A DNA stretch of 64,000 nucleotides. Source: Pseudarthrobacter chlorophenolicus A6 (lineage in GTDB: Bacteria; Actinomycetota; Actinomycetes; Actinomycetales; Micrococcaceae). Position numbers and translations under genes: made by a program. The notes below the pieces were generated by a model. The model saw only the letters and a list, made by a program, of their open reading frames with translations. It was not told the origin of the DNA and ran no database searches. Below are positions 1 to 64,000 of the stretch, one piece after another (the first letter of the stretch is position 1; every line of letters starts with the position of its first letter). The stretch is taken from contig NC_011886.1 in NCBI RefSeq assembly GCF_000022025.1, forward strand, positions 1,374,980 through 1,438,979. Reading direction: 5' to 3'.

Positions 1-30
1 GCTTAGACCGGGCCGGAGGAGGTTAAAGTA

Positions 31-79
31 CGACGGCGGCCGGTCACCTTTCCTTTCGAAAGGTGACCGGCCGCCGTCG
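31..79 (-). terminator. fumC terminator hairpin
   Basis: A perfect 22-bp inverted repeat (arms 31-52 and 58-79) encloses a 5-nt loop, CTTTC, and begins 13 nt past the fumC stop codon. The stem is very GC-rich and symmetric, so it could stop transcription from both sides; the gene to the left is outside the window. Positions 1-30 show no feature. Confidence 0.8.
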
Positions 80-92
80 GGCGCTAAGTGCT

Positions 93-1520
93 TTAGGCCT
101 TGTGCGCCGGAGCCGTCATGGTGGTGACGTCCAGTGCCTTGTCGAGGTCGGCCTCGGAGACCTTTCCTTCGCCTTCGCCGACGAAGCCGAGCTTCTCGGT
201 GGCCTGGCGGATGGTCAGGCCTTCCTTGACGGCGATCTTGGCGATCTTGGCGGCGTTCTCGTAGCCGATGTACTTGTTCAGCGGCGTGACGATCGAGGGG
301 GAGGCCTCGGCCAGGAAGCGGGCGCGCTCCACGTTGGCGGTGATGCCGTCAATCATCTTGTCCGCCATCACGCGGCTGGTGTTGGCCAGCAGGCGGATGG
401 ACTCGAGCAGGTTCGCGGCCATGACCGGGATGCCGACGTTGAGCTCGAAGGCGCCGTTGGTGCCGGACCAGGCGATGGCGGTGTCGTTGCCGATGACCTG
501 GGCGGCCACCATGATGGAGGCCTCGCAGATGACCGGGTTGACCTTGCCGGGCATGATCGACGAACCGGGCTGCAGGTCCGGGATGGCAATTTCGCCGAGG
601 CCGGTGTTGGGGCCGGAACCCATCCAGCGGAGATCGTTGTTGATCTTCATGAAGGAAATGGCGATGTTGCGCAGCTGGCTGGACGCCTCGATCAGGCCGT
701 CGCGGTTGGCCTGTGCCTCGAAGTGGTCGCGGGCCTCGGTCAGCGGCAGGCCGGTGTCCGTGGCGAGCAGTTCGATGACCCGCTCCGGGAAACCGGCGGG
801 GGTGTTGATGCCGGTGCCCACGGCGGTGCCGCCCAGCGGAACCTCTGCGACGCGGGGGAGTGCGGCGTTGATGCGTTCGATGCCGTAGCGGACCTGTGCG
901 GCGTAGCCGCCGAACTCCTGGCCCAGGGTCACGGGGGTGGCATCCATCAGGTGCGTGCGGCCGGACTTGACGACGTCCTTGAACTCAACGGCCTTCCGCT
1001 CCAGCGATTCGGCCAGGTAGCCCAGGGCGGGGATCAGGTCGTTGATCAGCGCCGAGGTTGCGGCCACATGGACGGACGTGGGGAACACGTCGTTGGAGGA
1101 CTGCGAAGCGTTGACATGGTCGTTCGGGTGGACAACCTTGTCACTGCCGGCGGCCTTCAGCGCACGGGTGGCCAGCTCTGCCAGGACCTCGTTGGTGTTC
1201 ATGTTCGAGGAGGTACCGGAACCGGTCTGGAAAACGTCGATGGGGAAGTCGCCGTCGTACTTGCCGGCTGCCACCTCATCGGCAGCGTCGGCAATAGCCT
1301 TGGCCAGCTCGCCGTCGAGCACGCCCAGTTCTGCGTTGGCCTGGGCGGCTGCCTTCTTGACCTGTGCCAGCGCCTCGATGTGGGTGCGCTCCAGGGTCTT
1401 GCCGGAGATGGGGAAATTCTCCACTGCCCGCTGCGTCTGCGCGCGGTACAGTGCGTTCACGGGGACGCGGACTTCGCCCATCGTGTCATGTTCAATGCGG
1501 AACTCTTCAGTGGAAGTCAT
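93..1520 (-). CDS. fumC: class II fumarate hydratase
   Basis: Interconverts fumarate and L-malate in the cytoplasm (TCA cycle). The 475-aa product has the usual length of iron-independent, homotetrameric class II fumarases. It carries the superfamily signature [11 protein letters not shown] at about 319-329, the substrate-loop [10 protein letters not shown] at 99-108, SSND at 141-144, and SGRTHLMDA around 187-195 with the conserved His. The ATG at 1520 has no clear ribosome binding site, but TAAGCT lies exactly 6 nt upstream (1527-1532), which suggests a leaderless transcript. It follows the carbonic anhydrase on the same strand, with a hairpin between them, so it is probably transcribed separately. 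Identity is very secure. Confidence 0.97.
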
Positions 1521-1526
1521 GGGGCT

Positions 1527-1532
1527 AGCTTA
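1527..1532 (-). promoter_or_regulatory. fumC -10 element, leaderless type
   Basis: On the minus strand TAAGCT is followed by 6 nt (AGCCCC) and then the fumC ATG. This TANNNT-N6-start spacing puts the expected transcription start on or next to the A of the start codon. No convincing -35 was seen. Confidence 0.5.
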
Positions 1533-1563
1533 TGGCTCCCGGCCGCCCCATCGAAAACCGTGA

Positions 1564-1606
1564 AGCGGGCCCCGGAGCGGCCTGGCCGGCCGTCCCGGGG
1601 CCCGCT
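1564..1606 (-). terminator. hairpin after carbonic anhydrase gene
   Basis: Arms 1564-1575 (AGCGGGCCCCGG) and 1595-1606 form a perfect 12-bp GC-rich stem, 22 nt past the carbonic anhydrase stop codon. No U-run follows, as is common for actinobacterial terminators. It separates carbonic anhydrase from fumC. Confidence 0.6.
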
Positions 1607-1627
1607 CTGCGGGTCCGCCAATGGCTG

Positions 1628-2242
1628 CTAGAGCTCGCCGATTCCGGAAACAAGGTCGGCGCGGCCCTCGGCCAGCCGGTACGAAAGCCCGATGACCGCA
1701 GTGCGGCCTTCCTCGATTGCGTCGGAAATCACACGCGAGCTGTCCACGAGGCGCTGGGACGTCTGCTTGACGTGCTCCACCACCATGTCGTTGACCTCCG
1801 GCTGGCCGTTGCGCAGCGAGGTCAGGACAGAGGGCGTGATGCGCTCCACGAGGTCGCGGATGAAGCCGGTGGGCATCTCGCCTGTCTCCACGGCCGACTT
1901 GGTGGCCGTGACGGCTCCGCAGCTGTCGTGGCCCAGGATGACGATCAGCGGCACCCCCAGCACGCCGACGCTGTACTCGAGCGAGCCGAGGACGGCGTCG
2001 TCGATGACCTGGCCGGCGGTGCGCACCACGAAGACGTCACCCAGGCCCACGTCGAAGATGATTTCCGCAGCCAGTCGGGAGTCGGAGCAACCGAAGATCA
2101 CGGCGAACGGATGCTGGGTTTCCACCAGGGACGACCGGTGGTCGGCGTTTTGGTTCGGGTGCGAGGACTCGCCGTTGACGAATCGTTCGTTGCCTTCGCG
2201 CAGGCGGCGCCAGGCCAGTGCAGGAGTCAGATTAGTAGCCAC
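1628..2242 (-). CDS. beta-class carbonic anhydrase
   Basis: Zinc enzyme hydrating CO2 to bicarbonate in the cytoplasm. The 204-aa protein shows the beta-CA metal site: Cys52-Ser-Asp54-Ser-Arg56 (CSDSR), then His105 and Cys108 in LGHDSCGAV; Asp54 and Arg56 form the usual catalytic dyad. Length is typical. The start is GTG at 2242; a TAATGT box 7 nt upstream (2250-2255) suggests leaderless transcription from a promoter lying on the stop codon of the preceding DUF4245 gene. It is 10 nt downstream of that gene, so readthrough is also possible. Bicarbonate supply for carboxylations, including purine synthesis, is a plausible role, but this is inference. Confidence 0.93.
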   Translation of the reverse strand: MATNLTPALAWRRLREGNERFVNGESSHPNQNADHRSSLVETQHPFAVIFGCSDSRLAAEIIFDVGLGDVFVVRTAGQVIDDAVLGSLEYSVGVLGVPLIVILGHDSCGAVTATKSAVETGEMPTGFIRDLVERITPSVLTSLRNGQPEVNDMVVEHVKQTSQRLVDSSRVISDAIEEGRTAVIGLSYRLAEGRADLVSGIGEL

Positions 2243-2249
2243 GCTTACT

Positions 2250-2255
2250 ACATTA
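2250..2255 (-). promoter_or_regulatory. carbonic anhydrase -10 element, leaderless type
   Basis: Minus-strand TAATGT, then AGTAAGC (7 nt), then GTG. The element overlaps the TAA stop of the upstream DUF4245 gene. The spacing matches other leaderless candidates in this window. Confidence 0.4.
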
Positions 2256-2933
2256 AGGTGCCGCGGGCGCCGAAGGTGAAACTGTGACGGCCGGGTTGCT
2301 GTCCATGGATTTCACGACGGCGTCGGCCAGGGTGCCGAATTCGTCCAGCTGCGCCGCACCGGAGAGGATCACGGTGGTGCCGCGGTAATCCAGCACCATC
2401 GACTTCTCGCCCTTGCCGGTGTCCCGGAGCTCCCACTCCTGGCCTCCCGCACTGCGGGTCCCGGTCACAGGGGCGTTCTTTGTCTGCTGCAGGAGCCACG
2501 TGGGGTTGGCCTTGCTGGTCTGCACCAGGGCGATGAAGGATTCCTTGGGGGTTAGGAACCCCACCTCCCATGTGGGGACGCCGCTGCCCGTCCCCGCTTC
2601 CCACCGCGCGTAGTTGGGGCGGAACGCGTTCCCGGTATCAGGCGCCGCGGGTGTGAATCCCGCCACATCCGCAGCCCGTTGGGAGATGCCGGCGACGTCG
2701 ATATCCGGTCGGTATCCGTCGCTCTTGGGCAGGGGGTTCATAAGAATGACGGGAAGGAACGCGGCGATGCTCACCACCAGGGCGATCACCATGCCGATGA
2801 CCGAAGCGTTCGCCCGCTTGGCCGCTGCTGCCGGAATGACAGGCTTTACGGGGGTACCTGCGTCCCCGGCGCCGGCCCCGCCGCTGCCTCCGGTTCCTGC
2901 CGGGTCAGGGGTTGGACTGGTTTTCTCCTGCAT
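2253..2933 (-). CDS. DUF4245 family membrane-anchored protein
   Basis: 226-aa protein of unknown function. The first ~45 residues are Pro/Gly/Thr-rich and probably cytoplasmic. They are followed by one hydrophobic segment (VIGMVIALVVSIAAFLPVIL, about 48-67), and the remainder (~155 residues) should lie outside the membrane as a compact domain. This is the architecture of actinobacterial DUF4245 proteins. The ATG at 2933 is chosen because GGAGGGG sits 8 nt upstream; a GTG nine bases earlier would be too close to that ribosome binding site. It lies directly upstream of the carbonic anhydrase and is divergent from glpX. No catalytic motif was recognised. Confidence 0.8.
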   Translation of the reverse strand: MQEKTSPTPDPAGTGGSGGAGAGDAGTPVKPVIPAAAAKRANASVIGMVIALVVSIAAFLPVILMNPLPKSDGYRPDIDVAGISQRAADVAGFTPAAPDTGNAFRPNYARWEAGTGSGVPTWEVGFLTPKESFIALVQTSKANPTWLLQQTKNAPVTGTRSAGGQEWELRDTGKGEKSMVLDYRGTTVILSGAAQLDEFGTLADAVVKSMDSNPAVTVSPSAPAAP

Positions 2934-3063
2934 CTCGTTCACCCCTCCATAGTCGCCCATGCCGGCATGGGACTTCCATTCGGCGGCCGCCGGCGCACGG
3001 CCTGCGGGGTGCGTGCACATTGCGGGTGTGCGTCATCCGCCGTCCGGCACCGCGTCCCGCGAC

Positions 3064-3069
3064 TATGAT
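3064..3069 (+). promoter_or_regulatory. possible glpX -10 element
   Basis: TATGAT in the 211-bp gap between divergent DUF4245 and glpX, about 75 nt before the glpX start. It is a good match to the SigA -10 consensus, but no matching -35 was found. Confidence 0.35.
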
Positions 3070-3144
3070 CGAAAGCAGAGGAATCACCGTCCAGCTGCTC
3101 CGGCGGGACGGGTTCAATGATCGCCACTCGAAGAAGAGGTTAAC

Positions 3145-4182
3145 GTGTCACCAGCGTCCATGACCCAGAAGTACTCCACGATCTCACCGTCCCTTGCTGT
3201 GGGCAACGATGAGCCGGACCGCAACCTTGCCCTCGAGCTCGTCCGCGTCACCGAGGCAGCAGCCATCGCGGGCGGACACTGGGTGGGCTTCGGCGACAAG
3301 AATACCGCCGACGGTGCCGCCGTCGACGCAATGCGCTCCTTCCTGCAGACCGTCCACTTCAACGGCGTGGTGGTCATCGGCGAAGGCGAAAAAGACGAAG
3401 CCCCCATGCTGTTCAACGGTGAACGCGTGGGCGACGGCACCGGACCCGAGTGCGACGTTGCTGTTGACCCGATCGACGGGACCCGGCTGACCGCCCTGGG
3501 CATCAACAACGCCCTGGCCGTCCTCGCCGTGGCAGAGCGCGGTTCCATGTTCGACCCCTCCGCCGTCTTCTACATGGAAAAGCTCGTCACCGGTCCGGAA
3601 GCTGCGGACATGGTGGACCTGCGCCTGCCCGTCAAGCAGAACCTGCACCTGATCGCCAAGGCCAAGGGCGTGAAGGTCAACCAGCTCAACGTCATGATCC
3701 TGGACCGCGACCGCCACCGCCCGCTGGTCGAGGAGATCCGTGAAGCCGGCGCCCGCACCAAGTTCATCATGGACGGCGACGTTGCCGGCGCCATCGCTGC
3801 GGCCCGTTCCGGCACCGGTGTTGACGCCCTGATGGGCATCGGCGGCACCCCTGAAGGCATCGTGGCCGCCTGCGCCATCAAGTCCCTCGGCGGCGTGATC
3901 CAGGGCCGCCTGTGGCCCACCAGCGACGAAGAGAAGCAGAAGGCGATCGACGCCGGCCACGACCTCGAGCGGGTCCTCTCCACCAACGACCTCGTCTCCA
4001 GCGACAACTGCTACTTCGCGGCGACCGGCATCACCGACGGCGACCTGCTGCGCGGCGTGCGCTACTCCAAGGACAAGGTCCTCACCCAGTCCATCGTGAT
4101 GCGTTCCAAGTCCGGCACCATCCGCTTCGTGGACGGCGAGCACCAGGCCAGCAAGTGGGAAGGCTACGCCCGCAAGAGCTGA
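3145..4182 (+). CDS. glpX: class II fructose-1,6-bisphosphatase
   Basis: Hydrolyses fructose-1,6-bisphosphate to fructose-6-phosphate, the committed step of gluconeogenesis. The 345-aa product shows GlpX hallmarks: GEGEKDEAPM at 79-88 and VDPIDGT at 107-113 (lithium-sensitive phosphatase metal site), followed by the typical GIGGTPEGIVAACAIKSLGG stretch. GTG at 3145 is chosen because AGAGG lies 5 nt upstream; the ATG at 3160 would be too far from it. A strong terminator follows, so the gene is monocistronic. In actinobacteria GlpX is commonly the main FBPase. Confidence 0.95.
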   Translation: MSPASMTQKYSTISPSLAVGNDEPDRNLALELVRVTEAAAIAGGHWVGFGDKNTADGAAVDAMRSFLQTVHFNGVVVIGEGEKDEAPMLFNGERVGDGTGPECDVAVDPIDGTRLTALGINNALAVLAVAERGSMFDPSAVFYMEKLVTGPEAADMVDLRLPVKQNLHLIAKAKGVKVNQLNVMILDRDRHRPLVEEIREAGARTKFIMDGDVAGAIAAARSGTGVDALMGIGGTPEGIVAACAIKSLGGVIQGRLWPTSDEEKQKAIDAGHDLERVLSTNDLVSSDNCYFAATGITDGDLLRGVRYSKDKVLTQSIVMRSKSGTIRFVDGEHQASKWEGYARKS

Positions 4183-4196
4183 CCACAGATCCCGCA

Positions 4197-4230
4197 AAGC
4201 CCCGGAGCGCCCAACGGCGCTCCGGGGCTT
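4197..4230 (+). terminator. glpX terminator
   Basis: Perfect 15-bp stem (4197-4211 with 4216-4230), loop CAAC, starting 14 nt after the glpX stop codon. A short AA/TT end flanks the GC core. Confidence 0.85.
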
Positions 4231-4248
4231 CGCCGTTAAAGGCTGGTA

Positions 4249-4254
4249 TAGGGT
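4249..4254 (+). promoter_or_regulatory. -10 element of FemAB-like gene, leaderless type
   Basis: TAGGGT (within TATAGGGT), 7 nt before the ATG at 4262, with no ribosome binding site between them. It lies just past the glpX terminator. Confidence 0.5.
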
Positions 4255-4261
4255 TTAAGCC

Positions 4262-5305
4262 ATGATTCCTGCTGTTGTGCCCTGTACTGACCGCGCCCTC
4301 TGGGACGAATCCGTCGACACGTTCAACGGGCATCCGCAGCAGCTGTGGGGCTGGGGAGAGACCAAGGCCATGCACGGGTGGTCGGTGGACCGGGTGCTGT
4401 TGAAGGACGGCGAGACCACTGTCGGAGCCGCCCAGCTGCTGGTCCGTCCCCTGCCGCTGCCCTTCCGCGCGCTGGTCTACATCCCCCGGGGCCCCATGTG
4501 CTCGGTGGCGGACACCCAGGCCGTGCTCAACAGCCTTGCTGACCACGCCGCCATCCGGCACCGCGGCGTGGCCCTGAGCATCGAACCTGACTGGGACAGG
4601 GACTCGGCGTACGCCGGAGCCGTGGCCGGGGCCGGCTTCCGGGAAAGCAGCAACACGGTGCTCATTCCCCGGACCCTGATCCTGGACCTTGCCCGGACCG
4701 ATGACGAGCTCATGGCTGAGATGTCGAAGTCGACCCGCGCCAATATCCGGAAGGCGATGCGCAGCGAGGTTGAATTCCGCAAGGTCAAGAACGAGTCGGA
4801 GCTTGAACAGGTCCTGGCCATCTACCACGAGACAGCCGAGCGTGCCGGATTTGGCATTCACGAGGACCAGTACTACCGCGACATCTTCCGGAACCTCGGC
4901 GACGGTTCGCCCATCATTGGAGCGTTCGACGGCGAGCAGCTGCTGGCGTTCGTCTGGCTCGCCCGCAGCGGCGCCACCGCGTTTGAACTCTACGGCGGCG
5001 TGTCTGCCGAAGGGCAGAAGCAGCGCGTGAACTACGGCGTCAAATGGGCAGCCCTGCAGGCCATGCGGGAGGACGGGTGCTCCCGGTACGACTTCAACGG
5101 CCTGCTCAACGACGGCATCTCGGACTTCAAGAAGCAGTTTGCGAAGCACGAGAACATGCTGCTGGGAACCTGGGAAAAGCCGCTCTCACCGTTCTACCCG
5201 GCGTACTCGAAAGCGATGCCGCTGGCCCGCCGCGGGCTCCAGACCGCCCGGCGGCTGGCCAAAGCCGCCGCCGGACGGGCACAGACGCTGCTGCGCCGGG
5301 GCTAA
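4262..5305 (+). CDS. FemAB family peptidoglycan bridge aminoacyltransferase
   Basis: 347-aa member of the FemABX group (GNAT-like fold). These cytoplasmic enzymes use aminoacyl-tRNA to add amino acids to the lipid II stem peptide and so build the peptidoglycan cross-bridge. Supporting features: a basic patch STRANIRKAMR in the middle, a second acyltransferase-like half (FVWLARSGATAFELYGG), and YDFNGLLNDGISDFKKQF near the C-terminus, matching the family motif of a glycine-rich loop followed by a lysine-rich helix. A basic C-terminal tail follows. Which amino acid is transferred cannot be read from the sequence. It converges on manA, overlapping its stop region by 4 bp. Confidence 0.85.
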   Translation: MIPAVVPCTDRALWDESVDTFNGHPQQLWGWGETKAMHGWSVDRVLLKDGETTVGAAQLLVRPLPLPFRALVYIPRGPMCSVADTQAVLNSLADHAAIRHRGVALSIEPDWDRDSAYAGAVAGAGFRESSNTVLIPRTLILDLARTDDELMAEMSKSTRANIRKAMRSEVEFRKVKNESELEQVLAIYHETAERAGFGIHEDQYYRDIFRNLGDGSPIIGAFDGEQLLAFVWLARSGATAFELYGGVSAEGQKQRVNYGVKWAALQAMREDGCSRYDFNGLLNDGISDFKKQFAKHENMLLGTWEKPLSPFYPAYSKAMPLARRGLQTARRLAKAAAGRAQTLLRRG

Positions 5306-6579
5306 AGGCCGGTAGTCACCGCGAACGCCAGTGCTGACTCGGCGCCTCCTGAGGCCAGGTGTACGTTCACCGGAGCCTCGGCGGCGGCGAGGAAGGCGCT
5401 GGCGCCGCGGTCCAGGCGCAGGTCGCCCTTCGGCGAGTCCAGGTAGATTCCGCCGGCCACCACAATCACCACTGCTGCGCCGGACTGTGCCAGCGGCACG
5501 GGGCCGTCGCCGGGGGAGAGCTCAATGCGCTGGAGCTGGAACTCAGCGAAGGGCGGCCGGAAGAGCTCCTGGTCCAGCTCCGAGCGTTCGGTCTCCAGCA
5601 TGGGGACGGCCACCGGGCTGAAGTCGATGGTCCGCAGCAGTTCGGGAACGTCAACGTACTTCGGCGTGAGGCCACCGCGCAGCACGTTGTCCGAAGACGC
5701 CATCACCTCCACCCCAAGGCCGTGCAGGTAGGCATGCACATTGCCCGCGGGGAGGTAAACGGCCTCGCCCGGCTGCAGCGAGAGGCGGTTCAGCAGCAGG
5801 GAGATCAGCACCCCGGGGTCGCCAGGGTATTTCTCGTTCAGGCTGACAACGGTGCCGAGTTCTGCCTCATACGGCGCCAAGCTGTCGCCGATCAGTGCGG
5901 CAACCACCTGGGACGTGGCCGTGGCGACGTTCTCCCCGCCGGTGATGAGCCGCTCGAAGGCCCTCCGCAGGCCGGTGCCCTCATCACCGCCGTGGGCTCC
6001 GCCGTCGAGATCCTCAAGCAGGGCAGCCAGCAGGGCAGCGCCCTCACGCCGTGAATCCCCGGAGCTTCCCGTGTCACGGCTGACGGCGTCCGCAACATGC
6101 TGCAGGATTCCGCGGGTGGCTGCTGCGGACCGGAAGCCGCAAAGGGCCTCGAACGGCGTCAGCGCCAGGATCATTTCCGGTTTGTGGTTATCGTCCCGGT
6201 AGTTCCGGTGCGGGGCATCCGGGGCCACGCCGTCGGCGTTTTCACGGGCGAACCCGGCCTGTGCCTGCTGCAGGCTGGGGTGGACCTGGAGGGACAGCGG
6301 CTGGGCAGCGGCGAGGATCTTCGCCAGGAACGGCAGGCGCGGCCCGAAGCGTGCCACGGACTCCGCCCCCAGGAAGTGCTCCGGGTCCGAGGTGATCAGC
6401 GCATCGAGCGGCGTGGTGCTCCCGTCCTCCGGGACATGGGCTGTGGACGGCGAGTCAGGATGGGCGCCGATCCAGAGCTCAGCTTCGGGGGCGCCGGACT
6501 CCGGCCGGCCCAGGAGGGCAGCGATGGCTGTGGTGGATCCCCACGCGTAGTCCCGGAGGACGTTGTCAATCTCGTACAA
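5302..6579 (-). CDS. manA: mannose-6-phosphate isomerase, class I
   Basis: Interconverts fructose-6-phosphate and mannose-6-phosphate with a zinc cofactor, feeding GDP-mannose and polyprenyl-phosphomannose synthesis. The 425-aa product carries the type I PMI metal ligands in QVHPSLQQA, NHKPEMILAL and YLPAGNVHAYLHGLGVEVMA, followed by SSDNVLRGGLTPKYVDV. A cupin-like C-terminal domain follows. The start is TTG at 6579, giving MYEIDNVLRDYAWGS, the conserved N-terminus. Mannose flux matters here because a protein O-mannosyltransferase and other glycan genes lie nearby. It is the last gene of a minus-strand run with purK, purE and the LCP gene. Confidence 0.95.
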   Translation of the reverse strand: MYEIDNVLRDYAWGSTTAIAALLGRPESGAPEAELWIGAHPDSPSTAHVPEDGSTTPLDALITSDPEHFLGAESVARFGPRLPFLAKILAAAQPLSLQVHPSLQQAQAGFARENADGVAPDAPHRNYRDDNHKPEMILALTPFEALCGFRSAAATRGILQHVADAVSRDTGSSGDSRREGAALLAALLEDLDGGAHGGDEGTGLRRAFERLITGGENVATATSQVVAALIGDSLAPYEAELGTVVSLNEKYPGDPGVLISLLLNRLSLQPGEAVYLPAGNVHAYLHGLGVEVMASSDNVLRGGLTPKYVDVPELLRTIDFSPVAVPMLETERSELDQELFRPPFAEFQLQRIELSPGDGPVPLAQSGAAVVIVVAGGIYLDSPKGDLRLDRGASAFLAAAEAPVNVHLASGGAESALAFAVTTGL

Positions 6580-6629
6580 AACCGTTCCGTTTCTTGGTTA
6601 GGGCTGTCAGGGCGTGTCCGACGGGTGCG

Positions 6630-8279
6630 CTAGAGCGGCGCGCACTGTCCGTTCGTTGCCACGAGCTGCCGGATGGCTTCCTCGTTGCCTTCGCTCTTGA
6701 GCTGGTTCAGCATTTCCGCAGTGATCGGTTCGCCCTCGGGGGTGGTGGTTACCGGGGTGAAGTCCGACGGTGCCGGGGTGGCCTGCTGCGCCGTGCTCCC
6801 GCCGGCCTGCAACACGCCTGGGGAGCGGCTGCCTGATGCCTGGACGTGCCCGCCGCCCGCGGCCGGTACTGCCATGACGTCGTCGGCCGTCCCTGCCGAC
6901 TGGGCGCCGGAGGCGGAGGCCAGCAACTGGTCCACGCGCTCGTGGATCTGGTCGAAGTCCGGCACCGTGGAGAACGATGCATCGAAGTCCGGCGGGCCGA
7001 GGGTGAGGCGCTTGGCCTCCTTGCCCTTGGCTTTCATGGCGAGGTCCACAAAGCTGCCCAGCTGCGAGGAGGAGATGTTGGAGTCCACCACCTTGGTTCC
7101 GGCCTTGGCGATGTCCTCAAATTTTGCGAGGAGGGTGGCCGGATCAAGCTGTTTAAGCATGGCCTGCTGAACACACTGCTGGCGCTGGATCCGGGCGTAG
7201 TCGTCAACGTATTCACGGGACCGTCCGTACCACAGCGCCTGGTCGCCGTTCAGGGTCTGTTCGCCGGCCGGGATCCAGCCGAGCGGCATGCCGTGCGTCT
7301 TCGTGGCTTCGTCGAAGTACCCGCTCATGGGGACCCAGCCGCCGGCCTTGATCCTGATCCCGCCCATGGCGTCAATGAGCGTGGAGAAGCCTTCCATGTC
7401 CACCAGCACGTAGGCCTGGATGGGCATCCCCAGCGTTCCGGAGACCGCTTCCATGGTGGCCTGGGCTCCGGGGTCGGCAACTCCCGGGTATAGGTCCGAG
7501 TACTGGTTGGTGACTTCGGTGTTGATGGCGTTGATCAGGCATTCGTCGCCGCAGTTGTAGCCGTCCGGGTAGACCGAACGCATGGGCGAACCCTCACTGA
7601 ACCGGGCATTCTGGAAGTTGCGGGGAATGGAGATGATGGCAGTCTGCCCGGTCTTGGCATCGACGCTGAGCACGGACAGGCTGTCCGGCCGGCGGCCGGT
7701 GCGGTCATCGCCGGCGTCGCCGCCCATCATGAGGAAGTTGTAGCGTCCGTCCACGGGATCGATGGCCGGGCCGGACGAGAAGATGCTGCCGATGGCGTTG
7801 CGCCCCACATTGAGCAGGTAGGCCGCGTAGCCGAGGGAACCGCTGCTGATGACCAGCGCCAGCACAAGGGCGATCCCGACGCCCGGCCGTGCGCCGGGTA
7901 CCAGCAGCACAGGCCGGATGAGGCGCAGGGTGTTGATAAACAGGACAGCCCAGCCCACGGCGAGGGCCACCAGGACCAGGATGATCACCAGCGAGGCGAA
8001 CTGGTTGGTGATGAAATTGATAAGCAGCGGCCGGTTGAAAAGCAGCAGCAGGAGTGCAAGGACGATGGCCGCCCAGGCGCAGAGCGTCACGCGCAGCGCC
8101 GTCCGCCCCAGTTTGCGGTCGCCCGCCACGAGCTGTGCGCTGCCCGGAACGAACAGTGTCAGCAGGATCAGGACGAACGCGCGCTTGGTCCGCACCGGCG
8201 GCGAAGCGCTGACCGGGTACCGGACGGGATCTGTCAGGGACGTGTCAGACCCGGACTGGGGGACCTTGCTGCTGGACAT
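6630..8279 (-). CDS. LytR-CpsA-Psr (LCP) family cell-wall glycopolymer ligase
   Basis: 549-aa membrane enzyme predicted to transfer undecaprenyl-linked glycopolymers onto peptidoglycan outside the membrane. The N-terminal third has about four hydrophobic segments (one starting AFVLILLTLFVPGSAQLVAG, then three more). The extracytoplasmic LCP core follows: MMGGDAGDDRTGRRPDSLSV, IISIPRNFQNARF, and an arginine-containing YGRSREYVDDYARIQRQQ motif. The C-terminal ~100 residues are low-complexity Ser/Ala/Pro/Thr. The ATG at 8279 is selected because AGGA lies 8 nt upstream and longer versions extend into purE. It sits 10 nt after purE. The extra transmembrane segments before the LCP core are characteristic of a subset of actinobacterial members. 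Confidence 0.9.
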   Translation of the reverse strand: MSSSKVPQSGSDTSLTDPVRYPVSASPPVRTKRAFVLILLTLFVPGSAQLVAGDRKLGRTALRVTLCAWAAIVLALLLLLFNRPLLINFITNQFASLVIILVLVALAVGWAVLFINTLRLIRPVLLVPGARPGVGIALVLALVISSGSLGYAAYLLNVGRNAIGSIFSSGPAIDPVDGRYNFLMMGGDAGDDRTGRRPDSLSVLSVDAKTGQTAIISIPRNFQNARFSEGSPMRSVYPDGYNCGDECLINAINTEVTNQYSDLYPGVADPGAQATMEAVSGTLGMPIQAYVLVDMEGFSTLIDAMGGIRIKAGGWVPMSGYFDEATKTHGMPLGWIPAGEQTLNGDQALWYGRSREYVDDYARIQRQQCVQQAMLKQLDPATLLAKFEDIAKAGTKVVDSNISSSQLGSFVDLAMKAKGKEAKRLTLGPPDFDASFSTVPDFDQIHERVDQLLASASGAQSAGTADDVMAVPAAGGGHVQASGSRSPGVLQAGGSTAQQATPAPSDFTPVTTTPEGEPITAEMLNQLKSEGNEEAIRQLVATNGQCAPL

Positions 8280-8289
8280 TCCGGCGGTC

Positions 8290-8874
8290 CTAACGGTTGC
8301 CCCGCAGTGTTCCGCTGCCCTCGGCGAAGACCTCGCTGACCTTCTGCCGGAGGTTGGCACCCTTGCGGGAGGCCACGGCGTTGAGGTCCGCGGCGAACTC
8401 CAGCAGGTCCGCGCGAAGGGACGCCGCCAGTTCGTCAGTCCCCGAAGCCAGCATGCGCACGGCCAGCAGGCCTGCGTTGCGGGCTCCGGCAATGGAGACG
8501 GTAGCGACCGGCACGCCGGCGGGCATCTGGACGATGGACAGCAGGGAATCCATGCCGTCCAGCGTCTTCAGCGGGACAGGTACCCCGATGACCGGCAGGG
8601 GAGTGACGCTGGCCAGCATGCCGGGCAGGTGCGCCGCGCCGCCGGCGCCGGCGATGATCACGCGAAGCCCGCGCTCGTGGGCTGTCTGGCCGTACCGGAT
8701 CATCTCCGTGGGCATCCGGTGTGCTGACACCACATCGGCCTCGAACGGGATGCCGAACTCTGCCAGCGCTTCCGCGGCCGCTTCCATGACGGGCCAATCC
8801 GAATCGGAGCCCATGACCAGCCCCACCAGGGGGCTTGCCGCGGATCCGGTGGTTGGCGTGGTGGGGGCGCTCAT
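8290..8874 (-). CDS. purE: 5-(carboxyamino)imidazole ribonucleotide mutase
   Basis: Converts N5-CAIR to CAIR in de novo purine synthesis. The 194-aa product shows the PurE class I signature [20 protein letters not shown] near the N-terminus, VVSAHRMP (catalytic His) and [15 protein letters not shown]. Its ATG overlaps the purK stop (ATGA, 4 bp), indicating translational coupling. The C-terminal ~25 residues beyond the core are charged and variable. Partner PurK is encoded immediately upstream. Confidence 0.96.
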
Positions 8875-10067
8875 GCGTTCTCCTCGAAAGTCATGGGCGG
8901 CTCTTCTGCAGGTACCCGCCCGTCACGGATGATGCCGGCCACAATTCCGGCCCGGCGCCGCACTGACTCTACTTCCGCCGTGGAGGCGCCCACCAGATTG
9001 ACGTGGCCGATCTTGCGGCCGGGCCGCACGGACTTGCCGTAGCAGTGCACCTTGGCAGCCGGTTCGCTGGCCAGGGCCTGCGGGAACGCCGCATACAGGT
9101 CCTGGTTGTCGCCGCCCAGGAAGTTCTTCATGACAGTTACCGGAGCCAGCGCGTCGGTAGCGCCCAGCGGAAGGTTCAGGACGGCACGCAGGTGCTGCTC
9201 AAACTGGCTGGTCACGGCCCCGTCCTGGGTCCAGTGCCCGGTGTTGTGCGGGCGCATCGCCAATTCATTGATCAGGAAACCCGCCCCGGTTCCGGGAGTC
9301 TCGAACAGTTCCACTGCCAGCACACCGGTAACACCGAGTTCCGCAGCGATCCGCAGTGCGGCGTCCTCCGCGGCTGCCGCGACCTCCACGGGAATGTCCT
9401 GGGCCGGGGCGATGACTTCGTCGCACACACCGTCCACCTGGATGGTGTGGACAACAGGCCAGGCGCGGGCCTCGCCGTCGGGGGTCCGGGCCACCAGCGC
9501 TGAAAGCTCCCGGGTGAACTCCACCTTGGCCTCCGCCAGCAGCGGGCTCATGGCGGCGAACCAGTCGGCTGTTTCGGCCGCTTCCTCCGCCGACCCCACG
9601 ATCCTGACGCCCTTGCCGTCGTAGCCTCCGCGCGGAGTCTTCAGGACCACCGGCCAGCCGGTGTCATCGCCGAAGCGCACCAGCGCATCAACGTCGTCAA
9701 CGGAGGCCCAGGCAGGGTTGGGCAGCTCCAGCCGATCAATGGCTGCCCGCATCACCAGTTTGTCCTGGGCGTGGATGAGGGCGTCGGGGCCAGGCTGGAT
9801 ATTGACCCCGGCCTCCTGGAGTGCCCGAAGGTGGGCAGCCGGGACGTGCTCGTGGTCAAAGGTCATGACGTCGAGGTCCTTGGCAAAGTCCAGGAGCGTC
9901 TGCAGGTCCTTGTAGTCTCCCACCGGGGAAGTGGACACCGCGGAGACCGCCGAGACGTCCTCACCTTCCGCCAGGACTCGGAGTTCGAAGCCGAGGGCAG
10001 TCGCGGCTGGGGCCATCATTCGGGCAAGCTGGCCGCCGCCAACAACACCTATTACTGGAAAAGTCAC
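8871..10067 (-). CDS. purK: 5-(carboxyamino)imidazole ribonucleotide synthase
   Basis: ATP-grasp enzyme that carboxylates AIR to N5-CAIR using ATP and bicarbonate. The 398-aa product has the Rossmann-like N-terminus [14 protein letters not shown], an ATP-grasp region with [17 protein letters not shown] and [17 protein letters not shown], and the usual C-terminal lid. The GTG at 10067 is preferred: it begins directly before the conserved core, and TAGGCT lies 7 nt upstream, suggesting leaderless initiation. A longer open frame to 10178 has no conserved content. First gene of the purK-purE-LCP-manA run, divergent from the GtrA gene. Confidence 0.95.
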
Positions 10068-10074
10068 ATCTGCC

Positions 10075-10080
10075 AGCCTA
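10075..10080 (-). promoter_or_regulatory. purK -10 element, leaderless type
   Basis: Minus-strand TAGGCT, 7 nt (GGCAGAT) before the GTG start. An ATG overlapping this GTG out of frame is followed at once by a stop, so GTG is the only usable start here. Confidence 0.45.
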
Positions 10081-10190
10081 CCGAAAACCGCCGGATATCC
10101 CGGCTTCCGGCCGTGGCGGAAAGCTAGATTCGGAGTAACGCGGCACCTCAAGCGCGGATTATTGGGAGGCTGCTCCAAGGTTCAAGGCGC

Positions 10191-10196
10191 TAAAAT
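10191..10196 (+). promoter_or_regulatory. GtrA gene -10 element
   Basis: TAAAAT, a strong -10 match, 46 nt before the ATG at 10243. No good -35 was found. The leader is short and ends in GGAGGG. Confidence 0.4.
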
Positions 10197-10242
10197 GGAT
10201 CTCTGGCCAAGAGGCCCACTCGTTATAAGGCCTTGGAGGGTC

Positions 10243-10797
10243 ATGATTTCCGCACTTGCAGACCGCATCCGGGGCCTGGCTTCGCTGTTTTGGCGCGAGG
10301 TTGCCAAATTTGGGGCGGTGGGCGGTGTGGCCTTCGTCATCGACAACGGCCTGACGTATTACCTCATGCACGGCCCCATGACGGACAGCGAAGCCAAGGC
10401 TCGGTTCGTTGGCGCCACGGTGGCCACCATCTTCTCGTGGATCGCCAACCGGTTCTGGACCTTCCGCCACCGCCGCCAGGACAATGTCCTGCGCGAGTTC
10501 GTCATGTTCGTCATTATCAACGGCATCGGCATCGGCATCTCCACCGGGTTCACAGCACTGGCCAAGTACGGGCTCGGCGTCACGGACAAGAACCTGCTGT
10601 TCCTGGCCGGTGTGGTGGGCATCCTGGTGGCCACCGTGGTGCGCTTCTTCGCCTACCGCTTCCTCGTGTTCAACAAGGAACTGGACGAAGAGCCGGCGTT
10701 CTCGCATGACCACGAGCTCATCGAAGTGCACCACCACGGTGCGCCGGCTGCAGACAACGAGCGGCAGCCCTCCGTAGACGGTCCGGCCAAGTCCTAG
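10243..10797 (+). CDS. GtrA family membrane protein
   Basis: 184-aa protein with four predicted transmembrane helices (GAVGGVAFVIDNGLTYYLM, ATVATIFSWIANRFWTF, EFVMFVIINGIGIGISTGF, LLFLAGVVGILVATVVRFFAYRF), the GtrA/PF04138 layout. The ANRFWTFR motif between helices is typical. GtrA-like proteins are thought to help move or present lipid-linked sugars at the membrane; the substrate here is unknown. The C-terminal ~35 residues are His/Asp/Glu-rich (HDHELIEVHHHG) and probably cytoplasmic. The ATG at 10243 follows GGAGGG; longer open frames upstream run into the purK promoter region. Confidence 0.88.
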   Translation: MISALADRIRGLASLFWREVAKFGAVGGVAFVIDNGLTYYLMHGPMTDSEAKARFVGATVATIFSWIANRFWTFRHRRQDNVLREFVMFVIINGIGIGISTGFTALAKYGLGVTDKNLLFLAGVVGILVATVVRFFAYRFLVFNKELDEEPAFSHDHELIEVHHHGAPAADNERQPSVDGPAKS

Positions 10798-10834
10798 GGG
10801 CGGTTGCCGCTCCTGTTAGTAGCGCCCCGCGGCC

Positions 10835-10850
10835 GACGCCTCGCGGCGTC
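10835..10850. terminator. small convergent hairpin
   Basis: GACGCC-TCGC-GGCGTC, a 6-bp stem with a 4-nt loop, lying between the converging GtrA and TIGR03089 genes and touching the TIGR03089 stop codon. A weak but plausible shared terminator. Confidence 0.35.
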
Positions 10851-11577
10851 AGTTCCCGTGGATGCGTTCGGCGGCCAGCAGCTTGTCAGTCAGCTGGACG
10901 TCCGGGTGGGTGACCACTACGGATCCGTCCTGCTTCCATGCCCCGAGGGCATTCGAAAGCACCGCCTCCAGGCCGTCCGCGGCCGGAATATGCAGCCGAA
11001 CGCCGTCGTCATGGCTGGCGGCGAATCCCCCCAGCAGGTCCTGCTGGAGGTGCTCACGGCCATCCGATCCTGAAATGGCGCGCGCCAGGGGATCGGGATC
11101 GGCATGCGCCAGGAAAACATCTCCGTGCAGGCGCACCTCTGCTGCGTAGTCGAGGCAGCCGCCGACGAGCTCACCCGGCCACTTCATGGCCAGGGCAGGA
11201 AGCGCGACGGCGATGACGGCGTCGTAGGTTCCTCCTGCCGGTGCCTGCCCGGCCGCCTTACCGTTCAGCAGGTCGGGGTCGGCAGTGACGAGGAAGTCTG
11301 CGCCTCCATCATCCAGGATGGTTTCGAGGCCCAGCTGCCACGCGGCGAGGGCCCACACCATCGACTTCCAGTGCGGGGGCAGGGCCAGCCTGATCTTCAT
11401 GCCGGGCTCGGCATCGAGCTCATCCTGCAGCAGGTTGCTGGTCTTCGCGACCCAGTTGTCCAGCACCCGGCCGGAAAGTTCCACGCGCTCGCCCTCGGGC
11501 CCGTACCACGTCAGCCGCGGGGCGGTGGAGTTGCCTGAGCGGAGGGTGTTCATCAGCTGGATTGCCGGAGTAGTCAT
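10849..11577 (-). CDS. TIGR03089 family protein
   Basis: 242-aa actinobacterial protein resembling the N-terminal part of AMP-binding (adenylate-forming) enzymes: RLTWYGPEGERVELSGRVLD, a run KTSNLLQDELDAEPGMKIRLALPPHWKSMVW (about 43-73), then a divergent alpha/beta region. It lacks the phosphate-binding P-loop (TSGTTGxPKG) and C-terminal lid of true acyl-CoA synthetases, so adenylating activity is unlikely. No function is known to me. The ATG at 11577 matches the MTTPAIQLMNTL start; the longer open frame upstream is not conserved in character. Confidence 0.8.
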   Translation of the reverse strand: MTTPAIQLMNTLRSGNSTAPRLTWYGPEGERVELSGRVLDNWVAKTSNLLQDELDAEPGMKIRLALPPHWKSMVWALAAWQLGLETILDDGGADFLVTADPDLLNGKAAGQAPAGGTYDAVIAVALPALAMKWPGELVGGCLDYAAEVRLHGDVFLAHADPDPLARAISGSDGREHLQQDLLGGFAASHDDGVRLHIPAADGLEAVLSNALGAWKQDGSVVVTHPDVQLTDKLLAAERIHGN

Positions 11578-11652
11578 GCACCCATCCTGCCACTGGCCGC
11601 GGTGGCGGTCATCAGGGTCCGGCTGTCGGGACATCAGTGGCCGTTGGCGCCA

Positions 11653-11670
11653 TGTGAGATCTTTATCACA
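11653..11670. promoter_or_regulatory. TGTGA-N8-TCACA dyad
   Basis: An inverted repeat with CRP/GlxR-like half sites but an 8-nt spacer instead of the 6 nt of the classical site. It lies 76 nt upstream of the TIGR03089 start and about 190 nt upstream of the whiB -35. A regulator site is possible, but its identity is uncertain. Confidence 0.25.
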
Positions 11671-11856
11671 CAAGGTAGTAAGCGGGCTTGCTATTTAGGG
11701 TGAAGGGCGCTATTTTCGCGCGGCCGCAGCGATTCCAGCCCGTTTTCCGTCTTTTTGGCCGGTGGGAGCAGGGGCAGCGGCTCCAGCGGGCAGAAATTCC
11801 CGGGCGTGGCGTGCACGTAGTTCTCCGAGGTCACTGATTATTATCCCGGCTGCGGC

Positions 11857-11885
11857 TTGACTCGCCCTAGTTACACACGTGTAAT
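11857..11885 (+). promoter_or_regulatory. whiB promoter with overlapping dyad
   Basis: TTGACT (11857-11862), a 17-nt spacer, then TGTAAT (11880-11885). Overlapping the spacer and -10 is the inverted repeat TTACAC-AC-GTGTAA (11871-11884), well placed for a repressor. Predicted leader to the GTG at 11974 is about 80 nt. Confidence 0.6.
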
Positions 11886-11973
11886 TAGGTATCTAAAGGC
11901 AACTGCGTAAATACCGGCACACAACCGAGTGTCCACGTATCCAGGCAGTGGCTGCAACATCAGGAGGGTCGCC

Positions 11974-12507
11974 GTGGGGCAAGCAGAGCGTATCCAGGAA
12001 GATGCCGTCGTGGCCGGACAGGCTACGGCAAGGTACCGTGCGCGGGGGGTGCCCAGCGACTGGTACGTGGATCCCGCCGATCCCGCCGCAGCGGACCGGT
12101 ACAACAGCAACACCGGCACTGCCCTTGAAGACCAGGCCACCGCATTCCTGGCCGCCCACGAAGCCCTCCTCGATGGCGGCGCGGAGCCGGAAGACGAACT
12201 CGACCCGCCCATGGAACTGGCCGCACCGGGAACAGTGCAGCCGGTGTGGATCGGCTTGCCGCTCCAGCAGGACTTCGATGACGAAGGCGAGCTGGGATGG
12301 CAGACAGATGCCCTGTGTGCGCAAACCGATCCTGAAGCGTTCTTTCCGGAAAAGGGCGGCTCCACCCGTGACGCCAAGAAGGTCTGCGGTGCGTGCAACG
12401 TCCGCTCGCAGTGCCTGGAGTACGCGTTGGCCAATGACGAACGGTTCGGCATCTGGGGAGGCCTTTCCGAGCGTGAGCGCCGACGACTGAGGAAGCGAGC
12501 GGTCTAA
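11974..12507 (+). CDS. WhiB family iron-sulfur transcriptional regulator (WhiB2-like)
   Basis: 177-aa protein. The Wbl domain is C-terminal: cysteines 115, 138, 141 and 147 (C-X22-C-X2-C-X5-C) to bind a 4Fe-4S cluster, then GIWGG at 159-163 and a basic tail RRRLRKR. The first ~105 residues are acidic and variable, longer than in typical WhiB2 proteins. GTG at 11974 is chosen because GGAGGG lies 5 nt upstream. WhiB2-type proteins act with the principal sigma factor in septation and cell-wall control. The neighbourhood (DUF3499, degenerate metallopeptidase, ahcY, manA) resembles that of M. tuberculosis whiB2. It is followed immediately by a giant glycosyltransferase gene, which may be its co-transcribed partner. 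Confidence 0.92.
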   Translation: MGQAERIQEDAVVAGQATARYRARGVPSDWYVDPADPAAADRYNSNTGTALEDQATAFLAAHEALLDGGAEPEDELDPPMELAAPGTVQPVWIGLPLQQDFDDEGELGWQTDALCAQTDPEAFFPEKGGSTRDAKKVCGACNVRSQCLEYALANDERFGIWGGLSERERRRLRKRAV

Positions 12508-12536
12508 TTCACCAGGATGTCCATGTCACTGCCGTT

Positions 12537-15500
12537 GTGGTTGCCCACAACGGCAGTGCCTATCTCCCCAGAACGCTTGCAGGATTGGCGGACCAGACCC
12601 GGCCCGTCGACTACGCGATAGGCGTCGACACAGGGTCCGGCGATGACTCCCGGCTCCTTCTCGAGAACACGTTGGGCCGAGCCCATGTCGTCTCCCATGA
12701 TCATGGGAAGGGCGGCATGGGCGCCGCTGTGTCCGCAGCCCTTTCAGAACTGGCCCCGGGCGGAGCAGGCAGGCCCGACGGCAAACCGGAGTGGATCTGG
12801 CTGCTGCACGACGACGCCGCCCCCGCCCCGGAAGCCCTGGCTGAACTGCTCGGTGCCGTGGAACGTGCCCCGTCCGTGACCGTGGCCGGCTGCAAGCAAC
12901 TGGACTGGCACGAGGAACGGAAGCTCATCGACGTCGGGCTGTCCACCAGCAGGTGGGCGGAACGGCTGACGCTCATCGACGCCGACGAGCTGGACCAGGG
13001 CCAGTACGACGGCCGCAGTGACACCTTTGCCGTCAACTCGGCGGGAATGCTTGTGCGGCGGGACGTGTGGGATCAGCTGGGCGGGTTCGACCCCGGGCTC
13101 CCGGGCACCGGAGATGACGTCGATTTTTGCTGGCGCAACCGCCTGGCTGGGAACCGGGTCGTCGTCGTACCGGCGGCTCGAATGTTCCATGTGGCGCACA
13201 GGCCGCACGGCCTGGGCAACCCGGCAGCAGCCAGGAAAGCCCAGGTACACCTGCGGCTGAAGCACGCGCCGCTGTGGATGGTCCCGGTGCACGCCATGGG
13301 AGCCTTGCTCGGAAGCCTTTTCAGGCTGGTACTGAGCATCGTGGTGAAGGACCCGGCCCACGGAATAACGCAACTCGCGGCCACCTTCGCCGCCTTGGCC
13401 CGGCCCCGGGCCCTTGCGCGGGCAAGGAAATCGGCGCGGCAGACCCGGCGAATCCGCCGGTCCGTCATCCGTAAGCTCCAGACGCCGCGACGGGAAGTCT
13501 GGAGCCACCGGCGGTCCCTGATGGAAGCCATTGGCGCGGACGACAACCCCGCAGATGAACTTGAACAGGACCCCCTGGCGCACCAGCCGACGGGTGACTC
13601 CGCAGACGATTTCGCCGCACTGGCCACCCGGAAGCGGGGCTGGGTGGGCAACGGTGCCCTGGCCGCCTTTATCATCGCCTCCCTTGCCTCGCTGTTGGGC
13701 CTGGCAGGCCTTCTCCGCGCGGAAGCTGTGTCCGGCGGTGGCCTCATCCCCATCTCCACTGGCCTGGGGGACATCTGGCAGAACGCCTCCGGTTGGTGGA
13801 TCAGCCTTGGTGCGGGACTTCCCGGCCACGGAGACCCTTTCGATTACGTCCTGTGGACCCTGGGGGTCCTGGGCGGCGGCAACGCAAACGCCGCCATGGC
13901 GTGGCTCATCATCCTTGGCACGCCACTGTCCGGGCTGACGGCCTGGTTCGCGGCGGGCGGGCTGACCACCCGGCGGCGCCTCCGCCTGGCTGCCGCGCTG
14001 TTCTGGTCGGCGGCGCCGGCATTGCAGGTTGCCCTGAACCAGGGGCGGGCCGGAGCACTGCTGGCGCACCTGATGCTTCCTTTGGTCGTGCTGGCCCTGC
14101 TGCGGGCCACCGGTTCAGCAGTAGGCCACGGCCGTCATGCGCTGCCCCAGCCGGGCCCACGCCCGGCCGAGAAACCGGCCGTCAGGCCGGGAATCAACGG
14201 AACGCCTTCCTGGACCGCCGCGGCCGCGGCAGGACTTGCCCTCGCCGTCACGGTTGCTGCCGCACCTTCCCTCCTGGTCCCGGCAGCCCTGGTCATCATT
14301 TTCTGTGGGCTTCGTATGGGCCGCCGCGGCCGCACCGTTTGGTGGGCCCTCCTGCCGAGCGCTGCGTTGTTCATTCCGTTCGGCATGTCAGTGCTGGACA
14401 GGCCGCGTGCCCTGCTTGCCGACCCCGGCATGCCCCTGCCTTTTGAGGCTGCCCCGCTCTGGCAGCAGCTCCTGGGCCAGCCGCTGGCGTTCGACCCCGC
14501 CAAGGGGCTGGTGGGGCTGCCGCTATTCGAGGACGGCGTGCTGCCGTGGGCCCTCGTGCTGACGGTCCTCCTGGCGGGACCGGTCCTGATCCTTGCCATC
14601 TGGGCCCTTCTCGCCCCGGGACGCGGATCGGCGTTGGCGCGGACGTTCTGGGCAGCGGCCACCACAGCGCTGGCCTGCGGATGGCTCGCCACCCAGGTGG
14701 CCACCGGGGCCACTGCGGACAGCCTCGTTACCCCGTTCACCGGGCCGGCCGTTTCCGCTGCTGCGTTTGCGTTCCTGGGTGCGGGCCTGCTCGGCGCGGA
14801 ACGGCTCCTCAACGCAGCGGGCCGGGCGGCCGCCAAGGAACCGCGCCTTGCCGCGGTGGCCAATGCGGCAGTGGCAGTGGGCATGGCGGTCCTCCTGGCG
14901 GGACCGCTGGCCGGCATGGCCGCGTGGTCTGCCCAAAACCTGCTCCGGACCGGCACGGCTACTGCGGCCCAGGCCGTTCCCGAAGAATCCGGGACACCCG
15001 GGCTGGGTACCGCCAGGCTGGTAGAGGCTGCCGGTACCCGCACCCTTCCAGCCACCGCAATCGACCGCGGGACCGGCGCTGAGCAGACGCGGACACTGCT
15101 GATCGGCACCCGCGAGGACGGCACCTATGACGCTTCTCTGATGCGTGGTGCGGGAACCACCCTGGACAGCCTGTCCACCATTGCCTCTGCCCGGAGCATC
15201 ACGGGGACGGCGGGAGCCGAAACGGTGCGCGGGGACGACGACGTCACGGCGTCCGTCCGCAGGGTAGTGGCCACGCTGGTTGCCGGGCAGGGCGTTGACC
15301 CGCGCGAAGACCTTGAGAAGCTCGGCGCCGGATTCGTGGTCCTGCGCTCCGCCGATACGGCGGCCCAACTGACCGCAAGCCGGATGGACGCCGTCCCGGG
15401 GCTTGTGGCTGTGGGACAGACGGACGTTGGCTGGCTTTGGCGCATCACGCCCCGGAACCAGTCCGCCACGCAGGCAGCGGAAGTTGCCCACCGTGTCCGG

Positions 15501-15875
15501 ATAACGGACAGCAACGGTGCCACCCTGGCCATGGTGCCGTCGGGCGTGAACGACGTCGACGCATCCGTTGACGGCGGCCCGGAAGGCCGCCTGGTGGTCC
15601 TCGCCGAACGCGCCGATGCCGGCTGGACGGCCTGGCTCGATGGCCGGAAACTCACATCCACCACCTCCGGGTGGGCGCAGGCGTTCACGCTGCCGGCTTC
15701 GGGCGGGCACCTGACGATCCGCTACGAAAACCCCTGGTCCTGGTGGGTAGGAGCAGCCCAGGTCACCATTATCGGCCTGACGGTGATGCTCGCCATTCCC
15801 ATGCCGGTCAACAGGCCCAGGACCGGGCTGTCACGCGACGAAGGCGCCCTGCGTAAGGAAAAGCAGAATGCATGA
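12537..15875 (+). CDS. giant GT2 glycosyltransferase with multi-pass membrane domain
   Basis: 1112 aa from GTG 12537. Residues 1-240 form a family 2 glycosyltransferase domain: nucleotide-sugar residues in WIWLLHDDAAP (about 87-96) and TGDDVDFCWRNR (191-202). Then come a membrane segment near 245-265, a charged linker, and roughly ten hydrophobic helices from ~365 to ~810. A C-terminal extracytoplasmic region follows, closing with a last helix near residue 1085. The acceptor and product are unknown; by architecture it should make or extend a surface glycan. The frame is open upstream and encodes VHVTAVV before residue 1, completing the expected first beta strand, but contains no ATG/GTG/TTG; ATT at 12507, overlapping the whiB stop, is a candidate start. 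The 3' end overlaps the DUF5719 gene by 8 bp. Confidence 0.85.
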   Translation: MVAHNGSAYLPRTLAGLADQTRPVDYAIGVDTGSGDDSRLLLENTLGRAHVVSHDHGKGGMGAAVSAALSELAPGGAGRPDGKPEWIWLLHDDAAPAPEALAELLGAVERAPSVTVAGCKQLDWHEERKLIDVGLSTSRWAERLTLIDADELDQGQYDGRSDTFAVNSAGMLVRRDVWDQLGGFDPGLPGTGDDVDFCWRNRLAGNRVVVVPAARMFHVAHRPHGLGNPAAARKAQVHLRLKHAPLWMVPVHAMGALLGSLFRLVLSIVVKDPAHGITQLAATFAALARPRALARARKSARQTRRIRRSVIRKLQTPRREVWSHRRSLMEAIGADDNPADELEQDPLAHQPTGDSADDFAALATRKRGWVGNGALAAFIIASLASLLGLAGLLRAEAVSGGGLIPISTGLGDIWQNASGWWISLGAGLPGHGDPFDYVLWTLGVLGGGNANAAMAWLIILGTPLSGLTAWFAAGGLTTRRRLRLAAALFWSAAPALQVALNQGRAGALLAHLMLPLVVLALLRATGSAVGHGRHALPQPGPRPAEKPAVRPGINGTPSWTAAAAAGLALAVTVAAAPSLLVPAALVIIFCGLRMGRRGRTVWWALLPSAALFIPFGMSVLDRPRALLADPGMPLPFEAAPLWQQLLGQPLAFDPAKGLVGLPLFEDGVLPWALVLTVLLAGPVLILAIWALLAPGRGSALARTFWAAATTALACGWLATQVATGATADSLVTPFTGPAVSAAAFAFLGAGLLGAERLLNAAGRAAAKEPRLAAVANAAVAVGMAVLLAGPLAGMAAWSAQNLLRTGTATAAQAVPEESGTPGLGTARLVEAAGTRTLPATAIDRGTGAEQTRTLLIGTREDGTYDASLMRGAGTTLDSLSTIASARSITGTAGAETVRGDDDVTASVRRVVATLVAGQGVDPREDLEKLGAGFVVLRSADTAAQLTASRMDAVPGLVAVGQTDVGWLWRITPRNQSATQAAEVAHRVRITDSNGATLAMVPSGVNDVDASVDGGPEGRLVVLAERADAGWTAWLDGRKLTSTTSGWAQAFTLPASGGHLTIRYENPWSWWVGAAQVTIIGLTVMLAIPMPVNRPRTGLSRDEGALRKEKQNA

Positions 15876-17544
15876 GCACCCCACCCGTCCCGCCGCGGAC
15901 GAAGCCGGATCCGGAACGGACCCGGACGGACAGCATGGACTGAAAGACTCCGGCACGGCGGACGTCCCCGCCGGCGGAAAGCGGCGGAAAGCGGCCCTTG
16001 CCGGGGCTGCCACAGCCGTCCTGGTCCTGGCCTGCGCCGGCGGCGTCGTTGCCGCAGGCTCGCTGCTGCCCAACGCCGCCTCCAGCCGAAGCGTCCAGCC
16101 TGCTGCTGCCGCTGTTCCCGCCGGAACCAGCGTGGGTGTGTGCCCGGGCCCGGCCCGCCTCCTGGAGGGCACCGAAGCAGGGACCGATCCTCAGTTCAGC
16201 CCCGAGTCGGACACCGCCGCCACCAGCGTGACCGGCGCGGTACTGGGGACGGCGGGGGTGGTACCCGGAAGCCGCTTGTCGCAGCTGGGCGGGGCCGCCG
16301 CCGTCGAAATCGCCAAAGCTCCGGGCGCAGCGGCATCCGAAGGTCCGCGGCAGGAACTGCTGGCCGGTACGGTGTCAGGCCGTACGGTGGACTCGGTGTC
16401 AGTCCTCAGTGCCGACGCCGTCGCCAACCAGAAGGCCTCCGCAGCGGGGGCCATGGTCTTCAGGGCAACGGACGGTGACCTGCAGGGCTCCGCGGCGGCC
16501 AACTGCCTGCAGCCCTCCAACGACCAATGGCTTGCCGGGGCCAGTACCACCGTAGGCCGGACATCGGTGTTGGTCCTGAGTAATGCGTCCAGCAGCCCCG
16601 CCACCGTCAGCCTCGAGCTGTTCGGCGGCAAGGGGCAGATCCAGGCGCCGGGAAGCCGTGGCCTGCTGGTGGCGCCGGGAACCACCCGTTCAGTGGTGCT
16701 GGCCGGCCTGGCGCCCGGCGAGGAACAGCTGAGTGTCCGTGTCCGCAGCACCGGAGGTCCCATTGCAGCCGCCATCCAGCAGAGCGTCCTGCGCGGCCTA
16801 ACACCCGGGGGAGTGGATTTCATCACGCCCGGCACCGCACCCGCCGTTCGCCAGGTGATGACCGGTGTGGACATCCAGGACGCTGCCGGCATCGCCGCGC
16901 TCACCTCAAAGCCAGGGTATGCGGACGCCGCGCCCGCGCTGGAGATCACCGTCCCGGGGCCGTCCGACGCCGTGGTCGAGGTCAAGCTCCATGGCCGGGA
17001 CGGCCAGAAGGCGCTGCCCTCCGGAGGCGTGATCACGGCCAAAGCCAATTCCATCACCGAAGTATCCCTGGCAGGGGTACCGGCCGGGAACTACACGGTA
17101 GCGGCGTCGTCGGACGTATCCTTCGTGGCGGCAACGCGCATCACCCGCGGGCTGCAGGTAAACCAGCCGTCGGACGTCGCCTGGGCGGCATCCGGAATCC
17201 GGCTGGGCAGCCAGCATGTGGTGGCGGTGCCCAGGGGCGGCACCCGCCAGTTGGTATTCGGCGCCCTCGACACGAGAGCCACCATCACCTACGCCGCGAT
17301 CACCGCCGACGGCAAGGTAAAAGCACCGGCCACCGCCGACATCGCCGGCGGTACAACGGCCTCCATCACCGTCCCCAACGAGGCGGACGGTGCCGAGGTT
17401 GTGGGCTACGTGGTTTCCGCCTCCGGCGACGCCGCATACGGCGCGGTCCTGGTCACACAGGATGGCCGCAGCGACGTCTCATCCCTGCCATTCCAGGCCG
17501 CAGCCGCCGGCCAGGAAACGGTCCCTGTAGCGCTGGGCTACTGA
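15868..17544 (+). CDS. DUF5719 family membrane-anchored surface protein
   Basis: 558 aa. A ~35-residue charged N-terminus, one transmembrane segment (AALAGAATAVLVLACAGGVVAAG, about 37-59), then ~490 extracytoplasmic residues rich in Val, Ala, Thr and Gly with a repetitive beta-sandwich look. No catalytic motif was recognised. In actinobacteria DUF5719 proteins are encoded next to large GT2 membrane glycosyltransferases, as here, where the ATG overlaps the preceding stop by 8 bp (translational coupling; AGGA 8 nt upstream). A role as extracellular partner or acceptor of the glycosyltransferase is inference. It converges on the metallopeptidase-family gene. Confidence 0.85.
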   Translation: MHEHPTRPAADEAGSGTDPDGQHGLKDSGTADVPAGGKRRKAALAGAATAVLVLACAGGVVAAGSLLPNAASSRSVQPAAAAVPAGTSVGVCPGPARLLEGTEAGTDPQFSPESDTAATSVTGAVLGTAGVVPGSRLSQLGGAAAVEIAKAPGAAASEGPRQELLAGTVSGRTVDSVSVLSADAVANQKASAAGAMVFRATDGDLQGSAAANCLQPSNDQWLAGASTTVGRTSVLVLSNASSSPATVSLELFGGKGQIQAPGSRGLLVAPGTTRSVVLAGLAPGEEQLSVRVRSTGGPIAAAIQQSVLRGLTPGGVDFITPGTAPAVRQVMTGVDIQDAAGIAALTSKPGYADAAPALEITVPGPSDAVVEVKLHGRDGQKALPSGGVITAKANSITEVSLAGVPAGNYTVAASSDVSFVAATRITRGLQVNQPSDVAWAASGIRLGSQHVVAVPRGGTRQLVFGALDTRATITYAAITADGKVKAPATADIAGGTTASITVPNEADGAEVVGYVVSASGDAAYGAVLVTQDGRSDVSSLPFQAAAAGQETVPVALGY

Positions 17545-17556
17545 ACCTCCCGACCG

Positions 17557-18069
17557 TCAGTAACGGCGCCGGTACACCGGGTCCAGGGTTTCGGGCGCCA
17601 CACCCAGCATCTCGGCTGTGTGCTCCACGACGACGTCGTGAACCATGTCCTGGAGTTCCTCCACTCCCGGGCAGGCCTGCTCTACCACGCGCCGGTAGAC
17701 CGTGATCAGCGGCCCGTCATCCCCGGCCGCAGGCGTGTAGGCACCCATGGGCGCGGGTGCTCCGGTGGCGGCCAGCACTTCCAGTTCCGGTGGGATTTCA
17801 TCAACGCCGAACCTGACGCCGTCCAGGGTCTTGCCCCAAATATCGTGCAGCCGCTGGGCCGAGTCCATCACCATGTCATCGAAGCGGTCGCCCCGAGTGC
17901 GGTAGCCGGGGTGGGTGGGAAGCATGACTTCCCCGCGCAGGCCACGGCCGTGACGGTTCCGCCGGCGCCGCATGAAGCTCCGGCCGGCTGCGGACGCCCC
18001 GGCAGTGGACTCGACATCCGGGTCAGCCAACCGGACCGTCAGGCCTGAATTCTGGTTCGATGACTGCAT
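17557..18069 (-). CDS. metallopeptidase-family protein lacking the HExxH site
   Basis: 170-aa protein of the small zincin-like family PF06262. A basic N-terminus (RRRRNRHGRGLRG) is followed by a region resembling the minimal metalloprotease fold (FDDMVMDSAQRLHDIWGKTL, VRFGVDEIPP). Where catalytic members have HExxH, this protein reads VHDVVVEHTAEMLG, so zinc-dependent proteolysis is doubtful; I recall similar degenerate motifs in other actinobacterial members. The ATG at 18069 is supported by TAAAGT exactly 6 nt upstream (leaderless type); an internal ATG at the RRRRNR motif is a possible alternative. It diverges from the DUF3499 gene. Confidence 0.85.
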   Translation of the reverse strand: MQSSNQNSGLTVRLADPDVESTAGASAAGRSFMRRRRNRHGRGLRGEVMLPTHPGYRTRGDRFDDMVMDSAQRLHDIWGKTLDGVRFGVDEIPPELEVLAATGAPAPMGAYTPAAGDDGPLITVYRRVVEQACPGVEELQDMVHDVVVEHTAEMLGVAPETLDPVYRRRY

Positions 18070-18075
18070 ACATTG

Positions 18076-18081
18076 ACTTTA
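18076..18081 (-). promoter_or_regulatory. -10 element of metallopeptidase-family gene, leaderless type
   Basis: Minus-strand TAAAGT, 6 nt (CAATGT) before the ATG at 18069. Confidence 0.45.
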
Positions 18082-18174
18082 AACCCGGACCGGGGATTCC
18101 GCGACAGATTCGCCCCGCAGCGAAGGCGCGTCCGGGCGTGGGCGCCAATGCGGCGTTTTGGCGTGGGCGCGGAG

Positions 18175-18180
18175 TAGTCT
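18175..18180 (+). promoter_or_regulatory. DUF3499 gene -10 element
   Basis: TAGTCT, 8 nt before the GTG at 18189. It helps choose that start over longer open-frame versions reaching back to 18060. Confidence 0.35.
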
Positions 18181-18188
18181 GGGATGTC

Positions 18189-18578
18189 GTGGGAGCTATC
18201 CGTCAGTGTTCAAGATCTGCCTGCCGCCAGTCGGCGGTGGCCACCCTGACGTATGTGTACGCGGACTCCACCGCTGTCCTGGGTCCGCTTGCCACATACG
18301 CAGAACCGCATTGCTATGACCTCTGTGAGCAGCATGCCGACTCGCTGACTGTTCCCCGTGGCTGGGAGGTCCTGCGGCTGGCCATGCCCTCGACTCCACA
18401 GCAGCCCGGCCCGGACGATCTCCTTGCCCTGGCCAACGCGGTGCGGGACGCGGCAGCGGTGCCGGCCCAGGCGCCGCAGCAACCCGCGCAACGCAGCCAG
18501 CATTCCGCCCTGGAGGCTCCTGCCGGGACCGAAGGGACCAGAAGGGGACACCTGCGCATCCTGCGCGAGCCGTCCTGA
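18189..18578 (+). CDS. DUF3499 family protein
   Basis: 129-aa protein of unknown function conserved in actinobacteria. The N-terminal 65 residues carry four cysteines in CSRSACRQSAVATLTYVY and HCYDLCEQHADSL, probably a small zinc site, followed by VPRGWEVLRL. The C-terminal half is Ala/Gln/Pro-rich and likely disordered. GTG 18189 is preferred since it starts right before the conserved IRQCSR and has a -10-like TAGTCT close by. It sits between the metallopeptidase-family gene and Trm112, the usual order near whiB. Confidence 0.8.
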   Translation: MGAIRQCSRSACRQSAVATLTYVYADSTAVLGPLATYAEPHCYDLCEQHADSLTVPRGWEVLRLAMPSTPQQPGPDDLLALANAVRDAAAVPAQAPQQPAQRSQHSALEAPAGTEGTRRGHLRILREPS

Positions 18579-18592
18579 GCCATTTCTGGCGG

Positions 18593-18598
18593 TACGCT
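18593..18598 (+). promoter_or_regulatory. possible Trm112 -10 element
   Basis: TACGCT, 60 nt before the Trm112 start, just after the DUF3499 stop codon. Weak evidence. Confidence 0.25.
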
Positions 18599-18658
18599 GG
18601 AACCTGCACACCATTTCCGCTACCGGCGCGAGCGCGCCCGCCAGGGAGCCTGAACCAT

Positions 18659-18895
18659 ATGCCAAAAATCAGTTCCGAACTGTTGTCTGTCCTGCGTTGT
18701 CCCGTCACGGGCTCGCCCCTGGTGCAGGAAGGCGAGGAACTGGTGGCCACGGCTGCGGGGGCTGACGGCGTGAAGCCCCGCTACGCCATCGAGGACGGCA
18801 TTCCCCTTCTCCTGCCCCCGGAACTCCTGGCTGCCGCGACGGCTGCCGGGTCCGACCAGCACGACTCCGACCCCGCCGAAGGCGCCGTCCGCTAA
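18659..18895 (+). CDS. Trm112 family protein
   Basis: 78-aa small protein of the Trm112/YcaR family. SSELLSVLRCPVTGSPLVQEG is the typical start; bacterial members often keep only part of the four-Cys zinc site, and here a single cysteine is evident. RYAIEDGIPLLLPPE completes the fold. In other organisms such proteins stabilise and activate SAM-dependent methyltransferases; placement beside ahcY, which removes the S-adenosylhomocysteine made by them, fits. The ATG is preceded by AGGGAG about 10 nt upstream. Confidence 0.88.
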   Translation: MPKISSELLSVLRCPVTGSPLVQEGEELVATAAGADGVKPRYAIEDGIPLLLPPELLAAATAAGSDQHDSDPAEGAVR

Positions 18896-19026
18896 CCCTG
18901 CCCGGCCCCGGTGCATGACTCCCGGAGCCCCGCCCCGCGGACCACGAAACAACTGACCTTTCCAGGCCCTCCGGAAACGCTGATGCGGCCTGTTCATGAT
19001 TTCCCGGACACAGCAAAGGACCACTC

Positions 19027-20505
<1,479 letters not shown>

Positions 20506-20534
20506 AAAGCCGCCGCCAACACGCCGTTACCAAG

Positions 20535-20576
20535 AAGTAAGGTGCCCGGGCGCCCTCCGCGCCCGGGCCGTTACTT
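20535..20576 (+). terminator. ahcY terminator
   Basis: Inner perfect 10-bp stem GCCCGGGCGC (20544-20553) with 20559-20568, loop CCTCC, and an outer AAGTAA/TTACTT pairing (20535-20540 with 20571-20576). Confidence 0.75.
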
Positions 20577-20584
20577 CCAGCGCC

Positions 20585-20590
20585 TAGGAT
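20585..20590 (+). promoter_or_regulatory. L,D-transpeptidase -10 element, leaderless type
   Basis: TAGGAT, 6 nt (CTGATC) before the ATG at 20597, placed just after the ahcY terminator. Confidence 0.55.
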
Positions 20591-20596
20591 CTGATC

Positions 20597-21835
20597 ATGG
20601 AGCCTGAAGTCCAGACCCGCCGTCCCCGGTCCCTCAAGAAGATGCTCATCATCGCCGTGGTGTGCATCCTTGCGGCTGCCGGCGGTGTGTTCGCCGCCGT
20701 CGCTCCCGGCCTCGCCGGCGGGGACCTGGAATCCGAAGCGGGGTCCGCTACCCGGACTTCTCCCGGCATCGCCTCACCGGTGGTGGCTGCGGTGAAGTCC
20801 GAGGCTTCCCCGGCCAACGGCGCCAAGCAGGTCAACCCCGCGGCCCCAGTGTCCCTGAAGGTCAGCAACGGCACCATCGAGCGGGTGGCGCTGACCAGCA
20901 CCGCCGGCGAAAAGGTGGACGGCAGCATCGACCCCGCCGGCACCGGATGGACCGCCACCGCGCCGCTGAAGTTCAACACCGACTACAGCTACACGTTCGT
21001 GGTGAAGGACGAAGCGGGACGCGAAACGAGCACCACCCAGCAGTTCAGCACCGTCTCCAGCTCGCACGAGGCTGACGCCGCCGTGTACCCGCTGGACGGA
21101 ATGAAGGTGGGCGTGGGCCAGCCGCTGCAGATCATCTTCAGCGAACCCGTACTCAACCGGGATTCCGTGGAGAAGGCCATCAAGGTCACCAGCAGCGCCG
21201 GGCAGGTGGGAGCCTTCCACTGGTACAGCGACAAGATGGTGCGGTACCGGGCGGAAAACTTCTGGGCCGCGAACTCCACTGTCACCATGGACATGCAGAT
21301 GTTCGGCGTGGACCTGGGCAACGGCCAGATCGCCAACTTCGACAAAAAGGTCAAGGTCAATATCGGGGACAAGAAGGTGGCCGTGGCCGACGCCACCGCA
21401 CACACCTTCACCCTCAGCGTTAACGACCAGCCGGTGAAGACCCTGCCCGTCAGCATGGGCGACAAGCGGTTCCCCTCAGCCCGCGGTTACGGCGTCCTCA
21501 TGGAGAAGAACCGGTTCGACCACTTCCGTGCCTCCAGCATCGGGCTGAAACCCGGCGACCCGGCCTACTACGGTGACGTGGATGTGGAGTACACCATCAG
21601 GCTGACGCTCAGCGGGGCTTACATCCACCAGGCGCTTGAGTCCGCCTTCCCGTATATCGGCAATACCAACGTCTCGCACGGCTGCATCGGGTTCGCCCCC
21701 GACGGCGCCGCCTGGGTCTTCGACAACATGGGCACCGGAGACGTGGTAAACATCATCAACACCGAGGGCGACTACGCCGCCCACGATGACGGGTACGGCG
21801 ACTGGAACATCCCCTGGGCTGAGTACGACAACTGA
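20597..21835 (+). CDS. L,D-transpeptidase with Ig-like domains
   Basis: 412-aa envelope enzyme forming 3-3 cross-links between meso-DAP-type or related stem peptides, or attaching proteins to them. N-terminal signal anchor (MLIIAVVCILAAAGGVFAAV, about 16-35), two Ig-like domains to ~residue 255 (including PLDGMKVGVGQPLQIIFSEP), then the YkuD catalytic domain with the nucleophile Cys363 in VSHGCIGFAPDGAAWVFDNM and an upstream His in the YIHQA segment. Layout is that of LdtMt2-like proteins. There is no clear lipobox, so a membrane anchor is more likely than a lipoprotein. It converges directly on the RDD gene with a 2-bp gap. Confidence 0.93.
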   Translation: MEPEVQTRRPRSLKKMLIIAVVCILAAAGGVFAAVAPGLAGGDLESEAGSATRTSPGIASPVVAAVKSEASPANGAKQVNPAAPVSLKVSNGTIERVALTSTAGEKVDGSIDPAGTGWTATAPLKFNTDYSYTFVVKDEAGRETSTTQQFSTVSSSHEADAAVYPLDGMKVGVGQPLQIIFSEPVLNRDSVEKAIKVTSSAGQVGAFHWYSDKMVRYRAENFWAANSTVTMDMQMFGVDLGNGQIANFDKKVKVNIGDKKVAVADATAHTFTLSVNDQPVKTLPVSMGDKRFPSARGYGVLMEKNRFDHFRASSIGLKPGDPAYYGDVDVEYTIRLTLSGAYIHQALESAFPYIGNTNVSHGCIGFAPDGAAWVFDNMGTGDVVNIINTEGDYAAHDDGYGDWNIPWAEYDN

Positions 21836-21837
21836 CG

Positions 21838-22638
21838 TCAGCTGCCGAAAGGCAGCCGCTGCAGCCGTTCGCCGACCTCCGTGTTGCGTTGGCGCTGCCG
21901 GGCCAGTTTGGTAAGTTCCCGGTTCCGCCGCTCGGCCACGACGGCGGCCAGGTAGTCGTCGGGGCCGGTTCCCGGCGGTGGCCCGGGTGCCACATGGGCC
22001 GCCAGTTCGGTGGCGATGGACGCGGCCATGCCTGCCCGGGAAAGCGGCGCCATCCTGGCGGCCTGCCGGATGAACTGGGAAGCCCGGCGTGCGGTGGCAT
22101 CCGGGATTCGGCCGATATCCGCCGTCCGGGCCCAGGCCTGCAGGCCCGGCGGGATGGAGACTGGAACCGGGCGCTCGGCAGCCACCCGGGTGCGGACTGC
22201 GTAGGTGCCCGCCATCAGGTCGCCCAGCCGCCGGGACTTGTCGTTGAAGAGTGCCACGGCAAGGGCCAGGCCGCCGAAAGTCAGGTAGACCTCGAGGAAC
22301 CCGGCCAGACCGCGGATCAGGGCGTGCCGGAAGCGGATGGCGCCGCCGTCGTCCCGCACCACCCGGAGGCCAGCGGCCAGCTTGCCCAGGGACAGGCCGC
22401 GGCTCAGTGTTTCCAGCCCCACCGGGACAATCACCAGGCAGAGGACCACGCTGCACAGGACCAGCGCGCGCATGGCGGACTCATCCAGGCCCTCGCCGGC
22501 GGTGGCGAGGCCGATCAGGATAACCACCAGAAGGACCACGTTGAAGAGGACGTCGAGGAACAGGCCCAGGGCGCGCGCTGCGAAGGAGGCGGGGCGCAGC
22601 TCCAGGACCACGGCCTCACCGGTGATGATCGAACCCAC
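21838..22638 (-). CDS. RDD family membrane protein
   Basis: 266-aa protein. It begins ITGEAVVLELRPASFAARALG, the family N-terminus, with the Arg-Asp-Asp-type motif region in the first helix (ALGLFLDVLFNVVLLVVILI). About four transmembrane helices lie within the first 160 residues, including RALVLCSVVLCLVIVPVGLE. The C-terminal ~100 residues are soluble and Arg/Ala-rich. Function is unknown; some relatives are linked to ion or solute transport. GTG 22638 is preferred over TTG 22680, as the 14 extra residues are not conserved in character. It diverges from the SpoIIM-like gene, a common pairing in actinobacteria. Confidence 0.85.
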   Translation of the reverse strand: MGSIITGEAVVLELRPASFAARALGLFLDVLFNVVLLVVILIGLATAGEGLDESAMRALVLCSVVLCLVIVPVGLETLSRGLSLGKLAAGLRVVRDDGGAIRFRHALIRGLAGFLEVYLTFGGLALAVALFNDKSRRLGDLMAGTYAVRTRVAAERPVPVSIPPGLQAWARTADIGRIPDATARRASQFIRQAARMAPLSRAGMAASIATELAAHVAPGPPPGTGPDDYLAAVVAERRNRELTKLARQRQRNTEVGERLQRLPFGS

Positions 22639-22698
22639 GTGCGTATCCGTTTCCTCGCGGCCTATGGTGCAGTCCGTCAAAGTCTAGTGCGGTGCCGC

Positions 22699-22704
22699 TA
22701 GTCT
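22699..22704 (+). promoter_or_regulatory. SpoIIM-like gene -10 element, leaderless type
   Basis: TAGTCT, 6 nt (GGTGCC) before GTG 22711. Confidence 0.5.
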
Positions 22705-22710
22705 GGTGCC

Positions 22711-23703
22711 GTGGATATGGACGCCTTCTCCGCCGTCAACGCGGACAAGTGGTCGCGGCTGCACGAGCTTGCCCACAAGGGCAAGCTCAGCGGACCGGAG
22801 GCCGATGAGTTGCTTGCCCTGTACCAGGCCACATCCGCCCATCTTTCCCTAATACGTTCTGTAGCTCCGGAAAGCGGCCTGTCCGCATCGCTGTCGGCCA
22901 CGCTGGCGCAGGCAAGGACACGGTTCACCGGTGCACGGTCCAACCCAATGGCGGACTTGAAGCGGTTCTTTGTCCTGGCGCTTCCGGCGGCGTTCTACCG
23001 CCTGGCGTGGCTGACCCTCGCCTGCGGGGCTGCGTTCCTTGTCATTGGCGCCGCCTACGCCATCTGGATCGGAACGTCGCCCGAGGCCCTGCGCGCAGTG
23101 GCCTCCGAGGCTGCAGCCAAGCAGTACGTCGAAGAGGACTTCATTGACTACTACTCGGAGAACCCTGCTGCTTCCTTTGCGGGCGCGGTGTGGACCAATA
23201 ACGCCTGGATCAGCGCCCAGGCTGTTGCGCTGGGCATTACCGGTGTGTGGGTGCCCATCATCCTCTTCACCAATGCCCAGGGCGTCGGAGTGGCGGCGGG
23301 CATCTTTGCCGCTGCCGGCAAGTCGGACGTCTTTTTCAGCTACATCCTGCCGCACGGCCTGATGGAACTTACCGCCGTCTTTATTGCCTGTGCCGCAGGC
23401 CTGCGGATCTTCTGGGCCATGGTGTCGCCGGGGCCACGGACCAGGCTGCGGGCTGTGGCGGAGGAAGGCAGGTCCCTGGTCACTGTGGCGCTGGGGCTGG
23501 TCCTGGTGCTCTTCGTGTCCGGCCTCGTGGAAGGGTTCATTACCCCCAGTCCGCTCCCGGTTTGGGCGAAGATTGCCATCGGCGCCGCGGTGCTGGCCTG
23601 CTACTGGACGTACGCCCTGGTCTGGGGCCGCCGCGCCTACCTGGCGGGGGAGCGGGGCGACCTGCGACGCGAGGATGCGGGCTATGCGGAAATCGCTGCC
23701 TGA
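22711..23703 (+). CDS. stage II sporulation protein M (SpoIIM)-like membrane protein
   Basis: 330-aa multi-pass protein of the DUF95/SpoIIM family. A soluble N-terminal helix bundle (FSAVNADKWSRLHELAHKG, 80-90 residues) precedes about six transmembrane helices, with SYILPHGLMELTAVFIACAA carrying the conserved HGLxE motif. Non-sporulating actinobacteria keep these proteins next to RDD proteins and often near MoxR/DUF58 genes; a role in envelope stress or protein assembly has been proposed but not shown. GTG 22711 fits a leaderless start; an ATG at 22717 is an alternative. Confidence 0.88.
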   Translation: MDMDAFSAVNADKWSRLHELAHKGKLSGPEADELLALYQATSAHLSLIRSVAPESGLSASLSATLAQARTRFTGARSNPMADLKRFFVLALPAAFYRLAWLTLACGAAFLVIGAAYAIWIGTSPEALRAVASEAAAKQYVEEDFIDYYSENPAASFAGAVWTNNAWISAQAVALGITGVWVPIILFTNAQGVGVAAGIFAAAGKSDVFFSYILPHGLMELTAVFIACAAGLRIFWAMVSPGPRTRLRAVAEEGRSLVTVALGLVLVLFVSGLVEGFITPSPLPVWAKIAIGAAVLACYWTYALVWGRRAYLAGERGDLRREDAGYAEIAA

Positions 23704-23732
23704 ATCGTTGTAATTGCTCCGGGGTGGTTCCT

Positions 23733-23754
23733 CGCCCGCGTCAAGGAGCGGGCG
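23733..23754 (+). terminator. hairpin between SpoIIM-like and DUF1461 genes
   Basis: CGCCCGC (23733-23739) pairs with GCGGGCG (23748-23754), 8-nt loop; it ends 2 nt before a TAGGCT -10-like box. It may end SpoIIM-like gene transcripts. Confidence 0.4.
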
Positions 23755-23755
23755 G

Positions 23756-23761
23756 TAGGCT
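23756..23761 (+). promoter_or_regulatory. -10 element before the DUF1461 upstream ORF
   Basis: TAGGCT, 9 nt before the ATG of a 20-codon ORF (23771). If transcription starts about 7 nt downstream, the mRNA is nearly leaderless. Confidence 0.4.
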
Positions 23762-23770
23762 CGACACCAG

Positions 23771-23833
23771 ATGAAGCGCGCCGGCCTATCCCAGCGCGGC
23801 GCGGACACCCCAACGGAAGTGACGCTGTTGTGA
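23771..23833 (+). CDS. possible 20-aa upstream peptide
   Basis: ATG 23771 opens MKRAGLSQRGADTPTEVTLL and stops with TGA at 23831-23833, overlapping the GTG start of the DUF1461 gene (GTGA, 4-bp overlap). The position, close behind a -10-like box, suggests that ribosomes load on this ORF and re-initiate on the downstream gene. The sequence itself matches nothing I recognise. It could be chance. Confidence 0.35.
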   Translation: MKRAGLSQRGADTPTEVTLL

Positions 23834-25101
23834 AAGACGAGACACCGGCCCGCGCCAAAAACGCCCAGCCGCAGCCCGAACCTTTCCTGGATACGTCAGG
23901 GGACTCGGACGAGCCCGCCTTCTCCTGGATGGCGGCGGGCAACGGCGACACCGCCAAGGACACCACGGCGCGGGAGCGCTCCGTCAATGGCGGCACCGGA
24001 AAGGAAACCCCGGCACCGGAGCGCACCGCGGAGGGCGCCGCGAAGGAGACCCCGACGCCGTCACGCACCTCGGAGGGGGAGGCCACGGAAGGCGCGGCCG
24101 CGCCCGTGGGCCAGCAGCCGGACAGCAGGTCCGGCCGCCGCGCCGCCGAGGCCGCCGACGAACCAGCCGCCCAAAAATCCGCGGCCGTGCAGTCCAATGC
24201 CGCCGGGACGTCCGCCGCAGGATCCTCTGCTGCCGCGCAATCCGCCACAGCACAGCCTGCCACCGGCAAGCCTTCAGGGAAGGGCGACGGCGCGGCGTTC
24301 CGCGAGCCGCTCCCCACCTCCGCGCTTTCGGTCCGCCCACCCGAAGAGGAAGTGGAGCGGCGCAACGCCGAGCGTGAGAGCGCGGCCAACGCCAAGCCCG
24401 TGGCACCGCGGGTCATGCAGGTCCTTCTTGCCATCTTCTTCCCGGTGGTCCTGCTGGTGCTCGCTGTCCGCGCAGTCACCAGCCCGCTGTTCCTGTGGAT
24501 CGAATACAATCGCCCGGGGTTTCCCGGCGACGGCTACGGGTTCAGCACGGACGACAGGATGACCTACGGCTCCTACGCCGTCGACTATCTGAGCAACTGG
24601 GCCGGCCCGCGCTACCTCGGTGACCTGGTGCACCGCAGCGGCGACAAACTGTTCAAGGACGGCGAAGTCAGCCATATGGCGGACGTCAAGACCGTGATCC
24701 TTTCCACCTTCGGAGCAGGCACCCTGCTGTTGGTCCTGGGCGTCATCGCCGCCCTGTATTTGCGCAAGCGCAGCGCCGGGGGAGTCCGGCGGGGCCTCTT
24801 TGCGGGCTCCATTGTCACGCTGGTCCTCATCCTGGGACTCGGCACACTGGCGTTCCTGGGCTGGCAGCAGTTCTTCACCGAGTTCCACCGGATCTTCTTC
24901 GCGGATGGATCCTGGACCTTCAGCCTTGATGACACCCTGATCCGGCTGTTCCCCGGCCAGTTCTGGATGGACGCAGGCATCGTGATCGGGGGCCTGGTGC
25001 TCCTTGTGTCGCTGGTGACCCTCATCCTCACGTGGCCGACGCGCCGCCGGCGCGGCGTGGCCCGGACCGCGGAGGAGACCACGGAGCCCGCTCAGGCGTA
25101 A
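23830..25101 (+). CDS. DUF1461 / TIGR01906 family membrane protein with long disordered N-terminus
   Basis: 423 aa. Residues 1-190 are low complexity (Ala, Glu, Thr, Pro, Gly, Ser), clearly disordered and cytoplasmic. From ~195 comes a TIGR01906-like integral membrane module with four helices (VMQVLLAIFFPVVLLVLAVR, ILSTFGAGTLLLVLGVIAAL, LFAGSIVTLVLILGLGTLAF, AGIVIGGLVLLVSLVTLILT) and the family pattern FFADGSWTF...DTLIRLFPGQFW. Function is unknown. GTG 23830 overlaps the stop of a 20-codon upstream ORF. The 3' end overlaps the converging acyl-CoA synthetase gene by 10 bp. Confidence 0.8.
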   Translation: MKDETPARAKNAQPQPEPFLDTSGDSDEPAFSWMAAGNGDTAKDTTARERSVNGGTGKETPAPERTAEGAAKETPTPSRTSEGEATEGAAAPVGQQPDSRSGRRAAEAADEPAAQKSAAVQSNAAGTSAAGSSAAAQSATAQPATGKPSGKGDGAAFREPLPTSALSVRPPEEEVERRNAERESAANAKPVAPRVMQVLLAIFFPVVLLVLAVRAVTSPLFLWIEYNRPGFPGDGYGFSTDDRMTYGSYAVDYLSNWAGPRYLGDLVHRSGDKLFKDGEVSHMADVKTVILSTFGAGTLLLVLGVIAALYLRKRSAGGVRRGLFAGSIVTLVLILGLGTLAFLGWQQFFTEFHRIFFADGSWTFSLDDTLIRLFPGQFWMDAGIVIGGLVLLVSLVTLILTWPTRRRRGVARTAEETTEPAQA

Positions 25102-26921
25102 AGCTTGGCCACCTCGGCGTCGAAATCGCGCACGACGGCGGACCGCTTCAGTTTGAGGGACGGCGTCAGGTGCCCGGATTCCATGGTGAACTCGGTGTCC
25201 AGGAGTGCGAACCGACGGATGGACTCTGCTTTTGAGACCATCAGGTTGGCCTGGTCCACGGCTTCCTGTACAGCAGCCAGGACCTCCGCGTCCGTGACGG
25301 CGGCCTGCCGCTCAAGCGGCTGCTTGCCGTGCTCTGACCGCCAGTTCGCCAATCCTTCCGGGTCAAGCGTGATCAGGGCGGACACGTATTTCCGGCCGTC
25401 GCCCACCACCACGGCGTGACCCACCAGCTGGTGTGCCCTGATGGCGTCCTCCAGCGGCCCCGGGGCCACGTTCTTCCCGCCGGCGGTGACCAGGATGTCC
25501 TTCTTCCTGCCGGTGACTGTCAGGAAGCCGTCAGAGTCCAGTTCCCCCAGATCCCCCGTGCGGAAGAAACCATCCACGAATGCCTCGGCGTTAGCCTGCG
25601 GATTGTTGTGGTAGCCCTTGAAGACACCGATGCCCTTGACCAGGATCTCGCCGTCCTGGGCCACCCTGATGGTGGTGCCCGGGATGGGAATGCCCACGGA
25701 GCCGACGCGGGTCCGGGTGGGGGTGTTGGCCGTGCACGGCGCGGTGGTTTCGGTGAGTCCGTACCCTTCCAGCACCGGGATGCCGGCGCCGCGGAAGAAG
25801 TGTGCGTCCTCCAATGAAAGGTGGCTGGCTCCGGATACGGTGTAGCCCACCTGGCCGCCGAGTGCCTGGCGCAGCCGGGGATAAAGCAGCCGGTCGAAAA
25901 GGCCGTGCCGGACCCGCAGGACGAACCCGGGACCGGACCCTGCTCCGCGGTTTTTACGGTCCTGCTCCGTGGAATAGGCGATCGCTGCTGCCGCCGCCGC
26001 CTGGAAAAGCCGGCCCTTCCCGGCCACCGCGGCTTTGTGCGCTGCGGTGGCCCTGACCTTCTCAAAGATCCGGGGTACCACCAGCAGGAAGGTGGGCCGG
26101 AACGTTCCCAGGTCCTCCAGCAGCTGCGCGGCGCCAGGGGTGTGTCCCAGGGTGGCTCCGGCGGAGAGGCAGATTACCTGCACGGCACGGGCAAGGACGT
26201 GGGCCAGGGGAAGGAACATCAGGGTCCTGGACTGGCCCTGGCCCAGGACTTCCGGCAGGAACGCCACAATATTCCGGGCCACCAGCGCGAAGTTGCCGTG
26301 GGTGATCTCGCAGCCCTTGGGGTTGCCGGTGGTGCCCGATGTGTAGACGAGGGACGCGACGTCGTCGAGGCCTGCCCTGCTCCTTTGCCGTTCAAGCTCG
26401 GCGTCGCTGACTCCCGCCCCCGCCGCCGCAACGCTGGCAAGGTGGGGTGCTTCGCCGTCGTAATCCATGCGGATGACGTTGACCAGGCGGTCCCGGAGCG
26501 TGGACGAGCCGGCCACCACGCCGGTGACGAGATCCGCCGTGGCCTGGTCCTGGACAAAAACGCGCCGCGCTCCGGCGTCCTGGAGGATCCAGTCCACCTG
26601 GCTGGCTGACGACGTTTCGTAGATGGGCACCGTGACTCCGCCGGCAAACCAGATGGCGAAGTCCACCAGGGTCCACTCGTACGAGGTGGCCGACATGACG
26701 GCGACGGTGTCGCCCGGTTCCAGCCCGCCGGCGATCAGCCCCTTGGCCAGGGCGCTGACGTCCTGCAGGAATTTTCCGGCCGGTACATCCACCCACCCGT
26801 TGGGCCCTTTGCGCCGGTACAGGGCATGGGCGGGGTTGGCGGCGTGCCGTTCCAGCAAAAGGTCGGTTACGTTGCTGGCGGCGTCCAGCCCGACCAGCAG
26901 TTCAGTGCTTGCTTCTCTCAC
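25092..26921 (-). CDS. long-chain fatty-acyl-CoA synthetase (AMP-dependent)
   Basis: 609-aa ANL-superfamily enzyme activating fatty acids to acyl-CoA via acyl-AMP. The P-loop SLVYTSGTTGNPKGCEITHG, the GYGLTETTAPC A5 motif, FFRTGDLGELDSDGFLTVTGRKKDI and the C-terminal lysine region (ESGHLTPSLKLKRSAVV) are all present. The sequence resembles the bacterial FadD15-like long-chain group. GTG 26921 has GGAG 7 nt upstream; the longer open frame reaches into pmt. It is 67 bp downstream of pmt on the same strand. It may feed lipid synthesis or beta-oxidation; substrate length cannot be read. Confidence 0.92.
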   Translation of the reverse strand: MREASTELLVGLDAASNVTDLLLERHAANPAHALYRRKGPNGWVDVPAGKFLQDVSALAKGLIAGGLEPGDTVAVMSATSYEWTLVDFAIWFAGGVTVPIYETSSASQVDWILQDAGARRVFVQDQATADLVTGVVAGSSTLRDRLVNVIRMDYDGEAPHLASVAAAGAGVSDAELERQRSRAGLDDVASLVYTSGTTGNPKGCEITHGNFALVARNIVAFLPEVLGQGQSRTLMFLPLAHVLARAVQVICLSAGATLGHTPGAAQLLEDLGTFRPTFLLVVPRIFEKVRATAAHKAAVAGKGRLFQAAAAAAIAYSTEQDRKNRGAGSGPGFVLRVRHGLFDRLLYPRLRQALGGQVGYTVSGASHLSLEDAHFFRGAGIPVLEGYGLTETTAPCTANTPTRTRVGSVGIPIPGTTIRVAQDGEILVKGIGVFKGYHNNPQANAEAFVDGFFRTGDLGELDSDGFLTVTGRKKDILVTAGGKNVAPGPLEDAIRAHQLVGHAVVVGDGRKYVSALITLDPEGLANWRSEHGKQPLERQAAVTDAEVLAAVQEAVDQANLMVSKAESIRRFALLDTEFTMESGHLTPSLKLKRSAVVRDFDAEVAKLYA

Positions 26922-26988
26922 AACAGGTCTCCGTTCCGCGGCCAGGCCGCGGCAGCAGCGTCCATTGGGGGTCTGATGCCATCCTGCC

Positions 26989-28743
26989 CTAGATCCATGA
27001 CGGCATCCACATGCGGACCTTCCATGCGTCGTAGGGGATGACCTCGGCCGCCCATACGGGGTAGAAGAAGGCCGACAGCAGAACGGCTGCGGCCACGAAC
27101 AGTGCCACCAGGTACAGCCCCGAACGGCGCCGCCACGGCGGATCGGATGACCTGCCGAGGACCAGGCCCAGGCAATAGGCGAGGGACAGCACCAGGAACG
27201 GCTCGAAGGACACCGCATAGAAATAGAACATTGTCCGGTCCGGATACATGAACCACGGCAGGTACCCTGCGGCAACGCCGGCCAGTATGGCGCCGGCGCG
27301 CCAGTCACGCCGGCCGGCCCACCAGAACAGCAGGACGACCAGGGAGATGGCCGCAGCCCACCAGATCAGGGGATTGCCCACCGACAGGATGGCCGAGGTG
27401 CACTTGGCGACGTCGCAGCCGGGGGTGCCCTGCTGGGGGGATTCATAGAAGAACGACGTCGGCCGGCCCAGTACCAGCCAGCTCCAGGCGCTTGCCTCGT
27501 AAGGGTGCTCGGAACTGAGGCCCTGGTGGAAGGTGTAGGCCTCCTGGTGGTAATGGGCGAGTGACCGCACAGCGTCAGGCAACCAGCCCCACGTCGCGGA
27601 GGGGTTGTTTTCCGCCCAATGCCGGAAGTAGCCGTTGTCGGACCGGAACCAGCCGGTCCACGTCAGCGAATAGACAGCGGCGGCCACGGGAACCGTGCTG
27701 AAGAACGCGGGAAGGCCGTCCTTGATGATTCCGCCGCTGACCCAGCCCCGGATGCCTGCCACCCGCCGGGCATTCAGGTCCCAGAAGACGGTGAGCAGGC
27801 CGAACCCCGCCAGGAAGAACAGTCCGGACCACTTGGTACCGACAGCCAGTCCAAGGCAAACACCGGCAGTGATGCGCCACCAGCGGACGCCAAGCCACGG
27901 GCCGGACAGCAGTTCCGCCACCGGCGGACGTCCGCCATTGCGTGCTGCGGCAGCGGCCAGCCGGGCGGCGAGCCTCCGACGGCCATCGTCCCGGTCCATC
28001 AGGAGCGCCCCGAAGGCCGCCAGGACCCAGAACATCAGGAAGATGTCCAGCAGTGAGGTGCGGGACATGACCAAGTGGTGGCCGTCCACCGCCAGGAGCA
28101 AGCCTGCGGCTCCGGCCAGTGGAAGGGACCGGAACAGCTTGAGCGCGATGAGCGAGACCAGCAGGACTGACAGGGTTCCGGTCAGGGCTGCTGCGAAGCG
28201 CCAGCCGAACGGGTTGTCAGAGCCGAAGAGCGCCATCCCCGCGGCGATCATCCACTTACCCACCGGCGGATGGACCACGTATTCCGGGGAGTTCAGCAGG
28301 ACATCCGGGTTGCCGGCGTTGAAGGAGTCGTTCGCCTTGTCCGGCCAGCTGCGCTCGTAGCCGCTGATGAGGTAGGAGTAAGCGTCCTTGACATAGTAGG
28401 TCTCGTCGAAGACCAGCTTGTGCGGGGCATCCAGGCGGAAGAAGCGGAGGATTCCCGCCACCACCGCCGTGAAGACAGGCACAAGGATGAACCAGATCCG
28501 CAGCGAGGGCGGGTACTCCCGCCACGACCGGACGCTGCCCAGCAGCCGCGCCCGGAGTCCGTCGATGCTGAAAGCTTCCTCCGGCCTGACAACCCACGGC
28601 CTGGACCTGCCGCGCCCCAACCGGAACGGACCCTGCTCCGCAACCTCGGAAAGGGTGCCTGGAGACGCCGCTGGAGCGGGTTGTCCGGCTCCGGATTCTC
28701 CGGCTCCCGGCCGCCGCGTCGAGGTCTGCGTCACGAGCCCCAT
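26989..28743 (-). CDS. pmt: polyprenyl-phosphate-mannose--protein O-mannosyltransferase
   Basis: 584-aa GT39 membrane enzyme that transfers mannose from polyprenyl-phosphomannose to Ser/Thr of secreted proteins during Sec export. The first extracytoplasmic loop has the acidic motif LVFDETYYVKDAYSYL, and HPPVGKWMIAAG follows, as in Pmt of Mycobacterium and Corynebacterium. About ten to eleven hydrophobic helices alternate through the protein. The N-terminal ~65 residues are a charged Gly/Ala/Pro cytoplasmic tail. The ATG at 28743 has AAAGG 4 nt upstream. It diverges from rsmI over 46 bp, an arrangement conserved in many actinobacteria. Confidence 0.93.
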   Translation of the reverse strand: MGLVTQTSTRRPGAGESGAGQPAPAASPGTLSEVAEQGPFRLGRGRSRPWVVRPEEAFSIDGLRARLLGSVRSWREYPPSLRIWFILVPVFTAVVAGILRFFRLDAPHKLVFDETYYVKDAYSYLISGYERSWPDKANDSFNAGNPDVLLNSPEYVVHPPVGKWMIAAGMALFGSDNPFGWRFAAALTGTLSVLLVSLIALKLFRSLPLAGAAGLLLAVDGHHLVMSRTSLLDIFLMFWVLAAFGALLMDRDDGRRRLAARLAAAAARNGGRPPVAELLSGPWLGVRWWRITAGVCLGLAVGTKWSGLFFLAGFGLLTVFWDLNARRVAGIRGWVSGGIIKDGLPAFFSTVPVAAAVYSLTWTGWFRSDNGYFRHWAENNPSATWGWLPDAVRSLAHYHQEAYTFHQGLSSEHPYEASAWSWLVLGRPTSFFYESPQQGTPGCDVAKCTSAILSVGNPLIWWAAAISLVVLLFWWAGRRDWRAGAILAGVAAGYLPWFMYPDRTMFYFYAVSFEPFLVLSLAYCLGLVLGRSSDPPWRRRSGLYLVALFVAAAVLLSAFFYPVWAAEVIPYDAWKVRMWMPSWI

Positions 28744-28777
28744 GCTACCTTTTGCGGCTGGCAGTCCTTCCCAGCAG

Positions 28778-28783
28778 TAGGCT
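28778..28783 (+). promoter_or_regulatory. rsmI -10 element, leaderless type
   Basis: TAGGCT, 6 nt (GGTGGC) before GTG 28790 in the 46-bp pmt-rsmI gap. Confidence 0.5.
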
Positions 28784-28789
28784 GGTGGC

Positions 28790-29665
28790 GTGGATTCTTC
28801 CCCCAGCACCTCTCCCGCCGCCGGCCCTGCTGCCCCCGGGCGCATTGTCCTTGCCGCCACGCCCATCGGAAATGTCGGCGACGCCTCCGCCCGCCTGGTT
28901 GAGCTGCTGGGGACAGCGGACATTGTTGCCGCGGAGGACACCCGCCGCCTGCACCGCCTGGTCCAGAGCCTCGGCATCAGTGTGGCCGGAAGGATCATCA
29001 GCTACCACGAACACAACGAAGCGACCCGGACCGCCGAGCTCCTTGACCAGGTCCGGTTGGGCAGCACCCTGGTCATGGTGACCGACGCCGGGATGCCGTC
29101 GGTTTCCGATCCCGGGTTCCGGCTGGTGGAGGGCGCCGTGGCCGCCGGTCTGACGGTCACCGCTGTCCCCGGCCCGTCTGCCGTCCTGACTGCCCTGGCG
29201 CTGTCCGGCCTGCCGACCGACCGGTTCTGCTTCGAGGGGTTCCTGCCGCGGAAAGCCGGTGAACGCGCCGGACGGCTGGCAGACCTCGCCGGTGAGCGCA
29301 GGACTATGGTGTTTTTCGAAGCGCCGCACCGGCTTGAAGCCATGCTCCGCGCGCTGCGTGAGCGTTTCGGCCCGGACCGGCCCGTCGCCGTCTGCCGCGA
29401 GCTGACCAAGACGTATGAGGAAGTGATCCGGGGCTCCCTCGACGAGCTGCTGCACTGGGCCGAAAGCAACGAGGTCCGCGGGGAAATTGCCGTAGTCCTC
29501 GGTGGCGCGCCGGAGCAGGCCGCCGGTACGCCGAAGGACCACGTGGCGGCGGTGAACGAACTGGTGGCCCAGGGCATCAGGCTCAAGGAAGCCGTGGCCG
29601 CGGTTGCGGAGGACGTCAGGGTCAGCAAACGCGAGCTGTATTCGGCCGTGCTTGCCGCCCGCTGA
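28790..29665 (+). CDS. rsmI: 16S rRNA (cytidine(1402)-2'-O)-methyltransferase
   Basis: SAM-dependent enzyme that 2'-O-methylates C1402 in the 30S decoding centre. The 291-aa tetrapyrrole-methylase-fold protein shows RIVLAATPIGNVGDASARL, VAAEDTRRLHRL, ISYHEHNEATR and VTDAGMPSVSDPGFRLV, all diagnostic of RsmI/YraL. The N-terminal ~20 residues are a variable Ser/Pro/Ala extension. GTG start, leaderless-type promoter. It pairs functionally with other rRNA modification in this window (rsmA). Confidence 0.95.
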   Translation: MDSSPSTSPAAGPAAPGRIVLAATPIGNVGDASARLVELLGTADIVAAEDTRRLHRLVQSLGISVAGRIISYHEHNEATRTAELLDQVRLGSTLVMVTDAGMPSVSDPGFRLVEGAVAAGLTVTAVPGPSAVLTALALSGLPTDRFCFEGFLPRKAGERAGRLADLAGERRTMVFFEAPHRLEAMLRALRERFGPDRPVAVCRELTKTYEEVIRGSLDELLHWAESNEVRGEIAVVLGGAPEQAAGTPKDHVAAVNELVAQGIRLKEAVAAVAEDVRVSKRELYSAVLAAR

Positions 29666-29703
29666 GGGCACTTCCAACCCGTGTGGCCCACAGTCCGAAA
29701 GTG

Positions 29704-29719
29704 CTGTGCAGCTGCACAG
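29704..29719. promoter_or_regulatory. 16-bp perfect palindrome upstream of gabD
   Basis: CTGTGCAGCTGCACAG, self-complementary over 16 bp, in the 195-bp rsmI-gabD gap. It may be an operator for a dimeric regulator or part of a weak rsmI terminator. GGAGCGT (29745-29751) and ACGCTCC (29800-29806) further on could pair in a leader. Confidence 0.35.
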
Positions 29720-29860
29720 TAAACCCGTTATTGGGCAGTGCGCCGGAGCGTAGACCCCTCCTTCGTGCCCGCAGTAGTGTGACAGTTAATCGGCCTCCGA
29801 CGCTCCGCCTCTACGGCAGGACACCATGGCCGCCACAACCCTACTGACGAGGGAGTCATC

Positions 29861-31360
29861 GTGACTGTTACTGCACAGGCCGCTGTTACCGCCGACCGTG
29901 AAAGCCGGCTTCTGGCCTCCGTTCCCACCGGTTTGCTGATCAATGGCGAGTGGCGTGATGCCGCTTCCGGCAAGACGTTCGACGTCGAGGATCCCGCCAC
30001 CGGCAAGGTGCTGCTGAGCATTGCCGACGCCGGCGCCGAGGATGGTGCCGCGGCCCTGGACGCTGCGGTGGCTGCGCAGGAGTCCTGGGCAAAGGTTCCG
30101 CCGCGGGAGCGTGGGGAGATCCTGCGCCGGGCTTTCGAGCTTGTGACTGAGCGTGCCGAGGACTTCGCGCTGCTGATGACCATGGAGATGGGCAAGCCCC
30201 TGGCCGAGGCCCGCGGCGAGGTCACCTACGGTGCAGAGTTCCTGCGCTGGTTCTCCGAGGAAGCTGTCCGCGCGTTCGGCCGCTACTCCGTGGCCCCGGA
30301 CGGCAAATCCCGCCTGCTGGTAACCAAGAAGCCCGTTGGCCCGTGCCTGCTGATCACGCCGTGGAACTTCCCGCTGGCCATGGCCACCCGCAAGATCGCG
30401 CCGGCCGTTGCCGCCGGCTGCACCATGGTCCTGAAATCGGCCAACCTGACGCCGCTGACGTCGCAGCTGTTCGCGGCCGTGATGCAGGAAGCCGGGCTGC
30501 CCGCCGGTGTCCTGAACGTCATTCCGACCTCCACCGCCGGTGCCACGACCGGTCCGCTGATCAAGGATGCCCGGCTGCGGAAGCTTTCCTTCACCGGATC
30601 CACCGAAGTGGGCCGCCGGCTGCTTTCCGATGCGTCAGAAACCGTGCTCCGGACCTCGATGGAGCTCGGCGGCAACGCTCCGTTCGTCGTCTTCGACGAT
30701 GCTGACCTGGATGCGGCCGTCGCCGGTGCCATGCTGGCCAAGCTGCGCAACATGGGTGAGGCCTGCACCGCTGCCAACCGGTTTATCGTGCACGAATCCG
30801 TGGCCACCGAATTCGCGGAGAAGTTCGCCGCGAAGATGAAGGAGATGACCACCGCCCGCGGCACCGAGCCCGAGTCCAAAGTGGGCCCGCTGATCGATGC
30901 CAAGAGCCGGGACAAGGTGCACGAACTGGTTTCCGACGCCGTTGCCTCCGGCGCGAAGGCTGTCCTGGGCGGCGCGCCGGTGGACGGCCCGGGCTACTTC
31001 TACCAGCCCACCATCCTCGCCGGCGTCACCGAGGGCACCCGGATCCTGTCGGAAGAGATCTTCGGCCCGGTAGCCCCCATCATCACGTTCTCCAGCGAGG
31101 ACGACGCCGTACGCCTGGCCAACAACACCGAATATGGCCTGGTGGCGTACGTCTTCACCAAGGACCTCAACCGGGGCATCCGGATGGGTGAACGGCTCGA
31201 AACCGGCATGCTCGGCCTGAACGCCGGCGTGATTTCCAACGCCGCGGCACCCTTCGGGGGCGTCAAGCAGTCCGGCCTGGGCCGTGAAGGCGGGCTCGAA
31301 GGCATCGAGGAGTACCTCTACACCCAGTACATCGGCATCGCCGACCCCTACGCCGGCTGA
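29861..31360 (+). CDS. gabD: NAD(P)-dependent succinate-semialdehyde dehydrogenase
   Basis: 499-aa ALDH-superfamily enzyme oxidising succinic semialdehyde to succinate in GABA and related catabolism. Cofactor site ITPWNFPLAMATRKIAPAVAAG, general base Glu268 in MELGGNAPFVVFDDADLD, catalytic Cys302 in GEACTAANRF. The C-terminus (AAPFGGVKQSGLGREGGLEG, IEEYLYTQYIGI) fits the GabD subgroup. GTG 29861 is supported by GAGGGAG 5 nt upstream. No transaminase gene is adjacent, so the exact aldehyde substrate is inferred from family resemblance. Confidence 0.9.
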   Translation: MTVTAQAAVTADRESRLLASVPTGLLINGEWRDAASGKTFDVEDPATGKVLLSIADAGAEDGAAALDAAVAAQESWAKVPPRERGEILRRAFELVTERAEDFALLMTMEMGKPLAEARGEVTYGAEFLRWFSEEAVRAFGRYSVAPDGKSRLLVTKKPVGPCLLITPWNFPLAMATRKIAPAVAAGCTMVLKSANLTPLTSQLFAAVMQEAGLPAGVLNVIPTSTAGATTGPLIKDARLRKLSFTGSTEVGRRLLSDASETVLRTSMELGGNAPFVVFDDADLDAAVAGAMLAKLRNMGEACTAANRFIVHESVATEFAEKFAAKMKEMTTARGTEPESKVGPLIDAKSRDKVHELVSDAVASGAKAVLGGAPVDGPGYFYQPTILAGVTEGTRILSEEIFGPVAPIITFSSEDDAVRLANNTEYGLVAYVFTKDLNRGIRMGERLETGMLGLNAGVISNAAAPFGGVKQSGLGREGGLEGIEEYLYTQYIGIADPYAG

Positions 31361-31407
31361 TCCCCTCCGCCGGAAAAGGGCCGGCGAACGTGGCGGGATC
31401 GCCGCAG

Positions 31408-33948
31408 TCAGTTGCTTTCCTGCTCGTGGAAGCCGCCGTGCGCAGTCTGCCCTGGCCCGTTGGGCCGGGCGCGCACGGCGGCTTCTGCGTTGGTCTCCGC
31501 GCGCCGCGTCAACGCGCGGCCCGCGAGCCTGACCGGAGCGGTGGCCCACCTGCCCAGGCGGCCGATGACGGAAGGCGGCAGCCACCTTGCCCTCCACCGC
31601 CGCAACAGGGTTGCGTTGGCCCGCAGCGAATCCTCGAGCGGCCCCAACGGTCCGGGCGCTGCGGCGGCACCACGCGAACCCGCAACGCGGCCGGATAAGC
31701 CGGCGTCGGGTTTCGGGAGACCGTCAGGCTGCTCCGGCGGCCGGCCGTACCTGCGACGTTCAAAGGCCGCCGTGACGGCGGCAACGGCACGGTGCGCCGC
31801 CTCATCCATGCCGTCCGGCTCGCCCAGCAGCGACCTGCGTAGGCGCGACGCGTAGGCGCGCGGTGATTCACTGGTGCCGGCCGGGAGCCCGTAGTCCCGG
31901 CCGAGGTCCAGCAGCTCGCTCCATGCCAGCGGAACGGCATCACCGGGGTTCCTCGGCCGGAGGCGCCGCGCACGGATTCCGGCGCGCACCAGCCGCGGCG
32001 ACGCCGCAAGCAGGAGCAAACCCAGCACGCCACCCGTTCCCAGCAGCCATGGAAGCACCTGTGCGCCGGCGTCGGTGCTTCCGCCGCCAACCCCCGGCGC
32101 CGGCACCGGGGTGGCGCTGGGAGCCGGTGTCGGAACCGGGGCGGGATCGGGGACGAGGTCATCATTGTTCTCAACGGAGCCTGGCGCTGCGGGGGACGAG
32201 GCATCGCTTGCGTAGCCCGGTACCACGCCACGGGACGGCGTGGGCTCGAACGGCACCCAGCCCAGCCCCTGGAAGTACAGTTCCGGCCAGGCATGGGCAT
32301 CCCGCGCGTCCACCTCGTACTCCGAAAGCTCGCCTTGACCGGCCACGGTTACCGTGGCGCCGGTCAGCCTGCCCGGCGCATACCCCACCGCGATCCGGCT
32401 GGGGATCCCCTCCAGCCGCGCCATCACCGCCATTGCGGAGGCGTAATGGATGCAGTATCCGCTCTTCTGCTCCAGAAAGTCGGACAGGACTGACAATCCG
32501 TTGCCGTCATAGCCGCCCTGTACCGGCGATTGCAGGGAATACGTGAATTCCGATGAGCGCAGGTAACGCTGGATGGCCATGGCCTTCTCGTATGGCGTGG
32601 CACCCGCACCGGCCACGCGCCCGGCGGTGGTCCGGACGATCTCCGGCACGTTCCCGGGGATCCGCGTGAAGTCGTCCGGGACGTCCCGCACCGGAGCGGA
32701 CGACTGCGCCAGCAGCGCGGCCGTCAGATTGGGCACCGACGATGTCACCACGTACTCCTGGCGCCGGGAGGCTGTGGCGTCGGAGCCCTTGATGCTCAGC
32801 GTGGCGGGATCCCAGGTCCACCGGCCGTTGAGGCCGCGGACGGTTTCCGGCGCGTAAGGGGCCGGTAGGTACGGGCTGCTGAACGTGCCGGTGTCAATGG
32901 CCGTGACCTGTTGCTGTTCGTCGGCGAGGACCGCATACCCTGGGTCGATCTGTCCGCCCAGTGGCAACCGTGATGCGGTGCGGTCGTCCGGTCCCCAGGA
33001 TTCGCCGTCGAAATGGTCCACGGTGACGGACCTCAGATACAGGGGAGCTGTGGCACTGGTGGCGTAGGTGATCCGGCCGCTGCCGTCCGGTGTCCGCAGG
33101 CTGTTTCCCAGCGTGATCATGGGATTCAGGCCGGTTCCGGTTCCCCACGGATTGAGCCGTGAGCCCTGCGGGAAGGTGCCCTGGTCGAAGCCCGGCACAG
33201 CCAGCGGCACCACCAGGGTGGCGGCCAGCGCCACGGCACCGGTGAGGGCGGCCCGGCGAAGCTGCCCCGGGTTCCGTGCAGTCCCGCCCTGGCTGCGGAA
33301 GTCGGGGGCAAACCACTGGCTGCAGGCCAGGATCATCAGGTAGCCGGCCACCGTCACAGTGAATCCCCAGAAACCGACGCTTTGCGGTTTGATCATCGCC
33401 GGTACCACCAAGATGGCCAGCAGCCCCATGCCGGTGGCCGCCGGCATGCCGAGCGGGACAGCCAGCGCATCCACCAGGATCACCGCCAGTCCAAGGACGG
33501 CGCAGATCACCATGACGATGCCCACATTGGGTGCAACGGGAGCTGTCTCCGACAGGACGGTTTCGCTGGCGCGGCGAATCAGCTGGTTGACGTCGGAAAA
33601 CGTCGCGGCGCTGGGAATCACCCCCAGAATGCTTGACCCGCGGAAGAACGTCAGTGTGAGGATGGCCCCCAGCGAGAGGAAGCCGCCTGCGGTGACCAGC
33701 AGCGGCGCTGCGCGCAGTGCCCGAAGCCCGGCGAGGGTGAAGCCCACCGCGCCGACGGTGGTGGCCACGGGCCAATACCAGGCCCAACCGCGCAGGACCC
33801 CGTTCAGGGACAGGGCAGCCCCGCAGACTGCCAGCACGATCGCTGCGGCCATGGCCCAGGGGTACGCGCCCACGCGGGCTGGCCTTGTACCGGCATTCGG
33901 TGCTGACTGGGTACCCTTTCGCGGAGTCCGGGCCGGCGCCATGGTCAT
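31408..33948 (-). CDS. TgpA-like transmembrane transglutaminase (DUF3488 + transglutaminase core)
   Basis: 846 aa. About six N-terminal helices to ~residue 215 (DUF3488 region), then a large extracytoplasmic part. The transglutaminase-like core holds Cys in KSGYCIHYASAMAVMARLEG, His in DARDAHAWPELYFQG, and the following VPFEPTPSRG. A Pro/Ala-rich linker, one more helix (VLPWLLGTGGVLGLLLLAAS), and a DUF4129-like cytoplasmic C-terminus rich in Arg/Pro/Ala follow. Substrate is unknown; related operons have been linked to envelope integrity. The ATG overlaps the DUF58 stop (ATGA), so the two are translationally coupled. Third gene of moxR-DUF58-tgpA. Confidence 0.9.
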   Translation of the reverse strand: MTMAPARTPRKGTQSAPNAGTRPARVGAYPWAMAAAIVLAVCGAALSLNGVLRGWAWYWPVATTVGAVGFTLAGLRALRAAPLLVTAGGFLSLGAILTLTFFRGSSILGVIPSAATFSDVNQLIRRASETVLSETAPVAPNVGIVMVICAVLGLAVILVDALAVPLGMPAATGMGLLAILVVPAMIKPQSVGFWGFTVTVAGYLMILACSQWFAPDFRSQGGTARNPGQLRRAALTGAVALAATLVVPLAVPGFDQGTFPQGSRLNPWGTGTGLNPMITLGNSLRTPDGSGRITYATSATAPLYLRSVTVDHFDGESWGPDDRTASRLPLGGQIDPGYAVLADEQQQVTAIDTGTFSSPYLPAPYAPETVRGLNGRWTWDPATLSIKGSDATASRRQEYVVTSSVPNLTAALLAQSSAPVRDVPDDFTRIPGNVPEIVRTTAGRVAGAGATPYEKAMAIQRYLRSSEFTYSLQSPVQGGYDGNGLSVLSDFLEQKSGYCIHYASAMAVMARLEGIPSRIAVGYAPGRLTGATVTVAGQGELSEYEVDARDAHAWPELYFQGLGWVPFEPTPSRGVVPGYASDASSPAAPGSVENNDDLVPDPAPVPTPAPSATPVPAPGVGGGSTDAGAQVLPWLLGTGGVLGLLLLAASPRLVRAGIRARRLRPRNPGDAVPLAWSELLDLGRDYGLPAGTSESPRAYASRLRRSLLGEPDGMDEAAHRAVAAVTAAFERRRYGRPPEQPDGLPKPDAGLSGRVAGSRGAAAAPGPLGPLEDSLRANATLLRRWRARWLPPSVIGRLGRWATAPVRLAGRALTRRAETNAEAAVRARPNGPGQTAHGGFHEQESN

Positions 33949-35420
33949 CGGACCACCCCCGCGCCGCGGCTGGCGTCACTGGACGGCGCGGGCATCGGCA
34001 CGTCCTGGTCGAACGATCCCCACGCGGCCGCGGTGCCCACGGAGGCCGGCACGGCCACGGCGCGCCACCCGCCCTGCCTCAGGGTCTCCAGCGCGGGGGA
34101 GTAGTCTTCGGGTTTCTCAGCCACGATGACGGCGAAGGCGTTGGTTCCGTAACTTGCTGCCGGGGACAGGGCGACCGCCTCTTCGGGCGAGATGCGGCCG
34201 AGGACCGCAATCAGTGGCCCGCGCATGCGGTGCGCGGACAGCTTGTCCATGAGACTGTCGTCGAATGCGGCTGGTCCTGCATCCTGGCCACTGCGGCTGC
34301 GGGGGCGCAGCAGCGCCGGAGCGGAACCCGGGCCGGCGGGCGGCCGGAACAAGCCATTGGTCCGGGCGTGGTGCGGCCCTGACAGCTGGATGGCAGCGAG
34401 GCTCTCCGCGATGGACTGCAGCCCTGACGCGCCGCTGTATTCCTCTGACTCCGGCTCCGGCGCGGAGGGCGACTGGAGGAATGCAGGCTCGCCGCGGACG
34501 TCCAGGAAGCGCAGGCCATAGTTCCGCTCGGCGAGGTGGGCGCTGATGGACATGGCCGCCACCACCGACCATTCAAACGTCCGGCTGGTCAGCATGGAAT
34601 GCCCGTCCTGGCTGGCTTGGCCGGCCTGGCCCACCAGACCGCCGGCTGCGGTGGAGCCGCTGGAGAATGCCCCGAACCGGTGGTCCAGGATGATCGTGGC
34701 CTCCGGCGTCGTGACGGATTCCTCCTGGCGGACCATCAGCGAGCCGTGCCGGGCGGTGGCTGCCCAGTGGACCCTTCGCATGGGGTCGCCGTGACGGTAT
34801 TCGCGCGTCATGACGTCGTCGTCGCTGGGGTTGGCGCGGGTCCTGGTCGCCGTCACGCCGTCGTTCCCGCGTGCGCCGGCCAGGCCGGTTGCGGGGAGCA
34901 CGACGGCGGCCGGCGTCACGGTGAGCGTGTCGCCGTCGTCGATGGACTGGCGGTGCAGCGACAGCCCGAACGGGTCCGTGAACTCAGCCGTGACCGGCCC
35001 GATGCGGAATTGGCCGCGCTGCTCCGAGCGCAGGTGGTATTCATAGCGGCTGGTACCGCCCGAGGCCGTACGCGAGGGGAACCGGAACGCGGGCGAAGAG
35101 CCGAACCGCGGCGGCAGGCGTTCTTCCATATTGGCCCTGCCACTGCCTGCACCTGTCCGCGCCACGGCAAGGCGCACAGTGGTGGGGGAGGACGTTTCCA
35201 CCGGCGAAGGATGGAACTCCCGGTACACCCGGAAGCGGGGCTTCACCAGCCGGATCCCGGCCAGCGAAACCAACGGGAGAACCAGCAGCAGGATGCTGAG
35301 GGTCAGGAGGTCCCTGCGCCCCATGATGTGGGCGGCGGCCAGGGTAAAGCCCCCGGCAGCGAGCATGCCCCATCCCCGTGCGGTGAAGAGGTGCTGGGGC
35401 AGTCTGTCCAGGAGGGCCAT
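33945..35420 (-). CDS. DUF58 domain-containing protein
   Basis: 491 aa. Two N-terminal hydrophobic segments (GWGMLAAGGFTLAAAHIMG; LTLSILLLVLPLVSLAGIRL), then a beta-rich region, the DUF58 core with EYRHGDPMRRVHWAATARHGSLMVRQEE, and a vWA-like C-terminal domain. DUF58 proteins are almost always encoded with MoxR ATPases and often with transglutaminases, and are thought to be assembled or remodelled by MoxR. It starts 10 nt after the MoxR gene and overlaps the transglutaminase start by 4 bp. Confidence 0.9.
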   Translation of the reverse strand: MALLDRLPQHLFTARGWGMLAAGGFTLAAAHIMGRRDLLTLSILLLVLPLVSLAGIRLVKPRFRVYREFHPSPVETSSPTTVRLAVARTGAGSGRANMEERLPPRFGSSPAFRFPSRTASGGTSRYEYHLRSEQRGQFRIGPVTAEFTDPFGLSLHRQSIDDGDTLTVTPAAVVLPATGLAGARGNDGVTATRTRANPSDDDVMTREYRHGDPMRRVHWAATARHGSLMVRQEESVTTPEATIILDHRFGAFSSGSTAAGGLVGQAGQASQDGHSMLTSRTFEWSVVAAMSISAHLAERNYGLRFLDVRGEPAFLQSPSAPEPESEEYSGASGLQSIAESLAAIQLSGPHHARTNGLFRPPAGPGSAPALLRPRSRSGQDAGPAAFDDSLMDKLSAHRMRGPLIAVLGRISPEEAVALSPAASYGTNAFAVIVAEKPEDYSPALETLRQGGWRAVAVPASVGTAAAWGSFDQDVPMPAPSSDASRGAGVVR

Positions 35421-35430
35421 GGCTTACCGC

Positions 35431-36582
35431 TTAGCGGTTCCTGCCCGAACCTGCCACGGACGCGGCGTTCCGGGCGGACTGGCTCCGCGTTCCGGGGGCA
35501 GTGCCCGCACCCGCTGTGTAGCCGGCGCCTGCGGGTGCCTGCGGAACCGGGAGCCGCGACAGGATGCCCTGCAGCACGGTGTGCGCCGTTTCGCCGGCGC
35601 CGGCCGCCTTGCGGTCCAGGATGATCCGGTGCGCCAGGACGGCCTCGGCCACTTGGACGACGTCGTCGGGGAGGACGAAGTCGCGGGCGTCCAGGGCGGC
35701 GGTCGCCTTCGCCGCGCGGACCAACTGCAGCATGGACCGGGGGCTGGCCCCCAACCGCAGCAGCTGGCTTTCCCTGGTGGCCCGGCCAACGGACACGGTG
35801 TATTCCTTCACTGCCTGGGAGACATAGACCTGCTGGACAGTGGTGATCATGGCCGCCACCTCCGCAGCAGTGACCACCGCTGAGACTTTGGCCAACGGGG
35901 ACGCCGCCTGATGGGTTTCGAGCATCTCGATTTCGGCGTCCTTGTCCGGGTAGCCCATGGAGATCCTGGCCATGAACCTGTCGCGCTGGGCTTCGGGCAG
36001 GGGGTAGGTGCCTTCCATCTCGATGGGATTCTGGGTGGCAACCACCATGAACGGTTCGTCGAGCCGGTAGGAAGTGCCGTCCACCGTCACCTGGTGCTCC
36101 TCCATGCATTCCAGGAGGGCGGACTGGGTTTTCGCTGACGCCCGGTTGATCTCGTCGCCGATGACGATGTTGGCAAAAACCGCGCCCGGACGGAACTCGA
36201 AGAGCCGGGATGACTGGTTGTAGATGGACACGCCGGTCACGTCGGAGGGGAGCAGGTCCGGCGTGAACTGGATGCGGCTGACGGTGCAGTCGATGGTCTT
36301 GGCAAGTGTTTTTGCGAGCAGGGTCTTGCCGACGCCTGGAACGTCCTCCAGCAGCAGGTGGCCCTGGGCGAGCAGGACGGTCAACGCCAGTTCCGCGGCG
36401 TCGGACTTCCCGTCGATCACCGTGTTGACAGTGCTGAGGATCCGCTGGCTGGCGTCGTGGAACGAGTCAGCGTCCATGGCGGCGGCACGGTGCCCGTTCA
36501 GGTGGCTGACGGGATCGGAAACGCCCGCCAGGTTGCGGTTCGCAGCGCTCACATCGTTGGCAGTGCGTCGGTAAGATTCCAT
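35431..36582 (-). CDS. MoxR family AAA+ ATPase
   Basis: 383-aa AAA+ protein, probably a chaperone-like machine acting on the DUF58/vWA partner. Walker A LLEDVPGVGKTLLAKTLA, Walker B IVIGDEINRASAKTQSALLE, sensor-type VVATQNPIEMEGTYPLPEAQ, then the AAA lid. The C-terminal ~50 residues are disordered Gly/Ala/Pro. The ATG at 36582 (MESYRRTAND) is selected since AAAGG lies 6 nt upstream; the open frame continues further but without a ribosome binding site. First gene of the three-gene operon, divergent from tatD. Confidence 0.92.
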   Translation of the reverse strand: MESYRRTANDVSAANRNLAGVSDPVSHLNGHRAAAMDADSFHDASQRILSTVNTVIDGKSDAAELALTVLLAQGHLLLEDVPGVGKTLLAKTLAKTIDCTVSRIQFTPDLLPSDVTGVSIYNQSSRLFEFRPGAVFANIVIGDEINRASAKTQSALLECMEEHQVTVDGTSYRLDEPFMVVATQNPIEMEGTYPLPEAQRDRFMARISMGYPDKDAEIEMLETHQAASPLAKVSAVVTAAEVAAMITTVQQVYVSQAVKEYTVSVGRATRESQLLRLGASPRSMLQLVRAAKATAALDARDFVLPDDVVQVAEAVLAHRIILDRKAAGAGETAHTVLQGILSRLPVPQAPAGAGYTAGAGTAPGTRSQSARNAASVAGSGRNR

Positions 36583-36732
36583 CGGCAACCTTTCAGCCAG
36601 GGTTTCGCCTGGACGGGACAGCAAGCCTGCCTTCGCCCGTCGGTGGGCGTTCTCATGTGCTCCCACCAGACTACTAACACAACTGCCTGGCCTGGCATAG
36701 AGTTCCGGCGAAATCATGGTGCGCTCCGCCGC

Positions 36733-36738
36733 TAGGCT
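36733..36738 (+). promoter_or_regulatory. tatD -10 element, leaderless type
   Basis: TAGGCT, 6 nt (GGAGTG) before ATG 36745. It favours the ATG over the GTG at 36742. Confidence 0.5.
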
Positions 36739-36744
36739 GGAGTG

Positions 36745-37650
36745 ATGTGCAGTCCGCAGACCCCCGATGCCTACCGCGAACCCTCAACGGGTGGTTCCCA
36801 GAGTGGCGCAGTGTCCCCGAAACGGGAGTATCCGCCCGCGCCCGAACCGCTGCCTGTACCGGTAATGGATAACCACACGCACCTTGATTTTCCTGACGGC
36901 AAAGGGCCGGTGGGAATAGCTGAAGCCCTGGACGCTGCTGCCGCTGTGGGTGTCCAGGGGGCAGTCCAGGTGGGCTGCGACCTGGAATCGTCGCGGTTTA
37001 CAGTGCAGGCGGTGCAGCAGGATGACCGGTTGCTGGGCGCTGTGGCGCTGCATCCCAATGATGCTCCCGGCTATGCGGACCGCGGCGAGCTCGAAGACGC
37101 ACTGGCCGAGATTGAACAGTTGGCAGCCCACCCGCGCATCCGCGCCATTGGCGAGACAGGCCTCGACTTCTTCCGCACGGAAGGTGAGGGACTGGCCCAT
37201 CAGCGGTACTCATTCCGGCGGCACATCGACATCGCCAAACGGCTGGAGCTGACCCTCCAGATCCACGACCGGGACGCGCACGCCGACGTCGTGCAGGTCC
37301 TGGAAGAAGAGGGCGCTCCGGACAGGGTGGTGTTCCATTGCTTCTCCGGCGACGAGGAGCTTGCCGCCATCTGCAACCGCGAGGGCTGGTACATGTCGTT
37401 CGCCGGGACACTGACCTTCCGGAACGCGGCCAACCTGCGGTCCGCGCTCGCTGTCGCAGACCCGGAACTCGTCCTGGTGGAAACTGACGCTCCGTTCCTC
37501 ACCCCGCATCCCCATCGGGGCCGGCCCAACGCCAGCTACATGGTGCCGTACACCGTCCGTGCCATGGCTGAATTGACAGGCGCGGACCTCGCGGAGTTGT
37601 GCACCCGCATCAGCTCGAATACGGTGCGGGCATACGGATCCTGGAGCTGA
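36745..37650 (+). CDS. tatD: TatD family metal-dependent DNase
   Basis: 301-aa TIM-barrel hydrolase; TatD enzymes have 3'-5' exonuclease activity on DNA. Metal ligands are seen in VMDNHTHLDFP (HxH), GETGLDFFR (Glu), QIHDRDAH (His), VFHCFSGD (His) and ETDAPFLTPHPHRGRPN (Asp). The first ~38 residues (Pro/Ser-rich) precede the barrel. First gene of the conserved tatD-rpf-rsmA-ispE neighbourhood, but a promoter and leader separate it from rpfB. Confidence 0.93.
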   Translation: MCSPQTPDAYREPSTGGSQSGAVSPKREYPPAPEPLPVPVMDNHTHLDFPDGKGPVGIAEALDAAAAVGVQGAVQVGCDLESSRFTVQAVQQDDRLLGAVALHPNDAPGYADRGELEDALAEIEQLAAHPRIRAIGETGLDFFRTEGEGLAHQRYSFRRHIDIAKRLELTLQIHDRDAHADVVQVLEEEGAPDRVVFHCFSGDEELAAICNREGWYMSFAGTLTFRNAANLRSALAVADPELVLVETDAPFLTPHPHRGRPNASYMVPYTVRAMAELTGADLAELCTRISSNTVRAYGSWS

Positions 37651-37699
37651 GGAGTGTCACATTGAGTGACCTTCAAGGCATACGTGGTATGTAAATTTG

Positions 37700-37729
37700 T
37701 TGGCCCGTTTATAACGCTACGGTTACAGT
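37700..37729 (+). promoter_or_regulatory. rpfB promoter
   Basis: TTGGCC (37700-37705), an 18-nt spacer, TACAGT (37724-37729). Predicted transcription start about 37736, giving a leader of about 170 nt. Confidence 0.55.
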
Positions 37730-37735
37730 GGAAAA

Positions 37736-37906
37736 CTATTAGCCGGGGTCGGGGAAGGCCAACGGGTAATTTCGCTTCCTTTCAGCATCTCCTGCCGGGA
37801 CCCTGTCCCGTCCTGGCCGCTGGCGGGAAGCAGGCGGCGCAAAGGTGCCCGGACTGCTGCTCAAAGGCGGTGCCGGGCATTTTATTGCGCAAATCCCCGT
37901 GCCCGG
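37736..37906 (+). ncRNA. rpfB 5' leader, candidate RNA switch
   Basis: About 170 nt between the predicted promoter and the first rpfB start codon, GC-rich and structured, and closing with a strong terminator hairpin before the coding region. An RNA switch controlling rpfB (with ksgA and ispE) has been reported in M. tuberculosis; this leader occupies the same position. Upstream elements such as AGCCGGGGTCGGGGAAGG could be the sensing part. I do not see the 3' signature of c-di-AMP (ydaO) riboswitches, so the class is unknown. Confidence 0.5.
37846..37886 (+). terminator. attenuator hairpin in the rpfB leader
   Basis: TGCCCGG (37846-37852) pairs with CCGGGCA (37873-37879); the stem continues inward as ACTGC/GCGGT (one G-U, one bulged G), giving about 12 bp around the loop TGCTCAAAG. 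TTTTATT follows at 37880-37886. This is one of the few hairpins in the window followed by a real U-tract, and it lies before the start codon. Confidence 0.75.
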
Positions 37907-39100
37907 ATGGACCTAAAGTTACGGGCAATCGTGGTCAAGTTCTTCACATCGGATGGCAAGATCAGCTTTTTCAAGGTTGGAGCCCAGCTGCTGGTGCTTT
38001 GCACCCTGGTAGCAGGGCTCGTAGCCTTCGTCGGCAATAACAAAACCATCACGCTCAACGTTGATGGGAAGGTCTCGTCCGTCCAGACCTTCGGCGGAAC
38101 CGTAGGCCAGGTAGTCAAGAGTGCCAACATCGAACTGAAGCCCGCAGACAGGGTTTCCCCGGCCATCGACGCTTCGGTCCACAACGGGACCGTCATCAAC
38201 GTCAACCAGGCCAAGGAAGTCAAGGTCAGCCTCGACGGAGCAGAGAAGACGGTCAGTACCACCGCGCAGGACGTCGCGGGCCTGGTCACCGAACTCGGCG
38301 TGGCCAGCACCTCATCGCTCTCCGTCCCCAAGGACGCGCAGCTCGCACTCGCCGGCTCGTTCGTGTCCATCTCCACCCCCAAATCGGTCAGCATCGTCGC
38401 CGATGGCAAGGTGAACACCACCACTACCACTGCGGCTACCGTAGGCGACGTGCTTGAGAGCGCCGGGCTGACCATTGGCGCCAACGACCGCACCTCCCAG
38501 CCTGCCAACGCGCACGTCGTCAACAACATGGTGATCAAGGTGTCCCGGGTTGATAACGGACAGACGGCGAAAACCACTGAGGACGTTCCCTTCGAGACGG
38601 TGACCACCGAAAGCGCCGAAATGCTCAAGGGGGAGAAGGAAGTTACCCAGGCAGGCGCCGCCGGCAAGCTGGAGAAGACCTTCAAGCTGGTCCTCGTGGA
38701 CGGCCGTGAAGCCTCCCGCACCCTCGTCTCTGAAGCCGTAGCCGTCCAGCCCGTCGCTGAGAAGGTTACGGTCGGCACCAAGGCAAAGCCCGTTGTCCAG
38801 GCCGCTGCGGCCCCGGCCGCCGGCAGCAACACCGGCGCTGCTGCGCCGGCCATGATGAACGAAGCCATGTGGGACAAGATCGCCCAGTGCGAGTCCACCG
38901 GAAACTGGAGCATCAACAGCGGCAACGGCTACTACGGCGGCCTGCAGTTCGACATCCAGACCTGGATCGGCGCCGGCGGCGGGGCCTACGCCCCCAACGC
39001 AAGCCTGGCCACCAAAGCACAGCAGATCGACATCGCGAACCGCGTTTACGCGCAGCGCGGCCTCCAGCCGTGGGGCTGCGGCTGGGCAGCCAGCAGCTAA
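37907..39100 (+). CDS. rpfB: resuscitation-promoting factor, RpfB type
   Basis: 397-aa secreted or membrane-anchored muralytic enzyme that cleaves peptidoglycan glycan strands and stimulates growth from dormancy. Signal/anchor helix AQLLVLCTLVAGLVAFVG (about 26-43), three DUF348 repeats to ~210 (each with a GTVGQVV- or TVGDVLESAG-type motif), a G5 domain to ~295, an Ala/Pro linker, and the C-terminal lysozyme-like Rpf domain WDKIAQCESTGNWSINSGNG with catalytic Glu329, ending in WGCGWAASS. The start is ATG 37907 or GTG 37931 (VVKFFTSDGK); neither has a strong ribosome binding site. Expression is probably set by the leader attenuator. Confidence 0.95.
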   Translation: MDLKLRAIVVKFFTSDGKISFFKVGAQLLVLCTLVAGLVAFVGNNKTITLNVDGKVSSVQTFGGTVGQVVKSANIELKPADRVSPAIDASVHNGTVINVNQAKEVKVSLDGAEKTVSTTAQDVAGLVTELGVASTSSLSVPKDAQLALAGSFVSISTPKSVSIVADGKVNTTTTTAATVGDVLESAGLTIGANDRTSQPANAHVVNNMVIKVSRVDNGQTAKTTEDVPFETVTTESAEMLKGEKEVTQAGAAGKLEKTFKLVLVDGREASRTLVSEAVAVQPVAEKVTVGTKAKPVVQAAAAPAAGSNTGAAAPAMMNEAMWDKIAQCESTGNWSINSGNGYYGGLQFDIQTWIGAGGGAYAPNASLATKAQQIDIANRVYAQRGLQPWGCGWAASS

Positions 39101-39137
39101 CTGACCTGCTGCCAGCCCGTACTGGCATGGTCCACGT

Positions 39138-39176
39138 CCGAAGCCGGGCCCGGTATTTTTCCGGGTCCGGCTTCGG
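39138..39176 (+). terminator. rpfB terminator
   Basis: 16-bp stem (39138-39153 with 39161-39176; one G-U) around the loop TATTTTT. It starts 37 nt after the rpfB stop and precedes the rsmA promoter. Confidence 0.75.
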
Positions 39177-39221
39177 CCGTTAACACGGCCGCCCCGGCGG
39201 AAACGGTCCGGCCACGCGGGA

Positions 39222-39227
39222 TAGGAT
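39222..39227 (+). promoter_or_regulatory. rsmA -10 element, leaderless type
   Basis: TAGGAT, 6 nt (ACCTAG) before GTG 39234. It gives rsmA-ispE a promoter of their own behind the rpfB terminator. Confidence 0.55.
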
Positions 39228-39233
39228 ACCTAG

Positions 39234-40106
39234 GTGACTGAACCCAACCCCGCCGCGCCCGCACCGCTGTTCGGTGCTTCCGATATTCGCCGGCTGGCAG
39301 GGGAGATCGGTGTCAGGCCCACCAAGACCCTGGGCCAGAACTTCGTCATCGACGGCAACACCATCCGCAGGATCGTGGCGGCGGCAGGTGTCGGGGCCGA
39401 TGAGACGGTCCTGGAGGTCGGTCCAGGCCTCGGCTCACTCACGCTGGGCCTGTTGGACGCCGCCGCGGCCGTGGTGGCTGTGGAGATCGATCCCGTCCTC
39501 GCCGCCAAGCTTCCGGCCACTGTGGCTGAATGGCGGCCGGCCGCCGTCGGAAATTTCCACCTCGTCGAGGCTGACGCCATGAAAGTCACGGACCTTCCCG
39601 TGGAACCGACGGCGCTGGTGGCCAACCTGCCTTACAACGTTGCGGTGCCTGTGGTCCTGCACCTCCTGGAGCATTTCCCCAGCCTGCAGCACGGCCTGGT
39701 CATGGTCCAGGACGAGGTAGCCGACCGGCTGGCCGCCGGTCCGGGCTCGAAGACCTATGGCGTTCCATCCGTTAAGTCAGCCTGGTACGGCCAGATGCGC
39801 AAAGCCGGCGTGATCGGCATGAACGTGTTCTGGCCCGCGCCCAAGATCCACAGCGGACTCGTCGCCTTCACCCGGCGCGAACCGCCTGCCACCAGCGCCA
39901 CCCGCCAGCAGGTCTTTGCCGTCATTGATGCTGCCTTCGCCCAGCGGCGCAAGACCCTGCGTGCCGCGCTCAGCGGCTGGGCCGGGGGAGGAGCGGAAGC
40001 CGAACGCTGCCTGGTGGCGGCCGGCGTCGACCCCACCGCGCGCGGTGAGGTCATCGATATCGCGGCGTTCGCCAGGATTGCTGAAGCCAAGGAAGCGGGC
40101 GCATGA
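39234..40106 (+). CDS. rsmA: 16S rRNA (adenine(1518)-N6/adenine(1519)-N6)-dimethyltransferase
   Basis: KsgA-type enzyme dimethylating A1518 and A1519 near the 3' end of 16S rRNA, a late step in 30S maturation. The 290-aa product shows the SAM motif [25 protein letters not shown] at the N-terminus, EADAMKV, the catalytic motif [11 protein letters not shown], and the C-terminal basic domain ([13 protein letters not shown]). The GTG start carries a leaderless-type -10. The stop overlaps the ispE ATG (ATGA). Confidence 0.96.
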
Positions 40107-41065
40107 ACACCCCCGCCGTCCGGTTCGCTGCGCGGACGGTCCGGGTCAAGGCTCCCGGAAAGATCAACGTCTCGCTGGACGTCGGGCCGCGCCGGCCTGA
40201 TGGCTACCATTCCGTGGCCAGCGTCTACCTCGCTGTCTCGCTCTATGAAGAAGTCGCGGCCACCAGCACGGAGACGCCCGGCATCACTGTGAGCCTGAGC
40301 CCGGACAGCACCCTTGACCTTGACGCCGTCGACATCCCCCTCGACGCCAGCAACCTGGCTTACAGGGCCGCCGCCATCATGGCTGACGTTTCCGAACATG
40401 CCACAGGGGTCCACCTGGAAATCACCAAGAGGGTGCCCGTGGCCGGCGGGATGGGCGGGGGATCGGCGGACGCCGCCGCCACGCTCCTGGCCTGTGATGC
40501 ATTGTGGAACAGCGGCCTCTCCCGGGAGGAGCTCGCACACCTTGCTGCCGAACTCGGAGCCGACGTTCCGTTCTCCCTGCTCGGCGGAACGGCGGTGGGG
40601 CTCGGGGTTGGTGACCAGCTGTCGCCGGCACTCGCCAAGGCAAAGACCCACTGGGTCCTGGTTACCGCTGATTTCGGACTGTCCACACCGGAAGTCTTCC
40701 GGACCCTGGACAGGCTGCGGGAAGCGGAGGGCGTAGACGCGGACGAGCCCACCGGCGTCGACCCGAACATCCTGGCCGCCCTGCGCGGCGGCGACGCAGA
40801 CGCCCTGAGCCGCATCCTGGTCAACGACCTCCAGCGGGCCTCCATTGAACTGGCCCCCTCACTGCGCGATACGCTGGGCATCGGCGAATCGCATGGCGCC
40901 ATCGCCGGCATCGTGTCCGGCTCCGGGCCCACCGTGGCCCTGCTCGCGGATGACTCCGTGGCAGCGGAAGCACTGGCGGAAGACCTGCAGCACCAAGGCC
41001 TGTCCGCCCTCGCCGTCCACGGACCCGTCCCCGGCGCCCGCATCATCTCCGACACCCTTCTCTAG
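40103..41065 (+). CDS. ispE: 4-diphosphocytidyl-2-C-methyl-D-erythritol kinase
   Basis: GHMP-family kinase of the MEP isoprenoid pathway, phosphorylating CDP-ME with ATP. The 320-aa product has [20 protein letters not shown] at the start, the ATP-binding motif [28 protein letters not shown] and the C-terminal [14 protein letters not shown] loop. The 4-bp overlap with rsmA implies translational coupling. Its products ultimately supply undecaprenyl and polyprenyl carriers used by the envelope enzymes around it. Confidence 0.96.
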
Positions 41066-41104
41066 CAGCGCAATGCCCATCCGGGCAGCAGAAAGCAGTT
41101 CTTT

Positions 41105-42937
41105 TTGGCACACCTTCTTGGCGGCGAAAACCTCACGGTCTCCTTTGCGACCCGCACAGTCCTGGACGGCGTCACGCTCGGACTCGAGGAGGGCGACCGC
41201 ATCGGCATGGTGGGCCGGAACGGCGACGGCAAATCCACCCTGATGCGGCTGCTTGCCCTGCGCTCCACCCCGGATTCCGGCCGCGTCACCAAACGCGGCG
41301 ACGTCAACGTCGGCTACCTGGACCAGAGCGACGTGCTCGACGGCGACCTGACAGTGGGCGTGGCGATCGTCGGTGACCAGGCCGACTACGAGTGGGCACG
41401 CAACCCGCAAATCCGTGAAGTCATGGGTGGCCTGGTGTCCGATGTCGACTGGCACGCCAACGTCCATGCGCTCTCCGGCGGGCAGAAACGGCGGGTGGCC
41501 CTGGCCAAGCTCCTGATCGAGGACCACGACGTCATCATGCTCGACGAGCCCACCAACCACCTTGACGTGGAGGGTGTTGCCTGGCTGGCCCGGCATTTGA
41601 AATCCCGCTGGCGCGCCAACCAGGGCGCCTTCCTGGTGGTCACCCACGACCGCTGGTTCCTCGATGAAATCTGCACGAAGACGTGGGAGGTGCACGACGG
41701 GATCGTGGACCCCTTCGAGGGCGGCTACGCTGCCTACGTCCTTGCCCGCGCAGAGCGGGACCGGATGGCCTCCGTGGTGGAAAGCAAGCGCCAGCAACTG
41801 GTCAAGAAGGAACTCGCCTGGCTGCGCCGCGGAGCCCCTGCCCGCACCGCCAAGCCGAAGTTCCGGATCGAGGCGGCCAACGCCCTCATCGCCGATGTTC
41901 CCGCACCGCGTGATTCCATGGCGTTGAGCAAGATGGCCACCGCACGCCAGGGCAAGGACGTCCTCGACCTGGAAAACGTTTCGCTGAACTTCCAGGGCGG
42001 CGACGACGGCAAGAAACTCTTCGACAACATCACCCTCCGCCTGGCCCCGGGCGAACGGTTGGGCCTGGTGGGCGTCAACGGCGCCGGCAAGACCACGCTC
42101 CTGAAGCTCCTGAATGGCGAAATCGCCCCCGACGCCGGGAAGCTGAAGCGCGGCAAAACCGTGGTCACCGCGGTCCTCACCCAGGAAGTCAAGGAGCTCG
42201 ACGACGTCGCTGACCTCCGCGTGATCGAGGTCATTGAGCGCGAGAAGCGTTCCTTCAACGTGGGCGGCAAGGAATTCACCGCAGGCCAGCTGGTGGAGCA
42301 ACTCGGGTTCACCAACCAGAAGCAGTGGACACCGGTCCGGGACCTCTCCGGCGGTGAGCGGCGCCGCCTGCAGCTTCTGCGGCTGCTGGTGGGCGAACCC
42401 AACGTCCTGATGCTCGACGAGCCCACCAACGACCTCGACACGGACACCCTGGCCGCCGTCGAGGACGTCCTGGACGGCTGGCCCGGAACCCTGGTGGTAG
42501 TCAGCCACGACCGTTACCTGCTGGAACGCGTCACCGACCACCAGATGGCGCTCCTCGGCGACGGCAAGCTCCGTGGCCTGCCCGGCGGCGTGGACCAGTA
42601 CCTTGAACTCCGCGAAGCCGCCCTGGCCGGGTCCACCGTGACCGGCGGCGGAAACCCCGTCACCAGCGCCGGAGGCCAGGGCGCAACAGCAGCCGCAGGG
42701 TCCGGCCCCTCCGAGGCGGAAAAGCGTGAAGCCCGCAAGGCCCTCAACCGGATCGAGCGGCAGATCAAGAAGCTCGACCAAGAGGAAAAGAAGCTTCACG
42801 ACCTGATGCTGAAGGCCACCGAGGCCGGCGACTTCGACAAGCTCGCCACCCAGAACAAACAGCTCAAGGACCTCACCGACGAAAAGGACACCCTCGAAAT
42901 GGAGTGGCTCGAAGCCTCAGAGCTCCTCGGCGACTGA
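41105..42937 (+). CDS. ABC-F family ATPase (Uup-like)
   Basis: 610-aa soluble protein with two ABC domains and no membrane segment; ABC-F proteins act on the ribosome. Domain 1: Walker A GRNGDGKST near residue 38, LSGGQKRRVALAKLL, VIMLDEPTNHLD near 145. Domain 2: GVNGAGKTT near 325, LSGGERRRLQLLRLL, VLMLDEPTNDLD near 435. A C-terminal coiled coil (540-610, KREARKALNRIERQIKK) is of the Uup type. The start is TTG at 41105, the only option before the conserved LGGENLTVSF. The family includes translation factors and antibiotic-protection proteins; position behind ispE is common in actinobacteria and suggests a housekeeping role. Confidence 0.92.
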   Translation: MAHLLGGENLTVSFATRTVLDGVTLGLEEGDRIGMVGRNGDGKSTLMRLLALRSTPDSGRVTKRGDVNVGYLDQSDVLDGDLTVGVAIVGDQADYEWARNPQIREVMGGLVSDVDWHANVHALSGGQKRRVALAKLLIEDHDVIMLDEPTNHLDVEGVAWLARHLKSRWRANQGAFLVVTHDRWFLDEICTKTWEVHDGIVDPFEGGYAAYVLARAERDRMASVVESKRQQLVKKELAWLRRGAPARTAKPKFRIEAANALIADVPAPRDSMALSKMATARQGKDVLDLENVSLNFQGGDDGKKLFDNITLRLAPGERLGLVGVNGAGKTTLLKLLNGEIAPDAGKLKRGKTVVTAVLTQEVKELDDVADLRVIEVIEREKRSFNVGGKEFTAGQLVEQLGFTNQKQWTPVRDLSGGERRRLQLLRLLVGEPNVLMLDEPTNDLDTDTLAAVEDVLDGWPGTLVVVSHDRYLLERVTDHQMALLGDGKLRGLPGGVDQYLELREAALAGSTVTGGGNPVTSAGGQGATAAAGSGPSEAEKREARKALNRIERQIKKLDQEEKKLHDLMLKATEAGDFDKLATQNKQLKDLTDEKDTLEMEWLEASELLGD

Positions 42938-42988
42938 CAAAGGCGGCGTGGCGGGTCGGACAGGTGCCCCGCCCACGAAGGTGACAAC

Positions 42989-43615
42989 TCAGGGTTCGGA
43001 CTGCAGCTCCGGGTCCTTCTTGAGGCCGGTCAGGCCGTTCCAGGCGAGGTTGACCAGGTGCGCCGCGACGGTGTTCTTGTCGGGTTGGCGGCTGTCCTGC
43101 CACCATTGGCCGGTCATGGCCACCATACCCACCAGCATCTGGGCGTACATGGCGCCGTCCTGGCCGCTGAAGCCGCGCCGTGAGAACTCGTCGGACAGGA
43201 TGTGCTCCACCCTGGCGGTGACGTGGGACAGGAGGGTGGAGAAGGCCCCTTCGGGCTGGGACGGGGGAGCGTCGCGCATGAGGATACGGAAGCCCTCGGT
43301 GCGGTCCTCGATGTATGTGAGCAGGGCGAGGGCGGCGCGTTCAACCAGGACGCGCGGCTTGGCTTCGTCGGCCAGTGCGGTGTTGATGGCGTCCAGGAGG
43401 ATGTGGAACTCGAAGTCCACCACCTGGGTGTAGAGGCCTTCCTTGGAGCCGAAGTGCTCGTAGATCACCGGTTTCGAGACGCCCGCGCAGGCGGCGATTT
43501 CTTCGATGGTGGTGCCGTCCAGTCCGCGGACTGCGAAAAGGCCACGCCCCACGTCGATCAGCTGGTTCCGCCGCTGAAGGCCGGTCATCCGTGTCCGCGG
43601 GGGGTTGTTGCTCAC
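42989..43615 (-). CDS. TetR family transcriptional regulator
   Basis: 208 aa. N-terminal helix-turn-helix TTIEEIAACAGVSKPVIYEHFGSKEGLY, then an alpha-helical ligand/dimer domain. The C-terminal region (GMVAMTGQWWQDSRQPDKNTVAAHLVNLAWNGL) is like that of actinobacterial TetR proteins near ispE/glmU. The ligand is unknown. GTG 43615 is the likely start (SNNPPRTRMTGLQRR); an internal ATG at MTGLQRR is possible. It converges on the ABC-F gene and is divergent from tRNA-Gln. Confidence 0.88.
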   Translation of the reverse strand: MSNNPPRTRMTGLQRRNQLIDVGRGLFAVRGLDGTTIEEIAACAGVSKPVIYEHFGSKEGLYTQVVDFEFHILLDAINTALADEAKPRVLVERAALALLTYIEDRTEGFRILMRDAPPSQPEGAFSTLLSHVTARVEHILSDEFSRRGFSGQDGAMYAQMLVGMVAMTGQWWQDSRQPDKNTVAAHLVNLAWNGLTGLKKDPELQSEP

Positions 43616-43759
43616 ATTTCCATCATGCCCTACCCCGGCGGGCCTGTTTTCCCGCCTCCGGGAAGCGCCGGCTCCCGGTCGGCAGGGGGTGTGTCGCGCG
43701 CTGCCCCGAACCCGTGGCAAAATAGGGACTTGTGCCCGGGCCTTGTGCCGGAGGCATGG

Positions 43760-43831
43760 TCCGCTCTGGTGTAACGGCAGCACCCCGGCCTTTGGAGCCG
43801 TGGAGTATAGGTTCGAATCCTATGGGCGGAA
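43760..43831 (+). tRNA. tRNA-Gln (anticodon TTG)
   Basis: Acceptor arms TCCGCTC and GGGCGGA pair over 7 bp (one G-U). The anticodon loop is CTTTGGA with anticodon TTG, and the T-arm is ATAGG-TTCGAAT-CCTAT. 72 nt with discriminator A; the 3' CCA is not encoded. It lies 103 nt before the glmU start and reads CAA codons (and CAG by wobble). Confidence 0.95.
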
Positions 43832-43841
43832 CTGCTGTGCG

Positions 43842-43863
43842 GGGAGTTCAGCAGGTAACTCCC
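43842..43863 (+). terminator. hairpin after tRNA-Gln
   Basis: GGGAGTT (43842-43848) pairs with AACTCCC (43857-43863), 8-nt loop, 10 nt past the tRNA. No U-run follows. Confidence 0.45.
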
Positions 43864-43933
43864 GGTGCCGGGCCGGCGGAGGTTGGCCGGACACCATGAA
43901 GCGCCAGCGCAACAAAGCGAGGAGAATCCGTAC

Positions 43934-45412
43934 GTGATCCCTGAAAACACCGGTCCGGCCGCAGTCATCGTATTGGCAGCAGGTGCCGGTACCCGGATGA
44001 AGTCACGTACCCCCAAGATCCTCCACGAAATCGGCGGACGCTCGATGGTGGGCCACGCGCTCCTCGCCGCCCGCAGCATTGAACCCCGCCAGCTCGCCAT
44101 CGTGGTCCGCCACGAACGCGACCTCGTGGCCGGTCACGTGGCGGAACTTGATCCGTCCGCGGCCATCGTGGACCAGGACGAGGTGCCCGGCACCGGCCGT
44201 GCCGTGGAAGTGGCGCTGCAGGCACTGGACGCCAAGGAAGAGCTCACCGGCACCGTGGTGGTCACTTACGGGGACGTCCCGCTGCTCTCCGGCGGGCTGC
44301 TGGCCGAACTGGTCGCCACCCACGAACGGGAAGCCAACGCGGTCACCGTGCTCACCGCAGTCCTGGACGACGCCACAGGCTACGGCCGCATCCTCCGTGG
44401 GGAGGACGGCACCGTCACCGGCATCCGCGAACACAAGGACTCCACCGACGAAGAGCGCCTGATCCGCGAGGTCAACTCCGGAATCTACGCCTTCGACGCC
44501 GCCGTGCTGCGCGAAGCACTCGGCAAGGTCACTACCGACAACGCCCAGGGCGAGAAGTACCTCACCGACGTGCTGGGACTGGCCCGCGAGGCAGGCGGCC
44601 GCGTTGCCGCCGTCGTCACCGCTGACCGGTGGCAGGTGGAGGGCGCCAACGACCGCGTCCAGCTCGCCGCCCTCGGCGCTGAACTGAACCGGCGCACCGT
44701 GGAGGCCTGGATGCGCGCCGGCGTGACGGTGGTGGACCCGTCCACCACCTGGATCGATTCCTCCGTCACCCTGGACGAGGACGTCCGCCTGCTGCCCAAC
44801 ACCCAACTGCATGGCTCCACCTCGGTGGCCCGGGACGCCGTCGTCGGACCCGACACCACCCTCACCGACGTTGAGGTGGGCGAAGGCGCAACGGTGATCC
44901 GCACCCATGGCTCCGGCTCCGTGATCGGCCCGCGCGCCGCCGTCGGCCCCTTCACCTATCTGCGCCCCGGCACCGTCCTTGGCGAAAAGGGCAAGATCGG
45001 CGCCTTCTACGAAACCAAGAACGTCACCATCGGACGCGGCTCCAAACTGTCCCACCTGGGCTACGCCGGCGACGCTGAAATCGGCGAAGACACCAACATC
45101 GGCTGCGGCAACATCACAGCCAATTACGACGGCGAGAAGAAGCACCGCACCGTCATCGGCTCAGGCGTCAGGACAGGTTCCAATACGGTCTTCGTTGCAC
45201 CGGTCACCGTGGGGGACGGCGCCTACAGCGGCGCCGGCGCGGTGATCCGCAAGGACGTCCCGGCAGGTGCGCTCGCGCTGAGCATCGCCGCCCAGCGCAA
45301 CACCGAAGGGTGGGTCCCGGCCAACCGTCCCGGCAGCCGGTCCGCCGAACTGGCCCAGGCGGCCATCAACAACTCCTCAAGTACCCCGGCATCTACAGAA
45401 GAGGGCAAGTAA
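43934..45412 (+). CDS. glmU: bifunctional UDP-GlcNAc pyrophosphorylase / glucosamine-1-phosphate acetyltransferase
   Basis: Makes UDP-GlcNAc, precursor of peptidoglycan and glycopolymers. The 492-aa product has an N-terminal nucleotidyltransferase domain (VIVLAAGAGTRMKSRTPKIL, GDVPLLSGGLL, EQRLI-like region, EVNSGIYAFD) and a C-terminal left-handed beta helix (KNVTIGRGSKLSHLGYAGDA, GCGNITANYDGEKKHRT, GDGAYSGAGAVIRKDVPAGA). GTG 43934 is chosen since AGGAGA lies 8 nt upstream. prs follows 2 nt after the stop. Confidence 0.96.
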   Translation: MIPENTGPAAVIVLAAGAGTRMKSRTPKILHEIGGRSMVGHALLAARSIEPRQLAIVVRHERDLVAGHVAELDPSAAIVDQDEVPGTGRAVEVALQALDAKEELTGTVVVTYGDVPLLSGGLLAELVATHEREANAVTVLTAVLDDATGYGRILRGEDGTVTGIREHKDSTDEERLIREVNSGIYAFDAAVLREALGKVTTDNAQGEKYLTDVLGLAREAGGRVAAVVTADRWQVEGANDRVQLAALGAELNRRTVEAWMRAGVTVVDPSTTWIDSSVTLDEDVRLLPNTQLHGSTSVARDAVVGPDTTLTDVEVGEGATVIRTHGSGSVIGPRAAVGPFTYLRPGTVLGEKGKIGAFYETKNVTIGRGSKLSHLGYAGDAEIGEDTNIGCGNITANYDGEKKHRTVIGSGVRTGSNTVFVAPVTVGDGAYSGAGAVIRKDVPAGALALSIAAQRNTEGWVPANRPGSRSAELAQAAINNSSSTPASTEEGK

Positions 45413-45414
45413 CA

Positions 45415-46395
45415 ATGAGCGAAATTACGGCGCACGGCGAGAAGAAGCTGGTGCTCGCCACCGGGCGGGCACATCCGGAGCTGGCCCGGGAAATCGCCAA
45501 GGAGCTCGGCACCGACCTCCTCCCGGTGGACGCCTACGACTTCGCCAACGGCGAGATCTATGTCCGCGCCGGTGAAAGCGTCCGCGGCACGGATGCCTTC
45601 GTGATCCAGGCCCACCCCGCCCCGCTGAACAACCACCTCATGGAACAGCTGATCATGATCGATTCGCTGAAGCGTGCGTCCGCCAAGCGGATCACCGTGG
45701 TGTCGCCGTTCTACCCGTACGCCCGGCAGGACAAGAAGGGCCGCGGCCGCGAACCCATCTCCGCCCGCCTGGTGGCTGATCTTTACAAGACCGCCGGTGC
45801 GGACCGCATCATGAGCGTGGACCTGCACACCTCCCAGATCCAGGGTTTCTTCGACGGCCCCGTTGACCACCTGATGGCCATCCCGCTGCTGGCCGATTAC
45901 ATCCGCACCCGCGTTGATGCCGAAAACATCACCGTGGTTTCCCCGGACACCGGCCGGGTCCGCGTCGCCGAGCAGTGGGCGGAACGCCTGGGCGGCGCGC
46001 CCCTGGCGTTCGTTCACAAGAGCCGCGACCTGACCGTCCCCAACCAGGCCGTGTCCAAGACCGTGGTGGGCCAGATCGAGGGACGCACCTGCGTCCTGAT
46101 CGACGACATGATCGACACCGGCGGAACCATCTCCGGTGCTGTCCAGGTACTGAAGAACGCCGGCGCCAAGGATGTCATCATCGCCGCCACGCACGCCGTC
46201 TTCTCCGAACCCGCTGCACAGCGCCTGTCCGAGTCCGGCGCGCGGGAAGTGGTGGTCACCAACACCCTGCCGCTGAACCAGTCGCAGCGCTTCCCGCAGC
46301 TGACGGTGCTGTCCATCGCGCCGCTCATTGCCCGCGCCGTCCGTGAAGTGTTCGACGACGGTTCGGTCACCAGCCTGTTCGACGGCAACGCGTAG
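45415..46395 (+). CDS. prs: ribose-phosphate pyrophosphokinase
   Basis: Makes PRPP from ribose-5-phosphate and ATP for purine, pyrimidine, His, Trp and decaprenylphosphoryl-arabinose-type pathways. 326 aa with FANGEIYVRAGESVRG, the ATP-binding region FYPYARQDKKGRGREPISAR, DLHTSQIQGFFDGPVDHL and the PRPP loop CVLIDDMIDTGGTISGA. The ATG at 45415 directly follows the glmU stop. A strong hairpin ends the glmU-prs unit. Confidence 0.96.
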   Translation: MSEITAHGEKKLVLATGRAHPELAREIAKELGTDLLPVDAYDFANGEIYVRAGESVRGTDAFVIQAHPAPLNNHLMEQLIMIDSLKRASAKRITVVSPFYPYARQDKKGRGREPISARLVADLYKTAGADRIMSVDLHTSQIQGFFDGPVDHLMAIPLLADYIRTRVDAENITVVSPDTGRVRVAEQWAERLGGAPLAFVHKSRDLTVPNQAVSKTVVGQIEGRTCVLIDDMIDTGGTISGAVQVLKNAGAKDVIIAATHAVFSEPAAQRLSESGAREVVVTNTLPLNQSQRFPQLTVLSIAPLIARAVREVFDDGSVTSLFDGNA

Positions 46396-46404
46396 CACCA
46401 GCCT

Positions 46405-46439
46405 GTGCCGGCACCGTTTTCAGTAAACGGTGCCGGCAC
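46405..46439 (+). terminator. prs terminator
   Basis: Perfect 15-bp stem (46405-46419 with 46425-46439), loop TCAGT, starting 10 nt after the prs stop codon. Confidence 0.8.
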
Positions 46440-46454
46440 TGGTAAGCTTTACCC

Positions 46455-46638
46455 CGAAACCTTGGCGAGGGAGAGCAGCCGCTTCGACGGCTCGCAGATC
46501 TCCGTGATCGACTGGGTCTGACCTGTCCTTCAGATGAAGAACAGCCTTCTTGGATTGGGCCGCCCCGGCCGCCCGGCGTTGAAGGTCATCCCAGACCTCC
46601 GCCCTCGCTGAACACCGTTTAGCCTTCAAGGAGATTCC
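46455..46638 (+). ncRNA. structured 5' leader of rplY
   Basis: About 184 nt between the prs terminator and rplY. TAAGCT at 46443-46448 may be the -10. Pairings seen by eye: outer stem GCGAGGG (46465-46471) with CCCTCGC (46602-46608); hairpin AGCCG/CGGCT (46477-46481, 46488-46492); long-range GGTCTG/CAGACC (46515-46520, 46592-46597); inside it AAGAA/TTCTT (46537-46541, 46547-46551) and GGCCG/CGGCC (46558-46562, 46566-46570). The nested, non-crossing arrangement resembles a multibranch regulatory leader. The ribosome binding site AAGGAGA lies just outside it. Confidence 0.5.
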
Positions 46639-47253
46639 ATGTCTGAGCAGAAGCTCGCAGCAGAACTGCGCACCGAATTCGGCAAGGGCTACGCCCGCCG
46701 TGCACGGATGGCCAACCTGATCCCCGCCGTCATCTACGGCCACGGCGCAGAGCCCATCCACATCACCCTCCCCGCCAAGGCCACCACCCTGGCCGTCCGC
46801 ACCGCCAACGCCCTGCTGTCCCTGGACATCAATGGCGAAGGCCACCTGGCCCTGGTCAAGGACATCCAGCGCGACCCGATCAAGCAGATCATCGAGCACA
46901 TCGACCTTCTGACCGTCCGCAAGGGCGAGAAGGTCACCGTTGACGTTGCCGTTCACGTTGCAGGCGAGTCCGCTCCCGGCACCGTCCACAACCTCGAGCT
47001 GACCACCGTCTCCCTCGAAGCTGAGGCAACCCACCTGCCCACCGCCGTCGAGGTTTCCATCGAAGGCCGCGCCGCCGGCGAGCACATCCACGCGTCCGAC
47101 CTCGTGCTGCCCAAGGGTGTCGTCCTGCTGACCGACGCCGAGGCACTGGTTGTGAACATCTCTGAGGAAGTTGAAATCGCCGAGGAAGAGGGCGAGCAGG
47201 CCGAAGCTTCCGCCGAGGAAGCTCCCGCTGCCGAGGAAGCTGCTGCCGAGTAG
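46639..47253 (+). CDS. rplY: 50S ribosomal protein L25 / general stress protein Ctc
   Basis: 204-aa long-form (Ctc/TL5-type) L25, binding 5S rRNA in the large subunit. N-terminal L25 domain (AELRTEFGKGYARRARMANL, PAVIYGHGAEPIHITLP, VLVKDIQRDPIKQ-like VKDIQRDPIKQIIEHIDLL), then the C-terminal beta domain (VEVSIEGRAAGEHIHASDL) and an acidic Ala/Glu tail (from about 172) expected to be disordered. AAGGAGATTCC precedes the ATG. Preceded by a structured leader and followed by a hairpin, so probably monocistronic with its own control. Confidence 0.96.
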   Translation: MSEQKLAAELRTEFGKGYARRARMANLIPAVIYGHGAEPIHITLPAKATTLAVRTANALLSLDINGEGHLALVKDIQRDPIKQIIEHIDLLTVRKGEKVTVDVAVHVAGESAPGTVHNLELTTVSLEAEATHLPTAVEVSIEGRAAGEHIHASDLVLPKGVVLLTDAEALVVNISEEVEIAEEEGEQAEASAEEAPAAEEAAAE

Positions 47254-47273
47254 CCACTCCGCACGCTGTGCCG

Positions 47274-47303
47274 ATGGCCGGATCCCGCACGGGGTCCGGC
47301 CAT
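47274..47303 (+). terminator. rplY terminator
   Basis: ATGGCCGGA (47274-47282) pairs with TCCGGCCAT (47295-47303); inner CCC/GGG pairing extends the stem. It starts 20 nt after the rplY stop. Confidence 0.7.
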
Positions 47304-47340
47304 TGCCATGCCTGAGCCCGAGCCGCAAGACCACCCACCT

Positions 47341-47346
47341 TAGGAT
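47341..47346 (+). promoter_or_regulatory. pth -10 element, leaderless type
   Basis: TAGGAT, 6 nt (TGATCC) before ATG 47353. Confidence 0.55.
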
Positions 47347-47352
47347 TGATCC

Positions 47353-47943
47353 ATGACTGATACCTGGCTGATTGTTGGCCTCGGCAACCCCGGCGCCCAG
47401 TACCAAGGGAACAGGCACAACGTGGGCCAGATGGTCCTCGACGAACTGGCGGGCCGGGTAGGCGCGGGGTTCAAGAGCCACAAGGCACGCGCCCAGGTGG
47501 TTGAAGGGCGCCTGGGCATCGGAGGCCCCCGCGTGGTGCTGGCCAAGCCCATGACCTATATGAACGTCTCCGGCGGACCGGTATCTGCGCTGGCCAATTT
47601 CTACGGGATTTCGCCAGACCACGTGGTGGCCGTCCACGATGAAATAGACATCCCCTTTAATACTGTGAAACTGAAGATCGGCGGCGGCGAAGGCGGCCAC
47701 AACGGCCTGCGCGACATCTCCAAGGCTCTCGCCACCAAGGACTACCTCCGGGTCAGGGTAGGCGTGGGCCGCCCGCCCGGCCGCATGGACACGGCCGACT
47801 ACGTGCTGCGCGATTTCGGAACCGCAGAGCTAAAGGAACTGCCGTTCCTGCTGGACGAGGCGGCCGACGCCGTCGAATTGCTTCTTCAGGAGGGCCTCAC
47901 CGCGGCCCAGCAGAAGTTCCACCCGGCCAAGACGGCCGGATAA
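47353..47943 (+). CDS. pth: peptidyl-tRNA hydrolase
   Basis: Recycles peptidyl-tRNA that falls off the ribosome. 196 aa with [20 protein letters not shown] (catalytic His of the RHN motif near residue 23), [38 protein letters not shown] and [17 protein letters not shown], all diagnostic. Directly behind rplY as in many bacteria, here with a promoter of its own. Confidence 0.96.
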
Positions 47944-48012
47944 CAAGTACCTGGCCCGCGCCACAAAAAACTTAAAGTGGCTTTGACCTGTCTCGTTGTC
48001 CGCCGGGCAAGG

Positions 48013-48018
48013 TACTCT
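48013..48018 (+). promoter_or_regulatory. -10 element before LuxR-1 upstream ORF
   Basis: TACTCT, 7 nt (TCTTGCT) before an ATG at 48026. TTGACC occurs upstream at 47983 but with a 24-nt spacer, too long for a normal -35. Confidence 0.45.
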
Positions 48019-48025
48019 TCTTGCT

Positions 48026-48070
48026 ATGCGGGGGAGCAAAGGGGCTACATCCCGCTATAGCTGGATGTAG
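48026..48070 (+). CDS. possible 14-aa upstream peptide of LuxR-1
   Basis: ATG 48026 encodes MRGSKGATSRYSWM and stops with TAG at 48068-48070. The stop overlaps the AGGGGA ribosome binding site of the LuxR gene at 48081. Within the ORF, CTACATCC (48045-48052) and GGATGTAG (48063-48070) form a perfect 8-bp hairpin. A ribosome translating it would open the hairpin and expose that site. With a -10 box 7 nt upstream, the ORF may be translated from a leaderless mRNA. Confidence 0.4.
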   Translation: MRGSKGATSRYSWM

Positions 48071-48080
48071 GGGAACGTTC

Positions 48081-50819
48081 ATGTCAATCGAGCCACTCAG
48101 CTGGGGGCGCGGGCCAGCACCCCTGGACGTCGGGTTGCGGACTCCGGCCCAGGGCAGCCCTGGGCCGCAATGGTCCGTGCCCGCCCGCAGCGCCAACCTT
48201 GAGGCTGTCCGCACCGCACTGACCGCAGACCACTCGCTGGGCGTCGTCATCACCGGCGGCCGGGGCGTTGGGAAATCGTCCCTCGCCCGTGCCGCCGTCA
48301 CGGACCTTGGTCCGGACGTCTGGTCGCTGCAGCTCCGCAGCGGACCCGCCGGTTCCACCACCCCTTACGGCTGCCTGTCCTTCCTCCTTGCCCGCCTCCC
48401 GCAGGCCTATATGGGCTCGCCCACCGCCATCCTGCGCGGCATCACCTCCCTCATCCGCAGTGACGCCGCCGGCCGGCCCTGCGTGATCACGCTGGACACC
48501 TCCGGCACCATCGACGATCTCAGCGCCGGCGTGCTCCTCAACGTGCTCCTGACCGGGACCGCCAAAATCGTCGCCGTGGCACCCAAGATCAGCGACCTCC
48601 CCGCCGACTTCCATTGGCTCCTTACGGACCGGCGGCTCACGGAGGTCCGGCTCAGCAACCTCAATGAGATCCAGACACGGCAGGTGCTCCTTTCACTGCT
48701 GGGCCACCGTGTGTCCGCGTCCCTGGTCACCACCTACCACCAGATGGTGGGAGGCAATCCACTGCTGCTCAAGGCACTGGTCACCGAACAGCAACTGTCC
48801 GGCAACCTGGTGCTGTCCGACTCCGTCTGGACCCTGCGCGACAAAGTAGTCCTCGACGGCGCCGCCAGCCTGGACGATATTGTCCGCTCCCGCTGGTCGC
48901 GGGAAACCCCGGAAACCCGCGAAGTCATCGAAATGCTCTGCTGCGCCCGGAGCGTCGAGCTGTCCCGGCTGACCTCGATCTACGGCGCCGATGTCGTGGC
49001 GGACATGGAGGACGGCGGACTCCTAGAAATCGACGATTCCGACCACCGCTGGGTATCACTGCGCGAGAAATACATCGGCGACGTCGTCCGGACCTGGCTG
49101 AGCATCGCCCGGCGCCGCGAACTGCGTGCCGTGCTGCTGGGAGGTGTGGAACCGGACCCGGCGGGCATGACGGTCGAAGAGCTGATGGCCTTTGCCGCCT
49201 GGACCCATGAGTGCGAGGCGGAACTGAGCCCCGCCCTGGCTCTTTCGGCAGCCGAGGCCGCGGTCCAACTGTTCGACCCGCGTTTCGCGCTGACCTACGG
49301 CGAACTGCTCCGCCGCGGAGACCGGGAATGGGTTCCTGCCCAGCGGCAGCGCGCGGCCGCCTACCTTCAGCTGGACATGCCGGACCAGGCACTGGCCGCC
49401 CTTGAGGACATTTCGCAACCGGAGCTGGACGCCCTCGAGGTCGACGAGTACGCACAGGTTGTCGCGGCCAGGGCCAAGGTGATGATGGGCCTGCCAGAGC
49501 ACGCGGACAAAGTGCCGTCACTGCTCGCCGAAGCCCGGGAGCGCCTGCTGGCCGGCACCGGGGCCGAGCCGCCGTCCTGGCCCGACCCGGCCGCCGTCGC
49601 AGCCAACCGGGTGGCCCTGAGCGCGTTCGAGTACCGGGCCTTCATGGGCGACTACGCCGGACTGATTCCTGATCTTGAAGCCGCGGCCGATCCCGCCCTG
49701 AACCCGGACACCGGCTACCGCATGCACGCCGCGATCCTGCTGATGACCGCCCTGGTGCTCACCGGCCGCGAAATGGACGCGCTGGGCCTGATGCGCCAGC
49801 TCGGCGGCCAGATCAGCGACGCCTCCCACGTGGTGGGGTTGCGGGAGCAGTACACCAAAGAGTCCTACATGGTGCTGCTGCTGGCGGGGCAGTGGCGGCG
49901 GTGCCTGGACTTCCTTGGCCCCCAGAGCACGGACGAACCATACAAGCTGCCCTACGGGACAGCTTCCAGCGAGCTGGGTGCCGGCATAGCCTACGTCTTC
50001 GCAGGACGTGGCGCCGCGGCCCTGGACCTGCTGATCTCCGCCGGGGCGCAGCTGGAACTCCAACCCGTCCAGACGGCGCTCCGGTACACCTATGCCGCCA
50101 CCGCCCTGGCCTACGCACAGACGGGGAACGCTCCCCAGGCCCGCAAGTACCTGGGCAAGCTGCAACGCATCCCTGCAGCCGCCGGCTTCGCTGACGAAAG
50201 CATCATCCGTTTCTGCGCACTGACGGCCGGCCGCTGGCTGAACGACGCAGACTCCGTGGCCCGGCTCAAGGAATCCGCCCGGCGTAACCTCGCCGCGGGC
50301 CTCCACACCCTTGCAGGCGTCGAACTGCTGGCGGCCACGGTCAACGGCAGCGATGCCGATTTCCGGGTGCTCGAAGACATTGCCGGCCGCCGCCAGGGTC
50401 CGCTGGCCGAGGTTTCCCGGCTCATTGCGCTGGGCAGCCGTACCAAGGATGCCAAGACCCTCCTGGCCGGCGGTGAGCTGGCCGCCACCCTGGAGCTGGA
50501 CGCCGTCGAGGCGCGGTGCATGGCCCTCGCGGTGGACTTCGCGCGCCAGGACGGCGACTCGATCTCGGCCCGCACGGCCCAGGCCCGCCTGGACATCCTG
50601 GCCACCACGGTTGCGAACCTCCCCATTGTGCCCAGCAGCGGCAGCCCTTTGCTGACCAGCCGGGAACGGCAAATAGCGCGGCTTGCGGGCCGGGGTGCAT
50701 CCAACCGCGACATTGCCCTGGAAATGGGCGTGTCAGTCCGGACTGTTGAGGGCCATCTGTACCAGGTCTTCACCAAGCTCGGCGTAACCTCCAGGGGTGA
50801 TCTGACTGGACTCGTCTAA
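48081..50819 (+). CDS. large LuxR family ATPase regulator (LuxR-1)
   Basis: 912-aa LAL/STAND-like regulator. An AAA-type ATPase lies at the N-terminus (Walker A TGGRGVGKSSL near 59-66; the Walker B-like VITLDTSGTID near 139 is weak). A long helical, probably TPR-like middle region (350-830) follows, then a C-terminal LuxR helix-turn-helix (LLTSRERQIARLAGRGASNR, IALEMGVSVRTVEGHLYQVF). The inducer and targets are unknown. The ATG at 48081 has AGGGGA 6 nt upstream. The next gene encodes a paralogue of the same design with only 94 bp from this stop to its first GTG, so the pair is probably one operon. Confidence 0.88.
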   Translation: MSIEPLSWGRGPAPLDVGLRTPAQGSPGPQWSVPARSANLEAVRTALTADHSLGVVITGGRGVGKSSLARAAVTDLGPDVWSLQLRSGPAGSTTPYGCLSFLLARLPQAYMGSPTAILRGITSLIRSDAAGRPCVITLDTSGTIDDLSAGVLLNVLLTGTAKIVAVAPKISDLPADFHWLLTDRRLTEVRLSNLNEIQTRQVLLSLLGHRVSASLVTTYHQMVGGNPLLLKALVTEQQLSGNLVLSDSVWTLRDKVVLDGAASLDDIVRSRWSRETPETREVIEMLCCARSVELSRLTSIYGADVVADMEDGGLLEIDDSDHRWVSLREKYIGDVVRTWLSIARRRELRAVLLGGVEPDPAGMTVEELMAFAAWTHECEAELSPALALSAAEAAVQLFDPRFALTYGELLRRGDREWVPAQRQRAAAYLQLDMPDQALAALEDISQPELDALEVDEYAQVVAARAKVMMGLPEHADKVPSLLAEARERLLAGTGAEPPSWPDPAAVAANRVALSAFEYRAFMGDYAGLIPDLEAAADPALNPDTGYRMHAAILLMTALVLTGREMDALGLMRQLGGQISDASHVVGLREQYTKESYMVLLLAGQWRRCLDFLGPQSTDEPYKLPYGTASSELGAGIAYVFAGRGAAALDLLISAGAQLELQPVQTALRYTYAATALAYAQTGNAPQARKYLGKLQRIPAAAGFADESIIRFCALTAGRWLNDADSVARLKESARRNLAAGLHTLAGVELLAATVNGSDADFRVLEDIAGRRQGPLAEVSRLIALGSRTKDAKTLLAGGELAATLELDAVEARCMALAVDFARQDGDSISARTAQARLDILATTVANLPIVPSSGSPLLTSRERQIARLAGRGASNRDIALEMGVSVRTVEGHLYQVFTKLGVTSRGDLTGLV

Positions 50820-50913
50820 CGGCCACAAAGCAGCAGCAGGCAGGGTCCTCACAGGACGCCGCGAGCCGCTGGACAGGATCTGCAACATCGTCCGGAACCG
50901 CACCAGCCAGGCG

Positions 50914-53460
50914 GTGTTCGTCATGGCCGGCCCCGGTATTGGAAAGTCGTCCCTGGCTGACGCCATCTCCGAACGCCTCGCGGACGAGCTGAACATCCTG
51001 CGGATCCATGGCAGCTCAGCCCTTGCGGCGGTTCCGTTCGGCGTCCTGACGCCGTACACCGGCGACCTTACTGCCGAGGAATCCGTCTCCCCGGTGGCGG
51101 TGCTCCGGTCCATGTGGAGCTACTTCGAGAAGCTGCGCGCCGGGAACAGCGCGCCCGTGCTGATGGTGCTGGACGACGCCCATTACCTTGACGAAGCGTC
51201 CGCCGGAGTGGTCGCGGACCTCATTTCGGCTGGCTGGGCCACCGTGGTGGCGGCGGCGAGGCCGCGTCCGGGACTGCCCCAGCCGCTGGACCAGCTCTGG
51301 TATGACGGGCTCGCCGAACGCGTGGACCTGCGGCCGCTGAACAGGGAGCAGATCGAAGAAGTCCTGGCCCACCTGCTGGACGGTACTGTTCCCGCCGCCA
51401 CCATTGAGGCTGTGTGGGCAGCTTCGGGCGGGAACCCCCGGCTCCTCGATGCGCTGCTGCACGATGCCGCCGAAGCGGGAATCCTCTCGAAGCGCAACGG
51501 GATCTGGATCCTCCTGGGTGCCTTGCCCGCCGACGGACCGCGGCTCACCGCCGTGGTGGCCAAGGACCACCTGCGGCGCAACCCCGAGGAGCAGGAAGCG
51601 CTCAAGCTCATCGCACTGGCGGGTCCGGTGGGCCGCAAGGTCATCGAAGAAATCTGCGGGGCGCCGGTGGTCCGCTCGTTGCTGGACCAGCAGATGGCCG
51701 TCGAAACGTCAGGGGTGCCGGCCGAGCTGTCCCTGTGGAACGGCCTCTTTTCCGACGCCATCAGGAACACCATCTCGGTCTCCCGCAGCCTTCAGCTGCA
51801 GGAGAAGATCCGTGCCCGGCAGAACGGCACGGTCCTTCGCGGTGAGGGGCGGCTGCGGTCCGTGGAGTGGGCCATCGAAGTTGGAGTCAAAGTGTCCGAG
51901 GAGGACATGCTGGAGTCCGCCCGCGAAGCACTCCTGCGTTTCCGGAATGACAGCGCCCGGTCCATCGCAGCCCGGATCCAGGACCCGGCAGCACTGCCGC
52001 TCGCGCAGGCCATCCAGGCCAGGGCGCTCTACAACGAAGGCGCCTACGCTGACGCCGCAGCCCTCCTCGACGAGTGCTGGGCACCGCTCGCCGATGATCC
52101 ACAGGGGCCGGCCGTCCTCCTGCTGCGGGTATCGGCCCACCAAGCGGCCGGGCAGTCCCTGGCAGCCGTGGCCGACGACGTGCTCGGCCACGTCTCCCAG
52201 GCCGGGGAGGCAGGTCCCGGCTGGCCGGCACAGCTGCTGCGCCTGCTCCAGTCGGGAGCCGAAGCGGACTTCCAGGCACTCGCGGAAGAGGTGGAGGGCA
52301 TCAGGGTCCCGGGGCTCTCCGAAACCAAGGCGGAACCTATGGCGGCGCTGGGGGAAGCGTTGCTGGCGCACGCACTTGCGGCGGCGGGCCGCCCCGGCGA
52401 CGGCCTTGACGCCGCCCTTCGCGCCGCGTCCGAGCTGTCTCCGTTGGAGGACAGCCTGTACTTCTTCCCGGAATTCGTCCTCGGCAGGCTGGTGAGCTGT
52501 TACCTGGCCATGGGCGAGTGGGAGTCCGCGGAGCGGGAACTCAACAGCTACGCCGCCGCCCACGCTGCAGGAGTGGCCACGTTCAACGGCAGCCTGCAGG
52601 TGCTGCGCGGATACTCACTGCTGCGCCAGGGCCGGATGGAACGGGCCTACCAGGTGCTGCTCCCGGCCGTGGAGGCATTGCGCCTTAACGACCCCCTGCA
52701 GCTGTTCGGCTTCGGCTCCGCACTGGGGTACTACGTTGCTGCGCGGCTGGGGGACGCCGCGCAGGCCAAGCGGCTGGAACAGGACTATGCGGACGCCATG
52801 GCCGGCGGTCCCGCCGACCTCCTGGCCCGCGGCTACGCGATGGCCGCCGGAGAATACCTTGCACACGACGGCAAGGGACTGGCATCGCTGCACACGCTGA
52901 TGACCACCACTGAAGCAGCTGGCCGGGCCGGCCAGCTGCTCGAACTCCTGGCCATGTGCTGGGATCTGGGGGACCCCTCCGTCATTCCCATGGTGCAGGA
53001 AGCAGCAAGAGGACTGCAGGGGCGCTGGGCCGAGGCAATGCTGACCCTTGCCACATCGTGGGAAGCCGCCGATGGCGACGCCCTGATGGCGACAGCCGCG
53101 TCGCTGGAGGAATCCGGCTTCGTCAACCTTGCCCGCGAGGCCTACGCCCGTGCCGGTGCCGTCCTTGACCAGGCGGGGGAGCGCCGCCGCTCCCGGCAGG
53201 CCGTGGCGCAGCGCGAAAAGTGCGACCACGAACTGGGGGAGCGGTTCCGCGAAGGCCGGTTCATCGCGGCGGCTCCCACCGTTCACCTCACGCGACGGGA
53301 GCAGGACATCGTGGAACTGGCCGTCCAGGGCCTCACGGACCGCGAAATAGCACAGCGCCTCATGGTCTCCGTCCGTACGGTCGAAGGCCACCTGTACCGC
53401 ACCTACGTCAAACTGGGCGTCCGGAGCCGCGACGAACTGGAAACGGCCCTTCCCCGCTAG
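50914..53460 (+). CDS. large LuxR family ATPase regulator (LuxR-2)
   Basis: 848 aa from GTG 50914. Walker A FVMAGPGIGKSSLADA begins almost at residue 1, Walker B is VLMVLDDAHYLDEASAG, helical repeats fill ~300-770, and the C-terminal LuxR helix-turn-helix is LTRREQDIVELAVQGLTDRE, AQRLMVSVRTVEGHLYRTYV. The frame upstream is open to 50806 and encodes GRVLTGRREPLDRICNIV, which aligns with the region before Walker A in the preceding paralogue, so translation should begin earlier. No ATG/GTG/TTG exists there; CTG 50806, overlapping the LuxR-1 gene and with AGGGG 8 nt upstream, would give 884 aa. Ligand and targets unknown. Confidence 0.85.
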   Translation: MFVMAGPGIGKSSLADAISERLADELNILRIHGSSALAAVPFGVLTPYTGDLTAEESVSPVAVLRSMWSYFEKLRAGNSAPVLMVLDDAHYLDEASAGVVADLISAGWATVVAAARPRPGLPQPLDQLWYDGLAERVDLRPLNREQIEEVLAHLLDGTVPAATIEAVWAASGGNPRLLDALLHDAAEAGILSKRNGIWILLGALPADGPRLTAVVAKDHLRRNPEEQEALKLIALAGPVGRKVIEEICGAPVVRSLLDQQMAVETSGVPAELSLWNGLFSDAIRNTISVSRSLQLQEKIRARQNGTVLRGEGRLRSVEWAIEVGVKVSEEDMLESAREALLRFRNDSARSIAARIQDPAALPLAQAIQARALYNEGAYADAAALLDECWAPLADDPQGPAVLLLRVSAHQAAGQSLAAVADDVLGHVSQAGEAGPGWPAQLLRLLQSGAEADFQALAEEVEGIRVPGLSETKAEPMAALGEALLAHALAAAGRPGDGLDAALRAASELSPLEDSLYFFPEFVLGRLVSCYLAMGEWESAERELNSYAAAHAAGVATFNGSLQVLRGYSLLRQGRMERAYQVLLPAVEALRLNDPLQLFGFGSALGYYVAARLGDAAQAKRLEQDYADAMAGGPADLLARGYAMAAGEYLAHDGKGLASLHTLMTTTEAAGRAGQLLELLAMCWDLGDPSVIPMVQEAARGLQGRWAEAMLTLATSWEAADGDALMATAASLEESGFVNLAREAYARAGAVLDQAGERRRSRQAVAQREKCDHELGERFREGRFIAAAPTVHLTRREQDIVELAVQGLTDREIAQRLMVSVRTVEGHLYRTYVKLGVRSRDELETALPR

Positions 53461-53972
53461 CTGCCGCCGTCACGCAGCAGATTTCCGCGCAGGCCGCGCA
53501 CCCGGCCACTCATTGGACGGAAGTACTGACTCCGCGCGCCTCCCTGCAGGATCCGAAGCCACCAGTGGCCCTGCGTTAACGCCATGCCTTGCAGCGCGCT
53601 CGCGGCGCGGCGGGTATCGACACTCAGTGTCCCCGTAGTGGCACCCGCCGGAATTCGAGTACACCCTACTCGTGTGCGCGCCGGCCCCGCGGGATTTACT
53701 TAAGGAGGCAAAGCACACGGCAGCAAAGAGCCGCACGGATTGCCGAAACACATCAAGGCCTCATTGAACTTCCGGCCCACGCGGCCGGACCGAGACGGGG
53801 CCGGCGACGTCAGAGTCTTCTGAGACCGAGACTCTCCCCCCAGCCGTCGCCGGCCCTCCGCTCCGCGGGCTGAAGCCCGGAGCGACTGTGGCGGCTGACC
53901 CCTCCGGGCGGCCGCCACAGCCGTGCTGTGGGACAATTGAGTGTCAACCGCTGGCATCTCAAGGAGCACGTC
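53461..53972 (+). other. 512-bp gene-free region upstream of sufS with stacked hairpins
   Basis: No credible gene. Left part: a small IR CGAGTA-CACCC-TACTCG (53656-53672) and an orphan AAGGAGG at 53702-53708. Right part: hairpin A, 12-bp stem 53798-53809/53845-53856 with an inner GAGTCT/AGACTC stem (53813-53818/53829-53834); hairpin B 53859-53884 (CGCTCC...GGAGCG plus GGGC-TGAA-GCCC); hairpin C CTGTGGCGGC/GCCGCCACAG (53886-53895/53911-53920). CCACAG of hairpin C can instead pair with CTGTGG at 53926-53931. These may terminate the LuxR-2 transcript, form a regulatory leader for sufS, or both. Confidence 0.5.
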
Positions 53973-55298
53973 TTGGCCGTAGTATCAACGCCCGCCACCC
54001 TGGAGCGGTCCGTTCCGGTCATGGACAACGCCGAGGTCCTCCGCATCCGCAACGACTTCCCGGTCCTCAACCAGACGGTCAATGGCAAGCAGCTGATTTA
54101 CCTTGACTCCGGGGCAACGTCCCAGAACCCGCTCAGCGTGATCGAAGCCGAGCAGGAGTTCTACGAGCAGCGCAACGCCGCAGTGCACCGGGGCGCCCAC
54201 CACCTTGCGGTCGAAGCCACCGAGGCTTTCGAAGACGCGCGCCAGACCGTGGCGGACCTCATCGGCGCGGACTATTCCGAAACCGTCTGGACCTCCAACG
54301 CCACAGAGGGCCTCAACCTTATTTCCTACGCGCTGTCCAACGCCGCGCTATGGGCCGCCCAGGGCCGCGGAAACTCTGCACTGAAGGGCCTTGCCCTGAA
54401 ACCGGGCGACGAAATAGTGGTCACCGAAATGGAGCACCACGCCAACCTCATCCCGTGGCAGGAACTGGCGTTCCGCACCGGTGCGACGCTCCGCTACCTG
54501 CCCATCGACGATGCCGGCCGGCTCAGCCTCGAGCAGGCTGCAGGAATCATCGGGAGCCGTACCAGGGTGCTGGCCTTCACGCACGCCTCCAACGTCCTCG
54601 GAACCATCAATCCGGTCCGTGAACTGGTGGCCCTGGCCCGCGCTTCCAATGCCCTGGTGGTCGTGGACGCCTGCCAGTCCGCGCCGCACATGCCCCTGGA
54701 CGTCAAAGAGCTGGACGTGGACTTCGCTGTCTTCTCCGGCCACAAGATGCTCGCGCCCACAGGCATCGGCGTGCTGTACGGCAGGCAGGAACTCCTGGAT
54801 ATCCTTCCACCGTTCCTCACCGGCGGCTCAATGATCACTACGGTCACCATGGAACGGGCCGAATACCTCCCGGCGCCGCAGCGCTTCGAGGCAGGCACGC
54901 AGCGCATTTCGCAGGCGGTTGCCCTGGCCGCCGCCGCCAACTACCTCACGGAGACCGGCCTGGACCGGATCCACCGGTGGGAAATGGACCTTGGCCAGCG
55001 CATGGTTGCAGGCCTTGAGGCGCTTCCCGGGATCCGGGTACTGGGCCCGGCAGCCGGTGAGGAACGGATCGGGCTGGCCGCGTTCGACGTCGACGGCGTC
55101 CACGCCCACGACGTCGGACAGTTCCTGGACTCGATGGGCATCGCCGTCCGGGTAGGCCACCACTGCGCCCAGCCGCTGCACCGCCGGCTGGGGCTGACCG
55201 CCACCACCCGCGCCAGCGCCTACCTGTACAACACCACCGACGACGTAGACCAGTTCCTGGACGCCGTGGCCGGCGTGCGGGCCTACTTCCGCGCTTAG
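53973..55298 (+). CDS. sufS: cysteine desulfurase SufS
   Basis: PLP enzyme that takes sulfur from L-cysteine for iron-sulfur cluster assembly. 441 aa with FPVLNQTVNGKQLIYLDSGA near the start, TEMEHHANLIPWQ, the PLP lysine in VFSGHKMLAPTGIGVLYG and the persulfide cysteine in VRVGHHCAQPLHRRLG, the class II (SufS) pattern. TTG 53973 is selected since AAGGAG lies 6 nt upstream and precedes AVVSTPATLERSVPV; a longer GTG-started version (53928) has no ribosome binding site. Paired with SufU 23 nt downstream. No sufBCD genes are in the window. Confidence 0.93.
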   Translation: MAVVSTPATLERSVPVMDNAEVLRIRNDFPVLNQTVNGKQLIYLDSGATSQNPLSVIEAEQEFYEQRNAAVHRGAHHLAVEATEAFEDARQTVADLIGADYSETVWTSNATEGLNLISYALSNAALWAAQGRGNSALKGLALKPGDEIVVTEMEHHANLIPWQELAFRTGATLRYLPIDDAGRLSLEQAAGIIGSRTRVLAFTHASNVLGTINPVRELVALARASNALVVVDACQSAPHMPLDVKELDVDFAVFSGHKMLAPTGIGVLYGRQELLDILPPFLTGGSMITTVTMERAEYLPAPQRFEAGTQRISQAVALAAAANYLTETGLDRIHRWEMDLGQRMVAGLEALPGIRVLGPAAGEERIGLAAFDVDGVHAHDVGQFLDSMGIAVRVGHHCAQPLHRRLGLTATTRASAYLYNTTDDVDQFLDAVAGVRAYFRA

Positions 55299-55321
55299 CC
55301 GCCAGAAACCGAAGGTATGCA

Positions 55322-55771
55322 ATGAGCCTTGACCAGTTGTACCAGCAGATTATCCTCGACCACTCCAAGGCCCGGCACGGCAGCGGCCTGGCCGAAACCC
55401 CGGCCCCCCAGGGAGCTTCCACCGGGCAGTCCCACCAGCTGAACCCGGTCTGCGGCGACGAGGTGACCCTGCGGCTGGCCGTGGCCGACGGGAAGGTGGC
55501 CCAGGTTTCCTGGGACGGCGCCGGCTGCTCCATCTCCATGGCCTCGGCATCGGTCTTCAGCGACCTCGCCGAAGGCTTGACCGTAGCTGAGGCGCACGAC
55601 GTGATCGACAGTTTCCGCGAGGTGCTCAGGTCGCGGGGAAAGGTCCCGGCCGATCCTGAACTGCTGGGGGACGCCGCCGCGTTTGAGGGCGTGGCACGGT
55701 ATGCGGCCCGAGTGAAGTGCGCCATGATTTCCTGGGTGGCCGCGGAGGATGCCCTCAACCAAGCGTCCTGA
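55322..55771 (+). CDS. sufU: SufU-type iron-sulfur scaffold / sulfur-transfer protein
   Basis: 149-aa zinc protein that accepts sulfur from SufS in Gram-positive bacteria. Motifs: LYQQIILDHSKARHGSG, LNPVCGDEVTL (first Cys and Asp), GAGCSISMASASV (second Cys) and RVKCAMISW (third Cys), with the insertion typical of SufU rather than IscU. Directly follows sufS, and a terminator closes the pair. Confidence 0.95.
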   Translation: MSLDQLYQQIILDHSKARHGSGLAETPAPQGASTGQSHQLNPVCGDEVTLRLAVADGKVAQVSWDGAGCSISMASASVFSDLAEGLTVAEAHDVIDSFREVLRSRGKVPADPELLGDAAAFEGVARYAARVKCAMISWVAAEDALNQAS

Positions 55772-55844
55772 CCGGGCTGGGCGCAAAGCGCGCCGCCTAT
55801 CCGCGAACACGCAGTGCCCGCGATCACGCGTTGCCCCATAAATA

Positions 55845-55883
55845 CCAAGAGGTCCGCTTCCCGGTGGGAAGTGGACCTCTTGG
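55845..55883. terminator. terminator between sufU and the SCO4848-like gene
   Basis: 18-bp stem (55845-55862 with 55866-55883; one G-U), loop GGT. It lies between converging genes and is symmetric enough to serve both. Confidence 0.85.
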
Positions 55884-55903
55884 GTTAAAACGGGAGCGGG
55901 GTA

Positions 55904-56125
55904 TTAACCCAGCAGCCCCAGCACGCCGATGAGGGCGGTCGCCGCTCCCAGCACCATCGAGATGCTGACCAGGACCACGTGCACCGTCAGGAACCTGGTG
56001 GCTTTTCCGGCGGCATCACGTGCGCGGGGATCCTTCATGACCCGGCGCAGGAACTGCGGCCAGACGGCCAGTGACCAAACACCGGCGATGATCAGGACCA
56101 GCGCGGCAAAGACAGGGAGCTGCAT
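55904..56125 (-). CDS. SCO4848-like small membrane protein
   Basis: 73 aa with two hydrophobic helices (LPVFAALVLIIAGVWSLAVW and VHVVLVSISMVLGAATALIG) and a conserved-looking loop WPQFLRRVMKDPRARD. The pattern matches the small actinobacterial SCO4848 family, of unknown function. The ATG is 3 nt after the DUF2505 stop and has no ribosome binding site of its own, so it is likely translationally coupled. Confidence 0.8.
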   Translation of the reverse strand: MQLPVFAALVLIIAGVWSLAVWPQFLRRVMKDPRARDAAGKATRFLTVHVVLVSISMVLGAATALIGVLGLLG

Positions 56126-56128
56126 GAA

Positions 56129-56626
56129 CTAGTGGCTTTCGAGCCAGGCCTGCGCCTGGGTGGCCTGCAGGTTCAATGCCTTTGCCACCATGGGCTCGGC
56201 GGCGTCGGCGATCTTGCCGCCCAGGAACGGTACCGAGGACTTGACCTCGCCTTCCAGCTCCACCCGCGTTCCGGTGGCTTCGGCCACCAGGCGCTGGACA
56301 GCGGTCACATCAACGGGGGCACCGGCAACCTTCAGGGAAATGTTGCTCTTGCGGGAGCCATCGGCGGCCGGGGCATCCCAGGTCTCCACCTGGGTCACCT
56401 TCAGGTTCTCGCCGACGAACTTCCGGGCGATCTCGGGAAGGCGGGTGGTGGGCAGCGTCCGCACCAATGTGGCGCTGAAGGCGCCGGCAATGTCACCGTC
56501 AACGGTGAACGATTCCAGGTTTCCGCCTACCAGCTGGCTGACGTGGCGCTGGAAATCCTCGTTCACCAGGACAGCGGCAACGCTGTCAACGGGGTGCGGA
56601 ACGGTGGTGGTGGCGCTCAGGGCCAT
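56129..56626 (-). CDS. DUF2505 domain-containing protein
   Basis: 165-aa soluble protein with a START/polyketide-cyclase-like fold: SATTTVPHPVDSVAAVLVNE at the start, alternating strands, and a C-terminal helix (KIADAAEPMVAKALNLQATQ). DUF2505 proteins are actinobacterial and uncharacterised; a small hydrophobic ligand is plausible. AGGAGG lies 4 nt before the ATG at 56626. Downstream of the SDR/DUF2867 gene by 43 bp on the same strand. Confidence 0.88.
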   Translation of the reverse strand: MALSATTTVPHPVDSVAAVLVNEDFQRHVSQLVGGNLESFTVDGDIAGAFSATLVRTLPTTRLPEIARKFVGENLKVTQVETWDAPAADGSRKSNISLKVAGAPVDVTAVQRLVAEATGTRVELEGEVKSSVPFLGGKIADAAEPMVAKALNLQATQAQAWLESH

Positions 56627-56669
56627 GGGTCCTCCTGGGACGTCGCGATCGGATGAGGCTCCAAACATC

Positions 56670-58205
56670 CTACGGGTTTGCGGCCGGCCGCTCCGCATCG
56701 GCCAGCTCCTGGGCAGCGGCCGTAATGTTCCGTGCCATCGCCGGGAAGATGAAGCTGTGGAAGGGGAGCACAGCCAGCCAGTACAGCCTGCCGCTGAGGC
56801 CTTTCGGGAAGAAAATGGCCCGTTGCCGGTAGCGGCTTCCGTCACCGTCGGGTTCCACGGAAAGCTCCAGCCAGGCCCGTCCAGGCGCCCGCATCTCGGC
56901 ACGCAGGCGAAGCAGCTTGCCCCTGTCGATGCTCTCCACCCGCCACCAGTCCACTACTTCGCCCGCGTGCAGGGTGTGCGGATGGCGGCGTCCGCGCAAC
57001 AGCCCGGCTCCGCCCGTGAGCTTGTCCAGCCAGCCCCTGACCTGCCAGGCCAGCGGCAGCGAATACCACCCGTTCCGGCCGCCGATCCCTTCGATGACCG
57101 TCCACACGCGGGCAGGGTCCACGTCACCGTGGAAGGTCCGCTCGTCGATGTACACCTTGTGCCCCGCCCATTCCGGGTCGCTGGGCAGCGGGTCGGAATC
57201 CGCGCCGGCATTCGCCCAGGTGGTCTCCACCTGTCCGTCCCGCTCCTTGCCAAGGGCCAGGGCCACGGCTGTGCGGTAGGGGGTGAGGCCGCCGTCGGGC
57301 TGCGGAATGTACCCGTCGACGTCGTGCTCGTCGGACACCGCGTCATGCTGGAGCGACTGGACCAGCGGGACCGCCATGGACCACGGGATGGGCGTGGTCA
57401 GTGCCACCCAGATGCCTGCCAGCTTGGGCGCGGGAATGGGCAGCGCCAGCACCACCCGGTAGGGCAGCCCGGCCTCCGAAGCGTATTCCTGCATCATCTT
57501 GGCGTAGGTCAGCACCTGGCGGCAGCCGATATCGAAAGTCCGGTTGATGGTGCCCTCCAGGGACGCGGCGGCAACCAGGTAGTACAGGACGTCGCGGACG
57601 GCGATCGCCTCGATCCGGTTGCGCACCCAGCTGGGTGCCGGCATCAGGGGCAGCGTCTCGGAGAGGTGCCGGATCATTTCGAAGGACGCCGAGCCTGATC
57701 CGATCACCACGCCTGCCTGGAAAACGATGGCATCCACCGCGCTGTCCAGGAATACCTGGCCCACCGCTTCCCGGGACCGCATATGGGTGGACAGTTCCAC
57801 GCCCTTGGGGTGCAGCCCGCCCAGGTAGACAATCCGGCCCACTCCGGCCGCCACCGCGGCTTCGGCGGCAGTGCGGGCCATGGCCTGTTCCTTGGACTCA
57901 AAGCCCGCCCCGGCGGCCATCGAATGGACCAGGTAGTAAAAGACGTCGACGCCGGCCAGCGCCTGGCGCAGGGCATCGCCGTCGTCCAGGCTGCTTTGCA
58001 CTACCTCCACCTGGTTCCGCCATGGCACTCCGGCGATCTTGTCCGGGGAGCGCACCAGCACCTTGACGGTGTGGCCGGCCTCCAGGAGTTTGGGCACCAG
58101 GCGGCCCCCGATGTAGCCGGTGGCCCCGGTGACCAGGACCGTTCGGGGCGCGGCTGCGGCCCCGTGGCCCGGTACGGGCGAATCTGTGGTGCTGTCTCCG
58201 GTCAT
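56670..58205 (-). CDS. NAD(P)-binding SDR-type protein fused to DUF2867
   Basis: 511 aa in two parts. Residues 20-320: an atypical extended SDR/NmrA-like Rossmann domain, with TVLVTGATGYIGGRLVPKLL and VGRIVYLGGLHPKG. Residues 330-511: a DUF2867 domain of START-like type (KVYIDERTFHGDVDPARVWT, GEVVDWWRVESIDRGKLLRL). The catalytic Tyr-x3-Lys of classical SDRs is not evident, so redox activity is uncertain. AGGAG precedes the ATG. It diverges from mfd. Confidence 0.88.
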   Translation of the reverse strand: MTGDSTTDSPVPGHGAAAAPRTVLVTGATGYIGGRLVPKLLEAGHTVKVLVRSPDKIAGVPWRNQVEVVQSSLDDGDALRQALAGVDVFYYLVHSMAAGAGFESKEQAMARTAAEAAVAAGVGRIVYLGGLHPKGVELSTHMRSREAVGQVFLDSAVDAIVFQAGVVIGSGSASFEMIRHLSETLPLMPAPSWVRNRIEAIAVRDVLYYLVAAASLEGTINRTFDIGCRQVLTYAKMMQEYASEAGLPYRVVLALPIPAPKLAGIWVALTTPIPWSMAVPLVQSLQHDAVSDEHDVDGYIPQPDGGLTPYRTAVALALGKERDGQVETTWANAGADSDPLPSDPEWAGHKVYIDERTFHGDVDPARVWTVIEGIGGRNGWYSLPLAWQVRGWLDKLTGGAGLLRGRRHPHTLHAGEVVDWWRVESIDRGKLLRLRAEMRAPGRAWLELSVEPDGDGSRYRQRAIFFPKGLSGRLYWLAVLPFHSFIFPAMARNITAAAQELADAERPAANP

Positions 58206-58384
58206 GCTGGCTCCTGTTCGTCCTCAGCGGTGTTCTGCCTTAGCAGTTCGGAGCCGCCGCCGTTATGGACGGCCGCTCCCGGAAAAGGTCCGGCCCTGCC
58301 AGCGTAGCCCCGCCCGGGTCACGGCGCCCGTGTCAGCGCGGACGTTGGAAAATCTGTCCAAACCTGAATGTCACCGGTGCGCGG

Positions 58385-58390
58385 TAGGCT
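58385..58390 (+). promoter_or_regulatory. possible mfd -10 element
   Basis: TAGGCT, 80 nt before the mfd ATG. The 265-bp gap (58206-58470) otherwise holds only a small ATTCG-CAG-CGAAT hairpin in the presumed leader. Confidence 0.35.
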
Positions 58391-58470
58391 GGGGTTACCC
58401 GGGATTCGCAGCGAATTTCGGGTTTTCGCGTTGCCTGCGATCTTCCGTGAATACCCCAGGAGCAGCTGTC

Positions 58471-61400
58471 ATGAGCCTTCCCGTTACCGCCACGCACGGC
58501 CCCACGCTCGATGGGCTGCGCCGTGCACTGGCCCCGGACCAGTCTTTCGCCCGTGTCCGGGCTGAGGCCGGACGCGGGTTCGCCGTAAGGGGACAGGACT
58601 ACCAGATCAGCGCGCCCGCGGGATTACGGCCGGTGCTGCTCGCGGAGATGGCGGATGGCCTGGCGGCCGCCGCGGCAGGGCAGGAAGGCGCGGCAGACCC
58701 CGGCGTGGTGCTGGCGGTCACCGCCACCGGCCGCGAGGCAGAAGACCTGGCGGCGGCGTTGCGTGCCTACCTCCCCGCGGACTCCGTGGCCGAGTTCCCC
58801 AGCTGGGAAACCCTCCCGCATGAGCGACTCTCTCCCCGATCGGACACCGTGGGGCGCCGGCTCTCGGTCCTGCGCCGCCTGGCGCATCCGGAAAGTTCGA
58901 CGGCGGAGCGGCTGCGCGTGGTGGTGGCTCCCGTCCGCGCCGTGGTCCAGCCGGTGGTGGCCGGGCTGGGAGATCTGGTGCCGGTCACGCTGAAGGTGGG
59001 GCAGGACGTTCCCTTCACCGACGTGGTCCGAAGCCTGGCCGACGCCGCGTACGCCCGTGTGGACATGGTCACCCACCGCGGCGAATTCGCGGTCCGCGGC
59101 GGCATCATCGACGTCTTTCCGCCCACTGAGGACCACCCCATCCGCGTGGAGTTCTTTGGCGACGAGGTGGACCAGATGCGCTGGTTCGCCGTGGCGGACC
59201 AGCGCTCGCTGTCAGCCCCCGGCATCCACCACCCCACGGAACTGCATGCCCCGCCCTGCAGGGAAATCCTCATCACCGCGTCCGTGATGTCCCGGGCGGC
59301 GAAATTGAAGGCTGAGCTGCCTGCTGCCGCGGACATGCTGGAAAAAATTGCCGGCGGTATCGCGGTCGAAGGCATGGAATCCCTGGCACCGGTGCTGGTG
59401 GACGCCATGGTGCCCTTCGTGGACCAGCTGCCGGCGGAGTCCATCGCCGTCGTCATCGAACCCGAAAAGGTGCGCACCCGGGCACATGACCTGTCGGCCA
59501 CCAACGAGGAATTCCTTGAGGCAGCGTGGTCCACCGCGTCCGACGGCGGTGCCGCGCCTTTGGACCTTAGCTCGCAGGCATCGGCGGCGCTGCATTCGGC
59601 GAGCTTCCGTTCGCTCTCGGAGACCCGCGGTTCAGCCCTGGGGCACGGCGTTTCCTGGTGGTCCATCACGTCGCTGGCGCAGGACGCGGAACTCCTCCCC
59701 GAGATCGACGTCCTGAACCTGCACGCCCGCGAACCGCGCGGCTACCAGGGCGACGTTGCGGAAATGATGGCCTTCATCGGCTCGCATGTCCGCGACCAGT
59801 GGCGGATCGTGGTGGCCACCGAAGGCCCCGGCCCGGCCCAGCGCCTGGCGGAACTCTTCCACGAAAACGACATCCCCTGCGCCCGCGTGGACAGCCTCGA
59901 GCACGAGCCCCAGGCGGGCATCATCGAGGTGACCACTGCCGCCGTCGGCCGCGGCTTCGTCCTGGACGGGCTGAAACTGGGCCTGCTCACCGAAGCCGAC
60001 CTGCTGGGCCGCACCTCGGCCGGGTCCACCAAGGACATGCGGCGCATGCCCTCCAAGCGGCGCAACGCCGTCGACCCCCTGCAGCTCGTGGCGGGTGACC
60101 ACGTGGTCCACGAACAGCACGGCATTGGCCGCTTCGTTGAGCTCCTGCAGCGCAAGGTAGCCGGCGGCAGCGACGGCGTCCGGGAATACCTGGTCCTGGA
60201 GTACGCGCCGTCCAAGCGGGGAGCCCCCGGTGACCGGCTGTTCGTCCCCACGGACCAGCTGGACCAGGTGACCCGCTACGTGGGCGGGGACACCCCCGTC
60301 CTGAGCAAGATGGGCGGCGCGGACTGGGCCAGCACCAAGTCCAAGGCACGCAAGGCCGTCAAGGAGATCGCCGGCGAGCTGATCCGGCTGTACTCGGCCC
60401 GGATGGCCTCCCGCGGACACGCCTTCGGCCCCGACACCCCCTGGCAGCGGGAGCTCGAGGAAGCCTTCCCGTACGTGGAGACCCCGGACCAGCTGACCAC
60501 CATCAACGAGGTCAAGGCGGACATGGAGCGGGAAATCCCCATGGACCGGCTGGTCTCCGGCGATGTGGGCTACGGCAAGACCGAGATCGCCGTCCGTGCT
60601 GCGTTCAAGGCGGTTCAGGACGGCAAGCAGGTGGCCGTCCTGGTGCCCACCACGCTGCTGGCCCAGCAGCACTACGAGACGTTCACCGAGCGTTTCTCCG
60701 GCTTCCCCCTGCGGGTCAAGCCGCTCTCCCGCTTCCAGTCCGCCAAGGAGTCCAAGGAGACCGCCGAGGGCGTGAAGAGCGGCGCGGTGGACGTGGTGAT
60801 CGGCACCCACCGGCTGCTGTCCAAGGACTTCGAGTTCAAGGACCTCGGCCTGGTGATCGTGGACGAGGAACAGCGGTTCGGCGTGGAGCACAAGGAAGCG
60901 CTGAAGAAGATGCGCACCAACGTGGACGTCCTGGCCATGAGCGCCACCCCCATTCCCCGGACCCTGGAGATGTCCCTGACCGGCATCCGGGAGACGTCCA
61001 CCCTGGCTACGCCGCCGGAAGAGCGGCACCCCGTGCTGACCTACGTCGGCCCGTACACGGACAAGCAGACCTCGGCCGCCATCCGCCGCGAGCTCATGCG
61101 TGAAGGCCAGGTGTTCCTGGTCCACAACCGGGTGTCCACCATCGAGCGGACCGCTGCCAAGATCCGTGAGCTGGTGCCTGAAGCCCGGGTGGAGGTGGCG
61201 CACGGCAAGATGTCCGAGAGCCGCCTGGAGCAGATCATCGTGGACTTCTGGGAGCGCCGGTTCGACGTCCTGGTGTGCACCACCATCATCGAAACGGGCC
61301 TGGACATTTCCAATGCCAACACCCTGATCGTGGACGGCGCGGACAAGTACGGGCTGTCCCAGCTGCACCAGCTCCGCGGCCGTGTGGGCCGTGGCCGCGA

Positions 61401-62133
61401 ACGCGCCTACGCCTACTTCCTGTACCCCTCGGAGAAGCCGCTGGGCGAGGTGGCCCTGGAACGGCTCAAGGCCGTGGCTGCCCACAACGAACTGGGCGCA
61501 GGCATGCAGCTGGCCATGAAGGACCTGGAGATCCGCGGCGCCGGAAACCTGCTGGGCGGTGAGCAGTCAGGCCACATCCAGGGGGTGGGCTTCGACCTGT
61601 ACATCCGGCTGGTGGGCGAGGCCGTGGCGGACTTCCGCGGCGAGGCCGAGGAAAAGGCCGCCGAGATGAAGATCGAGCTGCCGGTCAACGCGCACCTGCC
61701 GCATGACTATGTCCCGGGGGAGCGGCTGCGGCTGGAGGCGTACCGCAAGCTGGCCGCGGCCCTGACCAACGAGGCCATCGACGAGGTCAAGGCCGAGCTG
61801 GTGGACCGCTACGGTGAGCTGCCGCTGCCCGCGCAGAACCTGGTGGAGGTGGCGCGCTTCCGGGTGGGGGCCCGCGAAGCAGGGCTGTCCGATGTCGCGC
61901 TGCAGGGCAACTTCATCAAGTTCGCGCCGGCATCGCTTCCCGAGTCCAAAGTGATGCGGCTGACCCGGATGTACCCAGGGTCCCAGTCCAAGCCGGCACT
62001 GGACGCCATCCTCATCCCCAAGCCGAAGACGGCCCGGATCGGTGGCCGGGACCTGCAGGACGCCGAAATCCTGGAGTGGGCCAACGGCGTCATCCGGAAC
62101 ATCTTCTCCGACCAGCCGCTGGCGGTGAGCTAG
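58471..62133 (+). CDS. mfd: transcription-repair coupling factor
   Basis: 1220-aa ATP-dependent translocase that removes stalled RNA polymerase from DNA lesions and recruits UvrA. UvrB-like N-terminal domains (FPSWETLPHERLSPRSDTVG, RGGIIDVFPPTEDHPIRVEF), the RNA-polymerase interaction domain (VAGDHVVHEQHGIGRFVELL), then helicase motifs GDVGYGKTEIAVRAAFKA near 695-712, IVDEEQRFGVEHKE, MSATPIPRTLEMSLTG, TTIIETGLDISNANTLI, QLRGRVGRGRERAYAYFLYP, and the TRCF C-terminal domain. The ATG at 58471 has AGGAG 8 nt upstream; the frame is open for 350 bp before it but that part is not Mfd-like. Confidence 0.96.
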   Translation: MSLPVTATHGPTLDGLRRALAPDQSFARVRAEAGRGFAVRGQDYQISAPAGLRPVLLAEMADGLAAAAAGQEGAADPGVVLAVTATGREAEDLAAALRAYLPADSVAEFPSWETLPHERLSPRSDTVGRRLSVLRRLAHPESSTAERLRVVVAPVRAVVQPVVAGLGDLVPVTLKVGQDVPFTDVVRSLADAAYARVDMVTHRGEFAVRGGIIDVFPPTEDHPIRVEFFGDEVDQMRWFAVADQRSLSAPGIHHPTELHAPPCREILITASVMSRAAKLKAELPAAADMLEKIAGGIAVEGMESLAPVLVDAMVPFVDQLPAESIAVVIEPEKVRTRAHDLSATNEEFLEAAWSTASDGGAAPLDLSSQASAALHSASFRSLSETRGSALGHGVSWWSITSLAQDAELLPEIDVLNLHAREPRGYQGDVAEMMAFIGSHVRDQWRIVVATEGPGPAQRLAELFHENDIPCARVDSLEHEPQAGIIEVTTAAVGRGFVLDGLKLGLLTEADLLGRTSAGSTKDMRRMPSKRRNAVDPLQLVAGDHVVHEQHGIGRFVELLQRKVAGGSDGVREYLVLEYAPSKRGAPGDRLFVPTDQLDQVTRYVGGDTPVLSKMGGADWASTKSKARKAVKEIAGELIRLYSARMASRGHAFGPDTPWQRELEEAFPYVETPDQLTTINEVKADMEREIPMDRLVSGDVGYGKTEIAVRAAFKAVQDGKQVAVLVPTTLLAQQHYETFTERFSGFPLRVKPLSRFQSAKESKETAEGVKSGAVDVVIGTHRLLSKDFEFKDLGLVIVDEEQRFGVEHKEALKKMRTNVDVLAMSATPIPRTLEMSLTGIRETSTLATPPEERHPVLTYVGPYTDKQTSAAIRRELMREGQVFLVHNRVSTIERTAAKIRELVPEARVEVAHGKMSESRLEQIIVDFWERRFDVLVCTTIIETGLDISNANTLIVDGADKYGLSQLHQLRGRVGRGRERAYAYFLYPSEKPLGEVALERLKAVAAHNELGAGMQLAMKDLEIRGAGNLLGGEQSGHIQGVGFDLYIRLVGEAVADFRGEAEEKAAEMKIELPVNAHLPHDYVPGERLRLEAYRKLAAALTNEAIDEVKAELVDRYGELPLPAQNLVEVARFRVGAREAGLSDVALQGNFIKFAPASLPESKVMRLTRMYPGSQSKPALDAILIPKPKTARIGGRDLQDAEILEWANGVIRNIFSDQPLAVS

Positions 62134-62139
62134 CCCTTG

Positions 62140-62955
62140 ATGGGAGGTCACCACGCCGCGTCGGGAGCCGCGGCGTGGGTAGCTGTTGCGTCTACCGGCC
62201 CGTACACGCTGGGCTGGTACCCGCTGGACCCTACGGGGATCCTTATCGGCGGCATGGCCACGGCCGGCACCGCGCTGGTCTGCGACTGGGACCACCGGTC
62301 CAGCACCGTGGCCCATTCGCTGCCGCCGCTGTCCAATGCCATAGCCAGGGGCATCGAAACAGCCAGCGGCGGCCACCGCCAGGGCACCCATTCGGTCCTC
62401 GGCGCCGCCGGGTTCGTGCTCCTTGCGGGTGTGGCTGCGCAAGTGCAGATGGAAACCCCCTGGGGGCTGCTGTCAGTTGGTGCCGGGCTGCTGTGCATGT
62501 TCCTGATCAACATCGCGGCGAAAGCCCTGAAGCTGTTTCCAAAGAGCGGGTTCATCTCCAACTGGATCTTCGCCCTGGTGATGGCCGGGTTGGTTACGGT
62601 GTACGCGCCGCACCAATGGACCTGGCTGCCGATGTCGATGCTTATCGGTGTAGTGGTCCACATTGTGGGGGACCTCATCACCACCGGGGGAGTGCCGCTC
62701 CTGTGGCCCCTGGTGATCCGGCCGCCGAAACTGCTGCGCAAGGTGCCGCTGCTGCGGAACGTCTGGCGGCCCAACGGGGCGCTGTCACTGCCCCTGCTGG
62801 GCAGGGCGGGGTCCAAGCGCGAGTGGCTGGTGCTGATCCCCGTCAGCGCCTACGCCATGGTGGGACTGACCGTGGCGGGCTGGGCCATCGCCCAGAACCA
62901 ATGGCCGAGGGTGGTTGCGGCTGCCGCCGCCTGGATCGGCCCCTGGTTTGGGTGA
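62140..62955 (+). CDS. YdjM-like membrane-bound metal-dependent hydrolase
   Basis: 271-aa protein of the YdjM/LexA-regulated DUF457 family. Metal-site-like motifs are GGHHAASGAAAW at the start, LVCDWDHRSSTVA and GGHRQGTHSVLGAAG, together with about five hydrophobic helices. E. coli YdjM is SOS-induced, and here the gene follows mfd by 6 bp, a DNA-damage context, but the family is not well characterised. ATG 62140 or TTG 62137 could be the start. A 17-bp terminator follows. Confidence 0.85.
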   Translation: MGGHHAASGAAAWVAVASTGPYTLGWYPLDPTGILIGGMATAGTALVCDWDHRSSTVAHSLPPLSNAIARGIETASGGHRQGTHSVLGAAGFVLLAGVAAQVQMETPWGLLSVGAGLLCMFLINIAAKALKLFPKSGFISNWIFALVMAGLVTVYAPHQWTWLPMSMLIGVVVHIVGDLITTGGVPLLWPLVIRPPKLLRKVPLLRNVWRPNGALSLPLLGRAGSKREWLVLIPVSAYAMVGLTVAGWAIAQNQWPRVVAAAAAWIGPWFG

Positions 62956-62978
62956 CGGTGTTCCCACAGGCCTGGAAC

Positions 62979-63017
62979 GGCAAAGACCCCCTGGACGGCG
63001 TCCAGGGGGTCTTTGCT
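62979..63017. terminator. bidirectional terminator
   Basis: 17-bp stem (62979-62996 region with 63000-63017; one terminal G-U), loop GGC, with the core CCCCCTGGAC/GTCCAGGGGG. It lies between the converging YdjM-like gene and the small membrane protein gene. Confidence 0.85.
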
Positions 63018-63030
63018 GCGTAAGACAGGT

Positions 63031-63291
63031 TTAGTGTTCGCCAGCCGAGTCCGAGCGGCCAAGGATGGTCTGCGGAATCCAGAAGGCCAGGGCGAACAGG
63101 CCCAGGCAGACGGCCATCGGCCACGGGTTCCCAAGCGTCAGGAAGGACAGCGAGTAGACGGCACCGAGGAACAGGGCCATCATGATCACGAACACCACAA
63201 TGGTGCCGCCCAGCTTGTTCTCGTTCTGCGGGGTGCGGACATAGCCCTGCTTCGCTGAGCCCTCGTTGGACGCGTTGATCTTGCTGGACAT
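63031..63291 (-). CDS. small two-helix membrane protein
   Basis: 86 aa. A ~27-residue hydrophilic N-terminus (SSKINASNEGSAKQGYVRTP) is followed by two transmembrane helices (GGTIVVFVIMMALFLGAVYS and WPMAVCLGLFALAFWIPQTI) and a short tail. GGAGG lies 5 nt before the ATG at 63291. It is 52 bp downstream of deoC on the same strand. Function unknown; no family recognised with confidence. Confidence 0.75.
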   Translation of the reverse strand: MSSKINASNEGSAKQGYVRTPQNENKLGGTIVVFVIMMALFLGAVYSLSFLTLGNPWPMAVCLGLFALAFWIPQTILGRSDSAGEH

Positions 63292-63343
63292 TCGTTCCTC
63301 CTCGGCCCCGCAGGGCGTGGTCTGTGGCGTTGTCCGGCAGCCG

Positions 63344-64000
63344 TCAGTACGCGGACGAACCCTGTTCACCCTTGACGATGGCAATTCCGGAGCTGGCGCC
63401 GATACGTGTTGCACCTGCAGCAATCATAGCCTGAGCGTCTGCCAGCGACCGCACGCCGCCCGAGGCCTTGACGCCGAGTTCAGGCCCCACGGTCCTGCGC
63501 ATGAGCGCCACATCCTCGGCCGTGGCGCCCCCTCCGTTGAAACCGGTGGAGGTCTTGACGAAATCGGCTCCGGCCGCCACCGCTGCCTCGCAGGCGAGGA
63601 CTTTCTGGCTGTCGGACAGAAGGGAGGTCTCGATGATCACCTTCAGGATGGCCCCGCTGGCGTGAACAGCTTCCGCCACGGAGGCGATGTCCTCAGTCAG
63701 GGCGCCTTTGTCGTCCGCGCGGGCAGCCGCAATATTGATCACCATGTCCACCTCGTCGGCCCCGTCCAGCACCGCGCCGCGGGCTTCGAAGGTCTTGACG
63801 TCGGTGGGCGTGGCACCCAGCGGGAAGCCCACCACGGAGCAGGTCAGGACGCCGGAGCCCTTCAGCGCCTTCTTGACGGTCTTGACCCAGACAGGGTTGA
63901 CGCAGACCGACTTGAAACCGTACTCGGCGGCTTCGGCGCAGGCCTTGAGGACGTCCGCTTCGGAGGCTTCGGGCTTCAGCAGCGTATGGTCGATGTAGGA
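63344..64000 (-). CDS. deoC: deoxyribose-phosphate aldolase (5' end beyond window)
   Basis: Cleaves 2-deoxyribose-5-phosphate to glyceraldehyde-3-phosphate and acetaldehyde in deoxynucleoside catabolism. 218 residues are visible, missing only about the first ten. [55 protein letters not shown] and the Schiff-base lysine in [16 protein letters not shown] are all present, as is [15 protein letters not shown]. The gene runs off the right edge, so start and promoter are not seen. Confidence 0.96.

Follow-up and report, generated by a model that had tools for sequence, protein, structure and literature searches.

A conserved leader RNA element ahead of rpfB in the class Actinomycetes, with a putative exchange of pairing partners

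The window, the whole 64,000-nucleotide stretch of DNA that was analyzed, belongs to a genome that is of the Pseudarthrobacter/Arthrobacter type, judged from its nearest named relatives. The gene order at the locus is tatD (36742-37650), an intergenic leader, rpfB (37931-39100, + strand), ksgA (39234-40106, + strand), and then ispE-like and ABC-F open reading frames (ORFs). The last two were named from reading, and tatD, rpfB, and ksgA were assigned with Pfam (RrnaAD for ksgA) and the ORF list. The rpfB product carries three DUF348 domains, a G5 domain, and a transglycosylase-like domain, and a search of 150 genomes from the window's genus recovered the gene in 149. In genus genomes G005:C34, G127:C19, G096:C41, and G034:C22, the rpfB match contained in-frame stops, which may reflect pseudogenes, sequencing errors, or match overruns. 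A tRNA gene at 43760-43831 was the sole Rfam match in the window at the gathering score.

A sequence-only reading of this DNA had described a promoter-like TTGGCC-N18-TACAGT, a GC-rich leader, a hairpin, and TTTTATT ahead of rpfB, and all of these were found where it had placed them. The promoter assigned here (37700-37729, + strand) comprises TTGGCC at 37700-37705, an 18-nt spacer, and the -10 hexamer TACAGT at 37724-37729, and a conserved TATAACGCTACGGTTACAG spans the spacer and the -10 region. In an alignment of 54 leaders fetched from genus genomes, mean column identity was 0.90 at 37700-37724 and 0.97 at 37725-37730. From the spacing, we infer a transcription start at about 37735-37738. 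A generic scanner called neither this promoter nor the terminator-like hairpin of the leader. Loci elsewhere were found with the rule that TANNNT stands 7 to 15 nt ahead of the conserved 5' block described below, and loci failing the rule were anchored by hand. The box TATAACGCTACGGTTACAG at 37709-37731 (TCACGGTTCGGTTACGG in other genera) appears to resemble the direct repeats bound by the response regulator MtrA. MtrA is reported to be a regulator of rpfB in Mycobacterium tuberculosis (PMC6009663, PMC5650626).

The sequence-only reading had rpfB begin at the ATG at 37907-37909 (+ strand), which is probably part of the leader instead. Of the 54 genus leaders, 41 have ATG at 37907, but all 54 have a start codon in frame at 37931 (GTG in 51, ATG in 3). 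Moreover, at all 191 loci in which both conserved blocks could be anchored, the first NTG at least 26 nt past the GUG of the distal block stood 26 to 32 nt from it, mostly 30 or 32 (search range, 26 to 42 nt). Judged from this conservation, the rpfB start is the GTG at 37931 and not the ATG at 37907. Since the start at 37931 is conserved and that at 37907 is not, the leader extends to about 37930. An upstream ORF starting at the distal GTG was also considered and was rejected because its frame, stop, and codons varied in the alignments, as inspected by eye.

Two blocks of the leader stood out in the genus alignment. Mean column identity was 0.92 in a 5' block (37737-37770, + strand), where 22 of 34 columns were invariant, and 0.98 in a distal block around TCCCCGTGCCCGG (37894-37906, + strand; conserved over 37893-37907). 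For comparison, it was 0.54 in the upstream intergenic DNA, 0.65 in the leader middle (37771-37890), 0.64 in the U-tract, and 0.90 in rpfB itself (37931-37990). The 5' block corresponds to a hairpin, P1, with stems 37738-37741/37767-37770, 37743-37745/37763-37765, and 37747-37750/37757-37760 and the loop GGGGAA (37751-37756). Its order of parts is CCGGG, then GU or AU, then the loop, and the distal block follows the complementary order: TCCCCG (37894-37899), complementary to the loop, pairs with 37750-37755; UG follows; and CCCGG (37902-37906) pairs with 37743-37747. Together, these pairings make up a long-range (LR) helix of 5 plus 6 pairs around a 2x2 internal loop, with a predicted duplex energy of -23.3 kcal/mol versus -12.2 kcal/mol for P1. 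Between the two blocks lie a predicted hairpin, P2 (37774-37831, + strand), which is variable (identity, 0.57, with variation in every column of the genus alignment), and a domain, P3 (37837-37890, + strand), delimited by folding and alignment, closed by GCGCAA (37837-37842)/TTGCGC (37885-37890), and holding a terminator-like hairpin (37846-37879) and U-tract (37880-37886). The conserved part of the leader is therefore the P1 block plus the distal block and not the terminator hairpin, and we have little doubt that a conserved RNA element exists here. In seven Micrococcaceae loci outside the genus (L062, L064, L066, L067, L076, L079, and L196), the leader middle has in common the hairpin TTGGACGTTCCGTTCGTACGCCCAA or a close variant, which may be a conserved subdomain of the middle.

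The terminator-like hairpin (13 bp with one bulge), set in a GC-rich leader and followed by TTTTATT, is strong. For the segment 37842-37890, the predicted folding energy is -26.1 kcal/mol (z, -3.5), a value matched by 1 of 200 shuffles, and the leader without this piece is ordinary (37738-37843; z, -0.27). By a lenient rule (a hairpin with at least five T in eight, at any leader position), a hairpin plus U-tract occurred in 49 of 62 genus leaders compared to 12 of 60 shuffled sequences. The corresponding counts were 9/47 versus 9/60 in other Micrococcaceae, 3/58 versus 2/60 in other families, and 0/18 versus 0/54 in Jiangellaceae. The stem is also kept in the nearest clade, where each of 14 P3 pairs was retained in 26 to 30 of 30 rows and 3 of the 14 were double-changed. 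These features fit the proposal of the sequence-only reading that the hairpin is a conditional intrinsic terminator, i.e., that the leader is an attenuator. However, the feature is not enriched beyond the genus, the identity of its U-tract is just 0.64, and the remaining 23 genus rows gave no consensus structure for P3 or the terminator. Nor was an antiterminator predicted: under equilibrium folding, no conformation opened the hairpin, whose probability was 1.0 in all six prefixes from 37880 onward, so that conditional termination and constitutive partial termination are equally likely. We therefore regard attenuation as a distinctly improbable account of the element. The earlier reading was right that rpfB is preceded by a conserved, structured leader of a regulatory type. 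Its view of the terminator as the core was not supported, since the terminator is a later layer, enriched in the window's genus only. Its 5' arm contains GTGCCCGGA (37845-37853, + strand), an exact copy of 37899-37907, and it may thus have arisen by duplication of the distal element.

The pairing between the P1 loop and the distal block was examined across families. In a family-level test (47 of the 191 anchored loci, from 20 families or family-like groups, with the register fixed at the junction), loops formed 3.93 contiguous pairs with their own distal blocks versus 2.11 (sd, 0.33) with swapped ones, a value reached by 0 of 20,000 derangements. The number of pairs within the first six positions was 4.63 versus 3.74, again with 0 of 20,000 family derangements. 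With the register left free, the duplex energy was -8.13 versus -6.62 for swapped partners (13 of 10,000). Over 152 loci with 92 distinct loop/partner combinations, 495 of 644 pairs were formed, compared to a shuffle mean of 449.5 (sd, 6.6; maximum of 477 in 5,000 shuffles). Matched combinations include CGGGGA/UCCCCG in the window, CGAGAC/GUCUCG and CGAGGU/ACCUCG in group f14, CGGGAC/GUCCCG in Nocardioidaceae, CAGAC/GUCUG in L194, GGAGAA/UUCUCC in Blastococcus, and GGGGAGA/UCUCCCC in Streptoalloteichus; the Blastococcus and Streptoalloteichus helices lack their first C-G pair, both sides having changed together. These results indicated that the loop/distal pairing covaries between families. 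At the level of single loci, the duplex-energy test placed no more than 12 of 47 own partners in the top 10% of cross-family partners, and with the register fixed, 7 of 47 loci (L107, L154, L169, L187, L237, L250, and L272) formed at most two contiguous pairs. The family-level tests are not blind, because the representatives (one to eight for each group) were our choice and some of the anchors were placed by hand. They were run after a tree-aware, R-scape-like test, using a locus set to which named loci had been added and registers taken from junction rules. In the tree-aware test itself (123 rows; a single tree derived from the short alignment, without register correction), a predicted loop pair ranked first of all column pairs but was not significant (E = 4).

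Covariation of this kind bears on two other explanations. The upstream box and the 5' block stand close together and are both highly conserved, as would be expected if the 5' block were the DNA site of a regulator placed after the promoter and the distal block were part of the translation start, with their complementarity incidental. However, changes in the loop are matched in the distal block across 20 families or family-like groups, and we consider a DNA site highly unlikely. The other explanation is that P1 mimics helix 45 of 16S rRNA, through which KsgA would repress its own expression. The loop GGGGAA presumably recalls the helix-45 loop, and ksgA lies downstream in the same gene group, but elsewhere the loop is different (CGAGAC, CGGAAA, CAGAC, GGAGAA, and others) and tracks its distal partner. 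KsgA autoregulation by such a mimic was rejected because the loop sequence varies with that partner, and we give it next to no credence.

P1 and LR share one 5' strand and are mutually exclusive. P1 found support in two clades. In Micrococcaceae (67 rows; RNAalifold), its inner four pairs alone were recovered, with GC 61/AT 6, TG 64/TA 3, CG 67, and one pair broken in 6 of the 67 rows. In Jiangellaceae plus L150 (12 distinct rows), a 12-pair stem was recovered, each pair formed in 9 to 12 rows, with GT/GC and GT/AT changes. By eye, L033 also supports P1, with ATTA/TAAT versus ATCA/TGAT. No usable P1 consensus came from the small alignments of groups f14 (8 rows) and f7/f15 (11 rows). When prefixes of the window's leader were folded, P1 had a probability of 0.81 to 0.99 up to 37888 and 0.96 at 37900, and from 37910 onward P1 fell to 0.0 to 0.06 and LR rose to 0.91 to 1.0. 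The folding predictions thus show P1 forming first and LR second. The same pattern was predicted in 50 of 62 genus leaders, 21 of 47 other Micrococcaceae leaders, 8 of 18 Jiangellaceae leaders, and 20 of 58 leaders from other families, and the LR arm formed in 3 of 60 sequences whose 3' part had been shuffled. In pseudoknot-free folding, LR was not the predicted end state in 3/62, 15/47, 9/18, and 29/58 leaders of these respective groups.

The arm of the LR helix (CCGGG/CCCGG) is nearly invariant and therefore carries little information and is weakly tested. Altered 5' arms changed in step with both partners in L107 and L237 (CCGGA/UCCGG) and in L154 (CCAGG/CCUGG), and in step with the distal partner only in L127. 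Mismatches were also found, CCGGA standing with CCCGG in L146-L148 and L150 and CCGUG occurring in L042, L047, L048, and L051. Both the middle and the 3' arm of P1 are absent from L049 and L054, in which CCGGG...CCCGG survives as a local hairpin. Together with L050 and L052, which are from the same Micrococcaceae genus, these loci form a shrinking series, from about 147 nt between the blocks to two arms in one hairpin. With respect to bistability, then, P1 and the loop/distal pairing are supported, and the arm/distal pairing is backed by few changes, with counterexamples.

On this basis, we lean toward a bistable, cis-acting leader RNA that switches by exchange of partners between P1 and LR. 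The leader RNA would act in cis and be dedicated to rpfB, and its 5' strand (37743-37755) would have two exclusive partners. Early in transcription, this strand would fold as P1 and present GGGGAA as its loop. After synthesis of the distal block (37894-37906), that block would pair with the P1 loop and take over the 5' arm of P1, giving an 11-bp LR helix by which the entire leader is closed some 25 nt ahead of the start codon. A protein, a metabolite, temperature, or the rate of transcription or translation may bias the exchange, which would set how well the rpfB mRNA (perhaps rpfB-ksgA-ispE) is translated or how stable it is; for the Pseudarthrobacter clade, premature termination at the P3 terminator may be a further effect. 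We infer that the exchange takes place in the cell, in response to a signal, with translation, mRNA stability, or both as its output and termination perhaps added in this clade.

Sequestration of the Shine-Dalgarno (SD) region was considered as a general output, but the mean effect was small and was missing from Jiangellaceae. Openness of the SD region with the distal block locked versus not locked was 0.42 versus 0.29 in the genus, 0.44 versus 0.34 and 0.47 versus 0.37 in the next two groups, and 0.44 versus 0.45 in Jiangellaceae, and loss of any GC-rich partner would yield part of so small an effect. A simpler alternative to the exchange is a passive clamp, in which LR (or P1 with a loop pseudoknot) closes the 5' end and slows decay or keeps the ribosome-binding site (RBS) open, with no sensing or switching. 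Its two ends would be conserved, as observed, and the part between them, unlike an aptamer, differs among loci both in sequence and in length, the distance from the 5' block to the distal block being 51 to 235 nt across loci; LR is also far stabler than P1 by the predicted energies given above. A clamp, however, needs no competing hairpin, and P1 is kept with covarying pairs in two clades. We consider the clamp unlikely, if still a serious alternative to partner exchange.

The element is widespread ahead of rpfB, including in Micrococcaceae, Jiangellaceae, Nocardioidaceae, and Geodermatophilaceae. Both blocks could be anchored in 191 of 273 upstream regions: 54/54 in the genus, 42/46 in other Micrococcaceae (L035-L058, L062-L081, L195, and L196), 31/43 at the order level (L106-L130 and L177-L194), 26/46 at the class level (L131-L176), 2/4 in further Jiangellaceae (L213-L216), and 36/80 among named loci (L217-L296; organisms partly repeated). 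Since the loci are mostly best protein matches, these fractions are not estimates of prevalence. Named carriers include Jiangella, Phytoactinopolyspora, Nocardioides, Kribbella, Blastococcus, Knoellia, and Streptoalloteichus, and from the named carriers group f38 would be Jiangellaceae and group f45 Nocardioidaceae. The 5' block was present but unanchored in at least seven loci (L213, a model match, and L216, L238, L243, L249, L253, and L271); in L141 it was present with a distal block that could not be placed, and L170, which has a GCCGG stretch without a distal block, was excluded from the counts. In Streptomyces and some Pseudonocardiaceae, long N-terminal extensions meant that the region read was coding, so these are not clean negatives. 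By eye, within 260 nt, the element was found in 0 of 11 named Corynebacterium (3), Rhodococcus (1), Gordonia (2), Nocardia (4), and Prescottella (1) regions, where a CGTTAYCGT-type promoter is followed by a different, often short leader. It was likewise not seen in four leaders taken as Mycobacterium (L157-L160).

A covariance model, R1, was built from the -10 region plus P1 with 61 sequences of 95 nonredundant 5' blocks; the 34 omitted were mostly from families with other loops. R1 matched 77 of 296 class genomes at E <= 0.05. At E <= 1.1e-5, all 29 matches in the 296 genomes were followed, 72 to 211 bases downstream and in the same orientation, by an rpfB match; many of these are training loci, and the informative part is that nowhere else in those genomes scored so well. 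Weaker matches were mixed, some before rpfB and others elsewhere. In the window's own genome, the core motif occurred once with no mismatches, and there were 2 two-mismatch matches versus 3 matches in all for a reversed-pattern control. These results showed that the element is tied to rpfB.

Its distribution allows a broader reading, which is tentative and on which we would place less than even confidence: an ancient, signal-sensing RNA family of the class Actinomycetes would control growth entry via rpfB and would have been lost in Mycobacteriales, where other leaders, among them the M. tuberculosis switch, occupy the corresponding position. As part of that reading, the first ~20 nt of the mRNA and the RBS-adjacent block would together constitute a cotranscriptional partner-exchange switch. 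Resuscitation-promoting factors (Rpf) cleave the cell wall and let dormant actinobacteria regrow, and how their dose is controlled is poorly understood beyond the mycobacteria. With a conserved rpfB leader in harmless soil bacteria, the control of Rpf dose would become testable in easy hosts. The M. tuberculosis rpfB switch would then be one among several RNA-based ways of controlling this gene and not an isolated invention of pathogens.

The c-di-AMP (ydaO) riboswitch (RF00379) precedes other rpf genes in actinobacteria and, like the element described here, is a leader RNA. The Rfam 15 scan, a check proposed by the sequence-only reading, found no leader RNA family in the window above its gathering threshold. 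Between 37600 and 38000 and at E values up to 5, two matches scored 12.3 and 9.4 bits versus gathering scores of 37 and 40, and in 11 related loci at E values up to 0.5 there were two matches, both below their gathering scores. RF00379 had no match at 37600-38000 down to E = 5, compared to five c-di-AMP riboswitches elsewhere in the same genome, which served as a positive control and bore out the earlier view that the leader is not of this class. Two of these five c-di-AMP riboswitches lie about 1 kb apart on the same strand (G000:C3:1002097-1002308 [L329] and 1003278-1003459 [L331]). Cobalamin riboswitch models likewise had no match at 37600-38000 down to E = 5. The main text of a survey of 104 candidate RNAs (PMC2864571) did not mention rpfB, resuscitation, tatD, or ksgA, and no description of the element was found in the mostly open-access literature on rpfB RNA switches, riboswitches, and pseudoknots; the element is apparently undescribed so far.

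The nearest known system is the M. tuberculosis rpfB switch, which is likewise part of the 5' leader of an rpfB-ksgA group, with tatD on one side and rpfB on the other. For it too, two exclusive conformations have been proposed with the ligand uncertain; B12 sensing was proposed in a 2024 bioRxiv preprint, as cited in PMC12713380. Compared by description, that switch is centered on an intrinsic terminator, whereas the element here consists of P1 plus the distal block and occurs in many other families. The terminator is not a conserved feature here but is enriched in the window's genus only, and no antiterminated conformation was predicted by equilibrium folding. Schwenk et al. 2018 (PMC6009663) limit the M. 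tuberculosis attenuator to a subset of pathogenic mycobacteria, and the element was seen by eye in 0 of 11 named Mycobacteriales relatives; the suggestion of the sequence-only reading that the M. tuberculosis logic is conserved in this organism was not supported. The M. tuberculosis rpfB Shine-Dalgarno sequence GAGGTCGGGGA, as given in that paper (PMC6009663), resembles GGGGTCGGGGA of the 5' block, a likeness of sequence that could be chance or the remnant of a collapsed leader. Finally, the element is like riboswitch expression platforms that work by alternative pairing of a 5' strand, in that one strand has two partners, the second of them transcribed later. Unlike in those platforms, no conserved aptamer-like core was found, and what is conserved is the switching strand with its two partners.
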